From assembly GCF_009846865.1 (NCBI RefSeq), contig NZ_WUWN01000007.1:62001-126000 (forward strand): a stretch of DNA of 64,000 nt, given 5' to 3'. Below, piece by piece: positions 1-64,000 of the stretch. Below the pieces are notes generated by a model, which ran no database searches, was not told the DNA's origin, and worked only from the letters and a program-made list of their open reading frames with translations. The DNA comes from Puerhibacterium puerhi (GTDB lineage: Bacteria > Actinomycetota > Actinomycetes > Actinomycetales > Cellulomonadaceae). How positions within the stretch are numbered: position 1 is the stretch's first letter; the number at the start of each line of letters is the position of its first letter. The position numbers and the translations under genes were made by a program.

Positions 1-2225
1 TCGCCGCCGCCCTCGAGCAGGCCCTGCTGTGGGACGCCGGCGAGCCGGGCACCCCTGACCTTCGCGCCGTCCCGGGCCTCGGGGAGGTCCTGGGCCCCTA
101 CCCCGCGGGGCTCGGCCCGCACCGGGACGCCGGATCCCGTCAGGGTTCGTTCCGGCAAGCGCCCGATGACGGAACCGACCCTGACGGGATCGCGGCGCTC
201 GACGACCTGCCGCCCGGTGCCCGCGAGGTGCTCGACGCGCTCACCTGGGGTCCGCCGGTCGGCGTCGTGCCGCCGGCGGGCTCGGCGCCGCGCCGCGCCG
301 TGGACGCCCTGGTCGAGGCCGGGCTGCTGCAGCGCGCCGACGCCCGCACCGTGGTGCTGCCCCGGGACGTCGGGCTGGCGCTGCGCGGCGGGCGCACCCA
401 CCGCGACCCGCGCCTGGAGCCGCCGCGCGCCGAGGTGCGGGAGGTGCCCGCGCCCACCGCGGACGCCGAGGCCGCGAGCGCCGCGCTGGAGGTCGTGCGG
501 CTGGTCGACGCGCTGATCGACCTGTGGGACGAGGCGCCGCCGTCGGTGCTGCGCGCGGGCGGTCTCGGCGTGCGCGACGTGCGTCGGGCCGCGCAGGCGC
601 TGGGCGTCGACGAGGCGACGGCGGCCATCGTCGTCGAGCTGGCCGCCTCCGCGGAGCTGGTGGCCGACGACGGCGAGGCGCCGCCGTCGTACGTGCCCAC
701 CACCCGCGCCGACGCGTGGGCCGACGCCGACGAGGCCGACCGCTGGGCGATGCTGGCCGCCGCCTGGGCCGCCTCGCGCCGCACGCCGTGGCGGGCGGGG
801 TCGCGGGACGACAAGGGCACGGTCCGTGCCCCGCTGTCGCCGGACCTGCACCGGGCGTGGGTGCCGCGGCTGCGGGCGCAGGTGCTCGAGGCCCTGGCCG
901 GGCAGCCGGGCGCGCCGCTGACCGCCGCCGACGTGCTGGCGGTGCTGGCCTGGCGCACGCCGCGCGCCGTCCCGCCGGAGGCCGCCGTGGAGGGCCTGCT
1001 GCGCGAGGCGGCGCTGCTCGGCGCCACCGGGGCGGGCGCGCTGGCCGGGCCGGGCCGCGCCCTGCTCGCCCTCGTGTCAGGACCAGCGCAGGGCATGGCC
1101 GGCGCCGGTACTGACAGCCCGGCGTTCGCACGCGGTGTGTCAGCAGCAGCGCACGGTATGGCCGGCGCTGGTTCTGACGATCCGCGGGAGCGGGATGCCG
1201 ACGAGCCGGTCGACCTCGTCGAGGCGCTGCGCGCCGTGCTGCCCGCCGAGGTGGAGGAGGTGCTGCTGCAGGGCGACCTCACCGGCATCGTGCCCGGCCG
1301 CCCGTCGCGCCCGCTGGCCCGGCTGCTGGAGCGCACCGCGGACGCCGAGTCGCGGGGCGCGGCCACCACCGTGCGGTTCTCGGCGTCGTCGGTCACCCGT
1401 GCCCTCGACCTCGGCGCCACCGCCGACGAGCTGCTCGCCGAGCTCGCCGCCCGCTCCCCCGTCCCCGTGCCGCAGCCGCTGGAGTACCTGGTGCGCGACA
1501 CCGCGCGGCGGCACGCGGCGCTGCGGGTCGGCTCGGCCGGCTCGTACGTGCGGGCCGCCGACCCGGCGGTGCTGGCCGGGCTGGCCGAGGACCCGCGGCT
1601 GGCGTCGCTCGGCCTGGTGCGCCTGGCCCCGACAGTCCTGGCCGCCGCCGTCCCGGCGGCCGAGCTGCACGCCGCGTTGCGCGAGCGGGGACTGCTCGCC
1701 GCGCTCGAGGGCCCCGACGGGCGACCGCTGGGCCGCCTGCGCCGCCCGCCGCGCGTGGACCGGGCGGGCCGGCGCGCCGGCGCGCCCGTGGCGACGTCGG
1801 CGGTCACGGACGACGGCCGACGGGCGCTGGTGGAGCGCCTGCGCGCCGCCGAGGCCGGCGACGGACGGGGCCGCGGCCCGTTCCCCGGCACGGCCACCGG
1901 CAACGGCGGAGCCCTCGGCGCCAGCAGGACGACGGCCCTGGCCGCGGGCCGGCGCCCCGACGACGACGCGGACGCGACCGCCGTCGACCGGCTGCGCTCC
2001 ATGTCCGCCGCGGCCGGCGACGCCCTGGCCCTGCTGCGCGAGGCGGCGCGCGACGGCGAGCAGGTGTGGGTCGAGCTCGTCGACGCCCACGGCACCCCGG
2101 CGCGGCGCAAGCTCCGGCCGCTGAAGGTCGAGGGCGGCCGGCTGCGCGCCCTGGACCCGGCGCGCGAGGCCGAGCTCACCGTGGCGGTGCACCGCATCGC
2201 GGCGGTGGAGCCGGCCGAGCCCTAG
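1..2225 (+). CDS. Helicase-associated (Helicase_C_3-type) protein, 5' end outside window
   Basis: The frame is open from base 3 to a TAG at 2223-2225, so at least 740 residues are present and the true start lies upstream of the window. The sequence resembles the actinobacterial 'helicase-associated domain' proteins that accompany XPB helicases. These are winged-helix-rich, very Ala/Leu/Arg-rich proteins without Walker motifs, thought to partner a DNA repair helicase; an XPB helicase follows 2 kb downstream, which fits. The frame contains three in-frame palindromic insertions (134-190, 1075-1116 and 1138-1179) that read through as low-complexity peptide such as GMAGAGTDSP and GMAGAGSDDP. They fall in linker-like segments. 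The stop codon overlaps the stop of the convergent gene within a single CTAG. A biochemical role has not been shown from sequence. Confidence 0.75.
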   Translation, partial: AAALEQALLWDAGEPGTPDLRAVPGLGEVLGPYPAGLGPHRDAGSRQGSFRQAPDDGTDPDGIAALDDLPPGAREVLDALTWGPPVGVVPPAGSAPRRAVDALVEAGLLQRADARTVVLPRDVGLALRGGRTHRDPRLEPPRAEVREVPAPTADAEAASAALEVVRLVDALIDLWDEAPPSVLRAGGLGVRDVRRAAQALGVDEATAAIVVELAASAELVADDGEAPPSYVPTTRADAWADADEADRWAMLAAAWAASRRTPWRAGSRDDKGTVRAPLSPDLHRAWVPRLRAQVLEALAGQPGAPLTAADVLAVLAWRTPRAVPPEAAVEGLLREAALLGATGAGALAGPGRALLALVSGPAQGMAGAGTDSPAFARGVSAAAHGMAGAGSDDPRERDADEPVDLVEALRAVLPAEVEEVLLQGDLTGIVPGRPSRPLARLLERTADAESRGAATTVRFSASSVTRALDLGATADELLAELAARSPVPVPQPLEYLVRDTARRHAALRVGSAGSYVRAADPAVLAGLAEDPRLASLGLVRLAPTVLAAAVPAAELHAALRERGLLAALEGPDGRPLGRLRRPPRVDRAGRRAGAPVATSAVTDDGRRALVERLRAAEAGDGRGRGPFPGTATGNGGALGASRTTALAAGRRPDDDADATAVDRLRSMSAAAGDALALLREAARDGEQVWVELVDAHGTPARRKLRPLKVEGGRLRALDPAREAELTVAVHRIAAVEPAEP
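134..190. repeat. Family B palindromic repeat, copy 1 (in-coding)
   Basis: Inverted repeat with 21-base arms (134-154 and 170-190, two mismatches) and a 15-base loop. The arm core CGTCAGGGTTCGTTCCG matches the perfect palindrome at 21464-21512 except for two bases. It spans 19 codons and keeps the host reading frame open. Confidence 0.85.
1075..1116. repeat. Family A palindromic repeat, copy 1 (in-coding)
   Basis: 42-base near-palindrome (21-base arms, four mismatches) beginning TGTCAG and ending CTGACA, with a central GGGCATGGCC. It matches the intergenic copies at 19497-19538, 19559-19600 and 54514-54555. It is read in frame by the host gene. Confidence 0.88.
1138..1179. repeat. Family A palindromic repeat, copy 2 (in-coding)
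   Basis: Second 42-base unit, starting exactly 63 bases (21 codons) after copy 1, so the pair is a tandem arrangement that preserves frame. It begins TGTCAGCAGCAGCGCA and ends GGTTCTGACG, with more mismatches to the consensus than the intergenic copies. Confidence 0.85.
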
Positions 2226-3685
2226 GCGTCGGAGGCCGCTGGGGGCCGCGGCTCGACGGCCCAGCCGGTCGCGAGCACGACGCCGTCGGTGAGCCGCAGC
2301 ACCGCCGCGCGCGCGGCGACGTGCGGGGTGGAGAACGCGAGCTGGACGGCGCCGCGCTGGTCGGGCGAGACCAGCCAGTAGTCGACGAGCAGCACGGCGT
2401 GCCCCTCGCCCCCGCCCTCCGCCGCACCGCGGCGCTCGCGCACGTGGAGCAGCAGCGGGCCCGCGGTCGTCTCGGCGCCGACGACGGCGTCGCCCTCGGC
2501 CAGGCCGGCGCGGATCCGGCCCTCGATGCGCTCCAGGTGCGGCGTGCCGCCGACCTCCGGGCCGAGCTCGTGCCAGTACACGGTCAGGCTCAGCGCGAGG
2601 GCCGTGCGGCCCTCGTGCTCGAGCAGGAAGGCCTGCAGCCGCCCGCCGGCGGAGGCCGCCCGCTCGCCGGCGCTCTCCAGCCAGGCCCGCACGTCCTGCC
2701 GGAGCGGGACCCCGCGGTCGCCGAGCACGCGGGTCTGTCGCCGCACGAGCTCGCGGACCTGCCGGGCGCGCGCCTCGGCGTCGTCGAGGTCGATCACCGC
2801 CCACTGCTCCGGCAGGCGGAGGTCGAAGCCGACGGACCGCAGCCGGTCCTCGGGGCGCGCCGGCTCCGGGTCCGGACCGGTCACCCATGCCAGCTCGTCG
2901 TCCCCCGGCTGCGGCACCAGCAACGCCGAGACGTCGGCCACGCTCGCCGCCATGGGGTGCGGCCCGGCGGGGTCGAAAACCACGCGCTCGAGGACGTCGG
3001 CGTGGCGCTCGAGGAACGGCGCCAGCGTCTCGCCGCGGCACAGCGCGAACTCCCGGTCCGGGGCGTCCTGCAGGAACGCCGCCAGGGCGCGCGCGGAGGA
3101 GAACAGGCACACCTCGTAGGGCCGCGTCGAGCCCGCCGGCGGCTCGAACACCCGGTTCTGCGTCTCGCCGTCGGGGCCGCGCACGATCGGGACCACCACG
3201 ACGTCGTGCCGCAGCGCCTGCCCGATCGCGGGCACGTCCTGGGCCGCGAGCGCCGCGGCGAGGCGCTCGGAGCCCACCTCGGCCACCGCGGCGACGGGGA
3301 CCGGCGCCGGCGCGTCGTGCTCGCTCGCCGTCCCGTCCCTCCCCGACCGCTCGGCCTCGGCCCGGTCCCGGTACAGGGGCACGTCGAGGTGCCCGGCGAG
3401 GATCGGGGCGGCCTCCGCGTCGCCGCGCCGGCGCCGGTGCAGGGCGGCGACGTCGGTGGCCGGGTCGACCTCCCACACGATCTCGCCGTGGATCCCGCCG
3501 GGCATGCCGGCAGCACGGAAGAGCACGAACCACCGGCGGGGCGTGGTCACCGTGGCGACGACCTCGAGGTCGTCCGCCCGGCCCAGGCGCACCTCGGTGA
3601 CGCCGGCGCCGGGGACCACCATGTAGTAGGTGTCCGCCAGCGGCACGTCGCGGACGGGCAGGGGGCGGCGTCGCAGCCACCGCAT
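2222..3685 (-). CDS. SseB-domain protein of unknown function
   Basis: 487 residues. The middle of the protein (about residues 100-250) looks like the SseB N-terminal fold: patterns such as VVVPIV, RPYEVCLFSS, ALAAFL and a following VFDPAGP segment are typical. The C-terminal third resembles the second SseB-like or enhanced-serine-sensitivity region. No signal peptide or membrane segment is seen, so a cytoplasmic location is likely. Two ATG codons are adjacent (3688 and 3685). The second is preferred because the AGGAGG at 3693-3698 then has a 7-base spacer instead of 4. The gene is convergent with the helicase-associated gene and their TAG stop codons overlap in one CTAG. In enterobacteria SseB relates to type III secretion or serine sensitivity, but in actinobacteria the role is unknown. 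Confidence 0.7.
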   Translation of the reverse strand: MRWLRRRPLPVRDVPLADTYYMVVPGAGVTEVRLGRADDLEVVATVTTPRRWFVLFRAAGMPGGIHGEIVWEVDPATDVAALHRRRRGDAEAAPILAGHLDVPLYRDRAEAERSGRDGTASEHDAPAPVPVAAVAEVGSERLAAALAAQDVPAIGQALRHDVVVVPIVRGPDGETQNRVFEPPAGSTRPYEVCLFSSARALAAFLQDAPDREFALCRGETLAPFLERHADVLERVVFDPAGPHPMAASVADVSALLVPQPGDDELAWVTGPDPEPARPEDRLRSVGFDLRLPEQWAVIDLDDAEARARQVRELVRRQTRVLGDRGVPLRQDVRAWLESAGERAASAGGRLQAFLLEHEGRTALALSLTVYWHELGPEVGGTPHLERIEGRIRAGLAEGDAVVGAETTAGPLLLHVRERRGAAEGGGEGHAVLLVDYWLVSPDQRGAVQLAFSTPHVAARAAVLRLTDGVVLATGWAVEPRPPAASDA

Positions 3686-3707
3686 CATGGGGCCTCCTTC
3701 GTCGCGG

Positions 3708-4004
3708 TCACAGTATCCGGCCTCGGTCCGTCCGGCCTGGATCCCTGGCCGGCGGGCACGAGGCCGACGGGGGCGGGGTCGGTCGCCCGGCCCAGCGGGT
3801 TCCATCCGCCGGGCCTCGTCGGGCGGCCCCGCCGTCGCCCCCCGGCGCGTCGGCGAGCTGCCGGTCGACGTCGGCGAACGCGTCCGCCACGCCGGCCGCG
3901 CCGTCGGTCGGGACCCGCAGGTTCTCGGTCGTCCTCGCCGGCGTGCCGTCCCACGTCGCCGCGACGTCGCGCACGGCCTACAGGTCCACCCGGAGATCGG
4001 TCAT
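3708..4004 (-). pseudogene. Decayed small WXG/ESX-like or regulator-like gene with internal stop
   Basis: On the minus strand an ATG at 4004 opens MTDLRVDL, is stopped by TAG at 3978-3980 (codon 9), and continues in the same frame as AVRDVAATWDGTPARTTEN and then VADAFADVDRQLADAP. These pieces resemble the start and the end of the roughly 100-residue 'MTDLRVD...' WXG100-like proteins common in actinobacteria. The usual middle helix seems to be missing and the tail runs into Pro/Arg-rich noise until 3708. The most economical reading is a pseudogene with a nonsense change plus an internal deletion. The whole 3686-4214 gap holds no other recognisable gene. Confidence 0.5.
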
Positions 4005-4214
4005 CTCTCGCCCACGCCCCCTTCTGCCCGGGGCACTCCCCGGCCGCGGGGCGCCGCGGGCGGGATGGGGAGATATCCCCATGCCGGCCGGCGCCGGGAC
4101 GCGCCCGGGCGCCGCGCCCCAGGCGCCCGGGGCCTGCGCGCACGCCCTACGGTGGAACACCACGGGCGGGCGCGGTGTTGGCACACTGGATCTCCGCCCG
4201 CAGGAAGGAACCGC

Positions 4215-5894
4215 ATGACCGACGGCCCGCTGATCGTCCAGAGCGACAAGTCGCTCCTGCTGGAGGTCGACCACCCCCGCGCCGAGGCCGCGCGCCGGGC
4301 GATCGCGCCCTTCGCCGAGCTGGAGCGCGCGCCGGAGCACGTGCACACCTACCGCCTCACCAACCTGGGGCTGTGGAACGCGCGCGCCGCCGGGCACGAC
4401 GCCGAGCAGGTGGTCGACACCCTCATCGAGTTCTCCCGCTACCCGGTGCCGCACGCGCTGCTGGTGGACGTCGCCGAGACGATGAGCCGCTACGGCCGCC
4501 TGCAGCTGGTCAGCCACCCCACGCACGGGCTCGTGCTGCAGGCCAGCGACAGGGCGGTCCTGGCCGAGGTGCTCAAGTCCAAGCGCACGGCCGGCCTGGT
4601 GGGCGAGCGCATCGACGACGAGACCGTCGTCGTGCACCGCTCCGAGCGCGGCCACCTCAAGCAGGTGCTGGTCAAGCTGGGCTGGCCGGCCGAGGACCTG
4701 GCCGGGTACGTCGACGGCGAGAAGCACCCGATCGCGCTGAGCGAGGTCGCCGCGCCGCGCACGCCCGGCGACGAGCCGAAGCCGTGGTCGATGCGGCCCT
4801 ACCAGCAGCAGGCCGTGGACGGGTTCTGGCACGGCGGCTCCGGCGTCGTCGTGCTGCCCTGCGGCGCCGGCAAGACGATCGTCGGCGCAGGCGCGATGGC
4901 GAAGTCCGGCACGACGACGCTGATCCTGGTCACCAACACCGTCTCCGCGCGGCAGTGGAAGGACGAGCTGGTGCGGCGCACCACGCTCACCGAGGACGAG
5001 ATCGGCGAGTACTCCGGCACCCGCAAGGAGATCAAGCCGGTCACCATCGCGACCTACCAGGTGCTCACCACCAAGCGGAAGGGCGTCTACTCCCACCTCG
5101 AGCTGCTCGACGCGCGCGACTGGGGCCTGGTCGTCTACGACGAGGTGCACCTGCTGCCCGCGCCGATCTTCCGCATGACGGCGGACCTGCAGGCCCGCCG
5201 CCGCCTCGGGCTGACCGCCACCCTGGTGCGCGAGGACGGCCGCGAGGACGAGGTGTTCTCCCTGATCGGGCCCAAGCGCTACGACGCGCCGTGGAAGGAC
5301 ATCGAGGCGCAGGGCTACATCGCGCCGGCCGACTGCGTCGAGGTGCGCCTGACGCTGCCCGACCACGAGCGGATGGTGTACGCGACGGCCGAGCCGGAGG
5401 ACAAGTACCGGCTGGCCGCCTGCGCCCCGGGCAAGAACAAGGTCGTGCAGCAGATCGTCGACCAGCACCCGGACGACCAGGTGCTGGTCATCGGCCAGTA
5501 CCTCGACCAGCTCGAGGAGCTGTCGGCGCACCTGGACGCCCCGCTCATCACCGGCGCGACGACGGTGCGCGAGCGCCAGCGGCTGTTCGACGCGTTCCGC
5601 TCCGGCGAGGTGTCCCGCCTGGTGGTCAGCAAGGTCGCGAACTTCTCGATCGACCTGCCCGAGGCGTCCGTGGCCATCCAGGTGTCCGGCTCGTTCGGCT
5701 CGCGCCAGGAGGAGGCGCAGCGCCTCGGGCGGGTCATGCGGCCCAAGGCCGACGGGCGCACGGCGCACTTCTACGCCGTCGTCGCGCGCGACACGGTGGA
5801 CCAGGAGTTCGCCGCGCACCGCCAGCGGTTCCTGGCCGAGCAGGGGTACGCCTACCGCATCGTCGACGCCGAGGAGCTCGACGAGGTGAAGTGA
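4215..5894 (+). CDS. xpb: XPB-type DNA repair helicase (SF2)
   Basis: 559 residues. This is a superfamily 2 3'-5' helicase homologous to eukaryotic and archaeal XPB, expected to act in DNA repair or transcription-coupled remodelling. An N-terminal damage-recognition-like domain (about 1-175) precedes the motor. Walker A is PCGAGKT (215-221), the DEVH box is at 309-312, and the XPB-specific RED motif lies in LVREDG (338-343). The C-terminal RecA lobe carries the QRLGRVMRP motif VI. The length is normal for bacterial XPB. ATG 4215 is chosen because GGAAGGAA lies just upstream and homologues begin MTDGPLIVQSD; longer upstream frames have no support. It is followed by the family C inverted repeats. 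Confidence 0.93.
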   Translation: MTDGPLIVQSDKSLLLEVDHPRAEAARRAIAPFAELERAPEHVHTYRLTNLGLWNARAAGHDAEQVVDTLIEFSRYPVPHALLVDVAETMSRYGRLQLVSHPTHGLVLQASDRAVLAEVLKSKRTAGLVGERIDDETVVVHRSERGHLKQVLVKLGWPAEDLAGYVDGEKHPIALSEVAAPRTPGDEPKPWSMRPYQQQAVDGFWHGGSGVVVLPCGAGKTIVGAGAMAKSGTTTLILVTNTVSARQWKDELVRRTTLTEDEIGEYSGTRKEIKPVTIATYQVLTTKRKGVYSHLELLDARDWGLVVYDEVHLLPAPIFRMTADLQARRRLGLTATLVREDGREDEVFSLIGPKRYDAPWKDIEAQGYIAPADCVEVRLTLPDHERMVYATAEPEDKYRLAACAPGKNKVVQQIVDQHPDDQVLVIGQYLDQLEELSAHLDAPLITGATTVRERQRLFDAFRSGEVSRLVVSKVANFSIDLPEASVAIQVSGSFGSRQEEAQRLGRVMRPKADGRTAHFYAVVARDTVDQEFAAHRQRFLAEQGYAYRIVDAEELDEVK

Positions 5895-5910
5895 CGGGCA
5901 CGCCCGCCCC

Positions 5911-5999
5911 GTGAGGTCGGCACCTCGTCGTGAGTTCGGCACCTCGTCGTGAGCTCGGCAGCCCGAGGTGCCGACCTCACGACGAAGTGCCGAGCTCAC
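5911..5999. repeat. Family C inverted-repeat array (19-base units)
   Basis: Forward units GTGAGGTCGGCACCTCGTC (5911-5929) and GTGAGTTCGGCACCTCGTC (5930-5948), plus a truncated third (5949-5960), face two reverse units (5964-5980 and 5981-5999). The array can fold into a long hairpin between xpb and the TPM-domain gene, which both read rightward. It may terminate xpb transcription, although there is no U-tract. Confidence 0.85.
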
Positions 6000-6097
6000 G
6001 GCCGGCAGTCGACGCCGGACCCCGGCACCCCGCCTGAGCGCGGGTTTCACCACGGGGGCGAATTGCGCTCCCCCAGGTCGGGCGGGACGATCGGGAC

Positions 6098-8212
6098 GTG
6101 AACCGCCTCGTCCCGAGCGCGCCGCGCCGCGCGCCCGCAGCTCTCGTCCCCCTCCTCGCCGCCCTCCTGACCGGCCTCGCCCTCCTCGGCGCGCAGGCCG
6201 TGCTCGCGCCTGCCCTGCTGCCGTCGGCACACGCCGAGCAGCCCCTGGACACCCTGGACGGCGCAGTGACCGACAGCGCGGACGTGCTGGACGACCCCGC
6301 CGAGGTGCAGGCGGCGCTGGACCGGCTGGCCGACGAGACGCGCTTCCAGCTCTTCGTCATCTACGTGGACACGTTCGACGGGCTCGACGGGGAGTCCTGG
6401 GCGATCGCCACCGCCAACAACGCGCGGCTCGGCGTCGACGACCTGCTGCTCGCCGTCGCCGTCGAGGACTCCCTCTACGGGCTGTCGGTGGACGCGAACA
6501 TCGACCTCAGCGACGCCGACCTCGACGCGATCGAGGCGGCCACCGAGGACGCGCTGACCGCCGCCGGCCGCGCCCCCGAGGGCGAGGCGGACTGGGGCGC
6601 AGCAGCGATCGTCGCCGCCGACACCACCCGCCAGGTGGCCGGAGGCGGCGGCTCGGGCGCCGGCGGTGCCGGCAGGACGGCGGCGCTCGTCGGCGCCGGC
6701 GTGGTCGTCGTCGGCGGCGTGGGCGGCTGGCTGTGGTGGCGCCGGCGCCGCACCGCCGTCGGGAGGCCCGCGGCGGCGCCCGCCGACGAGCTGGCGACGC
6801 TCCCCACCGAGGAGCTGGAGCGGCGTGCGGCCGCGGCCCTCGTCGAGATCGACGACGCGCTCAAGACCTCCGAGCAGGAGCTCGGGTTCGCGCAGGCGGA
6901 GTTCGGGCTCGAGGCCACCCAGCAGTTCCAGCAGGTGCTCGCCCAGGCCAAGGCGGACGTCGCGCAGGCGTTCGGCGTCCGCCAGCGCCTCGACGACGCC
7001 GAGCCCGAGACCGAGCCGCAGCGCCGGCAGCTGCTCACCGAGATCCTGCGGCTGTGCGACGGCGCCGCCGACGCGCTGGACGCCCAGACGGAGTCCTTCG
7101 ACCAGCTCCGCCGGCTGGCGCAGCGCGCGCCCCAGGTGCTGGACGAGACCGAGCAGCGGGCCGGCGAGATCGACCAGCGCATCGAGGTCGCGCGCCAGAC
7201 GCTCGGCACCCTCGCCGCGACGTACCCGCGCTCCGCCCTGGAGTCGGTGGCCCTCAACCCGGACCAGGCCGCCTCGCTGGTCGACCACGCCCGCCAGGCG
7301 GTCGCCGAGGGGCGCACCGCTCTGCAGAAGCGGGACCGGAACACCGCGGTCGCGCACGCGCGCGGGGCGCAGAACGCGCTCGGGCAGGCGGTCACGCTGC
7401 TCGAGGCGGTGGAGCGCGCCGGGCAGGACCTGGCCGAGGCCGGCCCGCGCCTCGACCGCGGCATCGCCTCCATCGCCCAGGACGTCGCGGACGCCGAGCG
7501 GCTCGCCCCGGGCGACCCGGCCGTGCTGCCGGCGCTGCTGGAGGCGCGGGCCACGGTCGAGCAGGCGCGGTCCGCGCGGCACGGCGGCGACCCGCTCGCC
7601 GCGCTGCGTCGCCTGACCTCCGCGGAGGCAGCGCTCGACCAGGCGCTCGCGCCGGTGCGCCAGAAGGCCGAGTCCGACGCCCGCGCCGCCGCGCTGCTGC
7701 GCGACACGCTCGGACGGGTCGAGTCCCAGATCCGCGCCACCGACGACTTCGTCGCGACCCGTCGCGGCGCCGTCGGCCCCGAGGCCCGCACGCGGCTGGC
7801 CGAGGCCATCCGGCTGGTGCAGGAGGCGCGGTCGCTGACCGGCGACCCGACGACGGCGCTTCAGCGCGCCCAGCTGGCGGAGCGGTACGCGCAGCAGGCG
7901 TCGCAGATGGCGCAGCAGGACGCGTCCGGCTGGGGCCAGGGCGCCGCCGGCGGCGGCGACGTGGGCGGCATGGTGCTCGGCGGCATCCTGCTCGACTCGA
8001 TCCTGCGCGGGTCCGGCGGCGGCTTCGGCGGCTCCGGCGGGTTCGGCGGCGGCACGTTCGGCGGGGGCGGCTACGGCGGCTCCCGCGGAGGGCGCCGCGC
8101 CTCCGGCGGACGGATCGGCGGCGGGTTCGGCGGCGGCGGGTTCGGCGGCGGCCGCGCCGGCGGGCGCACCGGCGGCGGCCGCGGCGGCCGGTCTCGCGGG
8201 GGCAGGTTCTAG
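6098..8212 (+). CDS. TPM-domain membrane protein with helical region and Gly-rich tail
   Basis: 704 residues, GTG start. The order is: an export signal or first hydrophobic segment (1-46, ending SAHAEQ), a TPM (Psb32/MOLO1-like, PF04536) domain at about 53-175, a short Gly-rich linker, a transmembrane helix (about 194-214, WLWWRRRR stop-transfer), a long charged alpha-helical or coiled-coil region (225-600), and a C-terminal tail of about 95 residues made of GGFGGG-type repeats rich in Arg. The TPM domain therefore sits outside the membrane and the helical part inside. It is followed 135 bases later by pspA. TPM proteins are frequently associated with PspA-family envelope stress factors, so a role in membrane maintenance is an inference. 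The start codon has only a weak Shine-Dalgarno. Confidence 0.82.
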   Translation: MNRLVPSAPRRAPAALVPLLAALLTGLALLGAQAVLAPALLPSAHAEQPLDTLDGAVTDSADVLDDPAEVQAALDRLADETRFQLFVIYVDTFDGLDGESWAIATANNARLGVDDLLLAVAVEDSLYGLSVDANIDLSDADLDAIEAATEDALTAAGRAPEGEADWGAAAIVAADTTRQVAGGGGSGAGGAGRTAALVGAGVVVVGGVGGWLWWRRRRTAVGRPAAAPADELATLPTEELERRAAAALVEIDDALKTSEQELGFAQAEFGLEATQQFQQVLAQAKADVAQAFGVRQRLDDAEPETEPQRRQLLTEILRLCDGAADALDAQTESFDQLRRLAQRAPQVLDETEQRAGEIDQRIEVARQTLGTLAATYPRSALESVALNPDQAASLVDHARQAVAEGRTALQKRDRNTAVAHARGAQNALGQAVTLLEAVERAGQDLAEAGPRLDRGIASIAQDVADAERLAPGDPAVLPALLEARATVEQARSARHGGDPLAALRRLTSAEAALDQALAPVRQKAESDARAAALLRDTLGRVESQIRATDDFVATRRGAVGPEARTRLAEAIRLVQEARSLTGDPTTALQRAQLAERYAQQASQMAQQDASGWGQGAAGGGDVGGMVLGGILLDSILRGSGGGFGGSGGFGGGTFGGGGYGGSRGGRRASGGRIGGGFGGGGFGGGRAGGRTGGGRGGRSRGGRF

Positions 8213-8347
8213 CCCGATGACCCGGGGCCCACGACCCTCGCACGCTGCACCGGCGCCCCGGGCGTCCCGGCACTTCTCCCGCACGTCGCACGTTGACCGG
8301 TGGTCGGGCACCACCACCGTCCACACCACGAGGAAGGCACCCCACCC

Positions 8348-9148
8348 ATGACCCAGAAGCAGAGCATCCTCGGGCGCATCACCCAGCTCGCCAAGGCGAA
8401 CATCAACGCGCTCATCGACCGCGCCGAGGACCCGCAGAAGATGCTGGACCAGCTGGTGCGCGACTACACGAACAACATCGCCGAGGCCGAGCAGGCGATC
8501 GCCCAGACGATCGGCAACCTGCGCCTGGCGGAGCAGGACTACAACGAGGACGTCGCCGCGGTGCAGGAGTGGGGCGCCAAGGCCCTGGCCGCCTCCCGCA
8601 AGGCCGACGAGTACCGTGCCAAGGGCGACGCGGCGAACGCCGACAAGTTCGACCAGCTCGCCAAGGTGGCGCTGCGCAAGCAGCTCGACGCCGAGGGCGA
8701 GGTCAAGCAGGCGCAGCCCCTGATCGAGACGCAGCGGGCCACGGTGGAGAAGCTCAAGTCCGGGCTCGCCATGATGAAGGACAAGCTGGGCGAGCTGAAG
8801 AATAAGCGCGACTCGCTCGTGGCCCGGCAGAAGTCGGCCCAGGCGCAGCAGACGGTGCAGACGGCGATCAGCTCCATCAACGTGCTCGACCCCACGAGCG
8901 AGCTGTCGCGCTTCGAGGAGGCGGTGCGCCGCGAGGAGGCCATGGCGATCGGCCAGTCCGAGGTGGCGGCGGCCTCGATCGACGCCCAGTTCGACGAGCT
9001 GATGATGTCCGACCAGGAGATCGAGCTCGAGGCGCGCCTGGCCGCGCTCAAGCAGGGCAGCAGCGCCCCGCAGCAGATCAGCCCGACGCCGGTGACCCCG
9101 GAGATCGAGGCCGGACAGCAGGAGCCGAAGCCCGAGTCCGCGTGGTGA
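8348..9148 (+). CDS. pspA: PspA/IM30-family membrane-associated coiled-coil protein
   Basis: 266 residues, almost entirely helical: MTQKQSILGRITQLAKANINALIDRAEDP is the typical PspA/IM30 amphipathic N-terminus (quoted in two overlapping parts: MTQKQSILGRITQLAKAN and NINALIDRAEDPQKML), followed by a long heptad coiled coil to about residue 230. PspA proteins polymerise on the inner face of the cytoplasmic membrane and protect it during envelope stress. The ATG at 8348 has AGGAAGG upstream and begins exactly at the conserved N-terminus. It lies directly downstream of the TPM-domain gene, same strand, and may share its transcript. The last 35 residues are Pro/Gln/Glu-rich and probably disordered. 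Confidence 0.93.
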   Translation: MTQKQSILGRITQLAKANINALIDRAEDPQKMLDQLVRDYTNNIAEAEQAIAQTIGNLRLAEQDYNEDVAAVQEWGAKALAASRKADEYRAKGDAANADKFDQLAKVALRKQLDAEGEVKQAQPLIETQRATVEKLKSGLAMMKDKLGELKNKRDSLVARQKSAQAQQTVQTAISSINVLDPTSELSRFEEAVRREEAMAIGQSEVAAASIDAQFDELMMSDQEIELEARLAALKQGSSAPQQISPTPVTPEIEAGQQEPKPESAW

Positions 9149-9160
9149 CCCCCGCCCTCC

Positions 9161-9297
9161 CGCCGAGATAGAGAGCTCTGGCGCCGAGATAGAGAGCCAC
9201 GCTCGCGAGATAGAGACCCAGGTCCGCGAGATAGAGAGGCCCCGGCCGCACGTGCGGCCGGGGCCTCTCTATCTCGGCGAGGACCTTCTCTATCTCG
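9161..9297. repeat. Family D GAGATAGAGA repeat array with 50-bp perfect palindrome
   Basis: Four forward units containing CG(C)CGAGATAGAGA start near 9161, 9182, 9204 and 9225 (period 21-22). They face two reverse units, TCTCTATCTCGGCG and TTCTCTATCTCGCG, at 9264-9280 and 9286-9299. The centre is a perfect 50-base palindrome at 9227-9276 with no loop (middle CACGTG). It lies between the convergent pspA and amidotransferase genes and would terminate both, yet the tandem units go well beyond a normal terminator. Confidence 0.9.
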
Positions 9298-9369
9298 CGA
9301 GCCGAGCTGCTGTTCCGGGCGGGCCGGTGGACTGCTCGGCGCGGGCGGGTCAGCGGCCGGTCAGGTCGG

Positions 9370-10143
9370 TCAGCGGGCCGCGCGGGCCGAGACCTGCGCC
9401 GAGAAGGCGCCTGCCAGGGTGATCGCCAGCTGGGCCAGCTCGGCGGCGTGCTCGTTCATCTCCTCGTCGAGCGCGGCGGCGTCGACGTCGTCGTGCTGCC
9501 GCGCCCAGTCCAGCGCGATCGACTTGCCGGCCTCGGGGTGGAACTGCAGCCCCACCGCCGAGCCCCAGCGGAACGCCTGGTACGGGTACGTGGTCGACCA
9601 ACCGAGCCAGACGGCGTCCGCGGGCAGCTCGCAGATCGCGTCGGCGTGCATGCTCAGGGCCCGGGTCGACGCGGCGGCGCCGGCGACGGCGCTCAGCAGC
9701 GCGTCGTCGCGGGCGGCGTCGCGCCACTGGATCGTCACGACGCCGGCCTCGCGCCCGGGCGGGGCCGCGACCTGGACGGCTCCCCCACCGGCGACGGCGA
9801 GCAGCTGCGCGCCCAGGCACATGCCGAGCGTCGGGACGTCGGACCGGGCGGCGTCGGCGAGCAGCCCGCGGACGGCCGGCAGCCACGGCGCGGCGGCGTC
9901 GTCGTACGCGGACATCTGCCCGCCGAGCACCACGAGCCCGTCGCCGACGGCGTCGAGCGCCGGCACGGGCTCGCCGAGGTCGAGCCGGACGGTGCGCACG
10001 CCGTCGCCGAGCAGCGGGACGAAGAGTCCGAGCGGCACGTCGGGGCTGTTCTGCAGGACGGTGATGCGGGGTCGCTCGGCGGCCTCGGCGGCGGCGCCGG
10101 GGCCGGCGGGCGCGAGGGCGCGGTCGAGAGTTTCCGTGGTCAC
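9370..10143 (-). CDS. Class I glutamine amidotransferase (GMP synthase-like)
   Basis: 257 residues with a GTG start at 10143 (VTTETLDR). The nucleophile Cys109 is in GMCLGAQ, and the catalytic His202 and Glu204 are in QFHPE, so the GATase1 triad is complete. The protein is a stand-alone amidotransferase of the YfeJ/GMP-synthase-glutaminase type; such proteins hydrolyse gamma-glutamyl amides, and the physiological substrate is not known from sequence. It is divergent from the NYN-domain gene. An upstream in-frame extension is possible but is Arg/Pro-rich and unlikely to be translated. Confidence 0.85.
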   Translation of the reverse strand: MTTETLDRALAPAGPGAAAEAAERPRITVLQNSPDVPLGLFVPLLGDGVRTVRLDLGEPVPALDAVGDGLVVLGGQMSAYDDAAAPWLPAVRGLLADAARSDVPTLGMCLGAQLLAVAGGGAVQVAAPPGREAGVVTIQWRDAARDDALLSAVAGAAASTRALSMHADAICELPADAVWLGWSTTYPYQAFRWGSAVGLQFHPEAGKSIALDWARQHDDVDAAALDEEMNEHAAELAQLAITLAGAFSAQVSARAAR

Positions 10144-10262
10144 GGGGGCACAACGTACTCGCGTCCCCGGACTTCTCCACAACCCCGCAGGTCCCGAACC
10201 CGCGGCGGGTCCGCGTCCGGCACGCCCCGGCGCTCGCGCCGCGCTGGCTCTACGCTGGGCCC

Positions 10263-10871
10263 ATGTCGCAGCCGTTCGCCGTCCCCCCGTCATCCCCGGC
10301 CTCCGCGGCGCCCTCCGGCCGCCGCACGTACCTGCTGGTCGACGGGGAGAACATCGACGCCACCCTGGGCATGAACGTGCTCAACCGGCGCCCGAACCCC
10401 GAGGAGCGGCCGCGCTGGGACCGCATCAGCACGTTCGCGCAGAAGGTGTGGGGGCAGGACGTCGTCCCGCTGTTCTTCCTCAACGCCACCAGCGGGCAGA
10501 TGCCGATGTCGTTCGTGCAGGCGCTGCTGGCGATGGGTTACCGGCCCATCCCGCTGGCTGGCAGCGGCACCGAGAAGGTGGTCGACGTCGGTATCCAGCG
10601 CACGCTGGACGCGATCGCCGACCGCGACGGCGACGTGCTGCTGGCCAGCCACGACGGCGACTTCCTGCCACAGATGGAGGCGCTGCTGGGCGGCGACCGC
10701 AAGGTGGGCCTGCTGGCCTTCCGCGAGTTCGTCAACGCGCGCTTCACCGAGCTGACGCACCGCGGCCTCGAGATGTTCGACCTCGAGACCGACGCCGACG
10801 CGTTCACCACGCTGCTGCCGCGCGTGCGGATCATCCCGCTCGAGGAGTTCGACCCGCTGCGCTACCTCTGA
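10263..10871 (+). CDS. NYN-domain (LabA/DUF88-like) putative RNase
   Basis: 202 residues. The NYN (PIN-like) fold is indicated by the acidic residues of VDGENID (Asp27, Glu29), VDVGIQ (Asp108) and SHDGDF (Asp131, Asp133), which would form the metal site of a nuclease. It fits the bacterial family of small NYN proteins proposed to process RNA. The first about 20 residues are Pro/Ser/Ala-rich. The ATG lies about 120 bases from the start of the divergent amidotransferase. No partner toxin or antitoxin gene is next to it. Confidence 0.82.
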   Translation: MSQPFAVPPSSPASAAPSGRRTYLLVDGENIDATLGMNVLNRRPNPEERPRWDRISTFAQKVWGQDVVPLFFLNATSGQMPMSFVQALLAMGYRPIPLAGSGTEKVVDVGIQRTLDAIADRDGDVLLASHDGDFLPQMEALLGGDRKVGLLAFREFVNARFTELTHRGLEMFDLETDADAFTTLLPRVRIIPLEEFDPLRYL

Positions 10872-10976
10872 CGCCCGGCTCACGCCCGGCTCACGACGGC
10901 GGTGCCCGCTGCGGCGGTGCGCCGCCGTCGGCGTCTGCGCCGGCGCCGGGCGGGGCCCGCCGACCCGCCTGCGGGC

Positions 10977-11180
10977 CTACGGCTGCGGTCCGTCGCCCTC
11001 GGCACCGCCGTCCGCGGCGCCCGCGGGTCCCCCCTGTGCCTGCTCGGCCTCCTTGGCGCGGGCGTCGAGGATCCCGTCGCGCACGGCGTACCGCACGACG
11101 AAGTACAAGACGTACACGCCCGCGGCCAGCAGGACCACGGTCAGCACCAGGCCCGTCAGGTCCGTGCCGGTCAGCTCCAT
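10977..11180 (-). CDS. Small single-pass membrane protein, unknown function
   Basis: 67 residues, ATG at 11180 with a strong GGGGGAG upstream. One hydrophobic helix (about residues 8-30, LTGLVLTVVLLAAGVYVLYF) is followed by a short charged stretch and an Ala/Gly-rich tail (GGPAGAADGGAEGDGPQP). It is convergent with the NYN gene and divergent from the response regulator. The good ribosome site and the clean membrane segment support a real gene; the function is unrecognised. Confidence 0.6.
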   Translation of the reverse strand: MELTGTDLTGLVLTVVLLAAGVYVLYFVVRYAVRDGILDARAKEAEQAQGGPAGAADGGAEGDGPQP

Positions 11181-11353
11181 CGCTCCCCCTCGCTCGGCGG
11201 CGCACGCCGCACGCCGCACGCCATGCTAGGAGCGCCCGCCGCAGGGCGTCGGACCCGGTGCGGCGCGCCGCACCGGCGACCCCCGGACGATTCCCAGGAA
11301 ACTCCTGGACCTGCTCCCAGGCATCCTCCAGCCCACGGGCGCAGACTGGAGTC

Positions 11354-12103
11354 ATGCCCAGCCCCACCACCCCGGAGGCGCGCCTCGTCGTCGTGGACGA
11401 CGAGCCGAACATCCGTGAGCTGCTGTCCACGTCCCTGCGCTTCGCAGGCTTCGAGGTCCACGCCGCCGCCGACGGCGCCGGCGCCCTGCAGCTCGTGCGC
11501 GACCTCGAGCCGGACCTCGTCGTCCTCGACGTCATGCTGCCCGACATGGACGGCTTCCAGGTGACCCACCGCATGCGGGCCACGGGCCGCCACACGCCGG
11601 TGCTGTTCCTCACCGCGAAGGACGACACGCAGGACAAGGTGCAGGGGCTCACCGTGGGCGGCGACGACTACGTCACCAAGCCGTTCAGCCTGGAGGAGGT
11701 CGTGGCCCGAATCCGCGCGGTGCTGCGGCGCACGCAGGTGGGCCTCCCGGAGGAGGACGCGGTGCTGCGGGTGGGCGACCTGGAGCTCGACGAGGACAGC
11801 CACGAGGTGCGCCGGGCCGGCGTCGAGGTGGACCTGTCCCCCACCGAGTTCAAGCTGCTGCGCTACCTCATGCTCAACGCGGGCCGGGTGCTGTCCAAGG
11901 CGCAGATCCTCGACCACGTGTGGCAGTACGACTGGGGCGGCGACGCCAACATCGTCGAGTCCTACATCTCCTACCTGCGCCGCAAGATCGACGCGCTCAA
12001 GGTGACCGGCCCGGACGGCGACGAGGTGACGCTCGCCCCGATGATCCACACGAAGCGCGGCGTGGGCTACCTGCTGCGCGCCCCGCAGCCGGCGCGCGTC
12101 TGA
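11354..12103 (+). CDS. OmpR/PhoB-family response regulator
   Basis: 249 residues. The receiver domain has the acidic pocket VVDDEP, phospho-acceptor Asp59 (LDVMLPD) and Lys109 (TKPF). The winged-helix DNA-binding domain (about 145-240) ends GVGYLLR. The ATG at 11354 is preceded by CTGGAG. The gene ends one base before the GTG start of the histidine kinase, so the two form a co-transcribed pair. Among known families it is closest in feel to the TrcR/TcrX-type regulators of mycobacteria, but the stimulus and targets cannot be told from sequence. Confidence 0.93.
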   Translation: MPSPTTPEARLVVVDDEPNIRELLSTSLRFAGFEVHAAADGAGALQLVRDLEPDLVVLDVMLPDMDGFQVTHRMRATGRHTPVLFLTAKDDTQDKVQGLTVGGDDYVTKPFSLEEVVARIRAVLRRTQVGLPEEDAVLRVGDLELDEDSHEVRRAGVEVDLSPTEFKLLRYLMLNAGRVLSKAQILDHVWQYDWGGDANIVESYISYLRRKIDALKVTGPDGDEVTLAPMIHTKRGVGYLLRAPQPARV

Positions 12104-12104
12104 C

Positions 12105-13931
12105 GTGACCTCCCGGCCCCACCCCCACGAGCCCGGCGCCGCGAGCGACGCCGTCGCGTTCCCCCTGCGCGACGACGGCCGCGGCGCCGCGGCCGGCCGC
12201 ACCCTGACCGGTGCGGCCGGCCACCCGGCGCCGCCGGGTGCCGCGACGTCCCCTGACGCGGCACCCGGCGGTGCCCCCTTCCCGTCCGGCGGCGGTCCGT
12301 CCGCCGGCGGGGCGGGGCACGACGACGGCGGGGCGGGGCACGACGACGGCGCGCACCGTGGGCAGGGCGGCGGCCACCTCGGCGACGCCTGGCGGCACCG
12401 CCTGCAGCCGCTGTGGGCATCGCTGGAGAGCGTGCCGCTGCGCGCGCGCCTCGTGTCCATCATCGTCGTCCTGCTCGCCCTGGGGCTGGGCATGACGGCG
12501 TTCGTGACCCGGGTCGTGGTGAGCGAGTACCTCGTGGGCGAGGTGGACACGCAGCTCACCCAGTCGGTCCAGTCCGCGGTCCGCCAGGCGTACGCGCAGT
12601 CAGAGGGCCGGCAGAACCTGCTGCCCAGCGACTACGTCGTGCTCATCCGCGACCTCGACGGTGACGGCCAGCCCCTCGCCTGGCCGGCGACCGTCGAGCG
12701 GTTCGGCACGCCGCGGTTCCCGGACGAGACGCTGGCCCGGGTGAGCGCCCGCGGACTCGACGCCTTCACCGTGCAGTCCTCCGGCGGGTCGGACCCGACC
12801 GCGTGGCGGGTCATCGGCACGCCGGTGACCCTCAACGGGCAGACCGTCGGCACCGCCTACGTCGCCCTCCCGCTGTCGGAGATCGGGCACACCATCCAGT
12901 TCCTCACCCGAGCGCTCGCCATCTCGGGCGTCTCGATCGTGACGATCGGCGGCATCGCCGCCTGGCTGCTCGTGCACCGCTCCCTGCGGCCGCTGCGCCG
13001 CATCGAGTCCACGGCGGCCGCCATCGCGGCCGGCGACCTGTCGCAGCGCGTGCCCGAGCGGCCCGCGTCCACAGAGGTCGGCTCGCTGTCGATCTCGCTC
13101 AACACGATGCTGGCGCAGATCGAGCGGGCGTTCTCCGCCCAGGAGGCGTCGGAGAAGCGGATGCGGCAGTTCGTCTCCGACGCCAGCCACGAGCTGCGCA
13201 CGCCGCTGGCCACGATCCGCGGGTACGGCGAGCTGTACCGCATGGGCGCCCTCGACACCGGCGACAAGGTGCAGGACACCATGGGCCGCATCGAGGACTC
13301 CGCCCGCCGCATGGGCTCGCTGGTCAACGACCTGCTGGAGCTGGCGCGGATGGACGAGGGCCGCCCGCTGCGCCGCGAGCCGGTCGACCTGGCGCGGCTG
13401 GCGCACGACGCCGCGCAGGACCTGCACGCCCTCGACCCCACCCGCGCGGTGGCGGTCACCGCGCTCGACGGCGCCGCCGCACCGCCATCGGCCCTGGCCG
13501 TGACCGGCGACGGCGACAAGCTGCGCCAGGTGCTGACCAACCTGGTCGGCAACGCCGCGCGGCACACGCCCGCCGGCACCCCGGTCGAGCTCGCCCTGGG
13601 CGTCCTGCCCGACGGCGCCGCGCGCCTCGAGGTCCGCGACCACGGGCCGGGCGTCACGCCGGAGCAGGCAGCGCGCATCTTCGAGCGGTTCTACCGCGCC
13701 GACTCCTCCCGCAACCGCGAGTCGGGCGGCTCGGGCCTCGGCATGGCGATCGTCGCGGCGATCGTCGGGGCGCACCAGGGGCACGTGGAGACGGCCACGA
13801 CGCCGGGCGGCGGGCTCACCGTCCGGGTCACGCTGCCCGCCGGCGACCGGCCCGTCGAGAGCCACGGCACCGGCCACGCCGGGGGCACCGCCGGGGGCGC
13901 CGCCGCGGCGTCCCCGGGCATCGCCGAGTGA
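12105..13931 (+). CDS. Sensor histidine kinase (HAMP-HisKA-HATPase)
   Basis: 608 residues, GTG start one base after the regulator's stop codon. It has a disordered Pro/Gly/Ala-rich N-terminus (1-95) carrying a 21-base tandem repeat (GGAGHDD twice), TM1 at about 115-137, an extracytoplasmic sensor region of about 130 residues, TM2 at 266-290, HAMP, HisKA with phospho-acceptor His362 in SDASHELRTP, and a HATPase domain with DHGPGV and GGSGLGM boxes. The whole is an orthodox membrane kinase partner for the preceding regulator. The long N-terminal cytoplasmic tail is unusual; an internal start could shorten it, but the coupling with the regulator argues for 12105. Confidence 0.92.
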   Translation: MTSRPHPHEPGAASDAVAFPLRDDGRGAAAGRTLTGAAGHPAPPGAATSPDAAPGGAPFPSGGGPSAGGAGHDDGGAGHDDGAHRGQGGGHLGDAWRHRLQPLWASLESVPLRARLVSIIVVLLALGLGMTAFVTRVVVSEYLVGEVDTQLTQSVQSAVRQAYAQSEGRQNLLPSDYVVLIRDLDGDGQPLAWPATVERFGTPRFPDETLARVSARGLDAFTVQSSGGSDPTAWRVIGTPVTLNGQTVGTAYVALPLSEIGHTIQFLTRALAISGVSIVTIGGIAAWLLVHRSLRPLRRIESTAAAIAAGDLSQRVPERPASTEVGSLSISLNTMLAQIERAFSAQEASEKRMRQFVSDASHELRTPLATIRGYGELYRMGALDTGDKVQDTMGRIEDSARRMGSLVNDLLELARMDEGRPLRREPVDLARLAHDAAQDLHALDPTRAVAVTALDGAAAPPSALAVTGDGDKLRQVLTNLVGNAARHTPAGTPVELALGVLPDGAARLEVRDHGPGVTPEQAARIFERFYRADSSRNRESGGSGLGMAIVAAIVGAHQGHVETATTPGGGLTVRVTLPAGDRPVESHGTGHAGGTAGGAAAASPGIAE

Positions 13932-14080
13932 GGCTACGATCGTCCCTCGTCGTCGCCGGGTCGGCCGCACGACCCGGCGCCCCGCGTGGGTGCGCGGCGC
14001 CCTGCCGCAGGTGTCCCCCGGGGGTCGTAGGCTGACGGTGAGGGCACGTTCCGTAGTCGTCGACCGAAGGTCTGATACAG

Positions 14081-14818
14081 ATGGGCGTCAACTTCGCTGA
14101 CGCACCGCAGTGGTTCCGTTCCTCGTTCACCCGTTCCGCTCTCGGGGCCGGCGCCACGGCGTCCGAGGCGGAGATCGGCGGCGTCGCCGACAGCCTCGTG
14201 GAGCGCTGGTCCGGTCCCGAGCGGCACTTCCACAACCTCAAGCACCTGGCCACCGTGCTGCACCGCGTCGACGAGCTGTCCCAGGAGACGCACGAGCCCG
14301 ACCTGGTGCGGCTGGCCGCCTGGTACCACGGGGCCGTGTTCAGCGCCGACCGCAAGCTCGCGAGCGCGTTCAAGAACGGCGAGCAGACGACGGCGAGCGC
14401 GGAGCTGGCCCGCAAGGAGCTGACGGCGCTCGGGCTGCCCGAGAAGAACGTGGAGCGTGTCGCCCACCTCGTCGACACGCTGCTGTGGCACACCCCGGAC
14501 CCGCGCGACACCGACAGCCAGGTGCTCAACGACGCCGACCTGTCGATGCTCGCCATCGAGCCGCAGCGCTACAAGCAGTACGTGGCGGCGGTGCGCGAGG
14601 AGTACGGCCACATCCCGCAGCGCGACTTCGTGCGGGCCCGCATCCGCGTGCTGCAGCGCCTCCTGGGCCGCAAGCAGATCTTCTCCAGCCCGATGGGCGG
14701 CGCGTGGGAGAACGCGGCCCGCCAGAACATCGAGGCCGAGCTGGCCCGGCTGCTCAAGGAGCAGGCGACGCTGCCGCCCGAGGACGTCGAGGGCTCGCCG
14801 GCTCCCCGCGCGTCCTGA
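14081..14818 (+). CDS. Predicted HD-type metal-dependent phosphohydrolase (COG4339-like)
   Basis: 245 residues, all-alpha, with RHFHNLKHL (His49, His51, His55), AAWYHGAVF (His83) and NDADLSML (Asp151, Asp153), the signature order of the COG4339 HD-like family. Where many HD enzymes have the His-Asp doublet this protein has His83-Gly84, so metal binding may be altered or use other ligands. The substrate is unknown. The ATG has GAAGG ten bases upstream. It is a stand-alone gene downstream of the two-component operon. Confidence 0.78.
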   Translation: MGVNFADAPQWFRSSFTRSALGAGATASEAEIGGVADSLVERWSGPERHFHNLKHLATVLHRVDELSQETHEPDLVRLAAWYHGAVFSADRKLASAFKNGEQTTASAELARKELTALGLPEKNVERVAHLVDTLLWHTPDPRDTDSQVLNDADLSMLAIEPQRYKQYVAAVREEYGHIPQRDFVRARIRVLQRLLGRKQIFSSPMGGAWENAARQNIEAELARLLKEQATLPPEDVEGSPAPRAS

Positions 14819-15060
14819 GCCACCGGCCACGGGGCGTGCCGCGAGCCCCCGACCGGTGCAGCGCGTCCTTCGCCCTCGGGCGGAGGGCCGCGGCTCCGGC
14901 CGCCGCCGCGCCCCCACCACCCTGGTCGCTGTGCACACCCGCCCCGCGACGCCCGTCGTCCACCGCCGGCGTGCGGCGCCCGGCGCAGCGACACCCTGCG
15001 GCTCCTAACGTGACCGTGGGCCCGGACGCTCCGGGCCGCACGGGACGATCGGGAGGCACC

Positions 15061-15351
15061 ATGCGGTACGAGGTCGACAGCGAGCGCGTCGCGCAGGCGA
15101 GCGCTGCCGTGCAGGGGTCCGTCGGAGCCATCCGCACGGAGGTCGCGGCGATGCTGCGTCACCTGCAGGACCTGCAGTCGGTGTGGCACGGCGGGGCCGC
15201 GACGGCGTTCGTCGGCGTCATGGGCCAGTGGCAGTCGGCGCAGACACAGGTGGAAGGCGCCCTCGACGCCGTCCAGACGGCGCTCGCCACGGCCGCCCGC
15301 ACGTACGCCGACGCCGAGGCCCAGGCCAGCCGCCTCTTCGCGGCCGGCTGA
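15061..15351 (+). CDS. WXG100-family (ESAT-6-like) protein
   Basis: 96 residues predicted as a helical hairpin with the turn motif Trp42-His-Gly44 and a C-terminal Tyr82-x-x-x-Glu86, which is the general type VII secretion signal. Length and pattern match secreted WXG100 substrates. There is a GGGAGG ribosome site 5 bases before ATG 15061. No EccC/EccD/mycosin genes occur in the window, so the secretion machinery must be elsewhere or the protein works alone. The 242 bases upstream hold no gene. Confidence 0.85.
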   Translation: MRYEVDSERVAQASAAVQGSVGAIRTEVAAMLRHLQDLQSVWHGGAATAFVGVMGQWQSAQTQVEGALDAVQTALATAARTYADAEAQASRLFAAG

Positions 15352-15416
15352 GCGCGGCGTCCCGGTCGCGCCGCGGCGGCGCGGTGGCCGTCGGTGCTCG
15401 GTGCGACACTCGCCCG

Positions 15417-15830
15417 GTGACCGCCTTCGAGTTCTCCGCCGACCCCGACCGCCTCGACGTCGAGCACGTGCACCGGCTCCTGGCCGAGCACTCCTACTGG
15501 GCGCGTGGCCGGTCGCGCGCGGTGCACGACGCCGCCGTCGCGGGGTCGCGCAACTACGGGATCTACGACACCGCCACCGGCGCCCAGGTCGCCTACGCCC
15601 GCGTGGTCACCGACGGCGCGACGTTCGCCTGGCTGTGCGACGTCATCGTCGACCCCGCCGTGCGCGGCCGACGCCTCGGCGTGCGCCTCGTCGAGGGCGT
15701 CATGGCGGACCTGGAACCACTCGGCCTCAAGCGGGTCATGCTCAAGACGGCCGACGCCCACGGCCTGTACCGCAGGTTCGGCTTCGTCGACGTGGACGCC
15801 GAGGGGTGGATGGTGCGCGGCGCCCAGTAG
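15417..15830 (+). CDS. GNAT-family N-acetyltransferase
   Basis: 137 residues, GTG start. It has the GNAT core: beta4 CDVIVDPAVRG followed by the acetyl-CoA loop RGRRLGVRLV (Q/RxxGxG/A-like), then GLYRRFGF in the C-terminal half, typical of the small YitI/YjgM-like acetyltransferases. The acceptor substrate is unknown. It is convergent with groEL, and a strong hairpin separates them. Confidence 0.88.
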   Translation: MTAFEFSADPDRLDVEHVHRLLAEHSYWARGRSRAVHDAAVAGSRNYGIYDTATGAQVAYARVVTDGATFAWLCDVIVDPAVRGRRLGVRLVEGVMADLEPLGLKRVMLKTADAHGLYRRFGFVDVDAEGWMVRGAQ

Positions 15831-15883
15831 CCGCAGCCGGCAGCGCCAGTCCGCAGCACGAAGGCTCGCCGCGGGCCCCGGGT

Positions 15884-15937
15884 ACGACGCAGGCCCGCCG
15901 CCCCGGGATCTCTCCCAGGGCGACGGGCCTGCGTCGT
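15884..15937. terminator. Bidirectional hairpin between acetyltransferase and groEL
   Basis: ACGACGCAGGCCCG (15884-15897) pairs perfectly with 15924-15937, with a weaker inner stem. It lies in the convergent gap and suits termination of both genes. Confidence 0.75.
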
Positions 15938-15977
15938 GGTGCGGTAGCGCCCGCTCAGCGGGCGCTCACGGCCGGAC

Positions 15978-17678
<1,701 letters not shown>

Positions 17679-17748
17679 TCACGCCCCGCGCGGGCCTCAC
17701 CTGACGACCCGAGTTCTTGCGTCACTCCCCGGTACGGATCCCGTGGTT

Positions 17749-17810
17749 CTGTCACTCGCAGCCGGAGAGTGCTAACGCCATTATTGGCACTCTCCGGTGA
17801 CGAGTGCAAG
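17749..17810 (-). promoter_or_regulatory. groEL promoter with two CIRCE-like HrcA operators
   Basis: Two CIRCE-like inverted repeats with the canonical 9-base spacer lie end to end. One is CTGTCACTC / GAGTGCTAA (17749-17757 and 17767-17775); the other is TTGGCACTC / GAGTGCAAG (17784-17792 and 17802-17810). On the minus strand a promoter reads TTGCAC (17809-17804), an 18-base spacer, then AATAAT (17785-17780). The second operator covers the promoter and the first covers the start point. The rest of the gap to the cold-shock gene (17811-17961) shows nothing recognisable. Confidence 0.88.
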
Positions 17811-17961
17811 ACAGTCCGCCCGCGGCGGAACGGCGTCCATCACGGCGCCGTCCGGCCCCGCGCCGGCGGCCTGGGACGGTCTGCAGCACGGGCCGGCCCG
17901 GAAGACGTGGGGTGCGGCCGTCGTCGTGCGCGGACCCCCGCGCCGCCGGCGGCCGAGGCCG

Positions 17962-18165
17962 TCAGAGCGGACGGACCTGCTCGGCCTGCGGGCCCTTCTG
18001 GCCCTGGCCGACCTCGAACTCCACCTGCTGCCCCTCGTCGAGCGTCCGGTAGCCGTCGGTCTGGATGGAGCTGTAGTGGACGAACAGGTCCTGTCCGCCG
18101 GAGGTCGGGGTGATGAACCCGTACCCCTTCTCCGCGTTGAACCACTTGACGGTGCCCTGGGCCAT
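17962..18165 (-). CDS. Cold-shock protein (CSD, RNA chaperone)
   Basis: 67 residues, ATG 18165 with AAGGAGA. A single cold-shock OB-fold domain: RNP1 KGYGFI, RNP2 LFVHYS, starting [16 protein letters not shown]. Such proteins bind single-stranded RNA or DNA and melt secondary structure in the cytoplasm. It follows the LytR_C gene on the same strand but is separated from it by a strong terminator, so it has its own promoter within 18166-18320. Confidence 0.96.
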
Positions 18166-18320
18166 GAACTTCTCCTTGTGCGTGCGCCGCGAGGCGCCTG
18201 TCCGCCTCGTGGTGCGCCACACCCTAGTGGCCTCGGTCACAGCGGGGGAAGGACGAACTGCGACCGTGTCGCGGCAGATCACCCGCCCTGCCGCCGCCCG
18301 ACCACCCCCCCAGACGCGAT

Positions 18321-18376
18321 CCGGGTCCGTGGGGGTCCGAGACAGAAGGGTCTGTCTCGGACCCCCAGGGACCCGG
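18321..18376 (-). terminator. Terminator between LytR_C gene and cold-shock gene
   Basis: GGGGGTCCGAGACAGA (18331-18346) pairs perfectly with 18351-18366 over a 4-base loop. An outer stem CCGGGTCC / GGACCCGG extends it to 18321-18376. Confidence 0.8.
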
Positions 18377-18416
18377 AATCGGCTGCGGCGTCAGGACGGT
18401 GCGCGGAGCGCGGGCG

Positions 18417-19082
18417 TCAGCCCGCGGGCGTGATGTCCGTGGCGAGCACGGCGGTCACCGCGGCGCCCTCGGCGAGGCCGCTGACCTGCCGGACGTTGGC
18501 GGGGTCGACGCCCAGGATCGCGGCGACGGCGGCGGCGGTGTCGCTGCGGCCCTCGACGTACAGCACGGTGTTCACCGTGGGCACATCGTTCGACGACGGG
18601 TTCGTGGGCAGGACGTTGGTGAAGCCGCGCCCAGCCAGCGCGTCGGCGCCCTTGGCCGCCAGCCCGTCGACCGGCGCCCCCACGATCGTCGAGGAGTTCA
18701 CGATCCGGATCGGCGCGGCGACGTCGGCCGCGGCGACCAGCGTCGCGACGTCGGGCGTGCCGCTCGGGCTCGGCGACGTCTCCGGGGTGGCCGACGGCGC
18801 CGCAGGCTCCGACCCCTCGGGCGTGGCCTCGGGCGACGCGGACGCATCGCCCGGCGCGGACTGCGTCGTCCCGGGCTCGGCGGCGACCGACGGCGTGCCC
18901 GTGTCGCGCGACAGGAGCGACACCGCGCCGACGGCGATGCCGGCGCACACGACGGCGACGAGCAGGAACGGCCAGGCCTTGCTCCACCCGCTGCGCGGCG
19001 CCCGGTGCACACCGACCGGCGCGTCGTCGGGCCCGCGGACGTCGAACTCGTCGGGCGGGTACGAGTACTGGCTCTTGCTCAC
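18417..19082 (-). CDS. LytR_C-domain membrane-anchored protein
   Basis: 221 residues from GTG 19082. A short cytoplasmic N-terminus (SKSQYSYPPDEFDVRGPDD) is followed by one transmembrane helix (about 37-58), a Pro/Ser/Thr-rich linker (60-120), and a C-terminal LytR_C domain (PF13399; IRIVNSS...GLAAKGADAL) of about 95 residues. The domain faces outward; it is found alone or attached to LCP ligases and is thought to act at the cell wall. It follows the DUF3263 gene by about 45 bases, same strand, an arrangement widespread in actinobacteria. Confidence 0.85.
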   Translation of the reverse strand: MSKSQYSYPPDEFDVRGPDDAPVGVHRAPRSGWSKAWPFLLVAVVCAGIAVGAVSLLSRDTGTPSVAAEPGTTQSAPGDASASPEATPEGSEPAAPSATPETSPSPSGTPDVATLVAAADVAAPIRIVNSSTIVGAPVDGLAAKGADALAGRGFTNVLPTNPSSNDVPTVNTVLYVEGRSDTAAAVAAILGVDPANVRQVSGLAEGAAVTAVLATDITPAG

Positions 19083-19125
19083 GGCGCCCAGGGTAGCGGC
19101 TCGGGGCAAGCGGCCGGCGGAGCCG

Positions 19126-19449
19126 TCAGGCGCGGTCGTCGGACAGGCGTCGTGCCGAGCGCGCCCGCTGGCGCGTCGCGCGCATGCGACGCAGCCGCTT
19201 GACCAGCATGGGGTCCGCGGCGAGCGCCGCCGGGCTGTCGATCAGCGCGTTGAGCACCTGGTAGTACCGCGTGGCCGACATGTCGAAAAGGTCACGGATC
19301 GCCTGCTCCTTGGCGCCCGCGTACTTCCACCACTGGCGCTCGAAGGCGAGGATCTCGCGGTCGCGCGCGGAGAGCTCGCCGGCGTCCTCGGCCGCCTCGG
19401 TGGCGCCCGGGGTGCCGGGCGCGACGTGCTGCACGACTGCCTCGCTCAT
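19126..19449 (-). CDS. DUF3263 helix-turn-helix-like protein
   Basis: 107 residues. The conserved DUF3263 core is [19 protein letters not shown] and [12 protein letters not shown], followed by a basic C-terminus ([14 protein letters not shown]). The family is small, actinobacteria-specific and predicted to bind DNA through an HTH. It forms a unit with the LytR_C gene. It is divergent from ung; the intervening 240 bases contain two family A palindromes. Confidence 0.88.
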
Positions 19450-19496
19450 GGGTTCCAGGGTACGCCGCAGGGAACGACACGGCTGTCATCCACGCG

Positions 19497-19538
19497 TGTC
19501 AGTACCAGCGCACGCCATGGCCCGCGCTCGTGCTGACA
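19497..19538. repeat. Family A palindromic repeat, copy 3
   Basis: 42 bases, begins TGTCAGTACCAGCGCA, centre CGCCATGGCCC, ends TGCTGACA; four arm mismatches. It lies in the divergent DUF3263-ung intergenic region. Confidence 0.9.
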
Positions 19539-19558
19539 GCGGAACCGGTTCCTGTGAT

Positions 19559-19600
19559 CGTCAGTACCAGCGCACGCCATGGCCTGCGCTGGTACTGACA
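19559..19600. repeat. Family A palindromic repeat, copy 4 (closest to consensus)
   Basis: 42 bases with 21-base arms and only two mismatches. The arms are CGTCAGTACCAGCGCACGCC(A) and (T)GGCCTGCGCTGGTACTGACA. Copies 3 and 4 start 62 bases apart, close to the 63 bases separating the two in-coding copies. Confidence 0.92.
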
Positions 19601-19690
19601 CGGGGAGGGCACCACGAAGCGGCGGGCACCGGCAGAGCGGCCGACCGGCCGACCGGCCGGGCACCCGAGCGGCGGGTAGCCTCGCCGTCC

Positions 19691-20443
19691 GTGGAGCCCG
19701 ACAACCAGCCCGCGCCCTCGCCCGCCACCCAACCCGCCACCTCGCCGGCGGCCCCGCCGTCGTCGGCGGACCGGCCGCCGCTGTCGCAGGTGGTCGACCC
19801 CGGGTGGGCGGCGGCGCTGGCCGACGTCGAGCCGCAGATCCACGCGATGGGCGACTTCCTGCGCGCCGAGACCGCGGCCGGGCGCCAGTACCTGCCCGCG
19901 CCCGGCGACGTCCTCGCGGCGTTCCGCCGGCCGTTCGACCAGGTCAAGGTGCTGGTGGTGGGCCAGGATCCCTACCCCACGCCCGGCCACCCCATGGGCC
20001 TGTCGTTCTCGGTGCAGCCGCACGTGCGCCCGGTGCCGAAGTCGCTGGCCAACATCTTCACCGAGCTGATGGACGACGTCGGCGCGCCGGCACCGTCCAA
20101 CGGCGACCTGCGCCCGTGGTCCGACCAGGGCGTGATGCTGCTCAACCGTGTGCTCACCGTGCGGCCGGGCGAGCCGGCGTCGCACCGCGGCAAGGGCTGG
20201 GAGGCGGTCACCGAGGCAGCGATCAAGGCGCTCGTGGCGCGCGGCGGCCCGCTCGTGGCGATCCTGTGGGGTCGCGACGCGGCGAGCCTCAAGCCGTGGC
20301 TGGACGACGTGCCGACGGTCGAGAGCGCGCACCCCAGCCCGCTGTCCGCCTACCGCGGGTTCTTCGGCAGCAAGCCGTTCTCCCGCGTCAACGCGCTGCT
20401 CGAGGCGCAGGGCGCCGCGCCGGTGGACTGGCGCCTGCCCTGA
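19691..20443 (+). CDS. ung: Uracil-DNA glycosylase (family 1)
   Basis: 250 residues from GTG 19691. The catalytic water-activating motif is GQDPYP (Asp93) and the leucine-loop motif HPSPLS has His214, the two signatures of family 1 UDG. It excises uracil from DNA to start base excision repair. The first about 30 residues are Pro/Ser/Ala-rich and extra compared with E. coli Ung, so a later start cannot be ruled out. The SGNH hydrolase gene follows closely on the same strand. Confidence 0.94.
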
Positions 20444-20499
20444 CCCTGCCCATCTCACCCGTCCCGGGCCCTGCGGGCCGGCGGCGGGGCGGGTGCACA

Positions 20500-21444
20500 A
20501 TGCTGGGCGTGACGACGCCTGATCCCACCTCCCCCGAGACGCCCGAGCCGGCGCGCACCGTCGCCGTCGAGCCGGACGCCGCAGCCACCGCCGCGGCCGA
20601 GGCCGCCGACCCCACCAGCCCTCCGCTGCGGTGGGCGCGGTACGTCGCCGTCGGCGACTCGTTCTCGGAGGGTCTGTGGGACCCGTACCCGTACGACGAC
20701 GGCACGCCGGCGCCGGCGGGCACCGCGTCCGAGGCGAAGCAGCGCGGGTGGGCCGACCGCCTGGCCGACGCCCTGTCGGCGCGGCGGGCGGCGGCCGGGC
20801 AGCCGCCGCTGGAGTACGCCAACCTCGCCATCCGGGGGCGCCTGCTGCACCAGATCCTCGACGAGCAGGTGCCGAGCGCGCTGGCCGCCGAGCCGGACCT
20901 GGTCTCGCTCGTGGGCGGCGGCAACGACATCCTGCGCCCCAACGCCGACATCGACGCGCTGTCGGCCGAGCTCGAGGACGCCGTCGTGCGCATCCGCGCG
21001 ACCGGCGCCGACGTGCTGCTGGCCGCCGGCTTCAAGGCGGGCGGCGCGCTGGCGTTCACGCACGGGCGCACCGGCGTCTACAACTCCAACATCTGGTCGA
21101 TCGCGCGCCGCCACGGCGCGTACGTGCTGGACCTGTGGGGGCTGCGCGCGCTGTTCGACCTGCGGCTGTGGAGCGACGACCGCCTGCACCTGACGCCGGA
21201 GGGCCACGACCGCGTGGCCCAGGCCGCGCTCGTCGCGCTCGGGCTGGAGCCCGACGACGCCCGGTTCGACGCGCCGCTCGACCCCGCCCCGCCCGTGCCC
21301 TTCGTGGAGAAGGCCCGCGCCGACGCGCAGTGGGCGCGCACCCACGTGGTGCCGTGGATCGAGCGACGGATCCGGCGCACCTCGAGCGGCGACGGCCGGC
21401 CGGCGAAGTGGCCGGAGCCGACGCGCTGGCAGCCGTGGGGCTGA
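20500..21444 (+). CDS. SGNH/GDSL-family hydrolase
   Basis: 314 residues. Block I VAVGDSFSEG supplies the nucleophile Ser54, block III GGGNDI the oxyanion Asn, and block V SDDRLHLTPEGH the Asp/His pair; this is a complete SGNH esterase or lipase fold. No export signal is seen, so it is probably cytoplasmic. The C-terminal about 60 residues are basic and Trp/Pro-rich. ATG 20500 is used, but a GTG at 20509 (VTTPDPT) is equally plausible and neither has a convincing Shine-Dalgarno. The substrate is unknown. Confidence 0.88.
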   Translation: MLGVTTPDPTSPETPEPARTVAVEPDAAATAAAEAADPTSPPLRWARYVAVGDSFSEGLWDPYPYDDGTPAPAGTASEAKQRGWADRLADALSARRAAAGQPPLEYANLAIRGRLLHQILDEQVPSALAAEPDLVSLVGGGNDILRPNADIDALSAELEDAVVRIRATGADVLLAAGFKAGGALAFTHGRTGVYNSNIWSIARRHGAYVLDLWGLRALFDLRLWSDDRLHLTPEGHDRVAQAALVALGLEPDDARFDAPLDPAPPVPFVEKARADAQWARTHVVPWIERRIRRTSSGDGRPAKWPEPTRWQPWG

Positions 21445-21463
21445 GCAGCGGCGCTGCACATCG

Positions 21464-21512
21464 CGTCAGGGTCGGTTCCGCCATCGCGACGATGGCGGAA
21501 CCGACCCTGACG
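21464..21512. repeat. Family B palindromic repeat, copy 2 (perfect hairpin)
   Basis: Perfect 23-base arms (21464-21486 and 21490-21512; CGTCAGGGTCGGTTCCGCC plus ATCG) with a 3-base loop. It lies between the SGNH gene and the oppositely oriented tRNA-Thr, where it could act as a terminator. Its arm recurs inside the first gene (134-190). Confidence 0.92.
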
Positions 21513-21545
21513 TGATTCCAGATCCGGATCCGGTCCGGGCTGCGG

Positions 21546-21621
21546 TGGAGCCGCCTGTCGGGTTCGAACCGACGACCTTCCGTTTACAAGACGGGAGCTC
21601 TACCAGCTGAGCTAAGGCGGC
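21546..21621 (-). tRNA. tRNA-Thr (anticodon UGU)
   Basis: On the minus strand the cloverleaf is complete: acceptor GCCGCCT / AGGCGGC, D-arm GCTC / GAGC, anticodon loop CTTGTAA giving UGU (reads ACA), and T-arm GTCGG-TTCGAAC-CCGAC. Discriminator U is followed by an encoded CCA (21546-21548). One mismatch (C-A) closes the outer anticodon stem. Confidence 0.97.
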
Positions 21622-21708
21622 GAGGCGCGGACCAGACTACCTGGCCGGCCGCGTCCGCCGAGGCCCGCGGGGCGTGAGGACGCGCACCGGGTCGCGGCCG
21701 GGAAGCCA

Positions 21709-21745
21709 CGAGGCCCCGGCGACCGATCCGGTCGCCGGGGCCTCG
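21709..21745. terminator. Hairpin terminator downstream of the DsbA-like gene
   Basis: CGAGGCCCCGGCGACCG (21709-21725) pairs perfectly with 21729-21745 over a 3-base loop, 27 bases beyond the DsbA-like stop codon. Confidence 0.8.
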
Positions 21746-21771
21746 CCGTCAGCGTGTCGCGCCGCGACGCG

Positions 21772-22626
21772 TCACTCGCCGCTCGCCTGCGCGACGGCGG
21801 TGGTCAGCGCGGTCGGGTCGGTCCAGTTGCCGTCCCAGCGCTGGCCGTCGAGCGTGAGCGTCGGCGTGCCGAACGCGTTGCTCTGGGGGTTGTAGAGGGA
21901 CTCGTCGTCCGTGGCCGCCTGCGAGGCCGAGTAGACCCACTGGCCGTAGGTGTCCACCGCGGTGCCGTCGCTGATGCCGTCGGCGACGCTCTGCGGCACC
22001 CCGGCCTGCACGGCGAGGTCGGCGATCTCCTCGTCGGTCAGGCCCTCGGTGTTCTCCTTCGGCTGGTTGGCGAACATCGCGTCGTGGAAGTCGAGGAACT
22101 GCTCCGGCGCCCGGTCGGCCACCCAGGCGGCGGCCGCGGCGGAGCGGGTCGAGAAGTTGGAGCCGGCCGAGGCGCGGTCGAGGATCGAGACGGGGTGGAA
22201 CAGCACGGTGGCGTCGCCGTTCTCGATCATCTGGTCGACCGACTGGCCGTTGGCGTCCTCGAACTGCCCGCAGATCGGGCACATGTAGTCGAAGTAGATG
22301 CCGACCGTCGGCGCGCCGTCGGTCGTGGTCCCGGCCGCCCCGTCGGTGCCCACCGGGATGCCGCCGTCGTCCTGCGCCGTCGCGGGGGCCTGGGTGACCT
22401 CGGCCAGCGGGACGTCGTCGAAGTCGAAGCGCGCGGAGCGCTCGTTGCCCTGCATGAGCACGAAGACGAACACGCCCGCGAGCGCCAGGACGGCGACGCC
22501 GAGCGCGCTGAGGGTGATCGTGCGGTTGCGCCGGTCGCGCGCTGCCTGCTTCTGCTTGAGGGCGAGGGCCTCGGCGCGCGCGGCCTCGCGGCGCTGCGCC
22601 TTGGTCAGGTTCGAGCTGTTCGACAT
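21772..22626 (-). CDS. DsbA-family membrane-anchored thiol-disulfide oxidoreductase
   Basis: 284 residues from ATG 22626 (AAGGA upstream). A positively charged cytoplasmic N-terminus (about 1-37) leads to one transmembrane helix (38-60) and an external thioredoxin-fold domain with the active site Cys116-Pro-Ile-Cys119. The inserted helical region and C-terminal GTPTLTLDG with the cis-Pro loop are typical of Thioredoxin_4/DsbA proteins of actinobacteria. It probably forms or shuffles disulfides in exported proteins. It lies downstream of the Ser/Thr kinase gene on the same strand. Confidence 0.92.
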   Translation of the reverse strand: MSNSSNLTKAQRREAARAEALALKQKQAARDRRNRTITLSALGVAVLALAGVFVFVLMQGNERSARFDFDDVPLAEVTQAPATAQDDGGIPVGTDGAAGTTTDGAPTVGIYFDYMCPICGQFEDANGQSVDQMIENGDATVLFHPVSILDRASAGSNFSTRSAAAAAWVADRAPEQFLDFHDAMFANQPKENTEGLTDEEIADLAVQAGVPQSVADGISDGTAVDTYGQWVYSASQAATDDESLYNPQSNAFGTPTLTLDGQRWDGNWTDPTALTTAVAQASGE

Positions 22627-22780
22627 CGTGGTCCTTCGTTCGGGCACACTGCCGCGCGTCCGGTGGCGGCTGCCTCAGCCTACCGGCGGGTTCGGACGGG
22701 CGGACCTGGGGTTCACCACCACAACGGACGAGGACCCGTCCCGGTTCAACCGGCGGCCGGGCGACGCCGCGACGGTCCCG

Positions 22781-24637
22781 CTACGCGATCTCCGGCGGGC
22801 CGGGCAGCGGCCACCAGTCGATCTGCGGCGCCGCGCCGAGCGCCGGTGCGGCGAGCACCCCCGCGAGCACCAGGCACACGACCACGAAGACCGCGGCGCC
22901 CACCCGTCCGGGCGCCAGCCGCCCGAGCAGCACGCGCCCGCCGAGCCGCGCCGGCCGGCCCGCCGGCCCGAACCACGCGGCGAGCGCGGCGAGCACCATG
23001 GCCGCCGCCAGCACGCCGCAGAACACGAGCGTCTCGTTCATGCCGCCCACCGACCGGGCCTCGACGTCGACGCGCGGCAGCACCACGACGCGCCCCGCGC
23101 CGAACAGCCACCAGCCCCCGACGACGACCACGACGGCGGTGCAGGCGGAGACGACCACCTGCGGGATCGCCCCCAGCACCCCGAGCAGCACGTGCCACGG
23201 CAGCGCGACCGCCGCCAGCACGCCGTCGGACCCGCGCGGCCCGCCGTTCCGCTCGCGGCGCGCGTGCCAGCGGTCCCACGCCGTGCCGACCACGCGGCAC
23301 AGCAGGAGCAGGCCGACCAGGACGGCGAACGCCACCCCGGGGCGGGTGGCGGCCAGCGCGGCCAGCGGCGCGACCGCCGCGAGCAGGCTCCCGGTGCGCC
23401 GCCGGGTGGCGGGCCGCGCGTACGGCACCGCGGGCGCCGGCTCCTCGGGCTCCGGCGCGTCGGGCAGCGCCTCGTACGGCTGGTAGCGGGCCTCGACCTG
23501 CGGGATCGGGCCGGTGACCGGCCGCACGCTGCCGAGCGGGACCGCCTGGGTGAGCCCGTCGTGGGCGGCGGCGCGGTCCCGGTCGATCGCCGTCGCGCGC
23601 GCGTCAGCGCTCGTCGCAGGCGGGATCGACGGCGGCGCGACGAGCTGCGTGGGGGCGCCGAGCAGCCGCGTCGGCGCGCCCAGCGGCTGCGTCGGGTCGT
23701 CGTGGGCGGCGATGCGCTGGGTCGCCTCGTCGTCGCCGGCGAGCGGGTCGCCGGCGAGGATCGCGGCGTGCGAGGCGTCGTCGGCGTCGCGGCGCAGCGC
23801 GCGGGCCACCTCGGTGGGCCCCCAGCGGGTCGCCGGGTCGGCCTGCAGCGCGCCGGCCAGGGCCCGGGCGGTGCGCGCCGGCAGCCCGACGAGGTCCGCG
23901 CGCCCCTCGCGGGAGCGGCGCAGCACCTGGTCGGTGGGCCGCACGCCGAAGGGCGAGCGCCCCGTGGCGGCGAAGGCCAGCAGCGCGGCCCAGCTCCACC
24001 AGTCCGACTCCGGCGTGGGCGCGCCGCCGTCGAGGAGCTCGGGCGCCAGGTAGCCGGGCGTGCCGATGACGAAGCCCGGCGAGGTGAGCGCCGCGCGGGG
24101 CTCCTCGAGCGCCTGCGCGATGCCGAAGTCGATGAGGACCGGCCCGTTGGGCGTGATGAGCACGTTGGACGGCTTGAGGTCACGGTGCACGACGCCGGCC
24201 AGGTGCACCGCCTCCAGCGCCCCGGCGAGCTGGTCGGCCAGCTCGTACAGGTCGACGGCGTCGAGCGGGCCCCCCTGGTCGATCTCCCGCTCGAGCGTGG
24301 GCCCCTCGTACAGGTCGGTGACGACGAACGCCTCGGGCCCGTCCAGCTCGGCGTCGAGCACCTGGGCGACGGCGGGGTGGCGCAGCCGCTGCAGCGCGAG
24401 CACCTCACGGCGCAGCCGCTCGCGCCCGACGGGGTCGGCGTCGAGGTGGGCGTGCAGGATCTTCAGGGCCACGAGGTGGCCGCCGCCGTCGGCGGCCTCG
24501 TAGACCGCCCCCATCGCGCCCCGCCCGAGCAGCGAGCGGATCGTGTAGCCACCGACCTCGGCGCCCGTGGAGAGGCGCGCGGGCGGCGTCGCCGCGGGCT
24601 GCTCCGCGGGCCCGGCACCACCCTCGCCCTCTCCCAT
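22781..24637 (-). CDS. Serine/threonine protein kinase with multi-pass C-terminal membrane domain
   Basis: 618 residues from ATG 24637. The N-terminal Hanks kinase domain (31-290) is complete: glycine loop GRGAMGAVYE (38-47), catalytic Lys59 (VALKIL), HRDLKPSN (151-158), DFGIA (170-174) and APE (198-200). A Pro/Thr-rich juxtamembrane segment (about 320-430), which includes repeats of the type TQPLGAPTRLLGAPTQL, leads to several hydrophobic helices, about six by eye. Instead of a PASTA or sensor domain the C-terminus is thus a polytopic membrane region. It is divergent from otsA. No PASTA repeats are present, so it is not PknB. Confidence 0.9.
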   Translation of the reverse strand: MGEGEGGAGPAEQPAATPPARLSTGAEVGGYTIRSLLGRGAMGAVYEAADGGGHLVALKILHAHLDADPVGRERLRREVLALQRLRHPAVAQVLDAELDGPEAFVVTDLYEGPTLEREIDQGGPLDAVDLYELADQLAGALEAVHLAGVVHRDLKPSNVLITPNGPVLIDFGIAQALEEPRAALTSPGFVIGTPGYLAPELLDGGAPTPESDWWSWAALLAFAATGRSPFGVRPTDQVLRRSREGRADLVGLPARTARALAGALQADPATRWGPTEVARALRRDADDASHAAILAGDPLAGDDEATQRIAAHDDPTQPLGAPTRLLGAPTQLVAPPSIPPATSADARATAIDRDRAAAHDGLTQAVPLGSVRPVTGPIPQVEARYQPYEALPDAPEPEEPAPAVPYARPATRRRTGSLLAAVAPLAALAATRPGVAFAVLVGLLLLCRVVGTAWDRWHARRERNGGPRGSDGVLAAVALPWHVLLGVLGAIPQVVVSACTAVVVVVGGWWLFGAGRVVVLPRVDVEARSVGGMNETLVFCGVLAAAMVLAALAAWFGPAGRPARLGGRVLLGRLAPGRVGAAVFVVVCLVLAGVLAAPALGAAPQIDWWPLPGPPEIA

Positions 24638-24783
24638 GGAGCACACGGTAGTGCGCCGGGCAGGCGAGGTGCCGGGCGGCACGCGGCTGTCCGGTTCGTC
24701 CGTTCTCGACCGGTGGAGATCCTGCTCTCGGTCTACTCTGGCGAGAGCAAAGGACACGCGAAAACGACCGGGAGGAAATCCCA

Positions 24784-26298
24784 TTGAACGGCAAAGGACC
24801 GTCCGTCGACAGCGCCACGGGGACGGAGGCGCCGCGCGGTGAGGTGCCGCGCGTGAGCGAGCCCGGAGGGTCCGACGGCTACGACTTCGTCGTCGTGGCG
24901 AACCGGCTGCCGGTGGACTTCTCCGTGCGGTCCGACGGCGGGGTCGACTGGCAGCGGTCACCCGGCGGCCTCGTGACGGCGCTCGAGCCCGTCATGCAGC
25001 ACAACGAGGGCGCGTGGGTCGGCTGGTCCGGCGCGCCCGACCTCGCCCACGAGCCGTTCGACGCCGACGGGATGCGCCTGGTCCCGGTGACGCTCAGCGC
25101 CGAGGAGATCCAGCGGTACTACGAGGGCTTCGCCAACGACACGCTGTGGCCGCTGTACCACGACGTCGTCGCCACCCCGTCGTACCACCGCGCCTGGTGG
25201 GACGCCTACCGCGCCGTCAACCAGCGGTTCGCCGACGCCGCCGCCGCCCAGGCGGCGCAGGGCGCCGTCGTGTGGGTGCACGACTACCAGCTCCAGCTGG
25301 TGCCGAAGATGCTGCGCGACCTGCGGCCCGACCTGCGCATCGGCTTCTTCGACCACATCCCGTTCCCGCCCATCGAGCTGTTCCAGCAGCTGCCGTGGCG
25401 ACGCCAGATCGTCGAGGGCCTCCTCGGCGCCGACCTCCTGGGCTTCCAGCGCGGCGGCGACGCGTCCAACTTCATCCGCGCCGTGCGCCGCCTGACCGAC
25501 TACACCACCCGCGGGCCGATCGTCACGCTGACCGACGCCGACGGGCGGCCGGGCCGGCACGTGCGGGCGGCGGCCTTCCCCATCTCCATCGACTCCCACC
25601 GCTTCGACGCCCTCGCGCGCACCCCCGAGGTGCAGCAGCGCGCCAAGGAGATCCGCTCCGAGCTCGGCGACCCCGACGTCGTCATGCTCGGCGTCGACCG
25701 CCTCGACTACACCAAGGGCATCCGCCACCGCATCAAGGCCTACGGCGAGCTGCTGCAGGACGGCCGGCTCGACGTCGAGCGCTCGACCCTGGTGCAGGTG
25801 GCCAGCCCGAGCCGCGAGAACGTGGGCGCCTACCAGGAGCTGCGCGAGCAGGTCGAGGGCCTCGTGGGCCGCATCAACGGCGAGTTCGGCGAGTACGGGC
25901 ACGCCGCGATCAGCTACATGCACCACTCCTACCCGCCCGAGGAGATGGCTGCCCTGTACCTGGCGGCCGACGTCATGCTCGTCACCAGCCTGCGCGACGG
26001 CATGAACCTCGTGGCCAAGGAGTACGTGGCGGCCCGCTCCGACGAGCGCGGCGTGCTGGTGCTCTCGGAGTTCACCGGCGCGGCCGACGAGCTCGCGCCC
26101 GGACCGGTGCTGATCAACCCGCACGACATCGACGGCATGAAGGACGCGATCGTCGCCGCGGCGCAGATGGACCCGCGCGAGCAGCGCCGGCGCATGCGGC
26201 GCCTGCGCCGCCGGGTGATGAGCGACGACGTCGCGAAGTGGGCCGAGAGCTTCCTCGGCGTGCTCACGGCCCTGCCGCACCGCAGCAGCCATGTCTGA
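24784..26298 (+). CDS. otsA: Trehalose-6-phosphate synthase
   Basis: 504 residues. GT20 enzyme joining UDP- or ADP-glucose and glucose-6-phosphate. Motifs: VVVANRLPVDF, RSPGGLVTALEP, WVHDYQLQLVPKMLR, GVDRLDYTKGI and DGMNLVAKEYV. The start appears to be TTG 24784, because GGGAGGAAA lies 8 bases upstream. A GTG at 24853 could start a shorter protein but has no site. The end overlaps otsB by 8 bases (ATGTCTGA), so synthase and phosphatase are translationally coupled. Trehalose serves in osmotic and desiccation protection. Confidence 0.96.
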   Translation: MNGKGPSVDSATGTEAPRGEVPRVSEPGGSDGYDFVVVANRLPVDFSVRSDGGVDWQRSPGGLVTALEPVMQHNEGAWVGWSGAPDLAHEPFDADGMRLVPVTLSAEEIQRYYEGFANDTLWPLYHDVVATPSYHRAWWDAYRAVNQRFADAAAAQAAQGAVVWVHDYQLQLVPKMLRDLRPDLRIGFFDHIPFPPIELFQQLPWRRQIVEGLLGADLLGFQRGGDASNFIRAVRRLTDYTTRGPIVTLTDADGRPGRHVRAAAFPISIDSHRFDALARTPEVQQRAKEIRSELGDPDVVMLGVDRLDYTKGIRHRIKAYGELLQDGRLDVERSTLVQVASPSRENVGAYQELREQVEGLVGRINGEFGEYGHAAISYMHHSYPPEEMAALYLAADVMLVTSLRDGMNLVAKEYVAARSDERGVLVLSEFTGAADELAPGPVLINPHDIDGMKDAIVAAAQMDPREQRRRMRRLRRRVMSDDVAKWAESFLGVLTALPHRSSHV

Positions 26299-27265
26299 GC
26301 CCGCGGCGTCGCCCACGACGGAGGCCCCGACGGAGGCCACGACGGAGGCTGCGACGGGGCTGTCCGACGGCCTGGCCGACGCGCTCGCGGCGCTCGCCGC
26401 GCCCGACGGCGCCGCGGTGCTGGTGGGCCTCGACTTCGACGGCACGCTCGCGCCGCTGGTGGACGACCCGACAGCGTCGGCGATGACGCCGGCGGCCCGC
26501 GCCGCCGTGACGCGGCTCGCCGCGCTGCCGGCCGCCGCCGGAGCCCGGCTGGCCCTGGTCTCGGGGCGCGACCTCGCCGACCTGGCCGCGCGCGCCGCGC
26601 CGCCCGCCGGCACGTACCTGGTCGGCAGCCACGGCGCCGAGACGGGGCACGTGCGGGCGGCCGAGGACGCCGGCGGCGCGCACCGCACTGACGACGGCAC
26701 TGACGACGGCACTGACGACGGCACTGACGACGGCGCCGGCTCGACCCGGGTCGACGCGGTGCCCGTGCGCCTGGAGCCGGAGCAGGCCGCCGCGCTCGAG
26801 CGGCTGGTCGCCGGCCTCGAGCGGGTCGCTGCCGGCACCGAGGGCGCCTGGGTGCAGACGAAGCCGAGCGCCGCCGTGCTGCACACCCGCCGCTCCCCGC
26901 GCGACGCCGCGCGCGACGCCGTCGCGCGGGCCGACGCCGTCGTCGCCGAGCTGGGGCTGCACGCCCTGCACGGCAAGGACGTGGTCGAGGTCGCGGTGCT
27001 GCCCACCGACAAGGGGTCGGCGCTCGCGCGCCTGCGCGACGTCGTCGCGCAGGACGCCGGCGCGCCCGCGGTGCGCGTGCTGTACGCCGGCGACGACACC
27101 ACCGACGAGCACGCCTTCGAGGCCCTCCGGCCGGGCGACGTGACGGTCAAGGTCGGCGCCGGCGACACGGTCGCCGCGCACCGCGTGGCGGACGCCGACG
27201 GCGTGGCGGCGGCGCTCGAGCACCTCGCCGACCTGCTGGGACGTCGCCTCGCGGAGGGTGCCTGA
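26291..27265 (+). CDS. otsB: Trehalose-6-phosphate phosphatase
   Basis: 324 residues. HAD-superfamily phosphatase: DFDGTLAP (Asp48 and Asp50), SGRDL (motif II Ser), Lys in ALHGKDVVEV, and GDDTTDEHAF (motif IV). It completes the OtsAB route by removing phosphate from trehalose-6-phosphate. The N-terminus carries PTEA-type repeats. An in-frame 12-base tandem repeat (four units encoding TDDG, 26687-26734) sits in the cap domain, expanding a surface loop. It is translated with otsA. Confidence 0.94.
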   Translation: MSEPAASPTTEAPTEATTEAATGLSDGLADALAALAAPDGAAVLVGLDFDGTLAPLVDDPTASAMTPAARAAVTRLAALPAAAGARLALVSGRDLADLAARAAPPAGTYLVGSHGAETGHVRAAEDAGGAHRTDDGTDDGTDDGTDDGAGSTRVDAVPVRLEPEQAAALERLVAGLERVAAGTEGAWVQTKPSAAVLHTRRSPRDAARDAVARADAVVAELGLHALHGKDVVEVAVLPTDKGSALARLRDVVAQDAGAPAVRVLYAGDDTTDEHAFEALRPGDVTVKVGAGDTVAAHRVADADGVAAALEHLADLLGRRLAEGA

Positions 27266-27479
27266 GGCCATCGTGACCGACCCGTGACCTGGTTCACACT
27301 GTGGCCCGCCCCACGGCCGGGGTACAGTCGGGCCAGCCGCCTCGGCGGCACCGGCGCCCCGCGGGGCGCCGGACAACTGAACACCTAGTGTCAACGCCGA
27401 CACGACTGTCGTGAACGCAGCGGCACCCGACCACAACGGATCGTCCGGCACGTACCTGCCGGTGGAGGGACTACCACTC

Positions 27480-28598
27480 ATGGCTACGGTCACTTTCGAC
27501 CACGCGACGCGCGTCTACCCGGGCACCGAGCGCCCCGCCGTCGACCAGCTCAACCTGCACATCGAGGACGGCGAGTTCCTCGTCCTCGTCGGCCCGTCGG
27601 GCTGCGGAAAGTCCACGTCGCTGCGCATGCTGGCCGGCCTCGAGGACGTCAACGGGGGCCGGATCCTCATCGGCGACCGCGACGTCACCGACGTCCAGCC
27701 GAAGGACCGCGACATCGCGATGGTGTTCCAGAACTACGCCCTGTACCCGCACATGTCCGTGGCGGACAACATGGGCTTCGCGCTGAAGATCGCCGGCACC
27801 CCGAAGGCCGAGATCCGCCAGCGCGTCGAGGAGGCTGCCAAGATCCTCGACCTCACCGAGTACCTCGACCGCAAGCCGAAGGCCCTCTCGGGTGGTCAGC
27901 GTCAGCGCGTCGCCATGGGCCGCGCGATCGTGCGCCAGCCGCAGGTGTTCCTCATGGACGAGCCGCTGTCGAACCTCGACGCCAAGCTCCGCGTGCAGAC
28001 CCGTACGCAGATCGCGTCGCTGCAGCGCCGCCTCGGCGTCACCACGGTCTACGTCACCCACGACCAGACCGAGGCCCTCACGATGGGCGACCGCATCGCG
28101 GTGCTCAAGGGCGGCGTGCTCCAGCAGGTCGGCACCCCGCGCGAGATGTACGACGCGCCGGCCAACGTGTTCGTCGCCGGCTTCATCGGCTCGCCGGCCA
28201 TGAACATCGGCACGTTCGACGTCAAGGAGGGCGCGGCGCTCGTCGGCAACGCGCAGATCCCGCTCGAGCGCTCCATGGTCGCCGGCCTCACGGACGCCGA
28301 CGCCGGCAAGGTCACCGTCGGCTTCCGTCCCGAGTCGCTCGACGTCGTGCCGAGCGGCACGCCGGGCTCGTTCCAGGTCCAGGTCAACATCGTCGAGGAG
28401 CTCGGCTCCGACGCCTACGTGTACGGCTCGCTCCAGAGCGACCTCGGCACGGGCGAGCTCTCGGCGGGCGACTCCGACCAGGTCATCGTGCGCATCAACC
28501 CGCGCGACGTGCCGATGAAGGGCGACATCATCAACGTGGCCATCAAGGCCGGCCACGAGCACGTGTTCTCGGCCTCGTCGGGCAACCGTCTCGGCTGA
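27480..28598 (+). CDS. msiK: Sugar ABC transporter ATP-binding protein (MsiK/UgpC type)
   Basis: 372 residues from ATG 27480 with GGAGGG upstream. NBD: Walker A GPSGCGKS (38-45), LSGGQ (136-140) and Walker B VFLMDEP (156-162), followed by a C-terminal TOBE regulatory domain. It matches the stand-alone ATPases of actinobacteria (MsiK) that energise several carbohydrate ABC permeases; no permease or binding-protein gene is adjacent, supporting that shared role. Codon use is more uniform (few Ala/Arg runs) than in the neighbours, consistent with high expression. Confidence 0.93.
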   Translation: MATVTFDHATRVYPGTERPAVDQLNLHIEDGEFLVLVGPSGCGKSTSLRMLAGLEDVNGGRILIGDRDVTDVQPKDRDIAMVFQNYALYPHMSVADNMGFALKIAGTPKAEIRQRVEEAAKILDLTEYLDRKPKALSGGQRQRVAMGRAIVRQPQVFLMDEPLSNLDAKLRVQTRTQIASLQRRLGVTTVYVTHDQTEALTMGDRIAVLKGGVLQQVGTPREMYDAPANVFVAGFIGSPAMNIGTFDVKEGAALVGNAQIPLERSMVAGLTDADAGKVTVGFRPESLDVVPSGTPGSFQVQVNIVEELGSDAYVYGSLQSDLGTGELSAGDSDQVIVRINPRDVPMKGDIINVAIKAGHEHVFSASSGNRLG

Positions 28599-28611
28599 GA
28601 CAGGCAGTGAC

Positions 28612-28672
28612 GGCGGGCGCCCCGGCGCCCGCCGCACCCGGGAGGGCGGGTCCGGCGTCGCCGGGCCCGCCC
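28612..28672 (+). terminator. Two adjacent hairpins downstream of msiK
   Basis: GGCGGGCGCC (28612-28621) pairs with 28624-28633. A second stem GGGCGGG / CCCGCCC spans about 28644-28671. They fill the start of the 211-base gap before the DUF4032 gene. Confidence 0.65.
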
Positions 28673-28809
28673 TTCGCGTTCCCGACCGGACGCCGCGCCC
28701 GTGCACGCGTCCCTGCGCATAGGGTGGACGACGGCGCGCCGCGGCGACCGCCGCCCCCGCGCCCACCGAGACCACCAGCACGCACCACCGCACGACCCTG
28801 AGGACCCCC

Positions 28810-30054
28810 GTGGAGAACCTCCAGATCACCGCCGCGCGCCCGGAGGCCGCGCTCCTCGACCTGCCCTGGAACGTGGCGCTCGAGGACTGGCCGACCGACG
28901 TGCTCGCCGCGCTGCCCCGCGGCATCTCCCGGCACGTGGTCCGGTTCGTCAAGCTGCGCGGCCGGGTGCTGGCCGTCAAGGAGACGCGGGACCACTACGC
29001 GTTCCGCGAGTACGAGCTGCTGCGGCGCCTCAACAAGCTCGAGGTGCCCTGCGTCGTGCCCGTCGGCGTCGTCACGGGTCGGCACACGGAGGACGGCGAG
29101 CCGCTCGAGGCGGCCATCGTGACCGAGCACCTGGCGTTCTCGCTGCCGTACCGCGCGGTGTTCAGCAAGTCGCTGCAGCCGGACACGGCCACACGGGTGA
29201 TCGACGCGCTCGCCGTGCTGCTCGTGCGCGTGCACCTGGCCGGCTTCTACTGGGGCGACGTCTCGCTGTCGAACACGCTGTTCCGCCGCGACGCCGACCA
29301 GTTCGCCGCATACCTGGTGGACGCCGAGACCGGCGACCTGCACCGCGAGCTCAGCGCCGGCCAGCGCATGTACGACCTCGACCTGGCCCGCACCAACATC
29401 ATCGGCGAGCTCATGGACCTCGCGGCCGGCGAGCTGCTGGACGAGGAGGCCGACGAGGTCGCGATCGGCGACGCGCTCGTCGACCGGTACACGGAGCTGT
29501 GGGACGCCATCACCGCCGTCGAGTCCTTCTCCGCGGACGAGCACTGGCGCGTGGACGAGCGCATCCGCCGCCTCAACGACCTGGGCTTCGACGTCGGCGA
29601 GCTGACCATCGTCACCGACATCGACGGCACGACCGTGCAGATCGAGCCGAAGGTCGTCGACCCCGGCCACCACTCGCGCCGCCTGCTGCGCCTGACCGGC
29701 CTGGACGTCCAGGACAACCAGGCCCGGCGGCTGCTCAACGACCTGGACGCCTGGCGCGCGGCGACCGACCGGCTCAACGACTCCGAGCAGCTCGTGGCGC
29801 ACGACTGGCTGCTGCACTCCTTCGAGCCGACGATCGAGGCGGTGCCGCGCGACCTGCGCCGCAAGCTCGAGCCGGCGCAGCTGTACCACGAGATCCTCGA
29901 CCACCGCTGGTTCCTGTCCCAGCGCCTGCACCGCGACGTGCCGATGCCCGAGGCCGCGCGCTCCTACGTCGAGGAGGTGCTGCGGCACCGGCCCGACGAG
30001 CAGGCGGTGCTGGGCCTGCCGCCCGAGCGGGCGTACGAGGCCGAGGTCGGCTGA
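28810..30054 (+). CDS. DUF4032 protein with kinase-like N-terminal domain
   Basis: 414 residues, GTG start with GAGGA upstream. The N-terminal part behaves like a small kinase fold (Kdo/Rio-like): Lys57 in LAVKETR, then FYWGDVSLSN with Asp150 and Asn155, and LVDAETGD with Asp171, in the right order and spacing for catalytic and metal residues. The C-terminal half (about 220-414) is the DUF4032 region (TIVTDIDGTTVQIEPKV and LHRDVPMPEAARSYVEEVL). Neither a substrate nor a pathway is known. It follows msiK in the same direction but behind terminator-like hairpins. Confidence 0.85.
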   Translation: MENLQITAARPEAALLDLPWNVALEDWPTDVLAALPRGISRHVVRFVKLRGRVLAVKETRDHYAFREYELLRRLNKLEVPCVVPVGVVTGRHTEDGEPLEAAIVTEHLAFSLPYRAVFSKSLQPDTATRVIDALAVLLVRVHLAGFYWGDVSLSNTLFRRDADQFAAYLVDAETGDLHRELSAGQRMYDLDLARTNIIGELMDLAAGELLDEEADEVAIGDALVDRYTELWDAITAVESFSADEHWRVDERIRRLNDLGFDVGELTIVTDIDGTTVQIEPKVVDPGHHSRRLLRLTGLDVQDNQARRLLNDLDAWRAATDRLNDSEQLVAHDWLLHSFEPTIEAVPRDLRRKLEPAQLYHEILDHRWFLSQRLHRDVPMPEAARSYVEEVLRHRPDEQAVLGLPPERAYEAEVG

Positions 30055-30061
30055 CCCCTCG

Positions 30062-31054
30062 TCAGGACTCCGCGCGGCGGGCCTTGGCCACCTCGTACAG
30101 CGTGATGCCGGCGGCCACGCCGGCGTTGAGCGACTCCACCGCCGCGTCGTCGATCGGGATGGACGCGACGACGTCGCACGACTCGCGCACCAGGCGGGAC
30201 AGGCCCTTGCCCTCCGAGCCGACGACCAGCACGAGCGGCTCGGTCGCGAGCTGGAGGTCGCCCACCTCGGTGTCGCCACCGCCGTCGAGGCCGACGACGA
30301 AGCAGCCGGCCTTCTTCAGCTCCGCCAGCGCGCGGGTCAGGTTCGTCGCGCGCGCCACCGGCACGTGCGCGGCCGCGCCGGCCGAGACCTTCCACGCCGA
30401 GGCGGTGACGCCGGCCGCGCGCCGCTCGGGCACCAGCACCCCGTGCGCGCCGAACGCGCCGGCCGAGCGCAGCACGGCGCCGAGGTTGCGCGGGTCGGTG
30501 ACGCCGTCGAGCGCGACGATCAGCGCCGGGCGTCCGGACACCTCGGCGGCGTCGAGCAGGTCGTCGACGTCGGCGTACTCGTACGGCGGCACCTGCACGG
30601 CCACGCCCTGGTGCACCTGGCCGTCGGTGAGCCGGTCGAGCTCGGGCTTGGTGGTCTCCAGCAGCGCCAGCCCGCGGCCCGCGGCGATCTGCAGGATCTC
30701 GCGGGTGCGGTCGTCGTGGTCGATGCGGCTCGCGACGTGCAGCGCGGTGACCGGCACGTCGGTGCGCAGCGCCTCGAGCACGGCGTTGCGGCCGGCCACG
30801 ACCTCGGCGCCGTCGGTGGCGCGGCGGGTGCCCCGCGCGACGCCCTTGGCCGCGCCCTTGCGGGCCTCGGCCGCCTTGCGCCGCTCGGCCTCCTGCTTGC
30901 GCTTGTACGCGACGTGGTAGGTGCGGTCCTCCGCCTTGGGCGTGGGGCCCTTGCCCTGCAGCGCCTTGCGGCCGTGGCCGCCCGTGCCGACCTGGGCGCC
31001 CTTCTTGGTGCCCGCCTTGCGGGTCGCGCCGGGGCGCCGGGTGTTGCCTGCCAT
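30062..31054 (-). CDS. rlmB: 23S rRNA (guanosine-2251-2'-O)-methyltransferase
   Basis: 330 residues. SpoU/TrmH family with motif 1 VTDPRNLGAVLRSAGA, motif 2 VVGSEGKGLSRL and motif 3 ESLNAGVAAGITLYE (the SAM-binding knot). The first about 80 residues form the basic extension (KGAAKGVARGTRR) seen in actinobacterial RlmB. It is 43 bases downstream of cysS, as in mycobacteria. It is convergent with DUF4032 with a 7-base gap. Confidence 0.95.
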   Translation of the reverse strand: MAGNTRRPGATRKAGTKKGAQVGTGGHGRKALQGKGPTPKAEDRTYHVAYKRKQEAERRKAAEARKGAAKGVARGTRRATDGAEVVAGRNAVLEALRTDVPVTALHVASRIDHDDRTREILQIAAGRGLALLETTKPELDRLTDGQVHQGVAVQVPPYEYADVDDLLDAAEVSGRPALIVALDGVTDPRNLGAVLRSAGAFGAHGVLVPERRAAGVTASAWKVSAGAAAHVPVARATNLTRALAELKKAGCFVVGLDGGGDTEVGDLQLATEPLVLVVGSEGKGLSRLVRESCDVVASIPIDDAAVESLNAGVAAGITLYEVAKARRAES

Positions 31055-31097
31055 GTGTGGTCCTCGAGACGTGGATTCGTGGTTCGGTCGGCCGGCG

Positions 31098-32573
31098 TCA
31101 GTCGGCCAGGGTCCAGCGGGCCCCGTCGGGCCCGTCCTGGACGACGACGCCGGCCGCGGCGAGCCGGTCGCGGATCGCGTCCGACGTCGCCCAGTCCTTG
31201 GCCGCGCGGGCCGCGGCGCGCGCGTCGAGCTCGGCGGCCACCAGCGCGTCCAGCGCGGTGCGGGTCTTGTCGGCCCCGCCGCCGGCCGCGGCCCCGCCGG
31301 CCCAGTGCGGGTCCTGCGGGTCCAGGCCGAGCACGTCGAGCATCGCCCGCACCGTGACGAGCTCGTCGCGCACCGCGGCGTCGGCCTCCGCGCCGGCCGG
31401 CTGGGCCAGCGCGGTGTTGCCGGCCCGCAGGTGCTCGTGCACGACGGCGAGGGCGGCGGGGGTGTTGAGGTCGTCGTCCATCGCGGCGACGAAGCCCTCG
31501 GGCAGCTCGGCCTTGGCGATCTCGTCGCGCGGCACGGTACCGACGCGCTCGGTGGCGCGCTCGACGAACCCGGTGAGGCGGTCCCACGTGGCGCGGGCCT
31601 CCTCGAGGGTGTCGGGGGCCCACTCGAGCATCGAGCGGTACTGCACCGACGCGATCGCGTAGCGGACGACCGGCGCCGGCGCGGCGGCCAGCACGTCGGC
31701 CACCAGCAGCCCGTTGCCGAGCGACTTGCTCATCTTCACGCCCGACTGCGTGATCCACGCGCTGTGCATCCAGCGCCGCGCGAACGGGTAGCCGGCCGCG
31801 CGCGACTGCGCCTGCTCGTTCTCGTGGTGCGGGAACCGCAGGTCCAGGCCGCCGCCGTGGATGTCGAACTCGTCGCCCAGGTAGCGCTGCGCCATGGCCG
31901 AGCACTCCAGGTGCCAGCCGGGCCGGCCGCGGCCCCACGGGGTGTCCCAGGAGGCGGTGGCGGGCTCGTCCGGCTTGGCGGCCTTCCACAGCGCGAAGTC
32001 GTGCGGGTCGCGCTTGGCGGCCGCCGGGTCGGCGACGGCGGCGTCCGCCGCGCCCGCCCCGTCGTCCGTGGGCTCCGGCGCGAGGTCCTCCAGGCGCTGG
32101 CGCGTGAGCTCGCCGTAGGCCGGCCAGGAGCGGACGTCGAACCACACGTTGCCCGCGCCGGTCGAGTACGCGTGCCCCCGCTCCACCAGCCGCTGCATCA
32201 GCTCGACCATCTGCGGCACGTGCTGGGTGGCGCGCGGCTCGTACGTGGGCGGCAGCACGCCCAGGGCGTCGTAGGCGGCGGTGAACACCCGCTCGTAGTG
32301 CGCGGCGTGCGCCCACCACTCGACGCCCGCCGCGGCGGCCTTGGCGAGGATCTTGTCGTCGATGTCGGTGATGTTGCGCACCAGCGTGACCCGGTAGCCC
32401 GAGCGCTCCAGCCAGCGGCGCAGCACGTCGAACGCGACCGACGGGCGCAGGTGGCCGACGTGCGGGGGCGCCTGCACGGTCGCGCCACAGACGTAGATGC
32501 CGACCTGGCCGGGGGTCCGGGGCACGAAGTCGGACACGTCGCGCGTGGCGGTGTCGTAGAGGCGGAGAGTCAC
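31098..32573 (-). CDS. cysS: Cysteinyl-tRNA synthetase
   Basis: 491 residues from GTG 32573 ([10 protein letters not shown]). Class I signature HVGH (38-41) and KMSKSLGN; zinc ligands include Cys29, the Cys of WHLECSAM and the HHENE motif. It charges tRNA-Cys. An Ala/Asp-rich insertion ([19 protein letters not shown], about residue 178) is extra relative to E. coli. No strong Shine-Dalgarno is seen. It forms an operon with rlmB. Confidence 0.96.
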
Positions 32574-32626
32574 CCGACCAGGGTACCGGGACGGCGCCGT
32601 CCCGCGGCGGGCGCGGCGGGCGCCGG

Positions 32627-33901
32627 TCAGCGCTCGAGCATCTGCGCCAGGTGGCGGTGGCCCACGGTCTCGTACCCGACGACGGTGATCGCCGGCGCGA
32701 GCATGACCAGCAGCAGCGCCCACGCCGTCGAGGCACCGAGCGCCACGGCGACGACGGCCGCCGCGAGCGTCAGCACCGCCCCGCCCACCAGCCAGGAGTG
32801 CAGCGGGTCGAACGACCGCAGCAGCACCCAGAACAGCAGGTAGTCGGCCACGACGAACACCAGCACCGGCACGGCCACCGCCAGCACGCCGCCCACCGGC
32901 CCGATCGCGGAGTGCCCGTCGAGCGCGGAGGCCACCACGTGCAGCCCGGCGCCGACGGCCGCGAGCGCCGCGAGCACCGCCATGTGCCCGTACCCCCAGG
33001 CGAAGGCGCGCTCGCGGTGGCGGTGCAGCACCTCCCCCGACGGGGTGATGTAGTACGTCCACCACAGCCCGAAGGTCAGGCCGATCCCGGCGACCGCCAC
33101 GAGGGCGGCGTCGAGCGTCCACCCGGACCCGTCGACGGCGGCGGACAGCGAGGCCACCGTGCCGATCACGCCCTCGCCGAGCGTGATGATGGCGAGCAGC
33201 CCGTAGCGCTCGGCGATGTGGTGCGCGTGCCACGGCGTCATGCCCTCGTCCACCGCGACGCGCCGCTCGGCCACCCACGGCCCGACCATCTCCACGACCA
33301 CGAGCGCGGAGCCCGCGGCGAAGAACGCGGCGACGCCCACCGGTGCGACGGCCAGGACCACCCAGCCGACCTGCGCCACCACGAGCGCCCCGGCGTAGGC
33401 GTGGCAGGTGCGCCGGTACCGCGGCGCCTGGCGCGCGGCCCGCAGCCACTGCACCAGCATGGCCAGCCGCATGACGACGTAGCCGCCGACCATGACCTCG
33501 TTGTGCACGCGCTCGCCGTCGTCGAGGGAGGCGAACATCTGCGGCAGCCCCAGGGCCAGGACGACCACGCCGACCATCTGCGCCATCGTCATGACGCGGT
33601 AGACCCAGTCGTCGGTGTCGAACGCCGAGGCGAACCAGGAGAAGTTGATCCAGGCCCACAGGATCGCGAACATCGAGAACGCGAAGCCCACGACGCCGGA
33701 GGCGACGTGCCCCTCGGCCAGCAGGTGGGCGGCCTGCTCCCCCGCGATGCCGAAGGCGACCACGAACGCGAGGTCGAAGAGCAGCTCCAGCGGCGTGGCG
33801 ACGCGCGCCGGCTCGTGGGGGTCGCGCCCGCTCATGACGCGCACGGCGTGGCCGCGGGGCGACGGCGCCACCGCGGGCCCGCGCACCGGTTCGTCGGTCA
33901 T
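32627..33901 (-). CDS. Low-temperature-requirement protein A (LtrA)-like membrane protein
   Basis: 424 residues. Polytopic membrane protein with about 11-12 hydrophobic helices and the LtrA family signature [16 protein letters not shown] near the N-terminus, plus [17 protein letters not shown] in the middle. The family (PF06772) was named after a Listeria cold-growth locus; the biochemical role is unknown. ATG 33901 is preferred over the one 15 bases upstream, but ribosome sites are weak at both. It precedes cysS on the same strand. Confidence 0.88.
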
Positions 33902-33994
33902 GGGGCCATGGAACACCGGCGCGGCGGCCCTGTCAGCGACCCCGCCCGGGTGACATCCGCCGGCGCCCGCGCCGCCGGACGGCGCCGGACGGCG

Positions 33995-35227
33995 TCAGAC
34001 GAAGGCGCGCCCCTCGCCGCGGTAGGTGGGCACGACGTCGACCACCGCGTTGCCGCGCACCAGGTGCGCGGCGGTGACGTGCTCCATGAGCTCGCCGGCC
34101 TTGGCGTGCCGGAACCAGACGCGGTCCCCCACCGCCAGCTCCGCGGCGCCCCGCCGGCGCGTCCGGCGCAGCGGCGTCTGGACCTCCCCCGCCCCCTCGC
34201 GGCGGCTCAGCCCCCAGCCCGGCGTCACGGGCCGCGGCAGCCGCGACGGCCCGGCCCGGCCGGAGGCCACGTACCCGCCGCCGAACGCCGTCGCCCAGCC
34301 GGGCCCGGGCAGGCGGACCACGTCGAGCCCGAAGAACGCGGCAGGGCGGGGCTCGAACGCGTCGTACCGGTCGAAGGTGGCGGGCACGAACAGGCCGCTG
34401 CCGGCGGTCACCTCGGTGACGCCCGGCCCGGCCGACGAGACCTCGAGCGAGCCGGTGCCGCCCGCGTTGACCAGCTCCGCGGGGCGCCCGACGGCGTCGC
34501 GCAGGGCGGCGAGCACCGCGGTGCGCCGCGCCGCGACCTCGGGCAGCGACAGCCGCTTGACCGCGCGCACCACCGGCCCCGTGTCCGGCAGCCCGGCCAC
34601 CTGCGCCTCGTACGTCATGACGCCGCGCACCCGCAGGCCGGGCAGGTCCTCGACCTGGCGGGCCAGGGCCGCCACCTGCGCCGGCGTGCGCAGCGGGGAG
34701 CGCCGGGTGCCCAGGTGGGTACGCCACGGGCCGACGCCCAGGCGCAGCGAGGCGTCGACGTCGAGGCAGACCGCGACGTCGGGCCCCGGTGGGGCGGCGG
34801 CCAGCGCCGCGGCGGCGCGCCGGGCCTGGGCGACGTCGTCGACCATCAGCGTGACCTGGGCCCGCGCCCCCTGGTCGCGCGCGAGGTCCGCAAGGGCCCC
34901 GGCGTCGACGGCGGGGTACCCGACCAGGGCGTCGCGCACGCCGTGGCGCACGAGCCACAGCGCCTCGGGCAGCGACGTGGTCATCACGCCCGCGAACCCG
35001 GCCGCCAGCGCCCGCTCGGCGAGCGCGCGCACGCGCACCGACTTGGTCGCCAGGCGCACGGGGACACCGCCGGCGCGGCGCAGCACGTCGGCGGCGTTCG
35101 CGTCGAAGCGGTCGAGGTCGACGACGGCGAGCGGCGCGGCGACCTGGGCGGTCGCTGCCGTCAGCCGGGCCGCGACGCCGGCGGCCGGGCTCGTCGGCCG
35201 CCGGGTCCGCGGCTGCGCCGTGGTCAT
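33995..35227 (-). CDS. Alanine-racemase-fold PLP enzyme (amino acid deaminase/aldolase type)
   Basis: 410 residues from ATG 35227. PLP-binding N-terminal TIM barrel of the AlaR/D-threonine aldolase fold: VVDLDRFDANAADVLRR and VRLATKSVRVRAL, with Lys of ATKS as the likely Schiff-base lysine, then GLFVPATFDRYDAF and VWFRHAKAGEL in the C-terminal beta-domain, which in D-threonine aldolases holds the metal site. The reaction may be aldol cleavage or deamination of a D-amino acid; the substrate is not certain. It is divergent, by 56 bases, from the arabinonolactone-oxidase gene. Confidence 0.82.
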   Translation of the reverse strand: MTTAQPRTRRPTSPAAGVAARLTAATAQVAAPLAVVDLDRFDANAADVLRRAGGVPVRLATKSVRVRALAERALAAGFAGVMTTSLPEALWLVRHGVRDALVGYPAVDAGALADLARDQGARAQVTLMVDDVAQARRAAAALAAAPPGPDVAVCLDVDASLRLGVGPWRTHLGTRRSPLRTPAQVAALARQVEDLPGLRVRGVMTYEAQVAGLPDTGPVVRAVKRLSLPEVAARRTAVLAALRDAVGRPAELVNAGGTGSLEVSSAGPGVTEVTAGSGLFVPATFDRYDAFEPRPAAFFGLDVVRLPGPGWATAFGGGYVASGRAGPSRLPRPVTPGWGLSRREGAGEVQTPLRRTRRRGAAELAVGDRVWFRHAKAGELMEHVTAAHLVRGNAVVDVVPTYRGEGRAFV

Positions 35228-35283
35228 GGCGGCACGGTACACCCGGGCTGTGTGACGCAGGTCGCACATGGCAGACTGCCCGG

Positions 35284-36672
35284 GTGAGCGAACCCCGGCT
35301 GTGGGAGAACTGGGGCCGGACGACTGCCGCTGCCCCCGCCCGGCTGGCGGTCCCGCGCGACGAGGCCGACCTGTCGTCGGCCGTGGCGTCCGCCGCGCGC
35401 GAGGGCCTGCACGTGCGCGCGGTCGGCGCCGGGCACTCGTTCACCCCCGCCGTCGTCACCGACGGCCTGCTGGTGGACCTGCAGCACCTGCGCGGCATCG
35501 AGGCCGTGGAGCGCCGGCACGACGGCACCGCCCGCGTGACGGTCCGGGCCGGCACCCGCCTGTACCACCTGCACCACCTGCTGGCCGCGCACGGGCTGGC
35601 GATGACGAACCTCGGCGACATCGACCGGCAGACGCTGGCCGGGGCCATCGCGACGGGCACGCACGGCACGGGCGCGCGCCACGGCGGGCTGTCCGGCCAG
35701 GTCTCGGGCCTGCGCCTCGTCGGCCCCGACGGCGCGGTGCGGCAGGTCGGCGTCGACGCCCCGCCGGGCAGCCCCGACCGCGAGCTGTTCGAGCTCTCCC
35801 GGCTGGGCCTCGGCACCACCGGCGTCGTCAGCGCCGTCGAGCTCGAGGTGGTGCCCGCGTTCTGGCTGCGGGCGCGCGAGGAGCCGTGGCCGATGGGCCG
35901 CGTGCTGGAGGACGTCGAGGCGTTCGCCACCAGCGCCGACCACGCCGAGCTGTACTGGTTCCCCGGCACGCGCCGCGCCCTGACGATGCGCAACGACCGG
36001 CTCTCCCCCGACGAGGCCGCCGACTGGGCGACCGGCCGCTCGGGGCTCAAGGGTCGGCTGCGCGGCGTGCGCCAGGAGGCCCGCGACCTGCTCGACGGCG
36101 AGCTGCTGTCCAACGGCGTGTTCGAGCTGGCCAACCGGCTCGCGACGGCGGCGCCCGGGCTCACCCGCGGCCTCAACCGGGTCTCGTCGCGCGCGCTGGG
36201 CGCGCGCGAGCGCGTCGGGCCGTCCTACGAGATCTTCTGCCACCGCCGCCGCGTCCGGTTCCGGGAGATGGAGTACGCCCTGCCGCGCGCGGCGCTGGCG
36301 GACGTGGTGCGGGAGCTCGACGCGTGGCTGCGGCGCTCGTCGGAACCGGTGCCGTTCCCGGTGGAGGTGCGCTTCGCGCCGCCGGACGACGTCTGGCTCT
36401 CGACCGCGCGCGGGCGCGAGACCGCCTACGTGGCGGTGCACCAGTACGTGCGGATGCCGCACCGGCGCTGGTTCGCCGCGGCCGAGGCCGTCTTCCTCGC
36501 CGCCGACGGCCGCCCGCACTGGGGCAAGCTGCACCACCGCACGGCCGCCGACCTGCTCGAGCACTACCCGCTGCACGACGTCGCGCGGGTGCGGCGCACC
36601 GTCGACCCCGACGGCGTCTTCCGCAACGGCTACACCGATGCGGTGCTGGGGCTGCCGGGGCCGTCGCTGTAG
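35284..36672 (+). CDS. D-arabinono-1,4-lactone oxidase-type FAD enzyme
   Basis: 462 residues, GTG start. VAO/PCMH-type FAD-binding domain with GAGHSFTP and GAIATGTHGTG in the N-terminal half, and the ALO-specific C-terminal domain with PHWGKLHH. It oxidises an aldonolactone or related sugar; members of this family include L-gulonolactone and xylitol oxidases, so the exact substrate is open. The 3' end overlaps the convergent tetR gene by 43 bases. Confidence 0.9.
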   Translation: MSEPRLWENWGRTTAAAPARLAVPRDEADLSSAVASAAREGLHVRAVGAGHSFTPAVVTDGLLVDLQHLRGIEAVERRHDGTARVTVRAGTRLYHLHHLLAAHGLAMTNLGDIDRQTLAGAIATGTHGTGARHGGLSGQVSGLRLVGPDGAVRQVGVDAPPGSPDRELFELSRLGLGTTGVVSAVELEVVPAFWLRAREEPWPMGRVLEDVEAFATSADHAELYWFPGTRRALTMRNDRLSPDEAADWATGRSGLKGRLRGVRQEARDLLDGELLSNGVFELANRLATAAPGLTRGLNRVSSRALGARERVGPSYEIFCHRRRVRFREMEYALPRAALADVVRELDAWLRRSSEPVPFPVEVRFAPPDDVWLSTARGRETAYVAVHQYVRMPHRRWFAAAEAVFLAADGRPHWGKLHHRTAADLLEHYPLHDVARVRRTVDPDGVFRNGYTDAVLGLPGPSL

Positions 36673-37367
36673 GTGCCGCCTGCGGCGTCGGCCGGGCTCG
36701 TGCGCCCGTCGTCGGGCTGCGCGACCTCGTCGTCGCCGTCCCACGGCAGGGGCGGGCCGTCGGGGTTCACGGCGTACGAGACCACCATCTCGGCCATGGC
36801 GTGGAACGCCTGCAGCGCCGCCTCGTCGTCGCCGTCCACCAGCCAGCTCAGCTCGATGCCGTCGTTCATCGCGGACACCACGCGGGAGAGCACGTCGGGG
36901 TCGATGCGGTAGACGACACCGGTCGCCCGCGCGACGCCGACGACGATCCGGCGCACGAGCTGGACCGAGGCCTCCACGTGCGCGAGGGCGGTGGGGTGCA
37001 GCGCGGGGTTGCGCGCGCCGGTGATGGCGATCTCCAGCAGCAGCAGCCGCGTCGAGCGCCACCGCTTGAGGCCCTCGAGCAGCGCCTCGGCGCACCGGTG
37101 CACCAGCGTGCGGAAGTCCAGCCCCGCCTCGGCACCCTGCCGCACGGCGTCGTTGATCTGCTCGGACGCCCTGACGGCGATCGAGTGCCCCATGGCGTCG
37201 AGCAGCTCGTCCTTGTCCTGGAAGCAGTAGTGCACGGTGCCGAGCGAGACGCCCGCCTCCTGCGCCACGGCCCGCACGGTCACCGCCTCGACCCCCGCCT
37301 GCGCCGCCACGCGCAGCGCGGCGTCGACGAGCTGGGCACGCCGCTCCGCGAGCGGCTTGCGGCTCAC
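36630..37367 (-). CDS. TetR-family transcriptional regulator (BetI-like)
   Basis: 245 residues, GTG start at 37367, 4-base overlap with the ispF stop codon (GTGA). N-terminal [23 protein letters not shown] then [18 protein letters not shown] ligand-binding helical domain extends to about 195. The last 40 residues are Gly/Pro/Ser-rich and overlap the 3' end of the oxidase gene on the other strand. Its targets may be the neighbouring oxidase or racemase genes, as an inference. Confidence 0.9.
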
Positions 37368-37885
37368 GAGGCCACCGCGACGACCAGCGCCGTCGCCACC
37401 GCCGCGACGCCCTCGCCGCGCCCGGTCAGGCCGAGCCCGTCCGTCGTCGTCGCCGTCACCGACACCGGGGCGCCGACGGCGTCGCTCAGCGCGGCCTGCG
37501 CCTCAGCCCGGCGCGGGCCGATCTTGGGGCGGTTGCCGACCACCTGCACCGCGACGTTGCCGATCTCGAAGCCGGCGGCGCGCACGCGGCGCGCGGCCTC
37601 GGCGAGCAGCACCGTGCCGGCCGCGCCGGCCCACTGCGGCTCGCTGGTGCCGAAGTGGGACCCGAGGTCGCCGATGCCGGCGGCGGAGAACAGCGCGTCG
37701 GCCGCCGCGTGCGCGGCGACGTCGGCGTCGGAGTGGCCCTCGAGGCCGCGCTCGCCCGGCCAGTGCAGCCCGGCCATCCACAGCTCGCGGTCGGAGCCCT
37801 CGGGCGCGAACGCGTGCACGTCGACGCCCACGCCCGTGCGGGGCAGGCCGGCACTGGGCAGCCCGCCGGCCGCGGACGCCGTCAT
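37364..37885 (-). CDS. ispF: 2-C-methyl-D-erythritol 2,4-cyclodiphosphate synthase
   Basis: 173 residues. MEP-pathway enzyme: GVDVHAF (metal ligands Asp22 and His24), [10 protein letters not shown] (third ligand about His59), and GDLGSHF. It makes MEcPP for isoprenoid precursor synthesis. Start ATG 37885 overlaps the ispD stop by 4 bases (ATGA) and its stop overlaps the tetR start, so the three are a tight unit. It follows ispD, as in mycobacteria. Confidence 0.96.
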
Positions 37886-38637
37886 GCCACCCGCCCGGCG
37901 TAGAGCGCGGCGAGGTGCATGTCCCGCTCCGTGGTGATCTTCATGGCCGCCTCGTCGCCCGCCACGACGACGACGCGCTCCCCGAGCGCCTCGACGAGCC
38001 CGGCGTCGTCGGTGGCGGCGAGGTGGTCGGCCCCGGCGCGGGCCGCTCCGGCGGCGTGCGCGCGCACCAGCAGGTCGCGGTCGAAGCCCTGCGGCGTCTG
38101 GACGGCCCTCAGGACGGCCCGCTCGGGGGTCCCGGTCACGGGCTCGACGGCGGCAGTGGCCGCCTCGCTCGCGTGCGCGCCGGCCGTCTGGTGCTCGCCC
38201 CTGGACACGGTCTTGATGGTATCGACGACCGGCAGACCAGGCACGACGGCCGGGTGACCGGCGCGGACGGCGGCCACGACGCGCCGCACGAGCGCGGCGG
38301 GGGCGAAGGGACGGGCGGCGTCGTGCACCAGCACGACGTCCACGTCGGCGCCGGCGTGCGCCAGGCCCGCGGCGACCGACGCCTGGCGCGTGGCTCCGCC
38401 GTCGACCACCTCGAGCGGCAGGCCCACGAGCGGGTCCGCGGCGAGCAGGTCGCGGACGCCGGCGGTCGCGCCGGGCGGCGCGGTGACGACCAGCTCGTCG
38501 ACGACGCCCGAGGCGGCGAGGCGGCGGGCGGCGTGCAGGACGAGCGGGACGCCGTCGACCTGGACCAGCGCCTTGGGGAGGTCTCGACCGAGGCGCGTGC
38601 CGGAGCCGGCGGCGGTGAGGATCGCGAGGGTGCTCAT
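37882..38637 (-). CDS. ispD: 2-C-methyl-D-erythritol 4-phosphate cytidylyltransferase
   Basis: 251 residues from ATG 38637. N-terminal [12 protein letters not shown] (nucleotide loop) and HDAARPF, TPQGF and DDAGLVE in the right places for IspD. It transfers CMP to MEP. A loop of about 20 residues ([17 protein letters not shown]) is inserted before the PVTGTPE segment. carD lies 46 bases upstream. Confidence 0.95.
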
Positions 38638-38683
38638 CACAGGGCTCCGCCCCGGTCGCGCGGGGCGGCCGGGGCGGGGACGG

Positions 38684-39166
38684 TCAGGAGGCGAGCACCT
38701 CGTCGAGGATGGCCTCGGCCTTGTCCTCCTCCGTGTGCTCGGCCAGCGCCAGCTCGGAGACGAGGATCTGCCGGGCCTTGGCCAGCATCCGCTTCTCGCC
38801 GGCGGACAGGCCGCGGTCGGCGTCGCGGCGCGACAGGTCGCGCACGACCTCGGCCACCTTGATGACGTCGCCCGACGCGAGCTTCTCGAGGTTCGCCTTG
38901 TACCGGCGCGACCAGTTCGTCGGCTCCTCGGTGTACGGCGCGCGCAGCACCTCGAACACCTTGTCGAGGCCCTGCTGGTCCACGACGTCGCGCACGCCCA
39001 CGAGGTCCACGTTCTCCGCCGGGACCTCGATGGTCAGGTCGCCCTGGGCGACCTTCAGCTTGAGGTACATCTTCTCTTCGCCGCGGATCTTGCGCGTCTT
39101 GATCTCCTCGATCAGCGCGGCACCGTGGTGCGGGTAGACAACCGTCTCGCCTACTTCGAAAGTCAT
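38684..39166 (-). CDS. carD: CarD-family RNA-polymerase-binding regulator
   Basis: 160 residues from ATG 39166. N-terminal Tudor-like RNAP-interaction domain ([18 protein letters not shown]) and helical C-terminal DNA-binding domain with the conserved [17 protein letters not shown] and Trp. CarD stabilises open complexes at rRNA and housekeeping promoters and is essential in mycobacteria. AAGGGGA precedes the start. The gene leads the ispD-ispF-tetR transcript. Confidence 0.96.
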
Positions 39167-39478
39167 CTGCAGATGTCCCCTTTCCCAGGGACCGAGTCTA
39201 CCATGCGCCGTTTCACGACCCTCCGGGCCACCGCCCCGCCGACCCTCGCCGCCACCGGTGTCTTCGCAGGTCAGGGCGCTGCGGGCGGGTGACTTCGTGG
39301 CGCTCGGCACCCCGCGTCCCGAGCGCCCGGATCCGGCACTAGGATGAACCGGGGCGCTGCCCCTCCCGAACCCCGCACGGCCCGTGCTGCCCAGCACCTG
39401 CTGCCTCAGCACCGCGCCGGGCCGGGCCGACGGGCAGCAGCCCGCCGGCCCACGACCGTCGAGCCCAGGAGTGAGCAC
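39167..39478. other. 312-base intergenic region between carD and the lipoprotein gene
   Basis: No gene is evident. On the minus strand a -10-like TAGACT (39200-39195) lies 30 bases before the carD start, without a clear -35. On the plus strand AGGAG precedes the lipoprotein start. The remainder is featureless GC-rich sequence. Confidence 0.35.
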
Positions 39479-40045
39479 GTGTCCCGCACCGCCCGTCCCG
39501 CCCGCACCGCCGCCGTCGCCGCCGTCGTGGCGGCCGGTGCTCTGACGCTCGCGGCCTGCACGCCCGCCAGGACCATCGACGCGTACTCCCCGTCGGACGG
39601 CTCCCGCGTCGACCTCACGCCCAGCCTGCGCGGCGTCAACCTGCTCGTGGTCACGCCCGAGGAGGACGCCCCCGGCACCCTCCAGGGCGGCCTGGTCAAC
39701 AAGACCGGCGAGGACGTCACCTACACGCTCACCGCCGAGGGTGCCTCGCCCGTGACCGTGGACGTGCCCGCGCACAGCACCGTCTACCTCGGCACCGAGG
39801 GCGGCGTGCCCGCCCAGCTCGACACCGTCGCGACCCACCCCGGCGCCACCCTGCCGGCCTCGCTCGAGGCCGAGGGCGAGACGCAGGAGTTCGACCTGCA
39901 CGTCTTCGACGACACGCTGCCGGAGTACGCCGCGGTGCTGCCGACGCCGGCGCCGGCCACCTCGGGCGTGCCGACGCCTGCGGTGCCCTCGCCGACGGCC
40001 TCGGAGCTGGTCGGCACGTCCGAGTCCGAGAGCGCCACGCACTGA
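39479..40045 (+). CDS. Predicted lipoprotein of unknown function
   Basis: 188 residues from GTG 39479 (AGGAG upstream). Lipoprotein signal: Arg-containing n-region, an Ala/Val-rich h-region and the lipobox LAAC with Cys27. After the lipidated cysteine comes a beta-rich domain (residues 35-145: [36 protein letters not shown]), like small actinobacterial lipoproteins encoded next to carD; the tail is Pro/Thr/Ser-rich. It is divergent from carD. Confidence 0.75.
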
Positions 40046-40123
40046 CGACGGCGGCCGGGCGGCGCCGGTGCGGCGCCGTCGGCCACCCGGGCGGGGTCTG
40101 GCGCCAGCCGACCGCCCGCACCG

Positions 40124-40169
40124 ACGACGAAGGGGCCGGCCTCCCGCGGGAGGCCGGCCCCTTCGTCGT
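40124..40169. terminator. 46-bp perfect palindromic bidirectional terminator
   Basis: ACGACGAAGGGGCCGGCCTC continues to position 40146 and pairs perfectly with 40147-40169 with no loop. It lies between the convergent lipoprotein and pstB genes. Confidence 0.85.
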
Positions 40170-40208
40170 GCGTCGGCGCCGTGCGGCGCCGACGCGCGGG
40201 TCACCGGG

Positions 40209-40988
40209 TCACCCGAAGCGGCCGGAGACGTAGTCCTCGGTGGCCTGCTCGCGCGGGGAGGAGAAGATCGTCGCGGTGTCGTTCATCTCGACGAGGCGGC
40301 CCGGCTTGCCGGTGCCCGCGATGTTGAAGAACGCCGTGCGGTCGCTCACGCGCGCCGCCTGCTGCATGTTGTGGGTGACGATGACGATCGTGTAGTCGTT
40401 CTTCAGCTCGTGGATGAGGTCCTCGATGGCCAGCGTGGAGATCGGGTCCAGGGCCGAGCACGGCTCGTCCATGAGCAGCACCTGCGGCTTCACCGCGATG
40501 GCGCGGGCGATGCACAGGCGCTGCTGCTGGCCGCCCGACAGGCCCGAGCCGGGGCGGTCGAGGCGGTCCTTGACCTCGTTCCACAGGTTCGCCCCCCGCA
40601 GGGACGACTCCACCAGGTCGTCGGCGTCCGACTTGCTGATGCGCTTGTTGTTGAGCTTCACGCCGGCCAGCACGTTGTCGCGGATCGACATCGTCGGGAA
40701 CGGGTTGGGCCGCTGGAACACCATGCCGACGTTGCGGCGCACCGCCACCGGGTCCACGTCCGAGCCGTAGAGGTCCACGCCCTCCATCTCGACGGTGCCC
40801 TCGACGCGGGCGCCGGGGATCACCTCGTGCATGCGGTTGAGCGTGCGCAGGAACGTCGACTTGCCGCAGCCGGACGGGCCGATGAAGGCCGTGACGGACT
40901 TCGGCTCGATCGTCATCGAGACGTCCTGCACGGCGAGGAAGTCGCCGTAGTAGATGTTCAGGTCCTTGACGTCGATGCGCTGGGCCAT
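40209..40988 (-). CDS. pstB: Phosphate ABC transporter ATP-binding protein
   Basis: 259 residues from ATG 40988. Walker [10 protein letters not shown] (37-45), [14 protein letters not shown] and [12 protein letters not shown] match PstB throughout. It energises high-affinity phosphate uptake with PstC/PstA. It is the last gene of the pstSCAB cluster, 29 bases after pstA. Confidence 0.98.
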
Positions 40989-41017
40989 CGCAGTCTCGCT
41001 TTCTCGGTTCTCGGGTC

Positions 41018-41980
41018 TCAGCGCAGCTTCGGCGCGAACAGACGGGTGACCAGGCGGCCGACCAGGTTGAGCAGCATCACGATGAGGATCAGCGTGAGCG
41101 CGGCAGCCCAGGCCCGCTGGTAGTTGATGTCGGCGATGCAGTCCGCCTGGTCGGGGCGGCAGGGCACCAGGCCCTGGCTGAACTGCCGGTAGACGTACAC
41201 CGGCAGCGTCATCATGCGGCCGTCGAAGAGGTTGGAGTTGATCGAGTCGGAGACGCCGGCGACGATCAGCAGCGGCGCCGTCTCGCCGATGACGCGCGCG
41301 ATCGCGAGCATGACGCCGGTGGTCAGGCCGGCCACCGAGGTGCGCAGCACCACCCGCACGATGGTCAGCCACTTGGGCACGCCGAGGGCGTAGGACGCCT
41401 CGCGCAGCTCGTTCGGCACGAGCTTGAGCATCTCCTCGCTCGAGCGGACCACCACGGGGATCATCAGCACCGACAGGGCGATGGAGCCGATGATGCCGGC
41501 GCGCACGCCGGGCCCGAGCAGCAGGGAGAACAGCGCGTAGGCGAACAGGCCGGCGACGATCGACGGGATGCCGGTCATGACGTCGACGAAGAACGTCACC
41601 GACCGGGCCAGGGCCCCGCGACCGTACTCGACGAGGTAGATGGCCACCAGGATGCCGATCGGCACCGAGATGACCGCCGCGCCCAGCGTGATCAGGACCG
41701 TGCCGAGGATCGCGTGGTACGCGCCGCCGGCGTCCATCCCGCCGAAGACCCCGCGCATGGAGTTGAGCAGGAAGTAGCCGTCGAAGCGCTCGGCGCCGCG
41801 GACGACGACCGTCCACACGAGCGACACCAGCGGGGCGATGGCCAGCAGGAAGGCGCCGTAGACGAGGACCGTCATGGCGCGGTCCTTGCGCCGGCGGGCG
41901 GGGTCGGCGCCCGTGAGCAGGGCGCGGGTGCGCTCGGCGGCCTCCGGGGCGCCGGGCGTGGCGGCGGTCGTGGCGCTCAT
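41018..41980 (-). CDS. pstA: Phosphate ABC transporter permease
   Basis: 320 residues, six hydrophobic helices and the EAA-type loop [14 protein letters not shown] typical of PstA. ATG 41980 overlaps the pstC stop by one base (TGATG). It forms the membrane channel with PstC. Confidence 0.96.
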
Positions 41981-42984
41981 CAGTTGGCTCCCGAGAAGTC
42001 CTTGCGGCGCGCCACGATCCAGCGCGCGAACATGTTGACGGCCAGGGTGATGACGAACAGCGCCAGGCCGGTGGCGATCAGCGTGTTGACGCCCAGGCCG
42101 GAGGCCTCGGGGAAGTCGGCAGCGATGTACGCCGCGATGGTCTGCTGCTGACCGGCGGCGAGGATCTTGAACGAGTACAGGAACCCGGGCGACAGGATCA
42201 TCAGCACGGCCATGGTCTCGCCCAGCGCGCGGCCCAGGCCGAGCATGGCGGCCGAGACGATGCCGGAGCGGCCGAACGGCAGGACCGCGGTGCGCACGAC
42301 CTCCCAGCGCGTGGCGCCGAGCGCGAGCGCCGCCTCCTCGTGCAGGCGCGGTGTCTGCAGGAACACCTCGCGGCACACGGCGGTGATGATCGGCAGGATC
42401 ATCACCGCGAGGACCACCGCGACGGTGGCGAGGTTCTTGCCGGTGGCGGACACCTGGCCGGAGAACAGCGGGAACCAGCCGGCGACGTCGCCGAGCCAGG
42501 CCCAGATCGGCTTGAGCACGTTCTGCCCCAGCACCAGGAAGCCCCACAGGCCGAAGACGACCGACGGCACGGCGGCCAGCAGGTCGACGACGTAGCCCAG
42601 CGCCGAGGCGAGCCGCCGCGGCGCGTAGTGGGAGATGAACAGCGCGATGCCCACGGCGACCGGGGTCGCGAGGACCAGCGCGAGCGCCGCGGCGAGCAGC
42701 GTGCCGAAGACGAGCGGCCCCGTGAAGCCCAGGAGCGACTCGCCCTCGCCGAAGCGGTTGACCGCCCCGCCGAGCTCGTCGCTGCTCGCCGTGATGGCCG
42801 GCAGCGCCTGCACGACCAAGAAGATCGCGACCGCCGCGAGCACGGCCAGGATGACGACGCCGGAGCCGGTGGCCACCCAGCGGAAGACGCGGTTGACGCC
42901 TCGGTCCGCCGCGCGGGTGCGACGACGCCGCGGCGGCCGGGGTGCGGCCGGCTCGGTGTCCGGCGAGGTGACGGTGGAGGTCAC
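41980..42984 (-). CDS. pstC: Phosphate ABC transporter permease
   Basis: 334 residues, GTG start with GAGGAGC. An Arg/Pro-rich cytoplasmic N-terminus (1-35) precedes six or more helices; the EAA loop is [16 protein letters not shown]. It partners PstA. It is separated from pstS by 123 bases with a hairpin, the common arrangement that lets pstS be made in excess. Confidence 0.96.
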
Positions 42985-43027
42985 GCGGGCTGCTCCTCAG
43001 GAGGGCGTACTGGTGTGCTCACGGCTG

Positions 43028-43074
43028 TGCCGGCGACCGGTCCGTCCCCTGCTGGGGCGGCCCGGCCGCCGGCA
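43028..43074 (-). terminator. Hairpin in the pstS-pstC gap (partial terminator)
   Basis: TGCCGGCG (43028-43035) pairs with CGCCGGCA (43067-43074), with a second inner stem CCCC/GGGG. It lies 34 bases after the pstS stop. It probably lowers pstCAB relative to pstS. Confidence 0.6.
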
Positions 43075-43107
43075 CCGTTGCCTGGTGGCGGCTGCCTCGT
43101 GGCGGCG

Positions 43108-44226
43108 TCAGCCGACCGTGATCGCCTCGATCGCGGCCTGCGCGTCCGTCGCGATGTTCTCGGACAGCGGCGCGGAGCCCGCGGCGTCGGCGGCGGCCTG
43201 CTGGCCCTCCTCCGAGACGATGTAGGACAGGAACGCCTTGACGAGCTCGCCCTGCTCGGCGTCGGAGTAGTTCAGGCAGGCGATGCCGTACGAGACGAGC
43301 ACCAGCGGGTAGACGCCGGACTCGGTCGTGGTGCGGTCGATCTCCACGGCGATGTCGTGCTCGTGGCGGCCCTCGACGCGCGGCGAGGCGTCGACCGTCG
43401 CGGCGGCGGCCTCCGGCGAGAACGCCACCCACTCCTCGCCGACCTTGATCGAGGCGGTCGCGAGCTCGCCGACCTTCGAGGCGTCGGCGTAGGTGACGGC
43501 GCCCTCGGCGTTCTGGACGGCCTGGACCACGCCGGAGGTGCCCTGCGCGGACTCGCCGCCGGAGATGTCCTCGGGGAAGACGCCGTCCGCCTCCCACGTC
43601 CACACGTCGGGGGCCGTGGCGGCGAGGTAGTCGGTGAAGTTCTCGGTGGTGCCCGAGTCGTCGAGGCGGTGCACCGGCGTGATGGCGGTGTCCGGCAGCT
43701 CGACGTCGGGGTTGTCAGCGGCGATGGCCTGGTCGTTCCACGTGGTGATCTTGCCGGAGAAGATGCCGGCGATCGTGGCGGGGGCCAGGTTCAGGGAGTC
43801 GATGCCCGGCAGGTTGAAGGCCACGGCGATCGGGCTGACGTAGACCGGGATGTCGATGGCGCCGTCCGGGCCGCAGACCTCCTGCGAGGAGGTGAGCTCC
43901 TCGTCCTTCAGCGCGGCGTCCGAGCCGGCGAAGGCGGCGCCGCCGGCGAGGAACTGCTCGCGGCCCGCGCCGGAACCCTGCGGGTCGTAGTTGATGGTGA
44001 CGTCCGGGTTCTGGCTCTGGAAGCCGGCACGCCACGCCTCCATGGCGGACTCCTGCGAGCTCGCGCCGACGCCGTCGAGGGTGCCGGACAGGTCGCCGGC
44101 GGCGCTCTCCTCGGGAGCGGCCGAGCCAGAGCCGGTGGGGTCGTCGGAGCCGCAGGCGGCGAGGGTCAGCGCGAGCGCGCCGACCAGCACGGCGGAACCA
44201 GCGCGGGAGATGCGGCTGAGCTTCAC
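43108..44226 (-). CDS. pstS: Phosphate-binding lipoprotein
   Basis: 372 residues from GTG 44226 (VKLSRISRAG); ATG 44238 and GTG 44247 are alternative starts, and the ribosome site is not decisive. The lipobox LAAC gives Cys25. The mature protein is a type II periplasmic-binding fold with GVGASSQ, QGSGAGREQF, AFAGSDAAL and HRLDDSGTTENFTDY, the PstS phosphate-binding segments. It captures phosphate outside the membrane. A PHO box is found upstream (44319-44340). Confidence 0.95.
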   Translation of the reverse strand: MKLSRISRAGSAVLVGALALTLAACGSDDPTGSGSAAPEESAAGDLSGTLDGVGASSQESAMEAWRAGFQSQNPDVTINYDPQGSGAGREQFLAGGAAFAGSDAALKDEELTSSQEVCGPDGAIDIPVYVSPIAVAFNLPGIDSLNLAPATIAGIFSGKITTWNDQAIAADNPDVELPDTAITPVHRLDDSGTTENFTDYLAATAPDVWTWEADGVFPEDISGGESAQGTSGVVQAVQNAEGAVTYADASKVGELATASIKVGEEWVAFSPEAAAATVDASPRVEGRHEHDIAVEIDRTTTESGVYPLVLVSYGIACLNYSDAEQGELVKAFLSYIVSEEGQQAAADAAGSAPLSENIATDAQAAIEAITVG

Positions 44227-44318
44227 GTGTCGTTCCATCCTGTTCACACGTCAGTTCGCACCGGCTCGTGCCGGCGTCGTCGTTGACGCTAGGCAGGCAA
44301 GGTGGCCCGGTCCCCATC

Positions 44319-44340
44319 CACCGGTGAACGCCAGGTGAAC
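44319..44340 (-). promoter_or_regulatory. PHO box upstream of pstS
   Basis: Minus strand reads GTTCACCTGGC then GTTCACCGGTG: two 11-base direct repeats (GTTCACC at 44340-44334 and 44329-44323). A -10-like TAGCGT follows at 44291-44286. It matches actinobacterial PhoP/RegX3 sites. Confidence 0.85.
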
Positions 44341-44484
44341 AGTGCTCGACGACGGGCGGGACGCGGCCGCGACGCCGCGCACACCCGGTTGATCTGGGCT
44401 AGCGTCTGTCCCATTTGCCCGGCCCGACGGCGCACGGTCCCCGGCGCGTCGCGTCATCCGGGCCACCCCACGGGAAGGACGCTC

Positions 44485-44907
<423 letters not shown>

Positions 44908-44915
44908 CCACCCCC

Positions 44916-44946
44916 GACGCCGACGGCTGGAGACGCCGTCGGCGTC
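44916..44946. terminator. Hairpin between ohr and regX3
   Basis: GACGCCGACGGC (44916-44927) pairs with GCCGTCGGCGTC (44935-44946) over a 7-base loop, in the convergent gap. Confidence 0.7.
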
Positions 44947-44971
44947 CGCAGGGGCGGCGGGGCCCGCCGGG

Positions 44972-45685
44972 TCAGTCGTCGTCGGCGAGCTTGTAGCCCA
45001 GGCCGCGGACCGTCAGCAGGAACCGCGGCGCGCCCGGGTCGGGCTCGATCTTGGCGCGGATCCGCTTGACGTGGACGTCGAGCGTCTTGGTGTCCCCCAC
45101 GTAGTCGGGGCCCCACACCCGGTCGATGAGCTGCCCGCGGGTGAGCACCCGCCCGGCGTTGCGCATCAGCAGCTCGAGCAGGTCGAACTCCTTGAGCGGC
45201 AGCGCGATCGGCTCGCCGCCCACCGTCACGGTGTGCCGGTCGACGTCCATCCGGACCGGCCCCACCTCGAGGACGCCGTCGGGCTCCTCCTCCGCGCTGC
45301 CGGCGCTCTCGGCCGCGGCGGCGGGCGAGCGGCGCCGCAGCACGGCGCGCACGCGGGCCAGCAGCTCGCGGAACGAGTACGGCTTGGTGACGTAGTCGTC
45401 CGCGCCGAGCTCCAGGCCCACGACCTTGTCGATCTCGGTGTCCTTGGCGGTGAGCATGATGACGGGCACGTCGCCCCGCTGGCGCAGCTGCCGGCACACC
45501 TCGGTGCCGGGCAGCCCCGGCAGCATGAGGTCGAGCAGCACGAGGTCGGCGCCCTCGGCGTCGTAGCGCTCGAGCGCCTCGGTGCCGGTGGCGGCCTCGA
45601 CGACGTCGAACCCCTCGCGGGACAGCTGGTACGTCAGGGGGTCGCGGTAGGACTCCTCGTCCTCGACCACGAGGATGCGCGTCAC
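44972..45685 (-). CDS. regX3: Phosphate-response regulator RegX3
   Basis: 237 residues, GTG 45685 overlapping the senX3 stop by 4 bases. Receiver: VVEDEE, Asp52 (LLDLMLPG), Lys101 (TKPYSF); winged helix with [11 protein letters not shown] and GLGYKLA. The closest named relative is mycobacterial RegX3, which controls pst, phoA and related genes in phosphate limitation. An Ala/Glu-rich linker ([17 protein letters not shown]) joins the two domains. Confidence 0.95.
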
Positions 45686-47067
45686 GCACCCACCTCCTCG
45701 GATGTCGCGGCGGTGCCGGCGCCCTCGGCGCGCGGGACGGTGCCGGTCGGGTCGGCGCCGGGCCCGGCGCCGTCGGTCTGCTCGGTCTGGCGGGGCTGCC
45801 CGGGCCGGTCGGGCCGGTCGGGCCGGTCGGACTGGTCGGTCCGCCCCGCCTGCCCCGGCTGCTCCGGCTGCTCCGCGTCCGCGTCCGCGTCCGCGTCGGC
45901 GCCGTCGTCGGACGCCGGCCGGGCGGCGTGGGGCACGTCGGCCGCGGGGATGCGCAGGGTGAACGTCGAGCCCTTGCCGGGCTCCGACCACATCTGCACG
46001 TCGCCGCCGTGGTCGGCCGCCACGTGCTTGACGATCGACAGGCCCAGGCCGGTGCCGCCGGTGTCCCGGGAGCGCGCCGGGTCCACCCGGTAGAAGCGCT
46101 CGAACACCCGGTCCTGCTCGTCGGCGGCGATGCCGATGCCCTGGTCGACGACGGCGATCTCGACGAGCCCGGCGCGCTGGGTCACGCCCACCCCCACCCG
46201 GGTGTTCGGTGGCGAGTAGCTCACGGCGTTGTCGAGCAGGTTGCGCACCGCGGTGACGAGCAGGTTGTGGTCGCCGTAGACGATGCTGTCCTCGCCGCCG
46301 CCGACGGTGATGACGATGTTCTTGGCCTGCGCCGTGGTGCGCGCGCGGTCCACGGCCTCGGCGACGACGTCGGCGACCTGCACGGTGCGCACGTCGGACA
46401 GCGCACCCGTGGCCTGCAGCCGGGACAGCTCGATGATCTCGTGCACCAGCGCCGACAGCCGGGTCGCCTCGCGCTGCATGCGCTCGGTGAACCGGCGCAC
46501 CGCGACCGGGTCGTCGGCCGCGTCCTGCACCGTCTCGGCGAGCAGCGCGAGCGCGCCGACCGGCGTCTTGAGCTCGTGCGAGACGTTGACGACGAAGTCG
46601 CGGCGGATCGCCTCGACGCGCCGCGCCTCCGTGCGGTCCTCGGCGAGCACCAGCATGCGGTCGCGCCCCAGCGGCGCCACGCGCACCTGCAGCAGCACCG
46701 TGCCGGAGCCGATCGGCCCGCGCGGCAGCTCGAGCTCCTGCTCGCGGATGACGCCGTCGCGCCGCACCTCGGCGACCATCTCGCGCACCGACGCGTGGGC
46801 CACGGCGTCGTTGCGCACGACGCCGAGGGCGTACGCCGGCGGGGAGGCGCGCAGCACGTCGTCGTCGGCGTCGAGCACCACGGCCGCCGACCGCAGCACC
46901 GACAGCACCCGCACGAGGCCGTCCTCGAGCTCGGGCGCCGTGGCGACGGCGGGCACGTGGCGCTGCGCGCGCTCGGACACCCGGAACGCGACGGTGGCGA
47001 TCACGCCCACCACCACGCCGAGGATGCCGGCGGCCAGCACCGGCACCCCGGAGATGATCCCGTCCAC
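45682..47067 (-). CDS. senX3: Phosphate-response sensor kinase SenX3
   Basis: 461 residues from GTG 47067. One or two N-terminal transmembrane helices (about 5-30), a PAS-like domain (45-150), HisKA with His164 (VNVSHELKTP), then HATPase with DNAVSYSP, DQGIGI and GTGLGL. It lacks a large extracellular domain, as SenX3 does, and probably senses the PstSCAB/PhoU state. The last about 85 residues are a low-complexity Asp/Ala, Gln/Pro and Asp-Arg-Pro tail built from in-frame tandem repeats (GGGCCGGTC three times at 45802-45828), absent from the mycobacterial protein. It is divergent from phoU. Confidence 0.94.
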   Translation of the reverse strand: MDGIISGVPVLAAGILGVVVGVIATVAFRVSERAQRHVPAVATAPELEDGLVRVLSVLRSAAVVLDADDDVLRASPPAYALGVVRNDAVAHASVREMVAEVRRDGVIREQELELPRGPIGSGTVLLQVRVAPLGRDRMLVLAEDRTEARRVEAIRRDFVVNVSHELKTPVGALALLAETVQDAADDPVAVRRFTERMQREATRLSALVHEIIELSRLQATGALSDVRTVQVADVVAEAVDRARTTAQAKNIVITVGGGEDSIVYGDHNLLVTAVRNLLDNAVSYSPPNTRVGVGVTQRAGLVEIAVVDQGIGIAADEQDRVFERFYRVDPARSRDTGGTGLGLSIVKHVAADHGGDVQMWSEPGKGSTFTLRIPAADVPHAARPASDDGADADADADAEQPEQPGQAGRTDQSDRPDRPDRPGQPRQTEQTDGAGPGADPTGTVPRAEGAGTAATSEEVGA

Positions 47068-47139
47068 GGTGCCAGCGTAGGCGGGCCGCGGGGGTGCCCC
47101 GGGCCACCGCGGCCGCCCCGGGCGAGCGCTTCCGCTGAA

Positions 47140-47180
47140 GTTCACCGGCAGTGCGCCCGGAGTTCACCGGAGCGTTCACG
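47140..47180. promoter_or_regulatory. PHO-box array in the divergent senX3/phoU region
   Basis: Three GTTCAC-type units lie at 47140-47146 (GTTCACC), 47162-47168 (GTTCACC) and 47174-47180 (GTTCACG), spaced 22 and 12 bases. The 214-base gap therefore probably carries RegX3/PhoP control of one or both genes. Confidence 0.72.
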
Positions 47181-47281
47181 CGCGCGTGACAGCCTGGAGC
47201 GGTGCCCCGAGCGTGCGCGCACCCGCCCGCGCGGGTGGCGCCGTCCGACAGACGTCCCGGGCGCCCTGCGAGAGGAACCTG

Positions 47282-47950
47282 ATGCGAGAGATCTTCGAGG
47301 CCGAGCTGCACCAGCTGGGCGACGACCTGGTCGCCATGAGCCGCCTGGTGGAGTCGGCCGTGACCCGGGCGGGCCGCGCCCTGCTCGAGGCCGACCTCCG
47401 GACGGCGCAGGAGGTGATCGAGGCCGACCACGCCATCGACCAGCTGCAGCGCGACCTCGACGAGCGCTGCGTGCACCTCCTCGCGCAGCAGGCGCCGGTC
47501 GCCACCGACCTGCGCACCGTCGTCTCCGCGCTGCGGATGAGCTCCACGCTCGAGCGCATGGGCGACCTCGCGCGCCACGTCGCCGAGGTGGCGCGCGGCC
47601 GCTACCCGGCAGCGGCGATCGACCCGTCGGCGCGCCCGACGTTCGAGCAGATGCACGCCGCCGCCGTGGACGTCGCGGGCCGCGTCACCACGCTGCTGTC
47701 CACGCACGACGTCGAGCTGGCCAAGGCGATCGAGGCCGGCGACGACCGGCTGGACGACCTGCACGCCGACACCTTCGCCGCCCTGCTGGCCCCGGAGTGG
47801 TCCGGCACCACGCAGGAGGCCATCGACGTCACGCTGGTGGGCCGCTACTACGAGCGCTTCGGCGACCACGCGGTGTCGATCGCCCGGCGCATCGTGTTCC
47901 TCGTGACCGGCGAGTTCGCCGACGACCGCCGGGCCGCCGAGACGGCCTGA
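47282..47950 (+). CDS. phoU: Phosphate transport regulator PhoU
   Basis: 222 residues, ATG with AGAGGAA. Two PhoU three-helix repeats with the metal-binding E/D-x-x-x-D pattern (REIFEAELHQLGDDLVAMS; YYERFGDHAVSIARR). It links PstSCAB activity to the SenX3 kinase and represses the regulon when phosphate is high. It is divergent from senX3. Confidence 0.95.
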   Translation: MREIFEAELHQLGDDLVAMSRLVESAVTRAGRALLEADLRTAQEVIEADHAIDQLQRDLDERCVHLLAQQAPVATDLRTVVSALRMSSTLERMGDLARHVAEVARGRYPAAAIDPSARPTFEQMHAAAVDVAGRVTTLLSTHDVELAKAIEAGDDRLDDLHADTFAALLAPEWSGTTQEAIDVTLVGRYYERFGDHAVSIARRIVFLVTGEFADDRRAAETA

Positions 47951-48015
47951 CGCCGGGCGCCCCGGCTCGGGGCGCCGCCGCGCGCACCGGTCGCCGGCGC
48001 CGCAGCGGGCGCCGC

Positions 48016-48061
48016 ACGACGACGGCGGTGCTCCCCTCGAGGGGAGCACCGCCGTCGTCGT
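48016..48061. terminator. 46-bp perfect palindromic bidirectional terminator
   Basis: ACGACGACGGCGGTGCTCCC continues to 48038 and pairs perfectly with 48039-48061. It separates the convergent phoU and gpmA genes. Confidence 0.85.
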
Positions 48062-48091
48062 CTCACCGGCCCTGCCGGGCCGGCGGCCGGC

Positions 48092-48832
48092 TCACTTGCC
48101 CTGGTTGGCCACCGCGGCGATCGCCGCCTTCGCGGCGTCCGGGTCGAGGTAGGTGCCGCCGCGGGTCACGGGCTCGAGGGTCTCCTCGTCGAGCTCGTAG
48201 ACCAGCGGGATGCCCGTCGGCACGTTGAGGCCCGCGATCGTGTCGTCGTCGATGCCGTCGATGTGCTTGATGATGGCGCGCAGCGAGTTGCCGTGCGCTG
48301 CCACGAGCACCGTCCTGCCCGCCTGCAGGTCCGGCACGATCTCCGACTCCCAGTACGGCAGGGCCCGCTCGAGCACCTGCTTGAGGGCCTCGGCGCGCGG
48401 GATCGGCTCACCGGCGTAGCGCACGTCGGAGTCCTGCGAGAACTCCGAGCCGAGCTCGATGTCCGGCGGCGGGACGTCGTAGGAGCGGCGCCAGAGCATG
48501 AACTGCTCCTCGCCGTACTCGTCGCGGATCTGCTTCTTGTCCTTGCCCTGCAGGGCACCGTAGTGGCGCTCGTTGAGGCGCCACGACCGCTTCACCGGGA
48601 TCCAGTGACGGTCGGCCTTGTCGAGCGCGAAGTTCGCGGTCATGATCGCGCGGCGCAGCAGCGACGTGTGCACGACGTCCGGCGCGATCCCGGCCTCGGC
48701 GAGGAGCGTGCCCCCGCGCTTGGCCTCCTCGATGCCCTTCTCCGACAGGGCCACGTCGACCCAGCCGGTGAACAGGTTCTTCGCGTTCCACTCGCTCTCG
48801 CCGTGGCGGAGCAGCACGAGGGTGTAGGTCAT
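48092..48832 (-). CDS. gpmA: 2,3-bisphosphoglycerate-dependent phosphoglycerate mutase
   Basis: 246 residues from ATG 48832 ([16 protein letters not shown]). The catalytic His is in LLRHGESEW (His10), the second His in VAAHGNSLR, and [10 protein letters not shown] and RRSYDVPPP match the dPGM family. It interconverts 3- and 2-phosphoglycerate in glycolysis. An ATG nine bases upstream would be too close to a ribosome site. The gpmA/mshA/senX3 neighbourhood is also found in mycobacteria. Confidence 0.97.
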
Positions 48833-48932
48833 GGACCCCATCCTGCCGTGTTCCGCGCCCGCGGGCGACGACGGGCCGCCGTCCGGACGCGGGCGCGGTC
48901 CGGACGGGCGGCGGTTCCGGGCGGGGACCGGC

Positions 48933-49373
48933 TCAGTCCGCGACCGGCTCCAGGACGAAGACGGGGATGACGCGCTCGGTCCGCTCCTGGTAGTCGGCGT
49001 AGTCGGGGTACGCCGCCACGGCGCGCTCCCACCACTCCTCGCGCTCGGTGCCGTGCACCTCGCGCGCCACGTAGTCGCGCCTGACGGGACCGTCCTGCAG
49101 CTCCACGTGGGGGTTCGCGACGACGTTGTGGTACCACAGCGGGTGCTTCGGGGCGCCGCCGAGCGAGGCGACGACGGCGTAGCGGCCGTCGTGCTCGACC
49201 CGCATGAGCGGCGTCTTGCGCAGCTTGCCGGACCTCGCGCCGACGGTCGTCAGGACGACGACGGGCATGCCGCGCAGCGTGGTGGCCTGCGTGCCCTGCG
49301 AGGCCTCGTAGGTCTCGACCTGCTTGCGGGCCCAGTCGGACGTGCTGGGGGCGTACTCACCGATCAGAGGCAT
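48933..49373 (-). CDS. Deazaflavin (F420)-dependent nitroreductase-family protein (Ddn-like)
   Basis: 146 residues. PF04075 family beta-barrel: [20 protein letters not shown] with [18 protein letters not shown], which form the F420-binding site in Ddn. Such proteins reduce various substrates with F420H2; no F420 synthesis gene is in the window. It lies between mshA and gpmA, all on the minus strand. Confidence 0.88.
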
Positions 49374-49404
49374 GCGGCCATCCTGCTCGCCCCGGGCACC
49401 CGTG

Positions 49405-50700
49405 TCATCCGCGGCGGGCGGCGCGGGCCTTGCGCGCCTGCTCGTACACGTCCAGCATCGCCGCGGCCGCGCGCTCCCACGAGAAGCGCTCGCTGGCGCG
49501 CCGCGCACCCTCGCCGAGCTGGGCCCGGCGCCGAGGGTCGGCGAGCAGGTCGCCGAGCGCCCGCGCCCACGCCTCCGCCCGGTGGCCGGGCACCAGCACG
49601 CCGGAGACGCCGTCGACGACGACGGTCCGCAGGCCGCCCACCGCGGCGGCCACGACGGGCGTGCCGCAGGCCTGCGCCTCGGCCGCCACGAGGCCGAACG
49701 ACTCGTTGTGCGAGGGCACCGCGACCAGGTCCGCCGCGCGGTACCAGTCGGCCAGCTCGTGCCGTGGCACCGGGGGCCGGACGAGCACGCGGTCGCGCAC
49801 GCCCAGCTGGTGGGCCAGCGCCTCGAGCTCGCGCACCGCCGTCGGGCGGCCGCTGGCCCCGCCGAGCACGACGAGCAGCGGCGGCTCCGCGCCGTCCCCA
49901 CCGCCCGCACCGCCGGTCAGCAGCGGCAGCGCCCGCACGAGCACGTCCGGGCCCTTGAGCAGCTGCACGCGCCCGGCGAACAGCACCACGGGCCGGTCGG
50001 CCGGCAGGCCCAGCCGCGCGCGCAGCGCGCGGCGCGCCGGCGCGCCGCCGGCGAGCGGCGTGAAGGTCGCCAGGTCCACCCCCGGGGCCACCACGTGCAC
50101 GACGTCGGGGTCGGCGTCGTAGCGCTCCACGAGGTCGGCGGCCTCCTCGCGGGTCGAGGCGACCAGCGCGTCGGCGGCCCCCACCACCTGCTCCTCGCCG
50201 ATGACGCGGCCCTGCGGCTCGGGGGCGTCGCCCGGCGCCAGGGCGGCGTTCTTGACCTTCGCCATCGTGTGCATCGTGTGCACGAGCGGCACGTCCCAGC
50301 GCTCGGCGGCGAGCCAGCCGGCCTGCCCGCTGAGCCAGTAGTGGGTGTGCACGACGTCGTACCAGCCCTCCGGCCGGTGGGCCTCGGCCCGCAGCACGCC
50401 GGCGGTGAACGCGCACAGCTGGCCGGGCAGGTCGTTCTTGTCGAGCCCCTCGAACGGCCCGGCGGGCACGTGCAGCACCCGGATGCCCGGCTCGGCGTCG
50501 ACCACCGGCGGCTGCGCCGACGACGTGGCGCGGGTGTAGACCTCCACCTGCGCACCGCAGCGGGCCAGCGCGCGCGACAGCTCGAGCACGTACACGTTCA
50601 TGCCGCCCGCGTCGCCGGTGCCCGGCTGGTCCAGGGGCGAGGTGTGCACCGAGAGCATCGCGACGCGCGGGCCCCGCCCGCCGCGCTGCGGCTGGGTCAC
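49405..50700 (-). CDS. mshA: D-inositol-3-phosphate glycosyltransferase (mycothiol synthesis)
   Basis: 431 residues, GTG 50700 overlapping the lactonase stop (GTGA); a second GTG three bases upstream is possible. GT-B glycosyltransferase family 4: [18 protein letters not shown] at the N-terminus, [12 protein letters not shown], and [18 protein letters not shown] with the donor-binding Glu. It makes GlcNAc-inositol phosphate, the first step to mycothiol. A linker of about 15 residues ([12 protein letters not shown]) is inserted before VVLGG. Confidence 0.95.
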
Positions 50701-51947
50701 CACGCCTCCAGCACGCAGGCGGGCGGCGTCGGCATCGGCAGCCGGTGCACCACCTCGCCCGCGCCGGTCCGGGGGTCCACGCGCAGCGAGACGAGCTCGG
50801 AGGTGCCCTGCAGCGCGACGACGACGAGGTCCTCGTGCGGCGCGAGCGCGCCCGGCGCGCCGGCCGCCTCCCGCGCCGCGCCGCGGTCGAGGACCGCGTG
50901 GTGGCGCGGCCACGCGCCCTCGCCCAGCGGGACGTCCGCGCGGTGCGCCCAGCGCCGCCCGTCGAGCACCGAGCCCGGCCCGGCCTCGACCCCTGCGGGC
51001 GTCACGGTGAGCACCGCGAGCACGTCGGGCCCGCGCACGCCGACGTACAGCGCCTCGTCCGGGGCCGTTCGGCTGACCGAGACGTGCGAGGGCTGCACCG
51101 GCGTGCCCTGGGGCAGCGTGGCCTCGAGGTCCATCACCGGTGCCGAGCCGAGGTGCTCGTACCCGCCGTCCGCCCGGGGCGCCAGCACGTGCGCGCGCCC
51201 GTCGAGCTCGCCGACGACGACGAGGTGGCCCGCGCATCGCACCGCGTGCCGGGGGCCGGTGCCGGCCGGCAGCGGGACCGTCGGCAGCGGGCCGTCCGGC
51301 CGCGCGTCGGGGCCGCCCCCGGTCGCGGACGTCGCGGCGGTGGCCGCCTTGCCGGTGGGAAGACGCCGCAGCTCGTCGGTGCCCAGGTCGCTGACCAGCA
51401 CGCCGTCGGCGTCGCCACCCGCCCGCGCGGGCAGCACGAAGTGGGCGTGCGGGCCCTCCTGGCGGTCCGTGACGGGTCCGGAGCCCTCATGCCCGAAGGT
51501 GGTGACGCCCTCGGCGGCGGGTACACCGGTGGCCGGGTCGACCGGCAGCCGCGCGGCGACGCCGTCGCCGTAGTTCGCCACCCACACCTCGTCGTCGAGC
51601 GCGAGCACGTGGCACGGGAACGACCCGCCCGAGGCGACGGCGCCGAGGACCGCCAGACCGGTCGCGGGGTCGCCCGCGCCGGCGTCCGGCGCGGCGTCGG
51701 CGAGCACCTCGAGCGCGGTGAGCGTGCCGGGGTCGTCCTCCCCCACCGCGTAGAGCGTGCGGCCCGAGGGGTGCAGCGCCAGGAACGACGGCGCGGGCAG
51801 CGTCACCGCGAGGCGCGGCTCGCCGAACGCCCCGGTGCGCAGGTCGACGTCCACGCGCCAGACGCCCTCGCCGGACCCCGGGGAGGCGCCCTCGGGCTGG
51901 TAGGTGCCGATCCACAGGGCGCGGGTCGTGGCCCGGTCAGACGTCAT
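50697..51947 (-). CDS. Lactonase-family seven-bladed beta-propeller protein
   Basis: 416 residues from ATG 51947. PF10282 (6-phosphogluconolactonase-like) repeats: [69 protein letters not shown]. The family includes YbhE-type 6-phosphogluconolactonases, but enzymatic activity is not certain. It precedes and overlaps mshA. A Gly/Asp-rich loop ([16 protein letters not shown]) interrupts one blade. Confidence 0.85.
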
Positions 51948-52098
51948 GGCACGAAGCCTATTGCGGCGCGGCGCGTCCGCAGTTCGCACCGGTGGCCGGT
52001 GCCCGGCCCGCGCCGGACAGCACCGCGCCCCGGCGGGTCGGGACCTGCCGGGGCGGGGTGCGGGTCGACGCGTGCCGTCGACCGAGGTCAGCGCGCGA

Positions 52099-52434
52099 TC
52101 AGTGCGCCGCCTCGAAGGCGTTCATGACCTCGGACGAGATCCGGCCGCGGTCGGAGACCTGGAAGCCGTTCTCCTTGGCCCACTCGCGGATCTTCGCGAG
52201 CTGCGCACGGTCGGTGCCGGTGCGGCGCGGACCGCTCGGGCGGGTGCCGCCCGTGCGCGTGGCCGTCTTGCGCGCGTGGCCGATCCACGTCGCGAACGCG
52301 TCTCGGAGCTCGGCGGCGTGCGCCGAGCTGAGGTCGATCTCGTAGGTGACGCCGTCGAGGGCGAAGGAGACGGTCTCGTCCGCCTCCGCGCCGTCGATGT
52401 CGTCGATGAGAACGACCTGAGTCTTCTGGACCAC
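52099..52434 (-). CDS. lsr2: Lsr2, nucleoid-associated xenogeneic silencer
   Basis: 111 residues from GTG 52434 (VVQKTQVVLIDDIDG). N-terminal dimerisation domain (1-55), basic hinge, and a C-terminal AT-hook-like domain whose minor-groove motif is Arg96-Gly97-Arg98 (QVSDRGRIS). It bridges AT-rich DNA and silences it. The promoter just upstream is near-consensus and lies in the most AT-rich stretch of the region, raising the possibility of autoregulation. Its presence supports the actinomycete assignment. Confidence 0.96.
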   Translation of the reverse strand: MVQKTQVVLIDDIDGAEADETVSFALDGVTYEIDLSSAHAAELRDAFATWIGHARKTATRTGGTRPSGPRRTGTDRAQLAKIREWAKENGFQVSDRGRISSEVMNAFEAAH

Positions 52435-52478
52435 GAAGGACCGCCTTTCACCGGCAGGAATGGCAACGAGCAGCATTG

Positions 52479-52507
52479 AGCATGACCGAGGCGCATTCCG
52501 GTGTCAA
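52479..52507 (-). promoter_or_regulatory. Sigma-70-type promoter of lsr2
   Basis: Minus strand: -35 TTGACA (52507-52502), 17-base spacer, -10 CATGCT (52484-52479), 45 bases before the lsr2 start. The -35 is a perfect consensus. Confidence 0.8.
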
Positions 52508-52568
52508 CGCACCACGCGGACCATTTCGAGAATGCACCCGCGCAATACGTTCGCGGTGAAACTATTGT

Positions 52569-52592
52569 CCGCCGACCGCTTTCAATCGGCGG
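52569..52592 (-). terminator. Hairpin at the end of the small membrane gene
   Basis: CCGCCGA (52569-52575) pairs with TCGGCGG (52586-52592) over a 10-base loop, overlapping the last codons of the small gene. It isolates lsr2 from lysS transcription. Confidence 0.6.
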
Positions 52593-52791
52593 AGGCGACC
52601 GAACCGGTGGGACCGGCGGCGCCATTCGTCCCCTGCGCGCGCCGCGCGTCCTCGGCGTCCAGCCGGGCGAGCGCCTCGCGCTCGTTGCGGTCGGCCCGCA
52701 CGATCTTGCGCATCGCGAACCAGAACAGCAGGCCCACGCCCACCGACGGCGCGAGCGCGATGAGCGAGGCGGTGATGACGTCCGAATTCAT
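52582..52791 (-). CDS. Small membrane protein between lysS and lsr2
   Basis: 69 residues from ATG 52791 (MNSDVITASLIALAPS). One hydrophobic helix (about 5-27, VGVGLLFWFAM) is followed by a charged segment (RKIVRADRNEREALARLDAED) and a Gly/Ala/Thr-rich tail. It lies 20 bases downstream of lysS in an operon-like position also seen in related actinobacteria. Function unknown. Confidence 0.8.
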   Translation of the reverse strand: MNSDVITASLIALAPSVGVGLLFWFAMRKIVRADRNEREALARLDAEDARRAQGTNGAAGPTGSVASAD

Positions 52792-52811
52792 GACGGTGAC
52801 CTCGATGGTCC

Positions 52812-54341
<1,530 letters not shown>

Positions 54342-54450
54342 CAGCCGATCCTACCGGCGCCGGGCGGCCCCGACCGGGGTCCGGGGCGCCCGCCCGAGAG
54401 GTACGCGTCACCCTCTCGCCGGCCCGCCTTGCCGTCCCCCGGGGTGCCGG

Positions 54451-54513
54451 CACCGGCTCGTCAGCACCGGCTCCTCAGCACCGGCTTGTCAGCACCGGCT
54501 CGTCAGCACCGGC
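54451..54513. repeat. 14-base tandem repeat resembling a family A half-site
   Basis: CACCGGCTCGTCAG units (54451-54464, 54465-54478, 54479-54492, 54493-54506) with one to two changes, then CACCGGC running directly into family A copy 5. The TCGTCAGCACCGGC phase resembles the left arm TGTCAGTACCAGC of the palindrome. Confidence 0.85.
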
Positions 54514-54555
54514 TGTCAGTACGGGCGCAGGCCATGGCGTGCGCCGGTACTGACA
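54514..54555. repeat. Family A palindromic repeat, copy 5
   Basis: 42 bases, begins TGTCAGTACGGGCGCA and ends GCCGGTACTGACA; the 21-base arms have two mismatches. It lies between lysS (start 54341) and the DUF2520 gene, abutting the tandem half-site array. Confidence 0.9.
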
Positions 54556-54576
54556 GCGCCCGGGGGGACGGGCGGG

Positions 54577-55521
54577 TCAGTCGTCGGCGGGCCGGTACGC
54601 GTCCAGGACGTCGAGCAGCCGCTGCGTCGCGGCGTCGTCGAGCCGGTGGCTCGCGACGGCGCGGCGGGCGGCGCCGCGGGCCAGCTGCGCGTACGACGCC
54701 GGCAGGTCGGTCGCGCCGGTGCGGGCGGCGAGGTCGCCGAGCGCCTCGAGGTGGGCGGCCACCGCCGCGGCGTCGCCGGCCGGCACCGCCCCGCCGAGCG
54801 CCGCCACCGCGCCCGGGCCGACGCCGTCCTCGCGCGTGTCCGCGGCGCGCGTCGCGCCGTCCACCGCCGCCGTCAGCAGCGGCCGCAGCAGCCGGCCGGG
54901 CCGCTCGACGCCGGCCGCCTCGAGCGCCTGCGCGGCCTGCGCCACCAGGACGACGAGGTGGTCGGCGCCGTGCGCGAGGGCCGCGTGGTAGAGCGGCCGG
55001 GCGGCCTCGTCGACGATCACGGGCTCCCCGCCGACCTCGACGACGAGCGCCTGCCCGATGGGCTGTACCGCCGCCGGGGCGGTGACGGCGAAGGTGGTGC
55101 CCTCGAGGCGCGAGAGGTCGAGCGAGGTGCCGGTGAACGTCATCGCCGGGTGGACCGCCAGCGGGATGGCGCCCGCCTGCCGCGCCGGCTCGAGCACGCC
55201 CGTGCCGTGGCGCCCGGAGGTGTGCACGACGAGCTGCCCGGTCTGCCACGCCCCCACGCCGGCGAGCCCGGCGACGAGGTCGGCCAGGGCGTCGTCGGGC
55301 ACCGCGAGCAGCACGAGCTCCGAGCGCTCGACGACCTGCTCGACCGTGAGGTTGGGGACGCCGGGCAGCAGCGTGGCGATGCGCTCGCGCGAGGCCTCGC
55401 TGATGCCGCTGGCGCCGACGACGGCGTGGCCGGTGGCGCGCAGGGCGCTGCCGAGGACCGCGCCGACCCGCCCGGCGCCGACGACGCCGACGCCGAGGCG
55501 CCCGGGACGACGGTCGGTCAT
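54577..55521 (-). CDS. Rossmann-fold protein with DUF2520 domain
   Basis: 314 residues from ATG 55521, overlapping the PH-domain gene by 4 bases (ATGA). The N-terminal NAD(P)-binding GVVGAGRVGAVLG is followed by HPAMTFTGT and the C-terminal DUF2520 helical domain. It resembles the oxidoreductase found with panC in many bacteria (COG5495). No panC or pantothenate genes follow here, so the substrate is uncertain. Confidence 0.88.
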   Translation of the reverse strand: MTDRRPGRLGVGVVGAGRVGAVLGSALRATGHAVVGASGISEASRERIATLLPGVPNLTVEQVVERSELVLLAVPDDALADLVAGLAGVGAWQTGQLVVHTSGRHGTGVLEPARQAGAIPLAVHPAMTFTGTSLDLSRLEGTTFAVTAPAAVQPIGQALVVEVGGEPVIVDEAARPLYHAALAHGADHLVVLVAQAAQALEAAGVERPGRLLRPLLTAAVDGATRAADTREDGVGPGAVAALGGAVPAGDAAAVAAHLEALGDLAARTGATDLPASYAQLARGAARRAVASHRLDDAATQRLLDVLDAYRPADD

Positions 55522-57257
55522 CCGCGCTCCTCCCCGCCGCCGGGCAGCCCGGGGGCGGACCCCGGCGCGGCGGCCTCGGCGGGCTCCCCGTCGGCACGGT
55601 TGGCCTCCGCCACCTGTGCGCGCTGCTCCATCCACCGCTCGGGGCCTGCCGTCGCGCGGGCGGTGCGGGCGCGGCGCGCCTGCTCCTCGAGCAGCCGTCC
55701 GGCGTCGCCGGCGTCGAGGTGCGCCACCGCGGGCGCCACGGGCCCCGCCGTCGAGTGGACGGTGAAGGTCGCGACGGCGAGCCGCCGCTGCCACGGCCCC
55801 TGCGCGACGGCCAGGGACTGGGTGCGCTCGTGCGGCACGAGCACCAGGCGGCGCACGACGCGCCCGCTGCGCAGGAGCAGCGCCCGGTCGGTGACGGCGA
55901 AGCCGTTGCGCCGCCAGGCGACCGGGTCGAGCCACCGCGAGCGGCGCGGCGCCACGGTGAACTGCCCGTGCGGGTCCGTGCCGGTCAGGCCCTCGTCGAG
56001 CAGCCGCAGGGGGTCCTCGGTGCCCAGGTCGGGCAGCACCAGCCACAGCGCGGTGAGCGCCTCCGCGCGCGGGCCCACGGGCAGCAGCACGTTCTGCGAC
56101 TCGGTGTTCTCCCCCGTCGCGTACCCGGCCACGTTGACCTTGACGCGCCACCAGTCCGGGCCGCGCCACAGCGGCCCCTGGGTGAGCGACACCGCCTGCA
56201 CGCGGCCGGGCGGGATGGTCTGGGCGCGGGTCTCCAGCAGGCCGTGCCGCAGCCGGATCCCGTCCGGGGACAGCGCGGCGCGGAAGCCGAACTCCCCGGC
56301 GAAGCGCTGGAAGAGGTAGCCCCCGCCACCGAGCACCGCCGGTGCCGCGGAGACGAGGATGCCGAAGTTCCGGGTCAGCGCGACGGCCACGACCACGCCG
56401 ACCAGGCCGAGCGCGACGACCCACAGCGCGGGGGACCGCAGCAGCGAGTGCACGAGGCGGCCCGCGGGCACCTCGTAGACCTGCTCCTCGGGCGCCTCGT
56501 CGACCTCGTCGAGACCGCCGTCGGCCGGGCGGCCGGCCGACGCGCGGCCGGCCACGCCCGCGGCGGGGACGCCGTCGACCAGCGCGACTCCGTCCGCGGC
56601 GGGGACGCCGTCGACGGGTGCGGCAGCGCCGGTCGCCGGGCCGGCGTCGGGACGCACGGCGGCGGCGTCGGCCGCGGGCGCCGGGGTCCCGGTGCGGCGC
56701 GCCTTGACGCCGGCGGCACGGGCGAGCAGGTCGGCGCGCAGGCGGCGGGCGTCCTGCTCGCGCAGGAACCCGATCGCCACCCCGGAGCCGCTGCCGCCGG
56801 CCACCTCGAGCGTGAGCTCGGCGAGCCCGCCGAGGCGCGCCAGCAGCGGCTGGCGGATGTCGACGGCCTGGAGACGGTCGAGCCGCGCGTGCCGCTGCTG
56901 GCGGAACAGCACGCCCTTGCGCAGGTGGACGGCGTCGTCGTCGACGGCGTAGGCGGTCATGCGCCAGGCGAGGGCGGCGTAGCCGAACACCAGCGCCAGG
57001 AGCAGCACGACGGCGAGGGCGACCTTCCACCACAGGCCCGAGACCTGGGACACGGCCGCGGCGGCGCCGCCGACCGCTTCCAGCTGGTCGAGCGTCTGAT
57101 GGCCGATGAACGCGATCGCCACCAGGATCACCGACCAGCCCCGCACGAACGGCGTGACCGGGTGCATGCGCTGCCAGGCGAGGTCGCCCGCGGGCGCGTC
57201 GGCGCCGGTCGCGCCGGTCGGCGGTGCGCCGTGGGGCGTCGGGTCGGCGGCGCTCAC
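55518..57257 (-). CDS. Membrane protein with bacterial PH (bPH_2) domains
   Basis: 579 residues, GTG 57257 (VSAADPTPHG). Two hydrophobic pairs (about 35-55 and 68-95; 300-350) alternate with PH-like domains of the YdbT type: RLDRLQAVDIRQPLLARLGGLAEL and later IPPGRVQAVSLTQGPLWRG and VLVPHERTQSLAVAQGPWQRR. A 100-residue Pro/Ala/Asp-rich linker (VDGVPAADGVALVDGVPAAG repeats) lies between the first and second parts. Function in actinobacteria unknown. Overlaps the upstream PH gene (GTGA). Confidence 0.85.
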   Translation of the reverse strand: MSAADPTPHGAPPTGATGADAPAGDLAWQRMHPVTPFVRGWSVILVAIAFIGHQTLDQLEAVGGAAAAVSQVSGLWWKVALAVVLLLALVFGYAALAWRMTAYAVDDDAVHLRKGVLFRQQRHARLDRLQAVDIRQPLLARLGGLAELTLEVAGGSGSGVAIGFLREQDARRLRADLLARAAGVKARRTGTPAPAADAAAVRPDAGPATGAAAPVDGVPAADGVALVDGVPAAGVAGRASAGRPADGGLDEVDEAPEEQVYEVPAGRLVHSLLRSPALWVVALGLVGVVVAVALTRNFGILVSAAPAVLGGGGYLFQRFAGEFGFRAALSPDGIRLRHGLLETRAQTIPPGRVQAVSLTQGPLWRGPDWWRVKVNVAGYATGENTESQNVLLPVGPRAEALTALWLVLPDLGTEDPLRLLDEGLTGTDPHGQFTVAPRRSRWLDPVAWRRNGFAVTDRALLLRSGRVVRRLVLVPHERTQSLAVAQGPWQRRLAVATFTVHSTAGPVAPAVAHLDAGDAGRLLEEQARRARTARATAGPERWMEQRAQVAEANRADGEPAEAAAPGSAPGLPGGGEERG

Positions 57258-57766
57258 AGGCCGGCCAGCCTCGCCTCGCCGCGCGCGGAGAGCCGGTCGC
57301 GCAGCCGCTCCGCCTCCGCCGGGGGCAGGCCCGGGATGACGGCGTCCGTGGCCGCGGCGGCCGTGTGCAGCTGGACCTTGGCGATGCCCAGCCTGCGGTC
57401 CAGCGGGCCGGCCTCGACGTCCACGTACTGCATGCGCCCGTAGGGCACCACCACGAGCGAGCGGAACAGCACCCCCTTGCGCACCAGCAGGTCGTCGTCG
57501 CGCTCGGCGTACCCGAGGGCGCGCACCTGGCGCGGCACGACGACGGCCGTGGCGGCGAAGATCGCTGCCGGCACGCCGGCGAGGATCCACCACCAGGGGG
57601 AGAACACCAGCGCGAGCACCGCCCCCACGACGACCGGCACGACCACGGAGACCGCACCCGAGACGAGGCGGGCGGTCACGAGGCGCGGCGAGACGCTGCG
57701 GAAGTCGACGCCGACCGGCTCGAAGGGCGCTGCGGGGTCACCGGACGTGGGCTGCGGGGTGGCCAT
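57254..57766 (-). CDS. PH-domain (bPH_2) membrane protein
   Basis: 170 residues. Two transmembrane helices (about 30-75) followed by a bPH_2 domain with VRKGVLFRSLVVVPYGRMQYVDVEAG and KVQLHTAAA. ATG 57766 is preferred to 57775, because GAGG lies nine bases before it. It forms a pair with the larger PH protein, which probably interact, as YdbS/YdbT do in Bacillus. It follows DUF3180 by 88 bases. Confidence 0.87.
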   Translation of the reverse strand: MATPQPTSGDPAAPFEPVGVDFRSVSPRLVTARLVSGAVSVVVPVVVGAVLALVFSPWWWILAGVPAAIFAATAVVVPRQVRALGYAERDDDLLVRKGVLFRSLVVVPYGRMQYVDVEAGPLDRRLGIAKVQLHTAAAATDAVIPGLPPAEAERLRDRLSARGEARLAGL

Positions 57767-57854
57767 GGCGCCCATCCTCGCATCGACGCCGCCGGAGGTC
57801 AGCAGCCCGCGCCCGCGGGCGCCGGACCGGCCGCGACGTCCCGTCCGGGGCGTC

Positions 57855-58343
57855 TCAGTAGCTCATCGGCGCGGCGCCGTCCTCGCCCTGCTCGGCGTCC
57901 TCGTCGTCGGGCGGCGGCAGCTCGCAGAACTTCTCGACGACGAGCCCGACCGCCGACAGCACCACCGCGCACAGCGCCGCGACCGCGGCCGCGAGCACGC
58001 GGCCGCGCTGGGAGGCGATGTCGAGGTCGCCGAGCAGCCCCAGCACCGTGGCCAGGTACCGGCCGGCGAGGATCGCGCCGGTGAGGGCGCCGGCCTTGGC
58101 CAGCACGAACGTCCGGGCCGCACGGATCGGGTCGAGGTCGGGCCGGTCGCCCCGCTGGTAGGCGCGCACCGCCCAGCCCATCCAGAAGATCACCACGGCG
58201 AGCGCGAGGATCGCCACGTCCTCCACCCAGGCGACCGCGGGCAGGTGCACGCCCTGGGCGGCGAGCGCACGGCCCACCACCGCGCCCACGACGGCGATGC
58301 CGAGGACGACGGCGGCCAGGGTGCGGATCGACGTCCGGCGCAT
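57855..58343 (-). CDS. DUF3180 membrane protein
   Basis: 162 residues with four hydrophobic helices and a short acidic C-terminus (PPPDDEDAEQGEDG). Patterns like FVLAKAGALTGAILAGRYL and ELPPPDDED mark the actinobacteria-specific DUF3180 family, always near folK. Its ATG overlaps the folBK stop by one base (TGATG). Function unknown. Confidence 0.92.
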   Translation of the reverse strand: MRRTSIRTLAAVVLGIAVVGAVVGRALAAQGVHLPAVAWVEDVAILALAVVIFWMGWAVRAYQRGDRPDLDPIRAARTFVLAKAGALTGAILAGRYLATVLGLLGDLDIASQRGRVLAAAVAALCAVVLSAVGLVVEKFCELPPPDDEDAEQGEDGAAPMSY

Positions 58344-60148
58344 CAGCGGGCGACGTCCGGGTCGTTCGGTGTGCCGGTCCCGGCGGCCGGGAGGTCGGGT
58401 CGGTCAGCCCGGGGGGCGTGCTCGCCGCCCTCCTGCTCGGCCCCGAGGCCCTCCTCCGGCGCGTCCTCGTCGAGGCCGTGCGCCGGCTGGTCGGCGGCGG
58501 TCAGCACCGCCGTCCCGTCGCGCGGCGCCTCGTCGGGCGCGTGCACGGGCGCCCAGAGGGGCCGCTCGGTCGGCGCGGGCGCGGGCTCCTCGGGCAGCTC
58601 CCACGGGGCGGGAGACGCAGCCGGGGCCTCGACGACCGGCTCGACGACCGGCTCGACGTGCTCGTCGTCGCGGCCCACCGGCTCGACGAACGGCCGCGGC
58701 GCGACGATCCCCGACTCCTCCTCCACGAGCGGGCCGGCCGTCGTCGGCTGCACGCCGGTCGACGCCTCGGACGGCACGCCGGCGTCGAGCGGCTGCTCCG
58801 GTCGCGCGGTCTCGTCGGGATCCGCGGCGCCGTCACCGGCCGCCTCGAGCGCGTCCGGCTGCGGCGCCTGCGCCACCGAGGCCTCGTCGGACGGGGCGCC
58901 GACCGGCTGCTCGCCGAACGAGTCGCCCGTCGCCTCGAACGGGGCGTCGACCTGCTCCTCTCCGAACGGGGCGTCGAACGGCTCCTCGGCGACCGGCGCG
59001 GCGGGCAGCATGCCGCTGCGGGTGCTCGGCTCGGTGAGCCAGTCGAGCGCCATCCACCGGATGCCGGCGCGGTCCGGCGCCGTCTCCGCGAGGCGGGCCA
59101 CGGGGCCGCCGCCGAGGCCGGGCAGGACGGCGTCGGGCTGGACCTCGGTCCACGGCACCAGGACGAACGCGCGCTCGTGCGCCCGCGGGTGCGGCACCTC
59201 GAGCTCGTCGTCCGCGGCCACGAGCGCGCCGTAGGCGACGACGTCGACGTCGAGCGTGCGCGGGCCCCAGCGCTCCTCGCGCACGCGGCCGTGAGCGTTC
59301 TCGACGGCCTGGCAGGCGCGCAGCAGCCCACGGGGCGAGAGCGTGGTGCGCGCCAGCACGACGGCGTTGAGGTAGTCCGGCTGCTCCGGGCCGCCGACGG
59401 CCGCGGTGCGGGCGAGCGGGGAGACGTCCGCGACCTCGAGCCCGGGCTGACGGTCGAGGTCCACGACGGCCTCGCGCAGCGTCGTCTGGGGGTCGTCGAG
59501 GTTGGCGCCGATCGCGAGCACCACGTCGACCGGCTCGGCCGGCTCGGCGTCCAGCCGCTCGGCGGCGGGCGACACGGCGGGCGACACGGCGGGCGACACG
59601 GCGGGCGACACGTCGACGGCCGGCGCCGCCGCCTCGAGCGGCTGGGCGGCCGGCTCGAAGGACGGCTCGGGCAGCGCCCCGGCGAAGGGCTCGGCGAGCG
59701 GCTCGGCGAGCGGCTCGACCGGGAACGCCGCGACCACAGGGGTGCGCACGCGGTCGCGGCGGATCGCCACGTCGACGTCCTCGAACGGCACGGCGATCGG
59801 CGCCTGCGGCTTGTGCACCCGCACGTCGACCGCGACGACCGCCGGACGCGCCAGCACGGCGGCCGCGATGCGCTCGGCGACGGTCTCCACGAGGTCGGCC
59901 GGGGACCCGGCGAGGACGGCGTGCACGTCCTCGGCGACGTCGGCGTAGCTCACGGTGGCACCGAGGTCGTCGCCGGCCGCGGCGGGCCGGGTGTCCAGGT
60001 GCAGCACGACGTCCGCGCGGAACTCCTGGCCCGCCTCGCGCTCGTGGGCGAAGACGCCGTGGTGGCCGGTGGCGGTGACGCCCGTGAGGCGCACCTGGTC
60101 GAGCGGCAGGCCGTCCGGGCCGGCCACGGGGGTCGCGAAGATCGTCAT
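58343..60148 (-). CDS. folK: Bifunctional dihydroneopterin aldolase / HPPK (FolB-FolK fusion) with long C-terminal tail
   Basis: 601 residues from ATG 60148 (4-base overlap with folP). FolB occupies about 1-133 (ATGHHGVFAHEREAGQEF; ETVAERIAAAVL). A Pro/Ala linker (134-205) contains four tandem copies of a 12-base unit (PAVS repeats, 59564-59611). FolK occupies about 206-370 (AIGANLDDP, RWGPRTLDVDVV, PHPRAHERAFVLVPW). Unusually, about 230 further residues form an acidic Pro/Glu-rich disordered tail. The two enzymes convert dihydroneopterin to 6-hydroxymethyl-dihydropterin and then pyrophosphorylate it, feeding FolP. Confidence 0.93.
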   Translation of the reverse strand: MTIFATPVAGPDGLPLDQVRLTGVTATGHHGVFAHEREAGQEFRADVVLHLDTRPAAAGDDLGATVSYADVAEDVHAVLAGSPADLVETVAERIAAAVLARPAVVAVDVRVHKPQAPIAVPFEDVDVAIRRDRVRTPVVAAFPVEPLAEPLAEPFAGALPEPSFEPAAQPLEAAAPAVDVSPAVSPAVSPAVSPAAERLDAEPAEPVDVVLAIGANLDDPQTTLREAVVDLDRQPGLEVADVSPLARTAAVGGPEQPDYLNAVVLARTTLSPRGLLRACQAVENAHGRVREERWGPRTLDVDVVAYGALVAADDELEVPHPRAHERAFVLVPWTEVQPDAVLPGLGGGPVARLAETAPDRAGIRWMALDWLTEPSTRSGMLPAAPVAEEPFDAPFGEEQVDAPFEATGDSFGEQPVGAPSDEASVAQAPQPDALEAAGDGAADPDETARPEQPLDAGVPSEASTGVQPTTAGPLVEEESGIVAPRPFVEPVGRDDEHVEPVVEPVVEAPAASPAPWELPEEPAPAPTERPLWAPVHAPDEAPRDGTAVLTAADQPAHGLDEDAPEEGLGAEQEGGEHAPRADRPDLPAAGTGTPNDPDVAR

Positions 60149-61122
60149 GGGCGGGACGCCTCCCCAGGGGTCGGTCGCTTCGCAGCGTCGGTCGTGTCGT
60201 GGATCGTGTCGTCGGTCGTGCCGGTGGTGTCGTCGGTCGCAGTCTCCGCCCTCGCCGCGTCCCACGCGGCCGCGACGCGCACGGCGTCCACGCTGGGACG
60301 CGCGGCGTGCACGCGCACGCCCCACGCGCCGGCCGCGGCGGACAGCGCCGAGATCGCGGCGGTGGCGTGGTCGCGCTCCAGCGGCGCCGCGGGCGCGCCG
60401 TCGGCACCGGCCAGCAGCCGCCCGAGGAACCGCTTGCGGCTGGCTCCCACCAGCACGGGGCGCCCGAGCGCGTGCAGCGCGTCCAGGTGCGCCAGCAGCG
60501 GCCAGTTGAGGTCGCCGGACTTGGCGAAGCCGAGGCCCGGGTCGAGGACCACCTGCTCGCGACGCACGCCGTCGGACTCGAGCGCCGCGAGCCGGGCGGC
60601 GAGCTCGTCGCGCACGTCGGCCACGACGTCGTCGTACACCTCGCGCGAGTCCATGACGTCGGCGTGGCCGCGCCAGTGCATGCAGACGTACGCCGCGCCG
60701 GTCTCGGCGACGACGCTGCCCATCTGCGGGTCCGCGAGACCGCCGGAGACGTCGTTGACGATCCGGGCGCCGGCGGCGACGGCGCGCTCGGCGACGGCCG
60801 CCCGCGTCGTGTCGACCGACACGACGGCGCCGTGCGCGGCGAGCCGCTCGATCACCGGCAGGACGCGCGCCAGCTCCTCGTCCTGCGGCACGCGCGCGGC
60901 ACCGGGCCGCGTGGACTCGCCGCCGACGTCGAGGATGTCCGCGCCCTCGGCCAGCAGGTCGAGCCCGTGCCGGACCCCGGCGTCGGGCTCGAACCACTGC
61001 CCGCCGTCGGAGAACGAGTCGGGCGTGATGTTCACGACGCCCATGACGAGGCAGCGGCCGACCCCGGACAGCTCCGGCAGGCCGGCGACGGCGGCGTCGC
61101 GCGCGGCGGCGGGCGGGGCCAC
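60145..61122 (-). CDS. folP: Dihydropteroate synthase
   Basis: 325 residues, GTG 61122. The DHPS barrel: VVNITPDSFSDGG, VGGESTRPG, VNDVSGG, and LVGASRKRFLG. It joins pABA to 6-hydroxymethyl-dihydropterin pyrophosphate and is the sulfonamide target. A C-terminal tail of about 30 residues rich in Thr/Asp (ETATDDTTGTTDDTIHD) is extra. The gap to folE is 4 bases. Confidence 0.96.
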   Translation of the reverse strand: MAPPAAARDAAVAGLPELSGVGRCLVMGVVNITPDSFSDGGQWFEPDAGVRHGLDLLAEGADILDVGGESTRPGAARVPQDEELARVLPVIERLAAHGAVVSVDTTRAAVAERAVAAGARIVNDVSGGLADPQMGSVVAETGAAYVCMHWRGHADVMDSREVYDDVVADVRDELAARLAALESDGVRREQVVLDPGLGFAKSGDLNWPLLAHLDALHALGRPVLVGASRKRFLGRLLAGADGAPAAPLERDHATAAISALSAAAGAWGVRVHAARPSVDAVRVAAAWDAARAETATDDTTGTTDDTIHDTTDAAKRPTPGEASRP

Positions 61123-61126
61123 GGGC

Positions 61127-61804
61127 CTACTTCCCGAGGAGGCTCATCGCCTCGGCACGGGTGGCGGGGTTGCGCAGCTGCCCGCGCACGGCCGAGGTGA
61201 CGGTGCGGGAGCCGGGCTTGCGCACGCCGCGCATCGACATGCACAGGTGCTCGCACTCGACGACCACGAGCACGCCCCGCGGCTCGAGGATGCGCACCAT
61301 GGCGTCGGCGATCTGCGTCGTCAGGCGCTCCTGCACCTGCGGGCGGCGGGCGTAGACCTCGACCAGGCGGGCGATCTTCGACAGCCCGGTGATCCTGCCG
61401 TCCTCGTTCGGGATGTACCCCACGTGCGCGACGCCGTGGAACGGCACCAGGTGGTGCTCGCAGGTCGAGTACAGCTCGATGTCCCGGACGATCACCATCT
61501 CCTCGTGCCCGATGTCGAACACGGTGGTCAGGACGTCCTCGGGCTCCTGGCGCAGGCCCGCGAAGATCTCCCGGTAGGCGCGCGCCACCCGCGCCGGGGT
61601 GTCGCGCAGGCCCTCGCGCTCGGGGTCCTCCCCGACCGCGAGCAGCAGCTCGCGCACGGCGGCCTCGGCCCGGGCTGCGTCGTACGGCGGGATCTCCGCC
61701 GCCGGGCGGACGTTCGCGGAGACCACCGGCGACAGCGGCTCCCTGTCGTGGTCGGTGGCCGCGTGGTCGGTGGCCGCGTGCTCGGTGGCCGCGTGGTCGG
61801 TCAC
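61127..61804 (-). CDS. folE: GTP cyclohydrolase I
   Basis: 225 residues, GTG 61804 overlapping the ftsH stop (GTGA). Zn site: [11 protein letters not shown] and EHLCMSMRG. It opens GTP to dihydroneopterin triphosphate, the first folate step. The N-terminus carries an in-frame 15-base tandem repeat ([18 protein letters not shown], 61751-61804), probably disordered. Confidence 0.96.
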
Positions 61805-63825
61805 TCCTGGACCTCGCCGATCCGCTGCGGCGGCAGCTCGTCGTTGGCGGCCGCGGCCTCGTCCTGGGGCACCACGTGACCGTTGCCGTTGCCGTTGACC
61901 TCGGCGGCGGTCATCACCGGTCCGCGGGTGTGCACGGTGCGCTGCTCGCTGGAGAGCCACACGTCGCGGGCCGGGCGCTTCTCGACGGGCGCGAACACCT
62001 CGGCCAGCTCGGCCTGGTTGAGCGTCTCCTTCTCCATCAGGCGCAGCACCAGGTCGTCGAGCACGTCGCGGTACTGGGTCAGCACCTCCCACGCCTCGTC
62101 GTGCGCCGCCTCCACCAGCTTGCGCACCTCGTGGTCGACGGTGCCAGCGACGGCCTCGGAGTAGTCGCGCTGGTGGCCGTAGTCGCGGCCCAGGAACGGC
62201 TCGCCGCTGCCCGTGCCGAGCTTGATCGCGCCGACCTTCTCGCTCATGCCGTACTCGGTGACCATCTTGCGGGCGATGGAGGTCGCCTTCTCGATGTCGT
62301 TGCTGGCACCCGTGGTGGGGTCGTGGAACACGATCTCCTCGGCCACGCGCCCGCCCATCGCGTAGGCGAGCTGGTCGAGCAGCTCGTTGCGGGTGGTCGA
62401 GTACTTGTCCTCGGTGGGCATGACCATCGTGTAGCCCAGCGCCCGCCCGCGCGGCAGGATCGTCACCTTCGTGACCGGGTCGGTGTAGCGCATCGCCGCC
62501 GCCACCAGGGCGTGGCCGCCCTCGTGGTAGGCGGTGATCTTCTGCTCCTTGACGTTCATCACGCGGGTGCGCTTCTGCGGCCCGGCGACGACGCGGTCGA
62601 TCGCCTCGTCCAGGGCGCGGTCGTCGATGAGCTGAGCGCCGCTGCGCGCGGTGAGCAGCGCGGCCTCGTTGAGCACGTTCGCCAGGTCCGCACCGGTGAA
62701 CCCGGGCGTGCGGCGCGCGACGGCGGCCAGGTCGACCGTGGGCACCATCGGCTTGCCCTGGGCGTGCACCTTGAGGATCGACTCGCGGCCCTTGAGGTCG
62801 GGGGCCTCGACGGCCACCTGGCGGTCGAAGCGGCCGGGGCGCAGCAGGGCCGGATCGAGGATGTCGGGGCGGTTGGTCGCCGCGATGAGGATGACGTTCG
62901 TCTTGACGTCGAAGCCGTCCATCTCGACGAGCATCTGGTTCAGCGTCTGCTCGCGCTCGTCGTGCCCGCCGCCCATGCCGGCGCCGCGGTGACGGCCGAC
63001 CGCGTCGATCTCGTCGACGAAGATGATGGCCGGCGCGTTCTGCTTGGCCTGGTCGAACAGGTCGCGCACGCGGGACGCGCCCACGCCGACGAACATCTCG
63101 ACGAAGTCGGAGCCGGAGATCGAGTAGAACGGCACGCCGGCCTCGCCGGCGACGGCGCGCGCCAGCAGCGTCTTGCCGGTGCCGGGCGGGCCGTACAGCA
63201 GCACGCCCTTGGGGATCTTGGCGCCCACGGCCTGGAACTTCGCCGGCTCGGCGAGGAACTCCTTGATCTCGTAGAGCTCCTCGACCGCCTCGTCCACGCC
63301 CGCGACGTCGGCGAACGTCACCTGCGGCATGTCCTTGGAGATCAGCTTGGCGCGCGACTTGCCGAAGCCCATCACCCGGTTCCCGCCGCCCTGCATGCGG
63401 GACATGAGGAACCAGAAGACGAGGCCGATGATCAGGAACGGGATCAGCAGCGACATCAGCGAGCCCCAGAAGCTCGGCTGCGGCACCTCGGAGTCGAAGC
63501 CCTTCGGCGGGTCGGCGCGCGTGATGGCCTCGGCCACCACGTCGCCCTGGGGCTCCACGTAGTAGAACTCGACGTCGCGGCCGAAGTTCTGCTCGCTGTC
63601 ACCGCTGCCGGTGACGAAGTCCTTGTTCAGCTGGAGCTCGACGCGCTGCTCGCCGTCGACGACGGTGGCGTGCTCGACCGTCCCGTCGCGCAGCAGCTCG
63701 AGCCCCTGGTACGTCTCGATCCGCGCCGTGCGGGGCGACATGAGCGCACCCCACGCGAGCGCGAGGATGAGCAGGCCCACCACGATCCAGACGATGGGGC
63801 CACTGAGGATCTTCTTGATGTTCAT
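61801..63825 (-). CDS. ftsH: ATP-dependent zinc metalloprotease FtsH
   Basis: 674 residues. TM1 (about 10-29), an extracytoplasmic beta-domain, TM2 (about 120-141), AAA domain with Walker A GPPGTGKT (212-219), FVDEID, arginine fingers near RPGRFDRQ, and the protease Zn site HEGGH (434-438). It degrades misassembled membrane proteins. The C-terminal about 60 residues are low-complexity (NGNGNGHV). It is first in the ftsH-folE-folP-folBK transcript. Confidence 0.97.
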
Positions 63826-63953
63826 CGGCGACGGGGGCAGCTCCCCGCATCCCTTCGTTCGCGCAAAGACTGTGTCTCGAAACTACACGCTGTAACTGGA
63901 CGAACGGTGAGTGTTCGCCCAGGGCGCGACCGCTGCCCCCTGCAGCGCCCGGA

Positions 63954-64000
63954 TCAGCTGTAGACGTGCGGCGCGAGCGTCGCGACGAACGGCAGGTTGC
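63954..64000 (-). CDS. hpt: Hypoxanthine phosphoribosyltransferase, C-terminal end only
   Basis: The minus strand reads NLPFVATLAPHVYS followed by TGA (63956-63954), the near-invariant end of actinobacterial Hpt (NLP[F/Y]V..L.P.VY). tilS-hpt-ftsH-folE is a conserved order, supporting the call. The rest lies beyond the window. Confidence 0.85.
   Translation of the reverse strand, partial: NLPFVATLAPHVYS

Follow-up and report, generated by a model that had tools for sequence, protein, structure and literature searches.

Rickettsia palindromic elements (RPEs) are repeats of ~150 bp (PMC10969869), and no associated transposase gene has been found for the CGTC repeats, RPE-4 and RPE-6 included (PMC3733652). 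Inverted repeats of 23 bp are bound in pairs by AbiEi antitoxins, the gaps differing by 10 bp between systems (PMC7319586). We analysed a stretch of 64,000 nucleotides of the Puerhibacterium puerhi genome (the window), in which an initial annotation had noticed two palindromes inside a helicase-associated gene and three matching copies elsewhere, and had proposed an actinobacterial counterpart of RPEs. All five copies were confirmed at their coordinates, with 0 expected from 100 shuffles, and both intragenic copies indeed lie in frame within the Helicase_C_3 ORF. They belong to family A, a 42-bp palindrome with the consensus TGTCAG-N30-CTGACA. The features of the window are given below, together with their state in JZ7 (G001), which is of the same genus as the source genome of the window (G000).

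3 to 2225, forward strand: host gene, encoding a helicase-associated protein (Pfam Helicase_C_3, residues 420-542 of the part of the ORF inside the window)
133 to 191, no strand: family B palindrome (core GTCAG..CTGAC at 139-185; also given as 138-186), in frame in the same host gene (SRQGSFRQAPDDGTDPDG)
1075 to 1116, no strand: family A palindrome 1, an in-frame part of the Helicase_C_3 gene, encoding VSGPAQGMAGAGTDS
1138 to 1179, no strand: family A palindrome 2, also in frame, its start 63 bp from that of palindrome 1, encoding VSAAAHGMAGAGSDD
18320 to 18377, no strand: family C palindrome, of the same sequence family as the flanks of the AbiEi-like gene C67:11922 (locus L285)
19497 to 19538, no strand: family A palindrome, intergenic, flanked by divergent genes; a pair is present here in JZ7 too
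19559 to 19600, no strand: family A palindrome, second member of a 62-bp pair with the copy at 19497
21460 to 21516, no strand: family B palindrome, intergenic, its core identical in JZ7
54439 to 54513, no strand: 14-bp repeats in tandem, of the half-palindrome kind (GTCAGCACCGGCTC), directly next to the family A copy at 54514
54514 to 54555, no strand: family A palindrome, intergenic; the JZ7 ortholog is a copy with compensatory changes

The host ORF comprises 909 codons from stop to stop once the upstream sequence is added. Palindromes 1 and 2 lie 63 bp apart from start to start and thus leave a gap of 21 bp. The inserted block is not universal, as the 19 family relatives that make up the comparison carry a shorter linker at the corresponding position, the JZ7 counterpart of the gene being interrupted by a contig end. 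The closest relative (76%) has GRALLPVVTGEPTADGG-AAAAL there and the window protein is ~33 residues longer, which approximates the 35 codons of the palindrome pair. Rather than the 63-base block that had been suggested, the mobile unit is probably either a single 42-bp palindrome or a phased pair of them. The same gene carries a second kind of in-frame palindrome (138-186), overlooked by the initial annotation; it belongs to family B, is unrelated to family A and is placed in another variable linker.

Family A is by no means confined to the five places in the window, as a genome-wide search by pattern and covariance model gave ~31 copies in G000. The pattern alone found 30 copies against 0 for the reversed-pattern control, and the covariance model returned 62 two-strand hits. 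GTCAG and CTGAC were invariant at the two ends in 38 copies; the TGTCAG/CTGACA ends are fixed while the inner stem varies by lineage. Pairing of the arms is kept by double changes (28 cells vs 15.7 in shuffles), and complementary flanks extend beyond the palindromes. Tandem repeats of half-palindromes adjoin full copies at 54439-54513 of the window and also at L070 2874-2920, where the half-sites look as if copied by slippage or repeated processing. Neighbouring palindromes showed preferred spacings: among 52 pairs at 160 bp or less, 29 were at 61-63 bp and 8 at 72-73 bp, the latter about one helical turn above the former, with unrelated spacer sequences. Pairs within genes are spaced by 63 or 72 bp, both multiples of 3, and intergenic pairs mostly by 62 bp.

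The intragenic copies of family A were read in one phase (NTG TCA G..) in 10 of 10 cases, as judged by a coding-potential test that is blind to the frame of the palindrome; two further intragenic calls, from genomes outside the family and probably chance matches, were left out of the ten. The copies in the window gene and in hemD, placed by homology, are in the same frame. Of the three phases, two are free of stops in nearly all of 77 copies, and the third is interrupted by a stop in 76 of them. The peptide of the used frame follows [LV]S..A-x8-(A/G)(R/G)(S/T)D; as the palindrome translations are printed in the phase that is used, they illustrate the frame and do not test it. The coding hosts are read, from their sequences, as hrpA, mfd, hemD, tilS, a putA-like gene, a molybdopterin oxidoreductase, ABC ATPases and others, and hrpA would appear to have been hit at different positions in two genera, with hemD likewise hit in two genera.

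Family A-like palindromes are patchy among relatives. Two-strand hits numbered 41 in JZ7, 59 in G005 and at least 66 in G072, beside the 62 of G000, and most other genomes had none, even inside one genus. At nine intergenic loci of G000 a palindrome is also found at the orthologous place in JZ7; the flanking sequence is replaced between the two, and a single copy in one genome may be a pair in the other. Intergenic copies occupy convergent, divergent and tandem spacers alike. A terminator reading was dropped in view of the mixed contexts and the intragenic copies. We also compared eight coding sites, selected for the presence of a palindrome in G072, with seven congeners, and found filled, empty and decayed states. 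All eight were filled in G072 and G100; the remaining congeners had an empty site, a decayed copy (hemD) or their own type of palindrome at the same place, as in G056 at the putA and oxidoreductase gene sites. No clean target-site duplication was readable at the empty sites, which fall in variable linkers. Combined together, unrelated hosts, a single frame, variable congener sites and patchiness bear out the proposed actinobacterial counterpart of RPEs in its behaviour, and RPE-like insertion of palindromes in frame is well supported.

The palindromes are tied to a particular gene. In G000 a single gene on contig C43 is bracketed by two palindrome pairs, and its homologue of 64% identity in another genus lies exactly between palindromes as well. 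Homologues of this partner gene above 50% identity were found in G000, G001, G072, G100, G056, G023, G005, G010, G047, G063 and G065. None above this threshold was found in G099, G101 and G102, which are congeners mostly without intact palindromes at the eight coding sites. The correspondence is not complete, as G018 has intact palindromes and no partner homologue was found in it, and G023 has the gene with 0 of 8 coding sites filled; G072 and G100, both with the gene and with perfect sites, may be no more than sister genomes. TGTCAG palindromes adjoin the partner gene in 11 of 11 clade members, on both sides in 10; a control for these flanks gave 5 TGTCAG palindromes in 176,648 bases, equal to the number of known window copies. 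At two loci the palindrome even supplies the stop codon of the gene (L230 1460-1501 and L231 1469-1510, C-terminus ...RSY*). Furthermore, divergent homologues are flanked by wholly different long palindromes, the left matching the right (score 15 or more), at 24 of ~69 loci, against 0 of 483 control placements. The other ~45 of 69, mostly from distant Actinomycetota, had no matching bracketing palindromes in this left-right test. Bracketing clusters on the tree, with 12 changes vs 20.5 in shuffles, and is scattered over deep clades. Dispersed palindromes best matched the flanking type of the gene resident in their lineage in 94 of 111 cases, a figure to be read with the caveat that the model which retrieved the copies of the largest groups was itself partly built on those flanking palindromes. 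No partner-gene homologues were found on plasmids or, with a single protein as query, on viral contigs, and a phage search gave one match of 37% (MT837139.1). No description of the link between palindrome and partner gene was found in the open-licence literature searched.

Similar couples occur elsewhere in the same genome. G000 has five partner-type genes (C43, C7, C34, C67:11922 and the family B gene). Family B has 6 copies in G000. Two family B palindromes separated by 1.13 kb had led us to predict a partner gene in the interval, and the gene was indeed located there, as an intact copy in JZ7 and a broken one in G000. A third palindrome of the C67 family lies at L285 3936-3998, ~1.3 kb beyond its gene. 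Two more long palindromes of the window, at 9201-9302 (GAGATAGAGAGG...) and 5909-6001 (GAGGTCGGCACCTCGTCGTGAG...), may be part of further couples; perfect palindromes with 23-bp arms at 40124-40169 and 48016-48061 are possibly ordinary terminators.

The N-terminal ~190 residues of the partner protein are AbiEi-like (PADLOC AbiEi in 18 of 18). The C-terminal part carries the motif D...VEIDG..H...D..R, as in DUF559/MTES_1575/Vsr-like endonucleases, with D240, E254, D256, D269 and R272 invariant. Profile matches of this part were weak (MTES_1575/DUF559 in some members, and the solved endonuclease-like 3hrl at E 0.26), and an AlphaFold model from the single sequence was poor (mean pLDDT 46.5), the fold search on it giving weak matches. 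At C43, the one locus inspected, no AbiEii nucleotidyltransferase toxin is adjacent, the neighbours being a PHO4 phosphate transporter and NUDIX/His_Phos genes. By analogy with AbiEi antitoxins the partner protein likely binds inverted repeats, and their binding in pairs, at gaps 10 bp apart between systems, fits the phased palindrome pairs seen here.

We take the palindromes, with their observed dispersal, frame bias, presence and absence among relatives, gene bracketing, cognate matching and spacing, to be a lineage-specific non-autonomous element, the copies of which are likely mobilised or maintained by the cognate AbiEi/nuclease-like gene in a RAYT/REP-like manner, and put the probability of this at roughly 0.68. 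The element would insert across the genome, genes included, in frame. Variable protein linkers would tolerate the insertions for two reasons: the length of 42 bp amounts to 14 codons (105 or 114 bp for a pair), and the peptide read from one frame is hydrophilic and made of small residues. A solitary gene with palindromes of one family on its two sides would own that family, and its product would join an AbiEi-type winged-helix half to a Vsr/DUF559-type nuclease half. DNA binding, cutting and mobilisation by this protein we infer: it would most likely bind the phased palindrome pair and cut at or beside it, whereby palindromes would be duplicated at further sites or stay perfect through DNA repair. 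Such a putative role in spreading or maintaining the palindromes is the simplest reading. We lean, with somewhat less confidence, to a wider claim as well, namely that there is an Actinomycetota-wide class of genetic elements in which a protein that combines an AbiEi-type winged helix with a Vsr-like nuclease, and is unrelated to known transposases, spreads or maintains its own long palindromes, one palindrome sequence per paralogue, with five couples in this genome, one gene broken, and with palindromes that repeatedly become parts of host proteins.

Other explanations have to be weighed against this. The palindromes could be operators of an AbiEi-like repressor, the flanking copies serving autoregulation and the dispersed ones forming a regulon; their spacing is phased, and AbiEi antitoxins do repress through paired 23-bp inverted repeats (PMC7319586). 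We consider this unlikely, however, as copies lie mid-gene in a fixed frame and at the 3' end of the partner gene, one of them giving the stop codon, are gained or lost between congeners and use the three kinds of spacer alike, and the proteins also have a conserved nuclease-like motif. REPs can be intragenic, many of them in replication and repair genes (PMC3733652), and a hairpin structure kept through double changes would suit a classical RAYT/REP system or a MITE of a known transposase family, with the AbiEi-like gene as a passenger. We regard this as quite improbable. The RAYT-like transposase that the initial annotation had envisaged was not found, Y1 (RAYT, PF01797) being absent from all 17 genomes searched (the control was positive in 5 of 14 known genomes), and the palindromes are tied to the AbiEi-like/Vsr-like gene instead; moreover, independent homologues bear independent palindromes on both sides, which is unexpected of a passenger. 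The compensatory changes (28 cells vs 15.7), the extended complementary flanks and the nine orthologous intergenic sites retained between two species would also agree with functional hairpins, that is, terminators or mRNA stabilisers under selection and spread by recombination. This appears very unlikely, as intragenic copies cannot act as terminators, the patchiness is family-specific and the tie to one gene family is tight.

If the mobile-element reading holds, palindromic DNA would have a second means of dispersal, unrelated to the first, with a concrete candidate enzyme for another dispersed palindrome set that lacks RAYT and is widespread and multi-copy, and the cognate code that would link protein and palindrome could be tested; part of the family now annotated as 'AbiEi antitoxins' would be reassigned. 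Palindromes that encode protein would then be known from actinobacteria as well as from Rickettsia, their putative hosts being hrpA, mfd, hemD, tilS and a putA-like gene. The likeness to RPEs is one of behaviour, as both are in-frame palindromic repeats in unrelated genes, with one preferred frame and variable among relatives, whereas here we see near-complete palindromes of 42 bp, phased pairs and a dedicated bracketed gene. RAYT-REP systems (REPtrons, GTAG REPs) are similar in that dispersed, often paired palindromes also bracket one cognate gene, some of them giving flanking genes their stop codons and some being intragenic in repair or helicase genes. They differ in the Y1/HUH protein, absent from the 17 genomes searched here, in the GTAG (or CGTC) tag at one end, in place of which we find symmetric TGTCAG/CTGACA ends, and in the partner itself, an unrelated AbiEi-like plus Vsr/DUF559-like protein. 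With AbiE type IV toxin-antitoxin systems the partner shares the AbiEi-like winged-helix region at the N-terminus and, by analogy, likely the binding of inverted repeats, but it has a nuclease-like domain at the C-terminus, no toxin beside it at C43, and palindromes that flank it on both sides and are dispersed as well. With DUF559/MTES_1575/Vsr-like endonucleases the partner shares the C-terminal motif, but here this putative nuclease part is joined to an AbiEi-like half and associated with palindromes.
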